Shown piece after piece: positions 1-26,905 of a stretch of DNA of 26,905 bases (positions are counted from its first letter, which is position 1; each line of letters opens with the position of its first letter). The stretch is taken from positions 1 to 26,905 of IMG/VR virus record IMGVR_UViG_3300021432_000093. One strand, written 5' to 3'. The stretch comes from a virus. The position numbers and the translations under genes were made by a program. The notes under the pieces were generated by a model. That model worked only from the letters and a program-made list of their open reading frames with translations, had not been told where the DNA came from and did not search any database.

Positions 1-261
1 GTTCAATTCAATTTGATTATCCACGACTTTCTCCAGCAGCACGTTAGTTTGCGAAGTGTTTGCTTGAATCGTGGTCAGATGGTTCTCAGCCTGAACTTTT
101 GCAGTTGATTCAATCCTACCGAGCGTTTCCTTAATGCCTCGCCATTCTTTAGCGATTCTACCGCCGATAAACTTCGCCAGCCAGCTGCCGCCACCCAGTA
201 TGACTGTTTCGATCATGTGTGGCACTTGATGTGTTAATCCGGGGACCATGTGAGCCTTCAT
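1..261 (-). CDS. Hypothetical protein, partial (C-terminus beyond window)
   Basis: Unrecognised gene that runs off the left edge; 87 codons are visible from ATG at 261. The start overlaps the stop of the preceding 32-residue gene by ATGA, and GGATGTGGAA lies just upstream as a weak ribosome-binding site. Residues about 17-35 form a short glycine-rich hydrophobic stretch (IETVILGGGSWLAKFIGG). After it the chain becomes a polar heptad-like helix (RIESTAKVQAENHL...LLEKVVDN), so a membrane-touching or coiled-coil protein is plausible. The layout faintly recalls XhlA-like lysis accessories, but those usually carry the membrane segment at the C-terminus. Function is not assigned. Confidence 0.7.
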   Translation of the reverse strand, partial: MKAHMVPGLTHQVPHMIETVILGGGSWLAKFIGGRIAKEWRGIKETLGRIESTAKVQAENHLTTIQANTSQTNVLLEKVVDNQIELN

Positions 262-356
262 TTCCACATCCACCCACAACGACACGGGACTGGGCCGTCA
301 TGATTTCGTGGTTTAGTTAGAATCATTCGGCAGATCGGACAAGTCCGCTGCCACAT
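258..356 (-). CDS. 32-residue zinc-ribbon-like microprotein
   Basis: Very short gene with strong support: GAGGAAAGCTG-ATG is a good ribosome-binding site, the ATG overlaps the upstream stop (TGATG) and the stop overlaps the next ATG (ATGA). The product starts MWQRTCPICR and ends PVPCRCGWMWK. It has a CPIC knuckle near residue 6 and a CRCGW knuckle near residue 25, a C-x2-C ... C-x-C arrangement typical of a minimal zinc ribbon. There is no room for another domain, so it probably binds a partner protein or nucleic acid. Its place among head and neck genes gives no specific role. The specific function is unknown. Confidence 0.7.
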   Translation of the reverse strand: MWQRTCPICRMILTKPRNHDGPVPCRCGWMWK

Positions 357-1018
357 CAGCTTTCCTCGTAATTCTCGCCGTTAGATGCGCCGGAGATAAT
401 AACTACCTTCCAACGATCCTCTTCTTTGCCTTCGTCGCCATCTCGATAAAGCATCAGCAATCCACCTTCATCAAGGTCGGCATCATCGCGGTCGTCCATA
501 AAGCGCTCGCCGATACGCCGACAATTTGATCCCGATAAAACATCCAGAACTGGTCCTTTAAGTTTGCCTGACTCGATTGCCTTCATCTGCCCGTCAAGAA
601 AACTGTCGAACCGTTCCGTAAATTCGCCGTAACTCTCTCCGCCGCCCGGCGCGTGTTTCTCCGGATTGTCGAGCAAATCCTTCACCATAGCTTTCCGTTC
701 TTTATCTTTCTTGTCGCCGCCGATTGTTCCAAGATTCCATGTTCTCGCGGTATCGTCGATAATTACTGGCGGAGCAGTTGGCAAACCTGTACTGATAATG
801 TGTCCACTCTCTTCGATGCGCTTCAGAGACGTGACAAAAATCTTTTGGATACCAAAATCTTTCAGATGATCTGAAAGCGTGGTGACAACATCTTCGCGGC
901 CTTCGTCGGAAAGTGGAAGATCGAGCCATGAATCGCAACGATGACTGATATCCAGTGCGGTCTGCCCATGCCGCATGACGAAGATGGCGTCTGTTGGGGT
1001 AGCTGCTACGTTCAACAT
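356..1018 (-). CDS. Histidine phosphatase (phosphoglycerate-mutase-like) superfamily protein, second catalytic His apparently missing
   Basis: Residues 15-20 are MRHGQT, the phospho-acceptor RHG motif of the histidine phosphatase superfamily. TSLKR at 63-67 matches the family SxLxR phosphate-binding element, and GGGES at 125-129 matches the conserved GES segment with the acid/base Glu. The usual late VSHG motif, which carries the second catalytic His, would fall near residue 160-168, where the sequence reads VLSGSNCRRIG with no His. ATG at 1018 is chosen over the upstream in-frame start because GGTGAG sits 4 nt before it and it follows the previous stop by 4 nt. It is 220 residues long. A phosphatase inside a capsid/connector block suggests a virion-associated or metabolite-damage role, but this is inference. 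Confidence 0.75.
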   Translation of the reverse strand: MLNVAATPTDAIFVMRHGQTALDISHRCDSWLDLPLSDEGREDVVTTLSDHLKDFGIQKIFVTSLKRIEESGHIISTGLPTAPPVIIDDTARTWNLGTIGGDKKDKERKAMVKDLLDNPEKHAPGGGESYGEFTERFDSFLDGQMKAIESGKLKGPVLDVLSGSNCRRIGERFMDDRDDADLDEGGLLMLYRDGDEGKEEDRWKVVIISGASNGENYEES

Positions 1019-1022
1019 AATC

Positions 1023-2066
1023 TCACCAATCCCAGAATCCGTAGTAAAGTCCGTCATCAAGCAACGGGTTCGCGGGCTGAAGTGTAACGTCTGTCTGCTC
1101 GTTATCGTCGTATCCGGCAGCTTTGCTGATTTCCAACTGGAGCTTTTTATACTCTGCGTCTGCGCGGGGACTGTTCAAATACCGATACATCCGATAGACA
1201 ACAGCCTGCCGATACAGCGGCGCAAAGTGATCCGGAAAAGGAGCCCATGTCGCTGTCAAATTAACAGCAACGGGAGACGCCATCTGATAAGAGAGCTTCG
1301 CGCCCCATGAAATATTTCCGGGGCAGCGATAAAACCGAACGACAAGCGTGCCATCTCCATTATCGTGTTGCACTGAGATCAGTGAAGGATTCTCGACAAT
1401 GCGATCAAGGGGAAGTTGTCGCTTGGCGTAAAGAAGTCTGTTGTAGTACGGCGCACTGGTATCCGTCATCATGTACATATAGGATTCTTGCATCCAGCCG
1501 TAATCGAAGATGCCCGGCGCGCCAAGAATGTCACCGTTATTTTGTCCGGCGACCGCATTGAAAGTAAACGAAAGCGGTGTGACCGAAGTGATTTGATAGC
1601 TACCGCTCCACGAAGTCCCAGTGCTGTTAGTCGTGAGCACGCTGTTATACGCGGCAGCATTCGCAGGATTTCCCGGCTTCGCAACCACAGCATTCAAAAA
1701 GACACTGTCACCGACAGAAAAACCGTGTGGTTCGATTGTGTTGACCGTGACAACTCCCGCAGTAACTGTGATTCCGGAAGCCGAGGCTAACGCAATAGCC
1801 CAGCCTTGATTAGTGCTTCCAAGCGTAAACGCACTCGATCCTCCCCAGATATAGTCCTGCTTAAAGGGCGCAGTTACTAGAAAGGCCGCAAGGTCTTTTC
1901 GGTTAACCTTCCAGTTGTTTTCGGAGGTGAGTAAATCGGCGAGAGCATCGTTGCAGATACTTAAAGCGGGTTCAAAAGCAAAGCCACCCACACCCGTCAT
2001 CGGAAGCAAGTCGATCTGGGTGCTACAGAAATTGACAACCGATTGATAGGTATTGGTGAATGACAC
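1023..2066 (-). CDS. Probable virion neck/head-tail connector protein with a beta-rich insertion
   Basis: About 347 residues. The N-terminal part (SICNDALADLLTSENNW) and the C-terminal part (LYRQAVVYRMYRYLNSPRADAEYKKLQLEISKAAG) are helical and look like the two halves of the all-helical adaptor/neck fold of podophage connectors. Between them lies a Ser/Thr/Gly-rich beta domain (roughly residues 85-175) with a hydrophobic FSVGDSVFLN loop. The start is taken as GTG at 2066, because GGAG lies 6 nt upstream; the TTG at 2078 lies on that ribosome-binding site itself. Its position downstream of capsid and decoration genes fits a neck protein. The family call rests on architecture and context only. 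Confidence 0.5.
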   Translation of the reverse strand: MSFTNTYQSVVNFCSTQIDLLPMTGVGGFAFEPALSICNDALADLLTSENNWKVNRKDLAAFLVTAPFKQDYIWGGSSAFTLGSTNQGWAIALASASGITVTAGVVTVNTIEPHGFSVGDSVFLNAVVAKPGNPANAAAYNSVLTTNSTGTSWSGSYQITSVTPLSFTFNAVAGQNNGDILGAPGIFDYGWMQESYMYMMTDTSAPYYNRLLYAKRQLPLDRIVENPSLISVQHDNGDGTLVVRFYRCPGNISWGAKLSYQMASPVAVNLTATWAPFPDHFAPLYRQAVVYRMYRYLNSPRADAEYKKLQLEISKAAGYDDNEQTDVTLQPANPLLDDGLYYGFWDW

Positions 2067-2159
2067 AAATCGCTCCAAGAAGAATGGAAGGGGCCGGTGC
2101 GCTTACACGCCTTCAGGATTCCGGATACCATCCGTCTCCAAACGGCCCCCACAAGCTTT
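2067..2159 (-). other. Gap between two late genes with a long-range inverted repeat
   Basis: Ninety-three bases without a convincing gene. GGGGCCG (2090-2096) can pair with CGGCCCC (2143-2149) across a 46-nt loop, which on the transcribed strand would place a 7-bp GC stem about 25 nt before the GTG start of the connector-like gene. No T-tract follows, so this is not a standard terminator. It may be a weak translational or processing element. Confidence 0.3.
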
Positions 2160-2609
2160 TTACTGGAACAGTTCCTGACTCGGCAACGACTGGAACAGCC
2201 GATTGAACTGCGCGGTGTCGTAAATATCGTCACCGGTATATCCTGCCGGAGCGGGCTCAGGCCGGATAATGCACTGGTTCTTTTGGCAAAGGATGTAGCC
2301 GTAAACGTCGAACTTCGTCGGCATAATGTACACGCAATGCGTATTGCCGTTCGGATGTTGATGGTTACAGGTACGCTTCGTGTTGCGATCCGCTTCTCGC
2401 TTCGCCGTCATACCCGCTGCGTTGTCCTTGCGCTCCTGATTCCTAGCAAGAACCTCAGCAGCTTCTTTATCCAGCTGCTTCTGCTCCATCACGGTCGGTT
2501 TCTTCATCGCCGCGACAAGCTCAGCAGTCTGCTTAGCAAACATCTCTTGCTGAGCAGCTAAAATCTCTTTCAACTGATCTATTGTGATTGACGTTCCGTT
2601 CTCAGCCAT
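2160..2609 (-). CDS. Helical protein with a C-terminal His/Cys metal-binding-like module
   Basis: 149 residues. Residues 8-75 form a charged, alanine-rich helix (probable coiled coil). The second half has C81, H83, H85, H91, C92, C108 and C113 in the pattern C-x-H-x-H-x5-HC-(15)-C-x4-C, ending in YILCQ-x2-Q. The same motif with the same helical N-terminus occurs in the gene at 20006-20479, so the two are probably diverged relatives. The start at 2609 has GGAGAACG upstream. It sits between connector-like genes and is probably a virion or assembly component; the function is unknown. Confidence 0.7.
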   Translation of the reverse strand: MAENGTSITIDQLKEILAAQQEMFAKQTAELVAAMKKPTVMEQKQLDKEAAEVLARNQERKDNAAGMTAKREADRNTKRTCNHQHPNGNTHCVYIMPTKFDVYGYILCQKNQCIIRPEPAPAGYTGDDIYDTAQFNRLFQSLPSQELFQ

Positions 2610-2621
2610 TTCCGTTCTCCT

Positions 2622-3173
2622 TTATTTCATATACTTCTGCAACTGTTCGAACCAGCGTCCTGATCGTTGATCGTTCGCCGGATCACCAAACTCTTGTATC
2701 GCGCCGCGATACGTTATCGCTCTCGACTCGATGCATGGAATCAAGATCGACCGCCAACCTCGAACCTCTTTCGTCGCCAGTCGAGAACTGTCCAACAAAA
2801 GATGTGAATACTCCGGCAAGTAGCCTTTCTCCATGCCAGTCACGTATTCAAAATCCCAGCGCCATTTCGTGGGTGCCATCGGGTCCCACTGCTCCCAGTC
2901 GTATTCATCACGACGTTTCGGTCGATAGATCGCAACGGAACCGTCCTTGCCATCCTCAACACGAAACTCGGGATTCAATTTCCAGAGTCGCCGAAGAATC
3001 TCGGTGTAATAGAGCCGGGGACCTGCGCTACGATCCGGGTCCTCAAGCTCTTCTTGCCCTTGAATCTTTTTCTTTGATGCCTTCTCAAGCAATTCCTCCC
3101 GCTCACGAGCAACAGCCTCGGCGGGACTAAGACGCTTATCGCCCAGTTCCTGAGAATCTGGTTGAATCAACAT
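2622..3173 (-). CDS. Hypothetical phage protein, tryptophan-rich, in the head/neck block
   Basis: 183 residues, not recognised. The N-terminus (residues 15-50) is a charged helix. The remainder is a compact-looking domain with many aromatics (YDWEQWDP, KWRWDFEYVTG, VRGWRSILIPCI, RWFEQLQKYM). The ATG lies inside the last codons of the upstream gene (7-nt overlap), so the two are probably translationally coupled. There is no signal peptide, membrane segment or metal site. Its position between decoration and connector genes implies a structural or assembly role. It is clearly a real gene by codon character and tight packing. Confidence 0.7.
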   Translation of the reverse strand: MLIQPDSQELGDKRLSPAEAVAREREELLEKASKKKIQGQEELEDPDRSAGPRLYYTEILRRLWKLNPEFRVEDGKDGSVAIYRPKRRDEYDWEQWDPMAPTKWRWDFEYVTGMEKGYLPEYSHLLLDSSRLATKEVRGWRSILIPCIESRAITYRGAIQEFGDPANDQRSGRWFEQLQKYMK

Positions 3174-3469
3174 ACGAGTGCCTCCCGTGTTCCATCTTCC
3201 TTAACTTCGTCTAGCCTAACTGCATCTCCGATAATCAGCACGGCCATCTCTGACTTGTCGGCATACTCGCGGGCCGTCTTCAATACGAAGTCGTCACCGC
3301 CAGTGACTTGAAGAATTTCATCAAGCTCCGCAAATTGATGCGCCAGCTGCATGTCGTAAATGCTGGACACCAGAACACAATAGAGCGGAGTATATTGCAA
3401 CACTGCTTTAACATCGCCGAGATCGCTGATCGGATCAATGTTGCGATTCACTACATAAACGACATTCAT
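3167..3469 (-). CDS. Small hypothetical protein of the head block
   Basis: 100 residues starting MNVVYVVNRN. The start at 3469 is chosen because its ATG overlaps the upstream TAA (TAATG); an in-frame start 60 nt further up would lie deep inside the previous gene. The product alternates short hydrophobic strands (MNVVYVV, YCVLVSSIYD, EMAVLIIGDA) with acidic helices, suggesting an alpha/beta fold rather than a beta-only decoration protein. It overlaps the next gene by 7 nt. Not recognised; a head-completion or assembly role is possible from position only. Confidence 0.65.
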   Translation of the reverse strand: MNVVYVVNRNIDPISDLGDVKAVLQYTPLYCVLVSSIYDMQLAHQFAELDEILQVTGGDDFVLKTAREYADKSEMAVLIIGDAVRLDEVKEDGTREALVC

Positions 3470-3807
3470 TAGATTTCGAGATAGAAAGCGTTGATGTGAT
3501 AAGTCTGAGTGCCGGAACCAGCCGAACACGTCGCGGTCCAGTTATTCGCCGGGGCCGCTTGATACAACCAACGATCAAATGGCAAAAACATTATGAACGG
3601 AGCGCTCGGAGCCGCAGAGCTACTCGGGTAATCAAATACCATACGAGTCGTGCCGCCCGTGCTATCCTTGATAGTCACAGTGCCCACAGCAAAAGTTCCC
3701 GTGGCTGTGATCACCAACCCGACTAACGCATTATTCACCCCAGCGGTACCTGCGGTGATTATCGTTGTCTCGGTGTTAACTGCAATCGACGTGACTTGGC
3801 AAGCCAT
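3469..3807 (-). CDS. Small beta-rich virion protein, capsid decoration candidate
   Basis: 112 residues, almost entirely Thr/Ala/Gly/Val-rich strands (ITAGTAGVNNALVGLVITATGTF, TVTIKDSTGG), ending with a hydrophobic strand HINAFYLEI. This composition is typical of small beta-sandwich proteins that coat phage capsids. It has an AGGAG ribosome-binding site and lies one gene after the major capsid protein. There is no signal peptide, and its two cysteines are not in a metal-binding pattern. It might equally be a head fibre subunit. The fold and role are inferred from composition and location. Confidence 0.55.
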   Translation of the reverse strand: MACQVTSIAVNTETTIITAGTAGVNNALVGLVITATGTFAVGTVTIKDSTGGTTRMVFDYPSSSAAPSAPFIMFLPFDRWLYQAAPANNWTATCSAGSGTQTYHINAFYLEI

Positions 3808-3827
3808 TTGACGACTCCTAAAAGTTC

Positions 3828-3851
3828 GGGGATTCTTTCGGAAGAACCCCC
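3828..3851 (-). terminator. Hairpin downstream of the capsid/decoration genes, terminator-like
   Basis: On the transcribed strand GGGG-G-UUCUU pairs with AAGAA-U-CCCC around a CCGA tetraloop, giving 10 bp with one G-U. It is followed by GAACUUUUAGG, a weak U-tract. It lies just after the stop at 3876 and before the ribosome-binding site of the next gene. A partial terminator or mRNA-stabilising end for abundant capsid transcripts is the likely role. Confidence 0.5.
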
Positions 3852-3875
3852 TGAAAAAGACCGTTAGAATTCGGT

Positions 3876-4466
3876 TTAGAGCGGATCGATGTCGAACCCA
3901 TCGAGGGTAACGAGGTTCCCGGCGTTCGTCGCCGAAAACAAAGCGTCAACACCGAAGGACACACCGTTAGCAGCAAACTGAGCCGCCGTCAAACTAAACG
4001 GTGTAACTACAGCTTGAGTGATCGCGGTGTTCGTGGAGCCTTGAATCCAGCCCCAGAAGATACCGGCAATCTTGAGCCCGGTAACGTCCCAGATCAGTTC
4101 GGATTCGAGCAGCCAATTACCGGACACCGAATTGACAGCCACAGCGCCAGAACTGAACAACGCGGTATTGGAACCGTCAGTTGCACTGATCTGCGTCGCG
4201 CTAGTCATAACCCGGAGCGTCAGGTTAGTGGTGGTGCCCCCCGTGAACCGTCCCCAACACTTCACATCGAAAGGCTTGTTCTGATACACCTTCGGCAACG
4301 CCATCGAGTCGCTATCAATCGGGATAACTGGTCCCGTGAGATTAGTGACGACAGCGCTTCCGCCTGCATCAGTGAACATTGTTGCCGAAGTGGGGTTAGT
4401 CAGAGAGACCGGCAAAATGCCGCGTTCTGGACGAGCCGCATCGGCAATAGATACTGGTGAACTCAT
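3876..4466 (-). CDS. Beta-rich virion protein adjacent to the capsid gene, decoration or head-fibre candidate
   Basis: 196 residues. After an N-terminal tail (SSPVSIADAARPERGILPVSL) the chain reads as alternating strands rich in Thr, Gly and Val, with tryptophans at regular intervals (KCWGRF, NWLLESELIWDV, IFWGWIQG), consistent with a jelly-roll or beta-sandwich. It immediately follows the major capsid gene, separated by a stable hairpin, and has a GGAGAAC ribosome-binding site. The position and beta composition support a minor capsid/decoration role. No enzyme motif is visible. Confidence 0.6.
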   Translation of the reverse strand: MSSPVSIADAARPERGILPVSLTNPTSATMFTDAGGSAVVTNLTGPVIPIDSDSMALPKVYQNKPFDVKCWGRFTGGTTTNLTLRVMTSATQISATDGSNTALFSSGAVAVNSVSGNWLLESELIWDVTGLKIAGIFWGWIQGSTNTAITQAVVTPFSLTAAQFAANGVSFGVDALFSATNAGNLVTLDGFDIDPL

Positions 4467-4493
4467 TTTGTTCTCCTTTTCGTCTGTAGACGC

Positions 4494-4519
4494 GGGGCTC
4501 CCAGTTTAGTGAGAGCCCC
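4494..4519 (-). terminator. Stable hairpin between capsid and decoration genes
   Basis: GGGGCUC pairs with GAGCCCC (7 bp, 12-nt loop) on the transcribed strand, 12 nt after the capsid stop. There is no U-run after it; instead a second small hairpin (CGUC-UACA-GACG) follows. Attenuation or protection of the capsid mRNA 3-prime end, rather than full termination, is likely. Confidence 0.45.
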
Positions 4520-4530
4520 AGTCTCAAACT

Positions 4531-5526
4531 TTATCCGATTGTCGATTCGGCAGTGATCCTGCGGAACTTGTCCGAAGAAGCATGCGTCGGGGCAACGGTC
4601 AACCCAAAGAAGAAGTTGTAAACCGATGCCGCCTTGATCAGAGCAGCCGGATCGAGAGAATTCGAACCTTCTTGGAAGTTCACGGTCTTCACCGTAAAGT
4701 TCTTCTGGTTCAAGTTCGTCTTGCCCAGCGAAGAGGCGATGAACGCCTGATGGCCCACAACGTAGGAGTGATACGCGGTGTGAGCAGAGCCCTGCCAGTT
4801 CGCAGCCGTGGTGACAGCATTCGATTCATACCATTCGACGCCGCCAACGTTTCCGATGTATGCGCCCTTGATCCCGACCAACGCCGGGTTCGAGGAAGCC
4901 AGCTTCTCGCTGTACTTCATCAAATCAGCCATGCCGGAAGCACTGGCGTCATTGACAAGGTCGTAAGCCGCGAGAGAGTGGATGACGCCGAAGAAAAGAC
5001 CGTTCGCCTTCGGCTTCGCATCAAACGAGCGCAACTGCCACACAGCCTTACGGGCGATGGCCGCGTTCATGTAGTTGCCGTCGTTCACGTCGATCCTGTC
5101 CAACGTGGTGCCAGCAGCCTGCGTGTCAACAGCAGTCCAGATGACAGTGTCAACAGACAGCGCGCCACGATAGGCCAGAAGCGAAGAACCTTCTGCAACC
5201 GTGTTGGAAATTGCCGTCAGAACAACCTTGTTCGAATAGCTGATGTAATCAGCGTAGTTGGCAAGGTTGATGGTCGCCGTGTTCTGAGTCAGAGCCTGAC
5301 CAGAAGCAGGCGTGCCTTCAGTGACCGCCGAGGTGTTCGAGCCCATTTTCGTGTAGTCGAAAATCTGCATCGCCACGCCGGACATATCAGGCATGATCTT
5401 CAAATCGCACGCTGCGTATCCGAACAAGTTCGAATACAGAGTGTCGAGGGCCACACGATCATAATAGACCGTGGGGTAAGCAGCCAGTCCGCTAGAGATA
5501 ACGGAGGCTGACGTAGGTAGAGCCAT
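4531..5526 (-). CDS. Major capsid protein, HK97 fold, N4-gp56/P22-coat-like
   Basis: 331 residues, within the usual capsid range. The N-terminal part (Y-x2-VALDTLYSNLFGYAACDLKI then MQIFDYTKM) and the long middle region (TATINLANYADYISYSNKVVLTAISNTV) match the pattern of the N4-gp56/P22-like coat family, in which an N-arm, an E-loop-like segment and an axial domain alternate. The late region has LAAYDLVN, GAYIGNVGGVEWYESNAV and AFIASSLGK, typical of the A-domain. Start ATG at 5526 has AAAGGTGA upstream. It directly follows the scaffold-like gene and precedes decoration candidates, the canonical order. No cleavable prodomain is obvious, consistent with a separate scaffold. Confidence 0.88.
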   Translation of the reverse strand: MALPTSASVISSGLAAYPTVYYDRVALDTLYSNLFGYAACDLKIMPDMSGVAMQIFDYTKMGSNTSAVTEGTPASGQALTQNTATINLANYADYISYSNKVVLTAISNTVAEGSSLLAYRGALSVDTVIWTAVDTQAAGTTLDRIDVNDGNYMNAAIARKAVWQLRSFDAKPKANGLFFGVIHSLAAYDLVNDASASGMADLMKYSEKLASSNPALVGIKGAYIGNVGGVEWYESNAVTTAANWQGSAHTAYHSYVVGHQAFIASSLGKTNLNQKNFTVKTVNFQEGSNSLDPAALIKAASVYNFFFGLTVAPTHASSDKFRRITAESTIG

Positions 5527-5556
5527 GATGAATCACCTTTGAAGTGAGATACTTGT

Positions 5557-6702
5557 TTACTGCCGATTAAGTTCAGCTAGTTGCTTGTTCGACAAGTCCT
5601 TGAGCTTATCCATCGGCATTGCGTACAAGTCGTCCTCAGTTAGCTCAGTCTTTACGACTGGCGCAGCACTTCGAGTTGTCGAAACACTGCTTGCCTTCCG
5701 AGAGCTTCGTACCGGCGTAACGTCTTTCACAACTTCCGTCGCGGGCGTCTCAATCCGAGCAGCCTCTTTGACTTTCGTCGTGGTTTCAGTTTTCGTGGGT
5801 GCGCTCGCTTCATCAGTCTTGAGCTTCAGCAATCCGCGTCCGCTCAGGTCCTCAAAAGCCTTCTCAAGATTCTCTTGAGTAAACTCGTTGTAGTTGTGAT
5901 CTCGAACCCAATCACGTATCAAATCTCCGTTTTCTACGGACGTGATGTATTCGGGATGACTCGAAACCCATTCGCGTTGAATCCGCAAACTTTCGTCCTG
6001 CTTGGCGCGAGCATCATCTGCGGCTCGCTGTGCGGATTGCCACGTCTTAAACTCCGTGACATCCATGCCGGTCAGTTCCTTGAACATGGCCTTGAATGCT
6101 TCGGAGGGTTTCTTCTCGAACTGTTGTTTGAAGACATATTCCAAGTCTTCACTAATCTCTGGGGCCTTGGGCGGCTCTGGCTCTTTCGGATGCTTCCTCT
6201 GAATTTCTCGTACTTCTCGTGAGGCATGCTGCTTGGCTACAACAAGCCTGTCATTCAGGTCCTTGATAGCGTCAAGCTCTGTCGCGCCGCGCCCTTCATA
6301 AATCTCGATGCCTGCGCCGTCTCCGAGATCGATCTCCCGACGAATGACCCACTCGTCCGGCTGACCTTCGTCCTCGGGGACAACGATATCGTCGGTCTGC
6401 TCTTTCTTAGCAAATCGGCCCTGAGAATCGCGCTCTTGCTCTGCCTTTTCGACAGCCTCTTTCTCAGCGGCTTCTCGCTCAGCGGCCTGACGTTCGGCAA
6501 TCTCTTCAGGCGTCTCCTGAGCCTCAGCCAGCGCTTGCTCGCGGGCGGCTTTATCCGCCGCTAGAGTATCAGCTGCCTCTTGCTCAGCGGCGGCTTTCGC
6601 AGCATCCGCCTCAATCTCTGCGGCCTCTTGAATTGCCAACTCACGCAATTGATCAAGAGACATCGCGTCCAATTCTGCTTCCGATTTCTTAGGCATTGCC
6701 AT
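5557..6702 (-). CDS. Capsid scaffolding-like protein
   Basis: 381 residues, highly charged. Residues about 24-95 are an Ala/Glu coiled coil (EAAEIEADAAKAAAEQEAADTL...). A central conserved segment has EWVIRREIDLGDG and a helical region about 185-300, and the C-terminal 80 residues are basic and low-complexity. This composition and position immediately before the capsid gene are those of a scaffolding protein. Oddly, residues 7-23 (SEAELDAMSLDQLRELA) and 355-371 (TEDDLYAMPMDKLKDLS) are copies of one helical motif at the two ends. Start ATG 6702 has AAAGGAGAACG upstream and overlaps the previous gene by 14 nt. Confidence 0.8.
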   Translation of the reverse strand: MAMPKKSEAELDAMSLDQLRELAIQEAAEIEADAAKAAAEQEAADTLAADKAAREQALAEAQETPEEIAERQAAEREAAEKEAVEKAEQERDSQGRFAKKEQTDDIVVPEDEGQPDEWVIRREIDLGDGAGIEIYEGRGATELDAIKDLNDRLVVAKQHASREVREIQRKHPKEPEPPKAPEISEDLEYVFKQQFEKKPSEAFKAMFKELTGMDVTEFKTWQSAQRAADDARAKQDESLRIQREWVSSHPEYITSVENGDLIRDWVRDHNYNEFTQENLEKAFEDLSGRGLLKLKTDEASAPTKTETTTKVKEAARIETPATEVVKDVTPVRSSRKASSVSTTRSAAPVVKTELTEDDLYAMPMDKLKDLSNKQLAELNRQ

Positions 6703-7036
6703 TTTCGTTCTCCTTTGCTTCTACAAATGCATCTAATTCACTAAACCAGTCTGCCTGAGCCTCGGTACCGAAATCTAACGCCGTCTCGATCACCGTAAAC
6801 ATTTGGCCGAAAATCTTTTGAGCGACGCGAGCTTCGATTCGAAACTGTTCGCTCTCTTTCTCGTCTTCGACGTTCAAGGAATGTTGCAAAGAACTTTGAA
6901 CAATGTTCGCTGCAATTTTCTTGATATATGACCAACCAAGTGTATTGGTTGTCTGGGTTAAAACCATTTTAACTGCCAACAGTCTTGCCCGTTCTGCCTC
7001 AAGTCGCGCTTGCTCCTGTTTTTCCAAGTCACTCAT
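6689..7036 (-). CDS. Small helical protein between portal and scaffold genes
   Basis: 115 residues: a charged N-terminal helix (SDLEKQEQARLEAERARLL), a middle helix with TTNTLGWSYIKKIAANIVQSSL, and an acidic C-terminal end. No membrane segment or metal site. Its stop lies 14 nt inside the scaffold start, so translation of the two is probably coupled. Small helical proteins in this slot are often assembly chaperones or minor head proteins, but this one is not recognised. Confidence 0.7.
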   Translation of the reverse strand: MSDLEKQEQARLEAERARLLAVKMVLTQTTNTLGWSYIKKIAANIVQSSLQHSLNVEDEKESEQFRIEARVAQKIFGQMFTVIETALDFGTEAQADWFSELDAFVEAKENENGNA

Positions 7037-7044
7037 ATTGTCTC

Positions 7045-7245
7045 CTACGGAACTTTCACAACTACTATTTGTCTCTCCGGCTTCGCATGCACCGATGCGG
7101 TTGGTTTCGGAGCGTCAAGTATAAAACTTCGGCTTGCGCTCGGATCGGAAGCTCGATCAAAAATAGGTTTCGAAGCTTTCTCGGGCGGTACATACGGATC
7201 ACTAAAGAACGGGTCCCAGTCAGGACGATACGTTTCGTAGCCCAT
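7045..7245 (-). CDS. Small hypothetical protein after the portal gene
   Basis: 66 residues starting MGYETYRPDWDPFF. ATG at 7245 is preferred over the TTG three bases upstream: the portal stop and the ribosome-binding site GTGAGGA precede it by a good distance. The product is proline- and aspartate-rich at the start (DPFFSDPYVPPEK) and ends with a short strand QIVVVKVP; it is probably largely unstructured. It fills the space between portal and the next gene exactly, which supports it being real. Function unknown. Confidence 0.6.
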   Translation of the reverse strand: MGYETYRPDWDPFFSDPYVPPEKASKPIFDRASDPSASRSFILDAPKPTASVHAKPERQIVVVKVP

Positions 7246-7252
7246 CAAATCC

Positions 7253-9376
7253 TCACTGTGCTGGCTGACCTTCCGGCGAAACCAATTGACTCAGCGCGTC
7301 TTGAGCAGTATCCAAATGACTCTCGGCAGCTTTCTTCACGAGCGCAACACCCGCTTGAACGGTGCCTTTCTCATTGATGTTCTCAAGATCGTTCTGATGC
7401 TTAGTAGCTTCCAGATTCTGATCGGCCTGACCTTTCGCCAGAGCTTGATTCTGCTCCTGCATTCTCTTGATATCATCAGGAGTCATATTCTGGAAGTAGT
7501 GATCAACGTCAAATCCTTGAACGTCGAGCATATCCGCTGCCCAGTTCGCGTAATCAAACTTCTTAGCCTGAATCTGCAATGAAGTCTGAACTGCCGGAGC
7601 GCTCAGCATCTGAATAATCATCGGAGCAAGCTGAGCAGACGCAGCGCGAGCAGTAAGATCGGCACCGGCCAGAACGTCGATATCAATCTTCGCATTGTAA
7701 ACTTCTTGGATATCGCGGTCCCACTCTTTGCCTTCTTCTTCAGTTAGAATCCGGTTGATATCTTCGGGCTGCAAATTCTCCATGCACAGCAGCATGAATT
7801 TCTCCAACGTCGGGAGATAAATCATGTTGATAAAAATCTCTAGGAAATATTGCAGACGCTGAATAACATCGCCCGTCAAAGCCTGAACGCCGGAGCCAGT
7901 CCGCAAAGCCTGAGTCGGAAGATTCGTTCCCCCCTCAGCACCGATGCGCTTCGAAGCTCGGGATTCGGAATTCGCCATCGCAGTCGTAGCTGCGTTGCTA
8001 ACATCCGGAGTCACCAGCGGCTTCAGTTCTGAAGTCTCGGTAATAACTCGACCGGGAGCCAGCGGAATGTTCTGCGTGCCCGGCCCGACGCCTTTAAGCG
8101 CCTGAAATACCGGGTTCAAAACTAGAGCCAGCGAATCGATCCAGCTATTCGCTACGCCAGCTTGAAACCGTTGTTCCCCAGCAAGTAACCGAGCAACGCC
8201 GAAACCCCATGCACTTCCGAGCACGTCGATAAACGCGCACGTCAGCGCAGGAGCCTGATTCCACTCATTCTCACCAAGGCGAATAACAAGCTTGCGCTGC
8301 AAAATACCTATGACGTGGTCTTCAGTCCAATATTCGATGTATTCCAGCGGCTTCATCAGCGGGTCAGCCGATGATCCTTCGGAATCTAGCTGCGCCTGAA
8401 ACTCTCGCCACACGGCGCGCTTCTGACTGGCAAACGTGTCCTCAGTCTGCTCACGATCAGTTGCAAGAACTTTACGCAGGGTTTCCCGATCTGGAATGCG
8501 ACTAACTCGTTTCCCTGTTTTCTTAGCGACCTTCTTACCGTCTTCATCGATAGAAAATTCGACTTCGTCGCGGCCATACGTATCGAGATCGCCGCGCATA
8601 TCATCAAGGGTGTTAGCAGTGATCATCACCTGCTTAGCAACCCAACGTGCGCCTTTCTGAACATCTTGCCGTTTGCACTGCGGATCAAAAGAGAAATTCT
8701 TTAGATCAATGTTCTCGTACTTCGGCAGGTTCAGTAAAATATCTTCCCACTTACCTTTAACCCGGCCAGCCGCGTTCTTTGAATAAACGCGCTCGCGGAC
8801 GTTCTTCTGCTCCCAGCCCCACCATCCGGCACAGAACCCGTAGCTCAGACACTGCTTAAGCGTTAGCCGCATCTCTTCTTTGAGACCGGCTTGCTTAATG
8901 GCCCACGCCAGCACAGACGCCTTAGCACGAGCCGCTTCCGGCGTAGTCTTTCCAACAGGCGTGACCACGAATGGCCGACGCTTGCCGGTGCCGAACAGGC
9001 TCATGTAAAAAACTGGCATCAGTTTCTCGATGCCTTCCAGCACAGCGTAGATCGGCAGATTCGCCCGAGGCTTACCATCGGCCCAGACCCGAGGCTTCTG
9101 CAATCCGAAAATCAAGTCGTTCGAGGTATCAACGAGAGCGGGCAGTAAAGCTTTCGACTGAAGGAACGCAATGCCCGCAGCAACGTCTGTTAAAACAAGA
9201 CCAAGTGCGGTGTCATCGTCATACTGCTCATCCCGAAATGCTGTCTGTTCTTCGGTAAAATTTGCCGCAGCAGACAATGCAGCGCCCTGATCAACTGCTC
9301 CTTCAACTGCGGAGAACCCACCACCAGAACTCGCGCCACCAAGACCCGGCGAGTTGTCTATTGTTCCGCCTGCCAC
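7253..9376 (-). CDS. Portal protein, podovirus/P22-like
   Basis: 707 residues, the length of P22-type portals. After a Gly/Ala-rich N-terminal tail of about 35 residues there are helices of the portal wing (NDLIFGLQKPRVWADGKPRANLPIYAVLEGIEKLMPVFYMSLFGTGKRRPF), a long central domain, and a C-terminal helical barrel (QNMTPDDIKRMQEQNQALAKGQADQNLEATKHQNDLENI). It lies directly after the large terminase and before scaffold and capsid, the standard order. The start is GTG at 9376 with GAGGG 4 nt upstream; an overlapping ATG is out of frame. It docks the terminase and forms the DNA channel at the capsid vertex. Confidence 0.88.
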   Translation of the reverse strand: MAGGTIDNSPGLGGASSGGGFSAVEGAVDQGAALSAAANFTEEQTAFRDEQYDDDTALGLVLTDVAAGIAFLQSKALLPALVDTSNDLIFGLQKPRVWADGKPRANLPIYAVLEGIEKLMPVFYMSLFGTGKRRPFVVTPVGKTTPEAARAKASVLAWAIKQAGLKEEMRLTLKQCLSYGFCAGWWGWEQKNVRERVYSKNAAGRVKGKWEDILLNLPKYENIDLKNFSFDPQCKRQDVQKGARWVAKQVMITANTLDDMRGDLDTYGRDEVEFSIDEDGKKVAKKTGKRVSRIPDRETLRKVLATDREQTEDTFASQKRAVWREFQAQLDSEGSSADPLMKPLEYIEYWTEDHVIGILQRKLVIRLGENEWNQAPALTCAFIDVLGSAWGFGVARLLAGEQRFQAGVANSWIDSLALVLNPVFQALKGVGPGTQNIPLAPGRVITETSELKPLVTPDVSNAATTAMANSESRASKRIGAEGGTNLPTQALRTGSGVQALTGDVIQRLQYFLEIFINMIYLPTLEKFMLLCMENLQPEDINRILTEEEGKEWDRDIQEVYNAKIDIDVLAGADLTARAASAQLAPMIIQMLSAPAVQTSLQIQAKKFDYANWAADMLDVQGFDVDHYFQNMTPDDIKRMQEQNQALAKGQADQNLEATKHQNDLENINEKGTVQAGVALVKKAAESHLDTAQDALSQLVSPEGQPAQ

Positions 9377-9387
9377 ATTACCCTCGA

Positions 9388-11055
9388 TCAGTCAGGAATG
9401 ACGCCTATCGGTCCCTGTGCCGACGACCAACCAGAATTAAAAGCATCGAACCCATCGCTAGGATCGGATGGTATCTTCTGGCGTTCAAGAATCTGGTCAG
9501 ATAAAGTCTGTTGCTCTTGCTGACGAATCATTTCGAAGATCGGATTCACTTTCGGTTTAACCGGCTGTGAGATCATCTTTCCGATCATGTGCGTGGCGAA
9601 GAGCGCGATGGTGTCAATGTAATCATCGTGCTTATGCTTACCACCGGGAAATATCTCAAACTGATGAACAATCTTGTCCCATGCCGTCACGCTTTCGAAA
9701 AACCGAAGTCGCTTGCTCTTCATTAAACCTTGAAGGCTACCGATGCGCGTGTATTTCGCGTCCTTGCGAACATCCAGCTTTAGAAAATCGAGCGGGAGAA
9801 AAATCTTTTTTTCAAAAGCCACAAGGCGAAGATAATCCATAAAAAAGATAGCACTACTGGACTTCTCAAAATAGATCGTGACTGGCCGGTATTCAAGCGC
9901 CGCAAGGATTATCTGCTCGGCAAGCATTGATGACGCCCACTGCCCGCCGCGAGCCTCCACAACATACTGTGTCATCTTCAGATCATTCTTGCCGACAATG
10001 ATACAAGAATCATCTGCCGTATCTGAATTTGTGCTCGCAATGTCGATAAAGAAAATCGCCGGGCTCAGCGCCGGAGCGTCAGCCTTTTGAATCTTGCATG
10101 ACTCCAGTAATTGCTTTGGAAACCGCTGGCCTCCCTTGACCATCGGTTGGTTCAGATACTGAGATGCGAACATCTCAGGATCGCCGTCCCGCATGAAGTC
10201 TAGTTGCTCTTTCGTGAAGCCAACTAGCTTGCCGCCGCTATGGCCGATACCTTGCTCATCAGTCCAAGGTCTATCGATAGCTGGCTGCTGGGGGAACAGA
10301 GGAATTATTTGATCATCATCGGCCCAACAAGTCCGGAAACTTACACGCCACTCGCCCTTCACATTGGCGCGCATGATATTCTCATACACGTCGCCGAAGG
10401 AATAGCGCGTCCCTGTCACGACCGCGAAGAACGGCGGATCGATCAAAGGCATACAAGCGAAGAAGTCCTGCTGAACTTTCTTCAACAGAACCGCTGAACG
10501 ATAGTTTTGGTCGTTCACCAAGTCATCAAAGAACCCAATGTCATAGTGCGTGCCGGTCTTAACAGACTTCGGCGATGCAACAGTCACAGTCGCCTGCGCC
10601 AAGCCTTTTTGGCGGCGAGCGGCAACTGTAAATGACATCTGATTGTCAAGATCGAGCGGCGCACAAAACTCTGGAAAATAATCCGCAAGGCGAGAATTCG
10701 GATTGGTTCCGGTAAAATGCGCTTTGATTTCCGCCAGCCATGCCTTCGTAATCCCAATACTGCCGCGCATGATTAGAATGCGGATGTCTGGGAAATTTAG
10801 AATGGCCTGAATGATATCGACAACAACAGCAGTTGTCTTAAAATGGCCGCGAGGCCACAGAATCAAAACCTTAGCGATATCTGACTGCTTCGCCCACGGC
10901 TTGCGAGTGTCGTACTGGAAGAACTGATTCCACAGTGGCTCATGAACCGCAGGAACAAAGTCATAGCCGAGAACCTCGGCCAGCTTTTGTTTATCCTTTT
11001 TCAGTAGATCGCGTTGTTGGTACTTCTCTATTTCCTCTGCTGTTTTTAATGCCAT
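9388..11055 (-). CDS. terL: Terminase large subunit (ATPase and nuclease)
   Basis: 555 residues. The ATPase half carries a Walker A-like WPRGHFKTT at 67-75 (the atypical RGhxKT type) and a Walker B IGFFDDLV near 173-180, where an Asp stands in place of the usual catalytic Glu. VVTGTRYSFGDVY around 211-223 fits the coupling motif. The nuclease half begins with AIFFIDIAS, first acidic residue D338, and ends with HDDYIDTIA around 476-484, giving an RNaseH-like acidic cluster. The protein packages DNA through the portal. Its start at 11055 overlaps the upstream protease reading frame by 65 nt, and no later start is available before the Walker motif. Confidence 0.93.
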   Translation of the reverse strand: MALKTAEEIEKYQQRDLLKKDKQKLAEVLGYDFVPAVHEPLWNQFFQYDTRKPWAKQSDIAKVLILWPRGHFKTTAVVVDIIQAILNFPDIRILIMRGSIGITKAWLAEIKAHFTGTNPNSRLADYFPEFCAPLDLDNQMSFTVAARRQKGLAQATVTVASPKSVKTGTHYDIGFFDDLVNDQNYRSAVLLKKVQQDFFACMPLIDPPFFAVVTGTRYSFGDVYENIMRANVKGEWRVSFRTCWADDDQIIPLFPQQPAIDRPWTDEQGIGHSGGKLVGFTKEQLDFMRDGDPEMFASQYLNQPMVKGGQRFPKQLLESCKIQKADAPALSPAIFFIDIASTNSDTADDSCIIVGKNDLKMTQYVVEARGGQWASSMLAEQIILAALEYRPVTIYFEKSSSAIFFMDYLRLVAFEKKIFLPLDFLKLDVRKDAKYTRIGSLQGLMKSKRLRFFESVTAWDKIVHQFEIFPGGKHKHDDYIDTIALFATHMIGKMISQPVKPKVNPIFEMIRQQEQQTLSDQILERQKIPSDPSDGFDAFNSGWSSAQGPIGVIPD

Positions 11056-11797
11056 ACTTCCGCCGATGCGCCGAAACCCTCGGGATCAATTTCTTCACCT
11101 GCATAAACTTTTGAAAGTTGTCTATGGGCTCGATACCAACACCAATCTGAGCCGGAACGCCTATCTCTGCTTCGATCTCAGTCTCCGAAGGAGGCCCATA
11201 GATCAAAATGCCGATAACTTTGTGAGTCTTAGCCGAAATGATCGGTGAGCCCGAAGAACCACCCGCGCCGTCAACTTCGACTGGATATACCGGAACGGAA
11301 TCCGTGGCGGGCACCAGAGGCCCGGAGATTCGGCCAAGACTAAGAAATTTTGTGATACCCATCGCACAATTCGGATTGATAATCACATCACCGATATGTG
11401 CGTCGTTCGCCGAGCCGAGATCAAGCGTCGGATATTTCTTCGTCGTCTTCAGTTCCCAAAGAGATAAATCAAGTCCCTCGTCTGCGTTCTCAGCCCACTT
11501 AATGAGAGTCACTGGAGTCCGAGGACCGTCAATCGTGTCAGAAACTGAATACGAGTCCGCGTTAACTTCGCCGACGCAATGACCGGCTGAAATTAAATCG
11601 TAGCCATCCGGAACTTGTTTGAACGCCCAAGCGGTACAAATAAATTCTGTGTCCGTTCCTTTCGTGCCGTACAAAGCCATCGTGGCATCATACGCCTTAC
11701 CCGCGAAACCTGTGGGGTTCTGGGGAGTAGCAGCTGGCGTCGAAACTGGTAGTGCCAGCAGAACAGAAAGAAATAGGGCGATCAGAAACCGCTTCAT
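10991..11797 (-). CDS. Secreted trypsin-like (S1/chymotrypsin fold) serine protease
   Basis: 268 residues. Residues 1-22 are a classic signal peptide (MKRF, hydrophobic core, then PVSTPAA), so the product should be exported. The catalytic triad is visible: H73 in SAGHC, D110 in GLDLSL, S182 in GGSSGSP. C54 and C74 match the disulphide around the catalytic His. ATG at 11797 has GGAG 6 nt upstream; the in-frame TTG further up overlaps that site. The last ~21 residues (YGIKNSRGNREVPTTRSTEKG) overlap terL and look like an added tail. It follows the holin candidate, so an envelope-degrading or host-exit role is possible, but a secreted protease is unusual in a phage packaging block. Confidence 0.85.
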   Translation of the reverse strand: MKRFLIALFLSVLLALPVSTPAATPQNPTGFAGKAYDATMALYGTKGTDTEFICTAWAFKQVPDGYDLISAGHCVGEVNADSYSVSDTIDGPRTPVTLIKWAENADEGLDLSLWELKTTKKYPTLDLGSANDAHIGDVIINPNCAMGITKFLSLGRISGPLVPATDSVPVYPVEVDGAGGSSGSPIISAKTHKVIGILIYGPPSETEIEAEIGVPAQIGVGIEPIDNFQKFMQVKKLIPRVSAHRRKYGIKNSRGNREVPTTRSTEKG

Positions 11798-11823
11798 TGT
11801 CGTCTCCAAGCCGCCCGGCTATT

Positions 11824-12051
11824 TTAGTGCTGCTGATTGTTCGGGTCCGGCTGATCAGGATACTTCTGATATGTATAAGCGTGTCCGAGAAGGAATGCAT
11901 AGAACGTGCCACTGAAGGCGACGAGCCCCATGCCGATGTCCTTGCCGGTAATACAGAAGTAGGTCAGAACCGCCGCCGCATAGATCGAACCGATGACCGT
12001 ATGAAGCTTATTGATCAGAGCATCCAGAACTGGCCCGAGATTGATTTTCAT
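11824..12051 (-). CDS. Two-helix small membrane protein, holin candidate
   Basis: 75 residues. Two hydrophobic helices are visible: about 17-36 (HTVIGSIYAAAVLTYFCITG) and 40-59 (MGLVAFSGTFYAFLLGHAYT), with a short KD turn between and a polar tail. That is the layout of a class II holin, which makes membrane holes to time lysis. The only ribosome-binding candidate is GGGG, 9 nt before the ATG, buried in a GC hairpin. It precedes the secreted protease gene. No endolysin is visible in the window. Another small membrane protein function cannot be excluded. Confidence 0.55.
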   Translation of the reverse strand: MKINLGPVLDALINKLHTVIGSIYAAAVLTYFCITGKDIGMGLVAFSGTFYAFLLGHAYTYQKYPDQPDPNNQQH

Positions 12052-12059
12052 AAATTCGA

Positions 12060-12078
12060 GCCCCGGCTATGACGGGGC
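12060..12078 (-). promoter_or_regulatory. Hairpin masking the ribosome-binding site of the holin candidate
   Basis: On the transcribed strand GCCCCG pairs with CGGGGC around a 7-nt loop. The GGGG of the 3-prime arm is the only Shine-Dalgarno-like sequence before ATG 12051 (9-nt spacing). When folded it would block initiation. There is no U-tract, so it is not a good terminator. An adjacent CTTTGA-TT-TCAAAG stem lies at 12081-12094. Confidence 0.5.
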
Positions 12079-12153
12079 ATGCTTTGATTTCAAAGATTCG
12101 TTCGAGAGCGTTGCAGATTTACATTAAGCAGACGGCAGAACTCGAACAGAAAT

Positions 12154-12393
12154 TTATTTCCCGTGCTTCATCGACATCAACCCAATCGCTGCACGGGATT
12201 GACGAGCGGTCTCGGAATTACCTTTCGAATGGCTGTGAGCAAAAGCAGAAGTGGATTCCCCAGCCGACTTAGCTTTCTTTCGGAGCGCGCCCGGCTTCGT
12301 GATCTTGAAGCTGCCGTGCTTCCCAAGGTTGACCACCTTAACTTTCTTAGGCGACTTAGACTTCCCAGTCAGCCCATCATTGTTCAGTGCCAT
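12154..12393 (-). CDS. Small basic protein with KVVN...AIGL module
   Basis: 79 residues, start at MALNNDG (12393), 17 nt inside the previous gene. The chain is very basic (KSKSPKKVKVVNLGKHGSF, then KPGALRKKAK) and ends RQSRAAIGLMSMKHGK. The KVVN strand and the terminal AIGL helix recur in the larger protein at 14309-14830, suggesting related modules. Basic KPGAL-type small proteins are common in phage structural regions and may bind DNA. The upstream in-frame extension is rejected because it lies wholly within the neighbouring gene. Function unknown. Confidence 0.6.
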   Translation of the reverse strand: MALNNDGLTGKSKSPKKVKVVNLGKHGSFKITKPGALRKKAKSAGESTSAFAHSHSKGNSETARQSRAAIGLMSMKHGK

Positions 12394-12733
12394 GATCGTT
12401 TTCCTTATTCGTAGCAAGCGCCCGTTTATCTGCGGCTTCTTGCTGCCAAACTTTTTTGAACACCGGAGCCATTCCTCGCGGAACAGGAGCACGTTTCTTC
12501 GGCTTCTCTAATCCCCAGCCGCGTAGCTGGATCAGTTTCTCAACCGCCCACTGAAACTCGCGGGAGGATCGTGCAATGCGAAGACGTTTACAGATAAGTC
12601 GAATTAGCTCATCTTTGCCAATCGGAGTATCCGGAACATCCGCGACTGCCGTCCGGCTAGTCCACGAGGGACGACCGCGAGGGCGCTTCGGAGGCTCTAC
12701 CACTCCGACGACAGTTTCTGTGGATTCTTCCAT
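12377..12733 (-). CDS. AT-hook-bearing protein, possible small terminase
   Basis: 118 residues. Residues 16-23 (KRPRGRPS) are an AT-hook core, which binds the minor groove of AT-rich DNA. The middle (DELIRLICKRLRIARSSREFQWAVEKLIQLRGWGL) has two helices resembling the tail of small terminase subunits, in which a helix ending in a GW segment is frequent. It lies about 1.3 kb before the large terminase on the same strand, with only a holin candidate, the secreted protease and a small gene between. These facts make a DNA-recognition subunit plausible but not proven; a general DNA-binding protein is the alternative. It overlaps both neighbours (37 and 17 nt). Confidence 0.45.
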   Translation of the reverse strand: MEESTETVVGVVEPPKRPRGRPSWTSRTAVADVPDTPIGKDELIRLICKRLRIARSSREFQWAVEKLIQLRGWGLEKPKKRAPVPRGMAPVFKKVWQQEAADKRALATNKENDHGTEQ

Positions 12734-12966
12734 ACCTCACTCCGACCTACAAAATTCATCAACGAAACAAATCTGCAATCCGGGTCATGCATCATAACAG
12801 GCTCGCCCCACGTCGGCCACTTCGTTTCGGCTTTCGCGGTACAGCCCCAGCATTCCCAATATTTTGTCTGCGTCGCTTCGTCGAACATCATCTCGTGGTA
12901 CCCGAATTCATAACCGAGCATATCGACGAAAGTGTTAGCGAACCACTGAGCGACTTTCTCGTCCAT
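12697..12966 (-). CDS. Small protein with CxxC...HxxxC zinc-binding pattern
   Basis: 89 residues. C39 and C42 (ECWGC) and H60 and C64 (HDPDC) give C-x2-C-x17-H-x3-C, a plausible single zinc site. The part before is helical and aromatic (VAQWFANTFVDMLGYEFGYHEMMF), and the end is NFVGRSEVWKNPQ. The ATG overlaps the preceding TGA (TGATG), and the C-terminal end overlaps the next gene by 37 nt. The function is not recognised; the metal site is inferred from residue spacing. Confidence 0.65.
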   Translation of the reverse strand: MDEKVAQWFANTFVDMLGYEFGYHEMMFDEATQTKYWECWGCTAKAETKWPTWGEPVMMHDPDCRFVSLMNFVGRSEVWKNPQKLSSEW

Positions 12967-13208
12967 CAGAGTTTCGCCCTGATGTGATCGACGACAGACT
13001 TAAGCTCAGCGGAGATCGTCTTGCCGTCCGCGTTCGCCGACGCCTCGATCTTATCAACCTCGGCTCGAAGCTCTTGGACGTGGCCGGTGATCCATGTTCT
13101 CAGACGCTCGACTTCATTCGAAAGAAATTCATTGCTGACTGACAGCACCCCGATCTTCTGATACAGGTTGTCCGTTGTCAGTGGCTTTGCCGGTTCTGGT
13201 GTGCTCAT
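12966..13208 (-). CDS. Small coiled-coil protein
   Basis: 80 residues. From about residue 14 onwards the chain is a single amphipathic helix (LYQKIGVLSVSNEFLSNEVERLRTWITGHVQELRAEVDKIEAS), probably a coiled coil. The start has a strong GAGGAGAAC site. Its first 80 bases lie inside the preceding gene in another frame, an unusually long overlap. Function unknown. Confidence 0.6.
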   Translation of the reverse strand: MSTPEPAKPLTTDNLYQKIGVLSVSNEFLSNEVERLRTWITGHVQELRAEVDKIEASANADGKTISAELKSVVDHIRAKL

Positions 13209-13452
13209 TGCTGTTCTCCTCGACTGCCTTTTCTTCGACGCCGAGCATTGCCAACAATTTCTTGGTGGCCGCTTCAGCGATGACTTTCTTCACTTCAGGA
13301 TTGTGCCTCAAATCTTTGATTGCCTGAGCCCGAATTGTTTTCTCAATTTCATCGGACAAGGAGGATAACATCACCTTGTCGAGAAACATCACGATTGTTT
13401 GAGAAACAACAAACTTGTCGGGGTTTGCCCCGTCTTTCGTTATTGTAATCAT
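13129..13452 (-). CDS. Small hypothetical protein
   Basis: 107 residues, starting MITITKDGANPDKF through an ATGA overlap with the previous stop. The core (VVSQTIVMFLDKVMLSSLSDEIEKTIRAQAIKDLRHNPEVKKVIAEAATKKLLAML) is helical. The last ~27 residues are polar, low-complexity and coincide with the start of the next gene, so the tail may be unconstrained. No known family recognised. Confidence 0.6.
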   Translation of the reverse strand: MITITKDGANPDKFVVSQTIVMFLDKVMLSSLSDEIEKTIRAQAIKDLRHNPEVKKVIAEAATKKLLAMLGVEEKAVEENSNEHTRTGKATDNGQPVSEDRGAVSQQ

Positions 13453-13760
13453 CTGACTGGTCCTGCGAGAACTGTCTTAAGATACGTTACTGTCGGCCAA
13501 ACTGCATTGCCGTTATCTTTGAGCGCCTGACGAATCATTGCATCCGACACGATCTGCTGCATTAGAACAGGATGCGCGCTCAAAAGCATTCGGACGCGGT
13601 CGATACGTTGCTGCTCAGCGACCACATCAGGAAACTCAAAAGTCTCTGGATGAATCGTGTAACACGTAAGCAAGCCATTAACTTCTCGCGTGAGAACAAT
13701 CTCTTTCTCTGTTGCAATTGCTACCGTGTCGCCATACTGCCTACTGAATTGTATTGCCAT
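13449..13760 (-). CDS. Small hypothetical protein
   Basis: 103 residues from ATG 13760, preferred over the GTG three bases up because AAGGA precedes it by 7 nt and the ATG overlaps the upstream TGA. The N-terminal half is beta-like (MAIQFSRQYGDTVAIATEKEIVLTREVNGLLTCYTIHP). The second half is helical (RVRMLLSAHPVLMQQIVSDAMIRQALK). Not recognised; the gene order suggests a minor virion or accessory protein. Confidence 0.6.
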   Translation of the reverse strand: MAIQFSRQYGDTVAIATEKEIVLTREVNGLLTCYTIHPETFEFPDVVAEQQRIDRVRMLLSAHPVLMQQIVSDAMIRQALKDNGNAVWPTVTYLKTVLAGPVR

Positions 13761-13918
13761 CACTCATTCCTTCCCCACGAAACCTTCACAAGCGTAAAGC
13801 ATTTGTCTCCCCAGATGGAGTCAATGCCCATCAGTCGTGGGTCCGCAATTTCTTTCCATTCGACATACTCAACTTCAGGATACCGCTTCGCGTCAACCTC
13901 AGAAGATTTATTTTCCAT
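13760..13918 (-). CDS. 52-residue hypothetical microprotein
   Basis: Short gene bridging two others exactly: its ATG follows the upstream TAA without a gap, with GAGGGG 4 nt before it, and its TGA overlaps the next ATG. The product begins MENKSSEVDAKRYPEVEYVEW and ends CFTLVKVSWGRNE, a mix of charged and aromatic residues. No domain recognised. The perfect junctions at both ends are the main support. Confidence 0.65.
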   Translation of the reverse strand: MENKSSEVDAKRYPEVEYVEWKEIADPRLMGIDSIWGDKCFTLVKVSWGRNE

Positions 13919-14299
13919 TTATCCCCTCATCGGAACCTTTGGCTGAGGTGGCGCAACCGGCCCCGGAACTTCATCCGTAAGATTGATCACAAGCGGATTC
14001 GCCGGATCAGACTTCGGCCCAAAAATTCGTAGCTCAGTCGCCTTGGGGTCTGTCTCCCAACGAAGACCGCCGAACTCGACAACGATGTTCGCCGGACTAT
14101 CCAGACGTTTGAACCCCGCGTTAACCGCGTCGGCCTCGCTGAACGCGCCCATAAACTCTCGGAACGATGCGATGCTCAAAGAGATGTGATACATCCCATC
14201 GTTAAATCTCGACACGTTGTTATCCATCAAATAGGAAACACCTTGACGGATCACAGCCAAATTCCATTTCCCACGGATCACTACCATTGTTGACGCCAT
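13919..14299 (-). CDS. Hypothetical virion-type protein
   Basis: 126 residues. Strand-rich N-terminal half (MVVIRGKWNLAVIRQGVSYLMD, DGMYHISLSIASFREFMGAF), then ANIVVEFGGLRWETDPKATELRIFGPKS and a proline-rich tail (PGPVAPPQPKVPMRG). There is no membrane segment or catalytic motif. The tail may be an unstructured anchor. It is packed tightly between neighbours. Function unknown. Confidence 0.6.
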   Translation of the reverse strand: MASTMVVIRGKWNLAVIRQGVSYLMDNNVSRFNDGMYHISLSIASFREFMGAFSEADAVNAGFKRLDSPANIVVEFGGLRWETDPKATELRIFGPKSDPANPLVINLTDEVPGPVAPPQPKVPMRG

Positions 14300-14308
14300 G
14301 ACTGCTCC

Positions 14309-14830
14309 TTATTTCTTTTCGGGAATCTTCGCTCCGGCCTGACGCGCCTTGCTGAGCCCGATAGCAACCATCTGCTTTCTCTGGCCCTCCGCCGACTTGC
14401 TCTTATCGACGGTCGAAGGCTTGTTGTGGAACACCTCAGACATCGCGCTATGAACTTTGCTCTTGTCGCCAGTGCTCAGCTTCTTGCCTTTCTTGACGTT
14501 GACGACTTTCGTTTTCTTCGCGCCGGGTGCCTGCTTCGGCGCTTTGCCTGTCAGTACATCAGGCGACGGAAGGACGATCTCGTTCTCATGCATTTTGTAA
14601 AGGCCGGTCTTTTTAATTAGACCACCTTTCTTCATGCTGCCGAGAACAGTAAGCTCGTTGCGCTTATTAAAATCCTGCTGTTTCAGTTCAGGAGTCTTAT
14701 CCATGCCTTTCGATTCCGCTTTGCCCTGAGCCGCGATATAATCGCGCTTCTCAGCAGCATCCGGAATATGCGCGGCAGTTACGCCACGACTGCGAGAGAC
14801 ATCCGCTTTTTCTTGTTCGGTAGCTGGCAT
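14309..14830 (-). CDS. Basic phage protein, DUF6496-like C-terminus
   Basis: 173 residues from MPATEQEKADVS; ATG 14830 is chosen because AAAGGAAAC lies upstream, whereas the longer form would start inside the previous gene. It is lysine-rich throughout (KKGGLIKKTGLYKMHENEIVLPSPDVLTG, TKVVNVKKGKKL). The C-terminal ~45 residues (MSEVF...KSAEGQRKQMVAIGLSKARQAGAKIPEKK) resemble the short phage DUF6496-type module, whose hallmark is a K/R-Q-AIALSxA-G ending. A KVVN/AIGL pattern is shared with the gene at 12154-12393. Probably nucleic-acid-binding or virion-associated; role unproven. Confidence 0.65.
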   Translation of the reverse strand: MPATEQEKADVSRSRGVTAAHIPDAAEKRDYIAAQGKAESKGMDKTPELKQQDFNKRNELTVLGSMKKGGLIKKTGLYKMHENEIVLPSPDVLTGKAPKQAPGAKKTKVVNVKKGKKLSTGDKSKVHSAMSEVFHNKPSTVDKSKSAEGQRKQMVAIGLSKARQAGAKIPEKK

Positions 14831-14841
14831 GTGAGTTTCCT

Positions 14842-15119
14842 TTATAAATTCCAGAATGCAGCCCACGTTATGGTGTGATTACCAACGGTAGGAGCCACAT
14901 CGAAATGAAGCTTAAGCACAAATTTCGTGAAAGAGATAACCGTAACGCCATTCGGTGCATTCCCGTCGTACGCCTGAACGACTACGTTATCCCAGACTCT
15001 CGTGCCTAACGCAATACCTGTAGCGAAAGGCGGTAGTCCAAAAAATCGACTGACAAATCCTGTGTCAGTCCGTCACCAGTAAAATTAAAGTTATTACCGG
15101 TGGAAAACATATTCGACAT
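14842..15119 (-). CDS. Small beta-rich virion-type protein read in two frames, candidate -1 frameshift
   Basis: A gene-sized slot between two good genes contains no single open frame. The zero frame from ATG 15119 (MSNMFSTGNNFNFTGDGLTQDLSVDF...) stops after 37 residues at 15006-15008. The -1 frame continues as GLPPFATGIALGTRVWDNVVV... and runs to the TAA at 14842-14844, with a typical beta-rich end (THTITWAAFWNL-like). The frames join at U UUU UUG (15039-15045), a recognised slippery heptamer type. GCCU..CGC pairs with GCG..AGGC (15004-15031) 7 nt later. The joined product would be 92 residues. Either programmed frameshifting or a one-base homopolymer error or mutation explains it. Confidence 0.55.
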
Positions 15120-15127
15120 AAATCATC

Positions 15128-15820
15128 TCACGGCTGAGGTACTTCTTCCCACATCAGACGGGCCGAAACGCTATGCGCGGTAGTCGAAGCCGTATTTAGT
15201 AAAGCCAGTACACCACCCGGAGGAACGATCAAACTTCCGTCAAAATTCTCGGTGCCCACAACCGAGGGAAAAAACTGCGTGGCCGTGCTGGTCAGAGTTG
15301 TCGATTGTGTGGTGACAGTCGAAAAATCCGCTGGCTCAAATACCACAAGATTATTTGTCAGCCCAGTTAAAAGACTGGCCGTCGAAAGTGCAAAAGCCTT
15401 TGCTTGTGAACCGTTATTCTGCATCGTTTTGCGATTAAACGGCGCGAGTCCAGCTGTCAGCGATGCGTTACTCTGGGACGAGGCCCACACAAAAGAACCA
15501 AGAGCAGTCGGCGTAGTTACGGTGTTAATCTCATCTTGCAACACTGCCTGAAGAATCACAAGGTTGTTCAAAGAAGTCGGAGGGTTCCAAACACCAACAA
15601 TTGGCTGCGCCGAAGATGTCAGCAAAATCGTCGCGGCAGACAACGCCGTCAACAAGCAACCGATAGAGAATACGTTGCCGTTATACGTCTGCTCGTAAAA
15701 TCGACCGTGAACTTCGCTTACGCCAAGTTCTCCGGTCTTGATAGTCCGAACAATGTTCTGCGAACCGGCAGCGTTAATTTGCTGTCCGACTTGTCCCGCC
15801 AAAGCTATGCCAGCCATCAC
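15128..15820 (-). CDS. Beta-rich virion protein, vertex/fibre-associated candidate
   Basis: 230 residues. The N-terminus (MMAGIALAGQVGQQINAAGSQNIVRTIKTGELGVSEVHGRFYEQTYNG) leads into a long Thr/Ser/Ala/Val strand-rich body. The end, SLIVPPGGVLALLNTASTTAHSVSARLMWEEVPQP, reads like the last strands of a jelly-roll. It overlaps the preceding fibre-like gene by 4 nt (ATGA), so the two probably act in the same structure. There is no signal peptide or enzymatic motif. A virion surface protein is the best reading, by composition and context. Confidence 0.55.
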   Translation of the reverse strand: MMAGIALAGQVGQQINAAGSQNIVRTIKTGELGVSEVHGRFYEQTYNGNVFSIGCLLTALSAATILLTSSAQPIVGVWNPPTSLNNLVILQAVLQDEINTVTTPTALGSFVWASSQSNASLTAGLAPFNRKTMQNNGSQAKAFALSTASLLTGLTNNLVVFEPADFSTVTTQSTTLTSTATQFFPSVVGTENFDGSLIVPPGGVLALLNTASTTAHSVSARLMWEEVPQP

Positions 15821-17691
15821 ACACCCTGAGCCGTCTGCAAATCGAAACGGTCTGTATAATCCCCGATGATTTTCCCGAGGTTAAAGTTTACGGCATCGAG
15901 CGCCGCCAAAATCTGCATCAAAACATCTGTCGTCGCCTGACGGCCTGTATTAGCAGCAATCGTTGCTAAGTTGCCAGTTTCTTGCGCGGCATTTGTCGGC
16001 AACGTCGAAAAGAGCGAGGTATTCGGCGACAACGCCACAACAAGAGCCGGGTCCGTTGCTATCGCTGCTGTCGAAGCTTGCTTCACAGCAACTTGCGTTC
16101 CACTTGTAAAATCGATAATCGGAATACCCGGTGAAGGTAATGATTGCCCTTGAATCTTCATCAGGTTCGTGTCAACAGCATTACCGATGCCGCCGCTCGA
16201 ATTCGCGGTAATGATCTGCCCACCTAGAGATGCAATCTGCGAGACAAACGAGTGCGCCGCGCTATACCCGATCTGCACGCCGTTGTTATCGACAACTGCA
16301 ACGTGACCGGGATTTACTCCGGCGAGATTCAGACCCGTCCATGCGACAGGAACGCCCGCTGCCTCAACAAAAGTCTGCTGCTCTATAATTCCTGTACCTG
16401 TGACAACTTGAAGACGACGCCAAACGGAATTTGTTGAATCCCAGCCGAGATTATTTGCCCCGACAAACTCAGCAGTCGGGTTCGGAAGATTATCAGCTAA
16501 CGCTGCCGCCGCCGTAACACCTACGTCGTGAACTGAGAGAATGTTCACATCTAACGCCGTACGTGCGAATACCGGCTGTGACGAAGTCAGTTGCCCGGTT
16601 GAATTCGTGATGTTGACGTAAAGATTGTCATTCGGATCAGTACGAAGGCCGACGATCTGCGAATTATTTGTATTCCATCCCATCGCCAACGTGCCGGTAG
16701 GATGTGTCCCTGAAGCAGCCGCGTCAACGAACTGAACATCGGGATTCGAAACCGCAACTGTGCCGGATACCGTGACGGCACCGGAATCGACAATTACATG
16801 CCCAAGAATTCTTGCGGTACGATCACTTACATCGACAACATCAGCAGATGTCAACGCTCGAATCTGGCGCGCATCATAAAGAGTTCCCCCAGCCGCAAGC
16901 TCGACTTGGAGGTTGAAATTCGTCGCGGTCTGTTTCAGTTGCTGAGCCTGCGATCCGTAGACCACACCCAACAAACGAGCCGCTCGATCTGAAACATCGA
17001 TTGTCGTGCCGAAGCTATCAACAACAACGTGGCCGATTACATTCGTGCCAGCAGGAAGCGCCGCGTTTAGCGCGACCAGAAGATTCTGGCTCGCGTCAAC
17101 CTTCAACGCACGAACTTTCGAGTTTACGCTGTCCCATCCGCTGGCGAGTGTACCTGTCGGGGTTGCCCCGCTGGCCGCATTGTCGGCGTACTGAACACCG
17201 CCACCTCCGCCGCTATCTACAATGACATGCTGAGGCGCGTTGAAGCTGACAACCCACGGAACCGTTCCCTGTGTAACACTTCCGCCTCCACCACCTCCGC
17301 CCGAGCCTTGCGGCATCGAGGAAGCGATTGAGGCATAAACGTTAAAGGAAGTTCCGCCGACGAACGATGTAACGTTCAGTCGATACGTGCCCGTTGCAGA
17401 GCACGGAAAGAAAACTACTGGACTAACTAACGGCGTCCATGTGCCGACTGTTTGAAACTGTGGCGTGCCAGTCGCAGTGATCGGAGACCACTCAAGATTG
17501 ACAGCCAGTCCAGAAAAAACTCCGACAATATCTGTGATCGCAAATTCAAATACAGACGGAAATAGTTGGCCGGGATAATTATTCTCGGCAGCTGAGTCGT
17601 GAACGAAAGTCGTCGCACTCGCGCCGGTGCCAGTCGCAGACAGAACCAAGATCGGGTCTGTATTCCCGGTCACGACTGATAGATTCGACAT
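15817..17691 (-). CDS. Fibre-like virion protein with internal repeats and poly-glycine hinge
   Basis: 624 residues. Residues 1-125 form a beta-rich N-terminal domain, followed by a glycine hinge at 129-138. The body contains repeats: 166-209 and 319-361 share the pattern VQ-[YF]-x-D-x-AASG-x2-PTGTLA-x-GW, and a shortened copy lies at 407-430 (AEFVGANNLGWDSTNS). A second motif, DVSDR-x-AR-[LI]-LG-x-V, occurs at 232-243 and 287-298. The C-terminal ~70 residues are helical (QILAALDAVNFNLGKIIGDYTDRF) and may trimerise or attach the fibre. This modular layout is typical of host-contact fibres. No chaperone or pectate-lyase motif is evident. Confidence 0.65.
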   Translation of the reverse strand: MSNLSVVTGNTDPILVLSATGTGASATTFVHDSAAENNYPGQLFPSVFEFAITDIVGVFSGLAVNLEWSPITATGTPQFQTVGTWTPLVSPVVFFPCSATGTYRLNVTSFVGGTSFNVYASIASSMPQGSGGGGGGGSVTQGTVPWVVSFNAPQHVIVDSGGGGGVQYADNAASGATPTGTLASGWDSVNSKVRALKVDASQNLLVALNAALPAGTNVIGHVVVDSFGTTIDVSDRAARLLGVVYGSQAQQLKQTATNFNLQVELAAGGTLYDARQIRALTSADVVDVSDRTARILGHVIVDSGAVTVSGTVAVSNPDVQFVDAAASGTHPTGTLAMGWNTNNSQIVGLRTDPNDNLYVNITNSTGQLTSSQPVFARTALDVNILSVHDVGVTAAAALADNLPNPTAEFVGANNLGWDSTNSVWRRLQVVTGTGIIEQQTFVEAAGVPVAWTGLNLAGVNPGHVAVVDNNGVQIGYSAAHSFVSQIASLGGQIITANSSGGIGNAVDTNLMKIQGQSLPSPGIPIIDFTSGTQVAVKQASTAAIATDPALVVALSPNTSLFSTLPTNAAQETGNLATIAANTGRQATTDVLMQILAALDAVNFNLGKIIGDYTDRFDLQTAQGV

Positions 17692-17692
17692 T

Positions 17693-17923
17693 TTACTTCC
17701 CCGCTATCAGATTTCGAAAAACCTGCGCGTCATGTCGAATCATGATTTCACTCTTACTCACCATTGCATCGATGTGGGCCAGCACAGCGGCCCGAAGAGC
17801 ATCCAGTTCAGTTCGCACTGCCTTCGCATCAGCCGATAACGGCAGAAACTTCGACTGAATAAAGTGGCGAGCAACAACACCGCCAACAAACGAGACAGCG
17901 GCGACAATTTCATATGAGGTCAT
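17693..17923 (-). CDS. Small membrane-anchored coiled-coil protein
   Basis: 76 residues from ATG 17923, one base after the upstream stop, with GGAT as a modest ribosome-binding site. One hydrophobic segment at about 4-19 (YEIVAAVSFVGGVVAR) is followed by an amphipathic helix (SADAKAVRTELDALRAAVLAHIDAMVSKSEIMIRHDAQVFRNLI). A membrane anchor plus long helix is the shape of inner-membrane spanin or holin-accessory proteins, but it precedes the fibre gene and no partner is seen. Role unassigned. Confidence 0.55.
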   Translation of the reverse strand: MTSYEIVAAVSFVGGVVARHFIQSKFLPLSADAKAVRTELDALRAAVLAHIDAMVSKSEIMIRHDAQVFRNLIAGK

Positions 17924-17924
17924 A

Positions 17925-18206
17925 TCATCCAACAATATCTTTCGTATTCACTGGGCCGGATTCAAGGATTGGATGGTACTCATCCAGCACGTCGAGAATA
18001 AACTTCACGGCGTCTTCTCGATTCGCTATTGCCACGCGAACCAGTCGTGCGATTGTCTTTCTGACTTCGGCCTCGGATGGAAACACAACATCCAGCCGGT
18101 GGTTCTCGAAACGCATGCCGTCTACCAGCAACGCGATGTTCGGACCCAAAAACTTGTTCAGCTTGATTGCACCTGCCGGATATGTGATGATGCCATCAGT
18201 TGCCAT
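17925..18206 (-). CDS. Small hypothetical protein
   Basis: 93 residues, starting MATDGIITYPAGAIKLNKFLG. ATG 18206 is chosen because GTGAGGAATAAC precedes it; a longer in-frame form overlaps the upstream gene. The first half is beta-like (LGPNIALLVDGMRFENHRLDVVFPSE). The second half is helical (VRKTIARLVRVAIANREDAVKFILDVLDEY). There is no signal peptide or metal site. Not recognised. Confidence 0.6.
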   Translation of the reverse strand: MATDGIITYPAGAIKLNKFLGPNIALLVDGMRFENHRLDVVFPSEAEVRKTIARLVRVAIANREDAVKFILDVLDEYHPILESGPVNTKDIVG

Positions 18207-18214
18207 GTTATTCC

Positions 18215-18484
18215 TCACTTCAAAAGTTCTGCGAGCTTCGCCTTGCAATCTGTAAAGGCGTCCAGCCTCGACGACACTTCGGTTTCCGCCGCCGTGACTT
18301 CTTTCTGCGCCGCATCAAGCCGGGCTCGTGCATTCAGTAAATCCTGCTCAGCCGTGGCGTATTCATTTGAAGCCGCGATAACCGGATGAACCCTGATGCC
18401 CGCGATCTCCTGAACGGCGTCAGGAACCATTACTCGAAATCCTTCCAACAACTCACTCACTGATGTCGATGCTGTTCCTGCCAT
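18215..18484 (-). CDS. Small coiled-coil protein
   Basis: 89 residues, starting MAGTASTSVSELLEGFRVMVPDAVQEIAGIRVHPVI. The ATG at 18484 has an excellent AAGGAGAG site. Longer in-frame starts run into the structured intergenic region and are rejected. Residues about 40-89 are a continuous heptad helix (ATAEQDLLNARARLDAAQKEVTAAETEVSSRLDAF). Probably a multimeric helper protein near the fibre genes; function unknown. Confidence 0.65.
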   Translation of the reverse strand: MAGTASTSVSELLEGFRVMVPDAVQEIAGIRVHPVIAASNEYATAEQDLLNARARLDAAQKEVTAAETEVSSRLDAFTDCKAKLAELLK

Positions 18485-18666
18485 GACACTCTCCTTCAAT
18501 TGGACCATGAGGCTGTGAGAATATCCGCCGAGCCGGACAAGCAGCCCCACGGACTCGGAACGCTGAAGGGATTTCACCTTCAATCTTTTTCGAGACAGGG
18601 ATTACAACCTGCCTACGATTTTGACCTCTGGCCGACACTCATTTAGGCAGACGGCCAGTACAAATC
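18485..18666 (-). other. Structured intergenic RNA region
   Basis: About 180 bases between two late genes without a convincing coding frame. On the transcribed strand it holds an H-type pseudoknot (18609-18658), then a TGAAGG/CCTTCA hairpin (18562-18582), then a CCGAG/CTCGG stem with a 21-nt loop, and finally the AAGGAG site of the next gene. A 61-codon GTG-initiated frame crosses it (18453-18638), but it is arginine/proline-rich and overlaps a better-supported gene, so it is not called. A long structured leader or recoding region is the best description. Confidence 0.5.
18607..18658 (-). ncRNA. Predicted H-type RNA pseudoknot
   Basis: On the transcribed strand stem 1 is CUGGCCG (18658-18652) with CGGCCAG (18634-18628). 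Stem 2 is CUGCCUA (18650-18644) with UAGGCAG (18615-18609). The loops are 1, 9 and 12 nt, sterically reasonable for 7-bp stems. It begins 8 nt after the UGA stop of the preceding gene. Both stems are perfect Watson-Crick. Confidence 0.6.
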
Positions 18667-18855
18667 TCAAAATTTTCTCAGTCGGAGGTCTTCCTCCGTG
18701 ATAACAAAATCCGTTGTGATTCCATCCGTGTTCGACGGATGAATGTAGAACGTGAAAGAGCCGTCAAGCTCTTTGTGAATCCGGATAGAATGATCAATCA
18801 CAGGATACGGCGAGCGCGCCCAGTTCTGTTGAAAGTAATCGAAGAGTTCTTTCAT
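18667..18855 (-). CDS. 62-residue hypothetical protein with possible recoded extension
   Basis: Starts MKELFDYFQQNWARSPYPVIDHS and continues with strand-like IRIHKELDGSFTFYIHPSNTDGITTDFVITEEDLRL. There is no clear ribosome-binding site; the ATG is 4 nt after the upstream stop, so translation is probably by coupling. The stop is UGA (18667-18669), followed after 8 nt by a pseudoknot. In the -1 frame translation would continue for 22 more codons to the TAA at 18602-18604; in frame, readthrough adds only 7. Function unknown; whether it is extended is open. Confidence 0.6.
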   Translation of the reverse strand: MKELFDYFQQNWARSPYPVIDHSIRIHKELDGSFTFYIHPSNTDGITTDFVITEEDLRLRKF

Positions 18856-18859
18856 CGAA

Positions 18860-19234
18860 TTATACGTACGAGATGATCACCGGTATGCTCGATCCGGAAG
18901 TTCCGCTCGTGCCGCCCGTGGTCACAGCTGCCGCTGAAAGCGCGGTGCTAAACGTTTTCCCAATCACAGCGCCGGTGAAGAAAATGTGCGTGATCTTTGC
19001 GTTGGCCGGAACATAAACAATCTCGTCAGGTGCCGTGGTGCCGAGCACAACAGAACCCTGCGCCAAATTGAAGAGCTTCACATATGCCGGAACACCGTTC
19101 GCTGAGTTATCGGCGAAGAGATAAAATGCAAGACACGAAGACGCTTTGACCGCGTCAACCGTTCCGCCCATTACGGAATCAGTGAAGATCGTTTGATTCG
19201 CCGGAGTTTGAACTACAACTTGTGTGATCGCCAT
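18860..19234 (-). CDS. Beta-rich virion-type protein
   Basis: 124 residues, strand-rich and low in charge: MAITQVVVQTPANQTIFTDSV, CLAFYLFADNSANGVPAYVKLFNL, IVYVPANAKITHIFFTGAV. Then comes a Gly/Ser/Thr turn (TTGGTSGTSGSS) and a last strand PVIISYV. The composition matches the small head or tail decoration proteins elsewhere in this genome (3469-3807, 3876-4466). The start at 19234 comes just after a short gap from the previous stop. No enzyme motif. Structural assignment is inference. Confidence 0.6.
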   Translation of the reverse strand: MAITQVVVQTPANQTIFTDSVMGGTVDAVKASSCLAFYLFADNSANGVPAYVKLFNLAQGSVVLGTTAPDEIVYVPANAKITHIFFTGAVIGKTFSTALSAAAVTTGGTSGTSGSSIPVIISYV

Positions 19235-19236
19235 GT

Positions 19237-19431
19237 TTAACCCACTTGAGGTGTATCGTTCGGCGCGTAGTGAGTGTGGTTGAGCTTATCGATGTGCTCA
19301 CCAACCATTCGCGTGTGACTTCTGTTCGGCCTATTATCCGGCAGGAGATGAGATATCTCTGACTGCGGCATCTGATGATCAGTCGGATCAACCGGCAATT
19401 GATTCGGTTTCGTTCCGCTATAAAAACTCAT
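19237..19431 (-). CDS. Small His/Pro/Asn-rich hypothetical protein
   Basis: 64 residues from MSFYSGTKPNQL; the ATG overlaps the upstream TGA (ATGA), with GAGG close by. It is polar throughout and rich in Pro, His and Asn (PVDPTDHQMPQSEISHLLPDNRPNRSHTRM, DKLNHTHYAPNDTP), so it is probably largely unstructured. Longer in-frame starts lie inside the zinc-finger gene and are rejected. Function unknown. Confidence 0.55.
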   Translation of the reverse strand: MSFYSGTKPNQLPVDPTDHQMPQSEISHLLPDNRPNRSHTRMVGEHIDKLNHTHYAPNDTPQVG

Positions 19432-19613
19432 TGTCCTCGGTATCCTGCGCCGAAAGTAATTCGCACCGGAGGCCGGGGATGCGCGCCCAACGGACACTTC
19501 TTAACGTGGCGCTTACACGCTGACCAGTGCGGAAAATCGGTGCGCCCGCAATGCGGACATTTCGGCGTCAAGGGGGACCCGCACGGGGATATCGGTTCAA
19601 AATCGTTTGTCAA
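19428..19613 (-). CDS. Single C2HC zinc-finger protein
   Basis: 61 residues starting at TTG 19613, with GGAG 7 nt upstream. The core is CPHCGRTDFPHWSACKRHV followed by KKCP: C-x2-C-x13-H-x3-C, a classical zinc-finger layout with a helix after the aromatic residue. The flanks are proline-rich and probably unstructured. Single zinc fingers of this type in phages usually bind DNA or RNA, or a protein partner. The TTG start lies within the third copy of a 22-bp tandem repeat, so the repeat could control its translation. The partner or target is unknown. Confidence 0.65.
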   Translation of the reverse strand: MTNDFEPISPCGSPLTPKCPHCGRTDFPHWSACKRHVKKCPLGAHPRPPVRITFGAGYRGQ

Positions 19614-19670
19614 CTTTAAGCTCCGAGATTGTCAACCTTAGAGCGTCGGATTGACAACCTTACGCGATGG
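19605..19670 (-). repeat. Three tandem 22-bp repeats before the zinc-finger gene
   Basis: Copies of a 14-bp core, GATTGWCAACCTTA-like on the plus strand, begin at 19605, 19627 and 19649, exactly 22 bp apart. On the transcribed strand the first unit starts with the TAA stop of the preceding gene, and the third carries the TTG start of the zinc-finger gene. The cores contain GTTGWCAA, a near-palindrome. Confidence 0.6.
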
Positions 19671-19989
19671 CAAGATTGAAACGGAACGTGGCGCTGTTGA
19701 CGGCTTGCAACTGATAGAAGGCCACAATCGACTGCAACGCGGTCACAAGTCGTTCAGCCATCGCAAACGAACCGGCATCCGTGCCAGTCATAACGTTCTG
19801 GATGTCCTGAATCAGCCGACCGGGATTGTCAAACACGTCGAGCATGTTATAGGTCGTCGCGTTGACGGTGCCCTTCGTAAAGCTCGCGTTCGATATCGTG
19901 CTGCCAGCCGGGTTCGTGCTCCAAGTCACCGTGATGGTGATCGCGGCGTCGCCGGTGATCGTAAAGGACGCGGGTGCGTTAATTGACAT
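19660..19989 (-). CDS. Beta-rich small virion-type protein
   Basis: 109 residues. Start ATG 19989 has AGGAG 8 nt upstream. The first half is strand-rich (INAPASFTITGDAAITITVTWSTNPAGSTISNASFTKGTV). The second half has two helices (DVFDNPGRLIQDIQNVMTG, MAERLVTALQSIVAFYQLQAV) and a last strand (ATFRFNLAIA). The alternating Thr/Ile pattern suggests a coat or tail component. Not assigned to a family. Confidence 0.6.
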   Translation of the reverse strand: MSINAPASFTITGDAAITITVTWSTNPAGSTISNASFTKGTVNATTYNMLDVFDNPGRLIQDIQNVMTGTDAGSFAMAERLVTALQSIVAFYQLQAVNSATFRFNLAIA

Positions 19990-20005
19990 TGTAAATCTCC
20001 TAAAA

Positions 20006-20479
20006 TTAAACTCGTGAGTACAGCGGAAGATTGTATTTCACTTCCAACTGTTCGTTCGCCAATTTCTTCACTTCGATCAGCGGCAACTCGTATGCTTCAT
20101 CAGTCGCTGAATTCTCTGGTTGGAACGTAAAAACTTTTTTCAGCCACTCAGGCCGTTTGTCGATTGTCTTCAGCAGCGACTTAAAATTCGGATTTGATTC
20201 TTTTATTCTGGCTTGGCATTGCTGACACAAAAGATATCGAAATCTTTTCGGTGCGTCTTGCTCAATCAGAACAAGATGTGTCATGCCGTCGAGATGCGCG
20301 TGCTTGTGTGTCAAACATTCGCGCTGGCGTCGCCGTTCAGCTGCCTGAAGGGCACGGAGTCCTTTCTCATTCTCGCGGCGCTCTTCTTGCCGCTTGCGCT
20401 TTATGGCACGCTCAATTCGCTTTGTAGCCTCAATTGCTTCGGCCTGCGCCTTAGAAATTCTTTTCTTTTTGTTTTTCAT
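20006..20479 (-). CDS. Basic helical protein with C-terminal His/Cys metal-binding-like module
   Basis: 157 residues. Residues 1-53 are a strongly basic helix (KNKKKRISKAQAEAIEATKRIERAIKRKRQEERRE). Then come C55, H58, H60, H62, H68, C85 and C88 in the pattern C-x2-H-x-H ... G-x-TH-x-V-x-I-(10)-Y-x-LCQ-x2-Q. The same order appears in the gene at 2160-2609, also after a long charged helix. The basic tail suggests nucleic-acid contact. A second domain (about 95-157) ends EVKYNLPLYSRV. A virion or assembly role is possible; function unknown. Confidence 0.65.
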   Translation of the reverse strand: MKNKKKRISKAQAEAIEATKRIERAIKRKRQEERRENEKGLRALQAAERRRQRECLTHKHAHLDGMTHLVLIEQDAPKRFRYLLCQQCQARIKESNPNFKSLLKTIDKRPEWLKKVFTFQPENSATDEAYELPLIEVKKLANEQLEVKYNLPLYSRV

Positions 20480-20916
20480 TTGATGCTCGATACTGCGAAA
20501 TTCAAAATTGCTCGAAAGCCCGATTGTTCAAAATTTTGGGCTAGCTCAGCCGGGCGGCGAGGCGTCATGGGGGCTCCCCCACCCCCTCATAAGTTCCTGA
20601 AAGAATGCTTCTTAAAGCCGCACAGAATCAGCAGCTTGCGCAAGTCATTGATAACACACGAGAAAACAACTTGGGATTCGGTCCTCGACTTGCTATGGGG
20701 CCAGCGGAACATGCGAGGCGCGGCGGCAACCGCTGCAATCGCAAAGACTTGCACGGACCGTGACGGACCGCGCTGAAATTAAACTCTTTGGAATCAATTG
20801 GTGCAATCAGCCGGTCGCTGATTGTACTTTTGCAAGTGCTTTATTTGCCGGCACTTACCATTTCTCATATCGCGTAACGAAAACTCACATCGAAATCGTC
20901 ACGGTGATTGATCGAG
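20480..20916 (-). other. Long gap with stacked hairpins, no convincing gene
   Basis: 437 bases with no well-supported coding frame on either strand. It contains an AGCCC/GGGCT stem (20516-20543), a GGGGGCTCCCCC hairpin (20570-20581), the near-palindrome CACGGACCGTG (20752-20762) and an 8-10-bp stem CAATCAGC-CGGTC-GCTGATTG (20802-20826) followed by CTTTT on the plus strand. Next to it is an AAGTGC/GCACTT stem (20834-20856). A 55-codon minus-strand frame (GTG start near 20755) reaches the poly-G run, but it lacks a ribosome-binding site. A structured non-coding RNA or control element is possible. Confidence 0.45.
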
Positions 20917-21123
20917 CTAGACCTTCGAATGCAGAACTAATCGCGCCCGATGATCGTCTTCGTCTTCAGGAGGCAGATCAGCAACCGGAATAATCTTGTC
21001 GTATTGTTTCCCATCACACTCGACAACACCACAATAGAAATACACCGTGTCAGCAATTCGAACCAATTCACCGCGCTCTAAATTCAAATCTTCGAGCAAC
21101 ACATCGCCAGTGAGTCGCTTCAT
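20917..21123 (-). CDS. Small acidic hypothetical protein
   Basis: 68 residues starting MKRLTGDVLLEDLNLERGELVRI. The ATG overlaps the upstream stop by ATGA. There are beta-like segments (TVYFYCGVVEC, IIPVADLPPEDEDD) and an acidic stretch, then LVLHSKV. The repeated LERGELVRIADTVY pattern is reminiscent of small SH3-like folds, but no family is recognised. It is the last gene before the long structured gap. Confidence 0.55.
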   Translation of the reverse strand: MKRLTGDVLLEDLNLERGELVRIADTVYFYCGVVECDGKQYDKIIPVADLPPEDEDDHRARLVLHSKV

Positions 21124-21368
21124 TTTGTTTCTGCTTCCCAGACGCCATTCTTGAGAACTTCAAAGCGTCGCTGGTCGATATTCCATCGCCGCGATCCACT
21201 CGTGCGCGCCGGAGCCATTCCGATACGCGAGCTTGAATCAGTCGAAGCAATTGCGCTCGCTTCAGACTCAGCTGCTAACGTATCCAACGTGAATGACCTT
21301 GGCTCTTTCGAAACCTGACTGCGATCTCCCCATATATCTGTGCTGCGTGGATCAACTGAACTTGGCAT
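21120..21368 (-). CDS. Small polar hypothetical protein
   Basis: 82 residues, Ser/Arg-rich and probably mostly unstructured (SSVDPRSTDIWGDRSQVSKEPRSFTLDTLAAESEASAIASTDSSS). It has an ordered-looking end, WNIDQRRFEVLKNGVWEAETK. The junction with the following gene is ATGA. There is no signal, membrane or metal motif. Not recognised. Confidence 0.55.
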   Translation of the reverse strand: MPSSVDPRSTDIWGDRSQVSKEPRSFTLDTLAAESEASAIASTDSSSRIGMAPARTSGSRRWNIDQRRFEVLKNGVWEAETK

Positions 21369-21380
21369 ACTTTCCTCGCT

Positions 21381-21944
21381 TCACTTCTTATTCTTTCTCT
21401 TCAAAATCTCTTGAGCTTCGCGCCACTCGATAGACTCGCCTTTGTGCGCGTCACAACAGTCATCCCAATCCACTTTGTTGTCTGACTTCTCCATCACATT
21501 ACAGACGCCGTCAACACCTTTGCCATCGGTCACAACGAAATGTTCACAAGGCGCGCCGCCATCGTAGCCGCCACAATTTGTGCCCGGCCCTTTCGCCCAT
21601 TCGAGTCCTGCTTGATCTGCTTTGTCTGGACCTTGCAGCGTTGAATTATAGATCGCTTCATCATCAGCAACAACGCGAGGCAATCCACCATTCTGATAAA
21701 TACAAACTGGTGTGTAACGCTCGCCGCCTTTCGTCACGCTATCGATGATGATATCCGGCCCGATAATCTGACAACGCTTTTGATTGATATAAAAGTTCGG
21801 GCAGTTGAAACAACTCTTCGGTTGATTCTTCGTGTCCTTGCCACCAACCCAACCAAGAGCCCAGCGCTCAATGCCGCTTTCTATCTTCACAAGCCGCGCT
21901 GCGCGACTCGTTCGAATCTCTTCGAGTGTCTTAGACATTGTCAT
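21381..21944 (-). CDS. Cysteine-rich protein with HiPIP-like or zinc-like Cys spacing
   Basis: 187 residues. C45, C48, C58 and C81 give C-x2-C-x9-C-x22-C followed by IYQNGG, similar to phage proteins whose Cys spacing resembles high-potential iron-sulphur proteins. Further cysteines occur in GTNCGG, APCEHF, GVCNVME and DDCCDAH. The N-terminal 30 residues are a charged helix (SKTLEEIRTSRAARLVKIESGIERWALGW). The start is either 21944 (ATGA overlap) or 21938 with GGA 6 nt upstream. A metal cluster is likely, but its identity cannot be read from sequence. It directly follows the zincin gene. Confidence 0.55.
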   Translation of the reverse strand: MTMSKTLEEIRTSRAARLVKIESGIERWALGWVGGKDTKNQPKSCFNCPNFYINQKRCQIIGPDIIIDSVTKGGERYTPVCIYQNGGLPRVVADDEAIYNSTLQGPDKADQAGLEWAKGPGTNCGGYDGGAPCEHFVVTDGKGVDGVCNVMEKSDNKVDWDDCCDAHKGESIEWREAQEILKRKNKK

Positions 21945-22393
21945 TCCAGAGGCTTGAAGATAGGCCGATCAATTCCTGTCATCGCGTGAGCTAGTGAATC
22001 AGCTTTCAATTCTGATTTGCATTCGCATATCATGTGCCCGGCCTCATGGCCTAACACAAAGCGAACCTGCGCGTCAGATGCCCACACGAGAAAATACTCG
22101 TTGATGTACGTGTGATCTGAATCGAGAAACGTAAACGCAATTGACGTTTGAACTTTGTTATCGCGGACGTATTTCTCGAACTGATCCTGCGGCCAGATCG
22201 TGACTTCCCAATTGTCTACCATCGCTTGCTTGGTGAAGTCTAACGATTGCTCTGCGTGAATAACCCGCAGCTGTTCATAAGTCGTTGAGCCATTCACTGT
22301 GAATCGTGTCGGCGCTGCGGCACCTAATACAATTGCCAGCGTCAGAATCAGAACACCAAGTATGCCAGCCAGTGCCCACGAATTCAGTTTCAT
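21941..22393 (-). CDS. Membrane-anchored zinc metallopeptidase (HExxH)
   Basis: 150 residues. Residues 6-27 are a single hydrophobic segment (WALAGILGVLILTLAIVLGAAA), a signal anchor or uncleaved signal peptide. HEAGH at 116-120 is the zinc site, and E128-x2-AD-x2-A eight residues later supplies the third ligand, as in small zincins with an HExxH ... ExxAD pattern. The middle (LDFTKQAMVDNWEVTIWPQDQFEKYVRD) is alpha/beta. It is probably exported or periplasmic-facing. It overlaps a membrane microprotein upstream and the Cys-rich gene downstream. The substrate is unknown. Confidence 0.75.
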   Translation of the reverse strand: MKLNSWALAGILGVLILTLAIVLGAAAPTRFTVNGSTTYEQLRVIHAEQSLDFTKQAMVDNWEVTIWPQDQFEKYVRDNKVQTSIAFTFLDSDHTYINEYFLVWASDAQVRFVLGHEAGHMICECKSELKADSLAHAMTGIDRPIFKPLE

Positions 22394-22530
22394 GACCAGA
22401 ACGCCCTTCGCCGAAGCTCATCGTCAAGCTCAGCCTTGAACATTCGCACATGACGCCGCATTGTGATGTAACGCGCAACGCGCCACGACACAATTACCAA
22501 CGCAGCGAACAATAGGCCGATGATTTTCAA
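22390..22530 (-). CDS. 46-residue single-pass membrane microprotein
   Basis: TTG start at 22530, 14 nt after the upstream stop, with a weak GCGAGCGC site. The TGA overlaps the zincin ATG by ATGA, so the two are probably co-translated. The product starts with the hydrophobic run KIIGLLFAALVIVSW and continues with a very basic amphipathic tail (RVARYITMRRHVRMFKAELDDELRRR). Short protein with one membrane helix next to a membrane zincin; a partner or regulator of it is possible. The lack of a strong ribosome-binding site lowers confidence. Confidence 0.5.
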   Translation of the reverse strand: MKIIGLLFAALVIVSWRVARYITMRRHVRMFKAELDDELRRRAFWS

Positions 22531-22544
22531 AACTTGCGCTCGCT

Positions 22545-22796
22545 TTAGAAGCTGTCTTTCTTGTCGGTTTCCATCGATTCGCTAGGCCCAACCGGTCCAC
22601 CCGTAGGCTTACGAACCTGCTTGGAACCACCGCGATTCAACACGTCAGCATCCATCGGATTCAAAGACGTGTAGCTCGCCCAGTCACGGGCCACGCTGGG
22701 ATCACTCGAAAGTTCCTCAGTCGGATAACCCTCGGCGAGAATTTTAGGCTCGACCGGAGTAAAATCCCGTGCGCCCTGATCATGTGACTTGTGCAT
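22545..22796 (-). CDS. Small polar hypothetical protein
   Basis: 83 residues, starting MHKSHDQGARDFTPVEPKILAEGY; ATG 22796 has GAGGAGAAATACA upstream. The chain is rich in Pro, Ser, Gly and charged residues (SSDPSVARDWASYTSLNPMDADVLNRGGSKQVRKPTGGPVGPSES), with no predicted membrane or metal site. Probably flexible. Not recognised. Confidence 0.55.
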   Translation of the reverse strand: MHKSHDQGARDFTPVEPKILAEGYPTEELSSDPSVARDWASYTSLNPMDADVLNRGGSKQVRKPTGGPVGPSESMETDKKDSF

Positions 22797-22811
22797 TGTA
22801 TTTCTCCTCAA

Positions 22812-23087
22812 TCAGAACCAACTCAAATCGTAAACTGGCGGCTCATCGCTGCCCTGTCCGTTTTGTGCATCGACGCCATGAGATTCAACACCTTGCTCAT
22901 CGCCATTCTGCTCAACCGGAACAATCTCGTTTGCCAGAGCATCGAGGTGATTAAACTCGTCCTCGATATCCAGCACTGTGTCAACTGCGTCTGCGAAATC
23001 TTCTTTGAGATCGCTGATCACATTCACAACATCTTCGGATAACTCAACGTCCGATTCAATCGTCACTGCCCACGTGTAAGTGAACAT
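22812..23087 (-). CDS. Small acidic hypothetical protein
   Basis: 91 residues, very acidic (VELSEDVVNVISDLKEDFADAVDTVLDIEDEFNHLDAL, then a Gly/Asn/Gln/Asp-rich tail ending PPVYDLSWF). The first strand MFTYTWAVTIESDV and the following helices suggest a small alpha/beta fold. The ATG overlaps the upstream stop (TAATG) with GGAG nearby. Acidic early-late junction proteins of phages are often DNA mimics or inhibitors, but no such family is recognised here. Confidence 0.55.
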   Translation of the reverse strand: MFTYTWAVTIESDVELSEDVVNVISDLKEDFADAVDTVLDIEDEFNHLDALANEIVPVEQNGDEQGVESHGVDAQNGQGSDEPPVYDLSWF

Positions 23088-23401
23088 TAGAAAAATCTCC
23101 TTCCGAATTTCGTTTCTGCGGCCTTGAAATATACTGCATAAAATCTGTCATTGTGCTTGCTCTGGCGGCTCACGACATGCGCGATTTCGTGAATCAAACA
23201 CTGAGCCACAAGTGCATTGCTGAATCGAAGCTTTTTCAGAACCTTGATTCGTAATCCCGAGATGCCTTCACCACTTGGCCCTTGCCAATAGTCTGCACTC
23301 GCCAAAAGCTTCTTCAATTTCTTGAATCTGACTCGCGCTTTAATCGGCGAAATGTTAAACGCTTTCCGACACAAATTCTTGTAAAGCTTTTCGATATTCA
23401 T
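23087..23401 (-). CDS. SprT/WLM-like small zinc metalloprotease domain
   Basis: 104 residues. HEIAH at 71-75 and H83 (HExxH-x7-H) followed by DRFYAVY match the SprT/WLM-type zincin pattern with a third His and a trailing aromatic. The N-terminal half is basic and helical (KNLCRKAFNISPIKARVRFKKLKKLL), then strands GISGLRIKVLKKLRFS. It lacks a signal peptide, so it is probably cytoplasmic. It sits within 700 nt of a second, membrane-anchored zincin. The family is linked to protein-DNA crosslink repair or protein turnover in other organisms, but the phage role here is not known. Confidence 0.7.
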   Translation of the reverse strand: MNIEKLYKNLCRKAFNISPIKARVRFKKLKKLLASADYWQGPSGEGISGLRIKVLKKLRFSNALVAQCLIHEIAHVVSRQSKHNDRFYAVYFKAAETKFGRRFF

Positions 23402-23405
23402 GGCG

Positions 23406-23810
23406 TCACGGGAGCATCATCGTCAGACATGCAAAGCCGATCATGAAAAACGCAAAATCTAGAATCCCATCGGATAAACTTTGAATGCCTTCGGTCTCCC
23501 AAGGTGCCAGTGACTTCCCGTGATACGGAACACACTCAATCGCTTCTTTCACAAGCGGAATTAAAATGCTCAGCGCGCCAATCTGTCGAACCGATGTAAT
23601 GTGAAAAATTCTGTGCTCTAAAAGCAGAGTCGTCGGGATGAATGCGCCCCACCCAAAATGTGCAAGCTGGGCGACTGATGTTTCCCGAATTCTTTTCAGC
23701 ACACTCATCGGCTGTTCCAAAGGCCATTGGCCTGTCTTCCAGCGGCACATCAAAGCAAGCCAGCTGTAGGTCAAACCTGCGTACGCCAGCACTGCCGCGA
23801 AAAGAGTCAT
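23406..23810 (-). CDS. Multi-pass membrane protein, first gene of the late operon
   Basis: 134 residues from ATG 23810. Hydrophobic segments lie at about 1-20, 48-66, 75-92 and 113-133. The segment with E-AIECVPYHGKSL-PWET-x-GIQSLSDGILDFAFFMIG resembles the E ... DG-x2-D pattern of small membrane families of the VanZ/DUF2238 type, but the match is weak. The longer in-frame form from 23933 is rejected because its first 41 residues are polar and lie in the control region. Ribosome-binding site weak. Could be a lysis, host-take-over or virion-entry membrane protein. Confidence 0.55.
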   Translation of the reverse strand: MTLFAAVLAYAGLTYSWLALMCRWKTGQWPLEQPMSVLKRIRETSVAQLAHFGWGAFIPTTLLLEHRIFHITSVRQIGALSILIPLVKEAIECVPYHGKSLAPWETEGIQSLSDGILDFAFFMIGFACLTMMLP

Positions 23811-23955
23811 GTGGCTGCTCGGTTTACCACTGGGGTTTCGAGACACCGGCCACAGCGATGTTTTGATCCTTACGCTTCCGCGCCGGATCGCTCTAGTATT
23901 GCCGAGATATCTTGAGAGGTCTGCTCTCTCCATTAAAGGCGAAGCTTACACCCCG

Positions 23956-23993
23956 AATTTCGTAACATGGCGTCTGCGATGTGGTGACACAAT
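23956..23993 (+). repeat. Partial copy of the control-region repeat beside the late promoter
   Basis: AATTTCGTAAC (23956-23966) and GGTGACACAAT (23983-23993) repeat the two ends of the large inverted-repeat arms, but in the opposite order. The GGTGACACAAT copy lies about +2 to +12 of the predicted late transcript, where a repressor would block initiation. A further GGTGACA lies at 24009-24015 in the promoter spacer. Confidence 0.5.
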
Positions 23994-24001
23994 GTGGTGG
24001 C

Positions 24002-24029
24002 ATTATAAGGTGACAGCTTCGGGTGTCAT
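24002..24029 (-). promoter_or_regulatory. Predicted sigma-70-type promoter of the late operon
   Basis: On the minus strand ATGACA (24029-24024) and TATAAT (24007-24002) are separated by 16 nt. The -10 box is perfect and the -35 box matches 5 of 6 bases. Transcription would start near 23995 and run into the membrane-protein gene. Called by eye; not computed. Confidence 0.55.
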
Positions 24030-24058
24030 GTAAGAACTTCTAATCCCTTTATATAATA

Positions 24059-24094
24059 GGGAGCGTTACGAAAATGACCTCGGATTGTGTCACC
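24059..24094 (-). repeat. Left arm of a 36-bp inverted repeat
   Basis: The minus strand reads GGTGACACAATCCG, then a 5-bp variable middle, then ATTTTCGTAACGCTCCC. It matches the right arm (24215-24250) in 33 of 36 positions in inverted orientation. The match continues outwards for ATAAT with a one-base bulge. The motif's conserved ends also occur at 23956-23993. Confidence 0.8.
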
Positions 24095-24214
24095 CGCAGC
24101 CAGTGGGTGTTTATGTCTATTAAGAAAACTACTCAGTATGCTATGTAAATAATATACAGTAAAGGACTTAAAGGTAGATTTCTGGATTTTTCTCTCCCTT
24201 CACCTCCGCCCGCT

Positions 24215-24250
24215 GGTGACACAATCCGGGGGTATTTTCGTAACGCTCCC
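24215..24250 (+). repeat. Right arm of the 36-bp inverted repeat
   Basis: The plus strand reads GGTGACACAATCCG, middle GGGGT, then ATTTTCGTAACGCTCCC. The two arms face outwards from a 120-bp AT-rich core (24095-24214). Possible readings are binding sites of a regulator, a replication origin, or terminal repeats of a small element. Confidence 0.8.
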
Positions 24251-24320
24251 ATTATTCAATGAGGACATTGTATAGCACCTTTATGTTGTTTCAAAGCATC
24301 TCATCATATAGGGACGTGCC

Positions 24321-24337
24321 ACGGTACACGGTACACG
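24321..24337 (+). repeat. Tandem ACGGTAC repeat upstream of the GIY-YIG gene
   Basis: ACGGTAC-ACGGTAC-ACG repeats a 7-bp unit 2.4 times, ending 7 nt before the GGAGG ribosome-binding site of the next gene. An ACGTG/CACGT pair flanks it. It may be a regulator site for the first early gene. Confidence 0.45.
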
Positions 24338-24353
24338 TAGGCCGGAGGATAGA

Positions 24354-24650
24354 ATGAAACTCGGAACGCTTAAAGTGCAGGCAGCGAAATTTCGATTACC
24401 TTGTGTCTACGAATATATTGACGCAAAAGGAGAACGGTTGTATGTGGGATACTCACGCACGGGAATGCGTCGAGCTTTCACGCCGGGGATATCCCGCGAG
24501 CAGCCGGGCCGCTATGCCTCGTTTTTCGAAGTGGAGACCATTCGTGTGACTGTTTACGACGATGCCCGTGAAGCTGCCCAAGAAGAATCTCGGTTAATTG
24601 CTTTGTATAAACCAAGATACAATAGGGCTCCGGCTGTCACTCTGACTTAG
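24354..24650 (+). CDS. Stand-alone GIY-YIG nuclease-domain protein
   Basis: 98 residues, close to a single GIY-YIG module. CVYEYIDAKGERLYVGYS at 17-34 holds the two strand motifs (CVY and YVG for GIY and YIG), R39/R40 the conserved Arg, E78 the metal-binding Glu, and LIALYKPRYN at 81-90 the C-terminal Asn motif. It lacks a homing-endonuclease DNA-binding extension, so it may nick DNA structure-specifically or act in replication or exclusion. ATG 24354 has GGAGG 5 nt upstream. It is the first gene on the early side of the control region. Confidence 0.8.
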   Translation: MKLGTLKVQAAKFRLPCVYEYIDAKGERLYVGYSRTGMRRAFTPGISREQPGRYASFFEVETIRVTVYDDAREAAQEESRLIALYKPRYNRAPAVTLT

Positions 24651-24868
24651 CCTTTGGCACGCCCGCCTCCGGCAATCCTGCCGATCTATATCTCGATCAG
24701 GAGCGCCTCAGACCGGCCTGCGCAATCTCACCGTATTCGTCCCAACAATCTCACCAGACTACCCTATCTATCGTGCATTCTGCCCCGGATCGCTGCCGTT
24801 GCCTATTATACGATGCGCTGGCGGTGTCGTCGGTCGCCGTCATCCGCGAGGTGTCCGCGTTCGCTGAC

Positions 24869-24960
24869 ATATGAGATTTCATATATTTGGGTATATTCTA
24901 CCCAATCTATGAGATTCGGGAGTCCGCAGGCTGCGGAGATTACCGGGCTCATTCTCCGCA
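24869..24960 (+). ncRNA. Row of hairpins with mutually exclusive pairing
   Basis: ATATGA-GATT-TCATAT (24869-24884) is followed by TTGGGTA-TATTC-TACCCAA (24887-24905). Then TCCGCA (24923-24928) can pair with TGCGGA (24932-24937), or TGCGGAG can pair with CTCCGCA (24954-24960); the two pairings exclude each other. This resembles attenuator-type switching in the transcript of the GIY-YIG gene. Confidence 0.4.
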
Positions 24961-24978
24961 AATTCTGATGCGCAGGGC

Positions 24979-25007
24979 TTGACATTCACCTCAAATTCCT
25001 TTAGACT
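24979..25007 (+). promoter_or_regulatory. Sigma-70-type early promoter P1
   Basis: TTGACA (24979-24984), 17-nt spacer, TAGACT (25002-25007). The transcript should start near A25015 and therefore begin AUGGAGGCAAC, placing the Shine-Dalgarno sequence at the very 5-prime end, just before ATG 25027. Confidence 0.75.
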
Positions 25008-25026
25008 CTTCTGCATGGAGGCAACA

Positions 25027-25380
25027 ATGACAATCGAACAGCAGGCCGAAATTACGGAGAATCGAATCAAAGAAATTCTCTACAACTGGCACGAAGCTGG
25101 CCGGGCAGAATTCGAAAAGTCTTATCCGAATCTGAATTTCGATTCCCCGGATTACTCCACACACTTTCACGTCGGCGCGAAATACATTCGTCTGGACATC
25201 GGAAGCTCCGGCGCATTTCTGCTCGATTCTACAACCGGCCTGATCTACGGAATCAAAGGGTACGGGCAAGTGGATAAGAAAAAGATCGCGGGCGATGCCT
25301 CTGACCCGAATTTCACCGGTGCCTCGCTCTACAATCTCCGCTTCAAGCGCGGAGCATTCAATTTCGCAGGGAGGAGCTAA
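25027..25380 (+). CDS. Early hypothetical protein
   Basis: 117 residues from ATG 25027, which GGAGG precedes by 5 nt; in-frame ATG 25015 at the predicted transcript start would add MEAT. The N-terminus is helical (QQAEITENRIKEILYNWHEAGRAEFEKSYPNL). The remainder is strand-rich (HVGAKYIRLDIGSSGAFLLDSTTGLIYGIKGYGQ) and ends FKRGAFNFAGRS. Phage early genes of this kind often interact with host factors, but no family is recognised. It is followed by two overlapping genes, so it heads a small operon. Confidence 0.7.
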   Translation: MTIEQQAEITENRIKEILYNWHEAGRAEFEKSYPNLNFDSPDYSTHFHVGAKYIRLDIGSSGAFLLDSTTGLIYGIKGYGQVDKKKIAGDASDPNFTGASLYNLRFKRGAFNFAGRS

Positions 25381-25526
25381 TGAAGACGAAAATTTTCGAC
25401 ACTGCCACGCTGGCCGGAATCCGCCGCGCTGAGGCATTCAAGCGAAAAATGGAAAACGAATTTGACAAGGTCGCCGTCATCCCGATAGGTCTGGACCGGG
25501 TTCAAATCACGGGGAGGAACCGATGA
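25380..25526 (+). CDS. 48-residue early microprotein
   Basis: ATG overlaps the previous TAA (TAATG) after GGGAGGAG, and its TGA overlaps the next ATG (ATGA) after GGGGAGGAAC. These junctions support a real gene. The product starts MKTKIFDTATLAGIRRAEAF, continues with a basic and acidic helix, and ends IPIGLDRVQITGRNR. No family recognised. Confidence 0.7.
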   Translation: MKTKIFDTATLAGIRRAEAFKRKMENEFDKVAVIPIGLDRVQITGRNR

Positions 25527-26191
25527 AGGCTAAAGCCACTGCTGCCGGGTCCTGCCAAGCCTGCGGTCGTGTTCAGAAGCTCCCGAACGATCTGCTGGCG
25601 CTACATGGCTACTCAGTGCGATGGAACACGTTTATCGGCCAGTGCCCCGGCTCGAAGCATGAACCTTACGAACAATCGTGCGCGCTGATCAAGCGATTCA
25701 TCGCCAGCGCGAAGGAAAGCCGCAAAACCATTCAGGCGCGCATCGATGAACTCAACAAGCCTGCCACGGAACCCAAGGCATGGTTCGCTGAATACGTTCC
25801 GGCGACATGGCAGAATCGGCACGCACGTTACGAGGATCGGGAAGTCTCACTGTTCACCGAAGCCGCGCAACCTGTAACACTAGAAGAGGCGGATCGGAAT
25901 GCACGCTGGGTTGCACTGATGAATGAGGGCATCGCGGTTAAGAAGCACGACGATTACGTTCCCCAGCCAACGATCTTTTGGTTCGATCTACAGGGCAAGC
26001 GGGTCAATGCATTCACACACAGCGTAAACTCTAACAGCGCACTCGAAACGGCTACAAAAATGAATCAGAAGTTCGCCGAGCATCAACTGGTGCCTCGCGT
26101 CAAACAACTCGATGAGTATATCCGCTGGCAACAGCAGCGCGTCACAGATTGGAAACTTGCGCCACTGCGCGATCTCAAGGAGGTTCGCTAA
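25523..26191 (+). CDS. Conserved early protein with N-terminal zinc-ribbon-like motif
   Basis: 222 residues. C11 and C14 (CQACG), H28, C41, H46 and C53 lie within HGY-x2-RW-x2-F-x2-QCPGS-x-H-x-PYE, a pattern shared by phage and plasmid early proteins of unknown function. Residues about 60-85 and 170-215 are helical (IKRFIASAKESRKTIQARIDEL; VKQLDEYIRWQQQRVTDWKLAPLRDL). The second half carries a mixed alpha/beta region with a TIFWFDLQGKRVNAF strand. Start ATG with GGGGAGG, ATGA overlap with the previous gene. Possibly nucleic-acid-binding; role unknown. Confidence 0.65.
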   Translation: MKAKATAAGSCQACGRVQKLPNDLLALHGYSVRWNTFIGQCPGSKHEPYEQSCALIKRFIASAKESRKTIQARIDELNKPATEPKAWFAEYVPATWQNRHARYEDREVSLFTEAAQPVTLEEADRNARWVALMNEGIAVKKHDDYVPQPTIFWFDLQGKRVNAFTHSVNSNSALETATKMNQKFAEHQLVPRVKQLDEYIRWQQQRVTDWKLAPLRDLKEVR

Positions 26192-26192
26192 A

Positions 26193-26528
26193 ATGGATAA
26201 CTTCGAAATCGGTCAGCAGGTTCGGGCTCGATTCACCAACAGCCACCGCGTATTTGAATTCACTGGCAAGATCGTCGGCAAGACGAAAAACTATTGGAAG
26301 GTTGAGGCGATCACGTCTCCATACCCGCAGGAACAGCCGGGTCGCGTCTTCCACATTGCGACACTTGGATCGCGCACTTACAGCCCGAACAATCAAATCG
26401 TCGGGATAGATCGCGTCTGGGCGCAGCAGAATGGATGCAGCGGCGATATGGAGATAAACGGATCGGAGGAAATGGCATTCCACGTGCAGGGGAATAGCTG
26501 GAATCGAAAGCTCTGGCTACGAAATTAA
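26193..26528 (+). CDS. Early hypothetical protein with SH3-like N-terminus
   Basis: 111 residues from ATG 26193, which has AAGGAGG 9 nt upstream and follows the previous TAA by one base. The N-terminal part (FEIGQQVRARFTNSHRVFEFTGKIVGKTKNYWKVEAI) has the strand pattern of small SH3/Tudor-like folds that often bind nucleic acid. The rest (RVFHIATLGSRTYSPNNQIVGIDRVW) is also strand-rich, and the end GNSWNRKLWLRN is basic. No family recognised. The longer in-frame extension lies inside the previous gene and is rejected. Confidence 0.65.
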   Translation: MDNFEIGQQVRARFTNSHRVFEFTGKIVGKTKNYWKVEAITSPYPQEQPGRVFHIATLGSRTYSPNNQIVGIDRVWAQQNGCSGDMEINGSEEMAFHVQGNSWNRKLWLRN

Positions 26529-26531
26529 GTG

Positions 26532-26560
26532 TTGACACTGCCGGGGCAATTTTGTAACAT
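26532..26560 (+). promoter_or_regulatory. Sigma-70-type early promoter P2
   Basis: TTGACA (26532-26537), 17-nt spacer, TAACAT (26555-26560). The transcript should start near A26567 with AUGGAGGGCAACUGAUG. This contains a possible 4-codon leader peptide (M-E-G-N-stop) overlapping the gene's ATG 26581. The leader is nearly the same as that of P1. Confidence 0.75.
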
Positions 26561-26580
26561 CTAGCTATGGAGGGCAACTG

Positions 26581-26905
26581 ATGCCGATCTACCAAATTCC
26601 TGAAGAGAACCTTGACAAGCTCACCGCGCAGATTGCGAAATTGCAGAAGCGCGCCTCGAAGCTGAACGTCGGTGCAATCACTTTCACGCTGCTCGACTAC
26701 AAAGAAGTGGAGTACATGAAGAATGGTTTTCCGCGCATCCGGAGGATACACAATGTCGAAATCAACGGTCCTGCTCCAAAGATTGGCGGATGGACTTTTG
26801 TTGCTACGCTTGAACCAGTGGAGGATGAAGAAGGTAATCGCCTTGGCAATATTCTGCGGAATGTCCCTGCAACAAACTTTTCAGTTCCCGAGAAGTTTCG
26901 TGGCG
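26581..26905 (+). CDS. Conserved phage/plasmid early protein, N-terminal part (right edge)
   Basis: 108 codons are visible from ATG 26581, with GGAGGG 7 nt upstream. The N-terminus MPIYQIPEENLDKLTAQIAKL leads into a Lys/Arg-rich helix, then a mixed region ITFTLLDYKEVEYMKNGFPRIRRIHNVEINGPAPKIGGWTFVATLEPV, a GNILRNVPATNFSVPEKFRG end, and the window edge. The pattern is that of a widespread family of phage, plasmid and mobile-element proteins, in which this region is followed by a zinc finger; that continuation is outside the window. Specific function unknown. Confidence 0.6.
   Translation, partial: MPIYQIPEENLDKLTAQIAKLQKRASKLNVGAITFTLLDYKEVEYMKNGFPRIRRIHNVEINGPAPKIGGWTFVATLEPVEDEEGNRLGNILRNVPATNFSVPEKFRG

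Follow-up and report, generated by a model that had tools for sequence, protein, structure and literature searches.

An inverted repeat with two site types in the divergent control region of an uncultivated phage: a candidate replication origin

In the origins of SaPIs (staphylococcal pathogenicity islands), an AT-rich region has iterons on either side. The initiators SaPI Rep and SCCmec Cch2 bind their iterons through a C-terminal domain (PMC7581432), and in the PLE satellites, which use a RepA_N initiator, the DNA-binding part of that protein and the origin are reported to change together between relatives (PMC8263062). Short asymmetric repressor sites of another kind, the operators and stoperators of the Cluster A mycobacteriophages, lie in gaps between genes as well as at early promoters (PMC9283540). 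The locus analysed here belongs to an uncultivated soil virus of bacteria. The window, i.e., the whole stretch of DNA that was analysed, is a single viral record with a length of 26,905 bases. Few uncultivated tailed phages have a known origin, and this locus offers a precise candidate with defined sites and a candidate initiator.

The locus resembles SaPI-type origins in that repeats flank an AT-rich region and in that a phage-like element has its own primase-helicase, a gene that lies outside the window and was located in the related record G001. As in SaPIs, a C-terminal domain may read the repeats, although here the protein is only a candidate. On the other hand, the sequences differ from those of SaPIs, the arms are long composite inverted repeats that include a second type of site, and the candidate origin is located in a divergent control region instead of directly downstream of the rep gene (in G001 the element occupies 1961-2152 and the primase-helicase gene 20657-23047). 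The likeness to the PLE satellites is that the helicase half of the protein and the repeats both differ between lineages; unlike in PLE, the analysis identified no RepA_N protein, the change is in the C-terminal part, and the co-change, judged from three phages, is only suggestive. One of the two site types, A, is comparable to the stoperators in its short asymmetric form and its location, but its sequence is different, it has few copies, and no related repressor was identified.

The inverted repeat and its relatives

Convincing genes to the left of 23.9 kb read leftward and include those of a terminase, annotated from remote matches, and of portal-like and capsid-like proteins, names that come from reading the sequences by eye. 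To the right of 24.35 kb convincing genes read rightward, and the gap between these opposed blocks is occupied by the inverted repeat. A preliminary description had called it a mirror-image element around a 120-bp AT-rich core. The symmetric arms are real, but they form an inverted repeat and not a mirror repeat, and the AT-rich part is limited to about 24109-24196. The 36-nt arms lie exactly where they had been placed (24059-24094 and 24215-24250) with 33 of 36 positions pairing; those that do not pair are two G-T and one A-G. The ATAAT extension with its one-base bulge is also present. The pattern is confirmed as real: ungapped it scores 27, and none of 30 dinucleotide shuffles exceeded 12; with gaps it scores 63, and 200 shuffles reached at most 24. 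Extended without gaps, the arms reach 48 nt at 83%:

24059-24106, + strand: left arm of the inverted repeat, ungapped extended form
24203-24250, + strand: right arm of the inverted repeat, ungapped extended form

A terminase search yielded twelve related loci, and all terminase matches in genomes and named phages were remote. Searching viral contigs with the arm pattern returned a single record, the close relative G001 (IMGVR_UViG_3300050821_003477, 44.5 kb), which, like the window, is incomplete. The whole element is present there at 86% identity, in the same position and orientation. G001 was also the sole match when the arms, the outer left arm and the core were scanned against the whole collection. 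The arm pattern had no match in species genomes, the element had none in phage and plasmid DNA collections, and no additional copies were found within related records.

The divergent region is also found in a more distant relative, G005 (IMGVR_UViG_3300021420_000022, 92 kb), and in G008 (IMGVR_UViG_3300012359_000028, 82 kb), whose gene orders agree with that of G001; collection scans with the flanking proteins gave no control regions beyond these two. The expectation that relatives would carry the same arms at this place held for G001 and failed in the distant relatives. G005 has in the same gap a 33-nt inverted repeat (79%) of different sequence, with a score of 31 against a maximum of 23 in shuffles, and its repeat units, GGTGCCACAATGTC, are related but different. 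The G008 control region has no significant inverted repeat by the shuffle test, and gapped inverted arms that had been seen there by eye were rejected by the same test. The B motif of G001 and its counterpart in G005 are partly alike (GGTGACAC vs GGTGCCACAAT; 2 of 200 shuffles were as good), while the control regions of G005 and G008 are not clearly alike (12 of 200 shuffles were as good).

Two site types and their conservation

Each arm includes one A (TTTTCGTAAC) and one B (GGTGACACAAT), at a constant distance of 9 bp. The sites, promoter-like sequences and core of the window are as follows:

23958-23966, + strand: solitary A site, exact match to TTTCGTAAC, upstream of the leftward (late) genes
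23983-24028, + strand: B array, GGTGACA, GGTGGCA, GGTGACA and GGTGTCA at 23983, 23996, 24009 and 24022, period 13 bp; the first three spacings were computed, the fourth copy (24022) was read by eye
24002-24029, - strand: sigma70-like sequence, candidate late promoter, ATGACA-16-TATAAT inside the B array; 11/12 in a consensus scan, a level at which chance gives about one such site per region; poorly kept in G001
24052-24057, + strand: TATAAT, rightward -10-like sequence directly outside the left arm, without a good -35
24065-24073, - strand: A site of the left arm, match to the TTTCGTAAC-type motif
24084-24094, - strand: B site of the left arm, 9 bp from the 10-bp A; the length of the spacer is kept in G001, its sequence is not
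24114-24195, no strand: AT-rich core of 82 bp, candidate melting region, 97.6% identical in G001; the least stable 80-bp window of the record begins at 24111
24215-24225, + strand: B site of the right arm, motif match
24236-24244, + strand: A site of the right arm, motif match
24267-24294, - strand: sigma70-like site from the consensus scan, TTGAAA-16-TACAAT, reading into the right arm; only the -10 is kept in G001
26516-26560, + strand: early promoter, TTGACA-17-TAACAT, with degenerate A sites at 26516-26524 (-) and 26550-26558 (+), inverted and 34 bp apart

The arm-end motifs recur nearby, as had been noticed: TTTCGTAAC at 23958-23966 and GGTGACACAAT at 23983-23993, the latter being the start of the B array beside the left arm. 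G001 has one B pair spaced by 13 bp and a third GGTGACA at 1909. The outer A sites are 171 bp apart in both phages. The concern that the arms might be one repeat family scattered through the genome was not borne out, with exact B sites (GGTGACAC in G001) confined to the control region and A found elsewhere at early promoters; TTTCGTAAC is enriched in G001, where it occurs 7 times against 0.48 expected. Beyond the control region, A lies over the -10 in two early promoters with the structure TTGACA-17-TAACAT. The promoter at 26532 in the window and the one at 7221 in G001, which are non-orthologous, each have a second inverted A-like site 34 bp off (7205/7239 in G001).

Against a background of 82% identity at fourfold-degenerate sites, the comparison of the window with G001 gave a footprint of distinct blocks. 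The -10 and the outer left arm are identical (31/31, 24045-24075), the left spacer has no identical position in eight at unchanged length, the left B is intact (11/11), and the core is identical at 80 of 82 positions. On the right, the inner arm plus B is 87% identical, the spacer 50%, and A with its flank 98%. The solitary A with its flank is identical at 12 of 12 positions, the next 14 bp at 21%, and the stretches adjoining this A at 21-61%. This pattern reads as one of separate, precisely spaced binding sites rather than one uniformly conserved hairpin, and because of it we take the B copies to be putative binding sites.

Two other repeated sequences were found. G001 has four copies of GGCTTACCCCTCGA, at 1843 (+), 12446, 12846 and 31333 (-), one of which abuts an A site; two lie in or beside a gene that, read by eye, appears to encode an HNH/endonuclease VII-type nuclease. 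A TATGAGATTTCATATA-type sequence, possibly an operator, is located upstream of the first early promoter (24864-24918) and is also found in G001 and G005.

The core, the candidate initiator and the origin reading

By nearest-neighbour stability, the least stable DNA of the whole record falls on the element at window sizes of 80, 120 and 200 bp alike, both in the window and in G001. In G005, ranks one and two of the 80-bp windows are in the control region, rank two exactly between its arms, and in G008 rank one is in the control region. Divergent phage promoters are AT-rich in any case, which counts against reading this as an origin. In all four records the cumulative GC skew has its minimum off the element, 2.0-2.2 kb from the control region towards the early genes, and gene direction alone can produce such a skew. 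The maximum is far from the control region in the two largest records. The skew is compatible with a nearby origin, although gene direction is a confounding factor. Near the element, the window showed no DnaA-box-like match. The core also includes an 11-codon frame, MSIKKTTQYAM (24116-24151, +), whose DNA is identical in G001; it could encode a leader peptide.

Among the genes of the early block are those of a Prim-Pol primase-helicase and a phage DNA polymerase. The window ends before the primase-helicase gene, and therefore the argument about the initiator uses the G001 gene (20657-23047), where the Prim-Pol match has an E value of 6e-21 and the DUF3987 helicase match is weak. The N-terminal half of the protein is similar in G001, G005 and G008. 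In the C-terminal half, G001 shares 24-40% identity with G005 and G008, which are 55-91% identical to each other. When such excess divergence was ranked over 115 windows from 26 shared proteins, the top nine were all in this half. These comparisons suggest that the helicase and the presumed origin-recognition part were exchanged, or diverged rapidly, in a lineage whose repeats also differ. That initiator and sites changed as a pair is only suggestive because the B motifs of G001 and G005 are partly alike and the control regions of G005 and G008 are not clearly so. A winged helix at the C-terminus is a tentative reading of the sequence by eye; the structure predicted for the protein has a pLDDT of 36, too low to bear on it, and a PDB profile search with the primase-helicase gave no match. 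For site A the candidate is an early HTH protein (G001 30924-31340) that, like its G005 relative, weakly resembles sigma region 4; searches with it gave insignificant matches only, several of them to sigma region 4 domains. Another early protein of G001 (L028, 13766-15373), of 535 amino acids, begins with a weak Fis-like HTH match and strongly matches PHROG 1745, 'DNA transfer protein'.

The preliminary description had named three possibilities: a replication origin, a regulatory switch and a captured miniature inverted-repeat element. The comparison across genomes supports a protein-bound control site, within which an origin is somewhat favoured over a transcriptional switch; the switch may still be correct, and the miniature element found no support. 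By analogy with the SaPI, SCCmec and PLE systems we propose the origin, and consider the chances that the element is a replication origin within the divergent control region to be about even. As at iteron origins, repeated and presumably bound B sites, in the arms and in a tandem array, surround the AT-rich core, and the adjacent segment has low duplex stability in both phages. A period of 13 bp is short for iterons and counts against this reading, as does the lack of a significant inverted repeat in G008. In the proposed pathway, a phage initiator, probably the early Prim-Pol/DUF3987 primase-helicase, would use a domain of its C-terminal half to bind B in the array and the arms. With initiator bound on both sides, the AT-rich core would melt and two replication forks would be loaded. 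A second phage protein would use the A sites of the outer arms as operators and also sit over the -10 of early promoters, which would tie early transcription to initiation. The sequences themselves show the anatomy and its place between the gene blocks, the conservation and fixed spacing of the sites, the low duplex stability, the sharing of A with early promoters and the divergent C-terminal half of the candidate initiator; we infer every protein-DNA contact, as well as melting, fork loading and which protein is the initiator. A bolder version, which we consider rather unlikely, is that the composite arms, each joining an initiator site to an early-promoter operator at a fixed distance, assemble one nucleoprotein complex that couples origin firing to early transcription, the sites having been swapped together with the helicase half by module exchange. 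Since the relatives keep the layout and change the sequence, origin recognition and its exchange between phages are directly testable.

Alternative readings and neighbouring sequences

The main rival to the origin is a transcriptional switch without replication function, a distinctly possible explanation. A repressor or activator bound at A and B would loop or coat the 171 bp between the outer A sites and control the convergent promoters of the arms together with the late and early promoters. The constant outer spacing in both phages agrees with it, as do the enrichment of A in G001, its place over early -10 sequences in inverted pairs 34 bp apart at two non-orthologous promoters, its location where transcription from the conserved TATAAT at 24052 would be expected to start, and the presence of an early HTH protein resembling sigma region 4. 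This explanation does not account for the absence of exact B from other promoters, nor for a core that is long, nearly invariant and the least stable of the record. A lysogeny switch in particular is unlikely because neither a CI-type HTH_3 repressor nor an integrase of either recombinase family was detected, the window and G001 both being incomplete records.

The strong symmetry could alternatively serve at the RNA level, a transcript across the element forming a long functional hairpin, structured or antisense. The fold of the 205 bases as RNA, suggested as a check, is indeed strong on both strands (z = -8.2 for + and -10.8 for -), and -10-like boxes point inward on both flanks. The pair-by-pair check against G001 was mixed: three adjacent stem pairs are changed on both sides and still pair, but at four others a change on one side only has broken the pair, and G001 lacks the middle of the stem. 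The conservation of A and B is that of a protein footprint, and Rfam returned only weak matches to plant microRNA hairpins, far under the gathering scores, so that we consider the hairpin improbable. Recombination between the arms might also flip the core, and promoter-like sequences between long inverted arms are what an invertible segment would have. The orientation is nevertheless the same in the window and G001, and the Phage_integrase (tyrosine) and Resolvase families had no match in five records, two of them large, which leaves inversion very improbable. Still harder to credit is a captured miniature inverted-repeat element, whose long terminal inverted repeats around about 100 bp it does share. 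It is unsupported because the element is at the same place in G001, no other copy was found in related records, and the phage, plasmid and species-genome searches gave no match. No flanking target-site duplication is apparent in the sequence, and the arms hold conserved putative binding sites with freely varying spacers.

Two features adjoin the element. On the late side, the late transcript begins with about 100 bp (23815-23916, -) that are 98% identical in G001 and 89% in G005. The 175-aa frame that the window has over this segment is broken in G005, and the segment may be a conserved leader RNA or encode a short peptide in another frame; in a fold of the three sequences stems appear, but they hardly vary. 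On the early side, a small GIY-YIG nuclease gene (24354-24650, +) is absent from G001, and at its position G008 has a 192-aa frame without a Pfam match, which may mark an insertion hot spot by the presumed origin.
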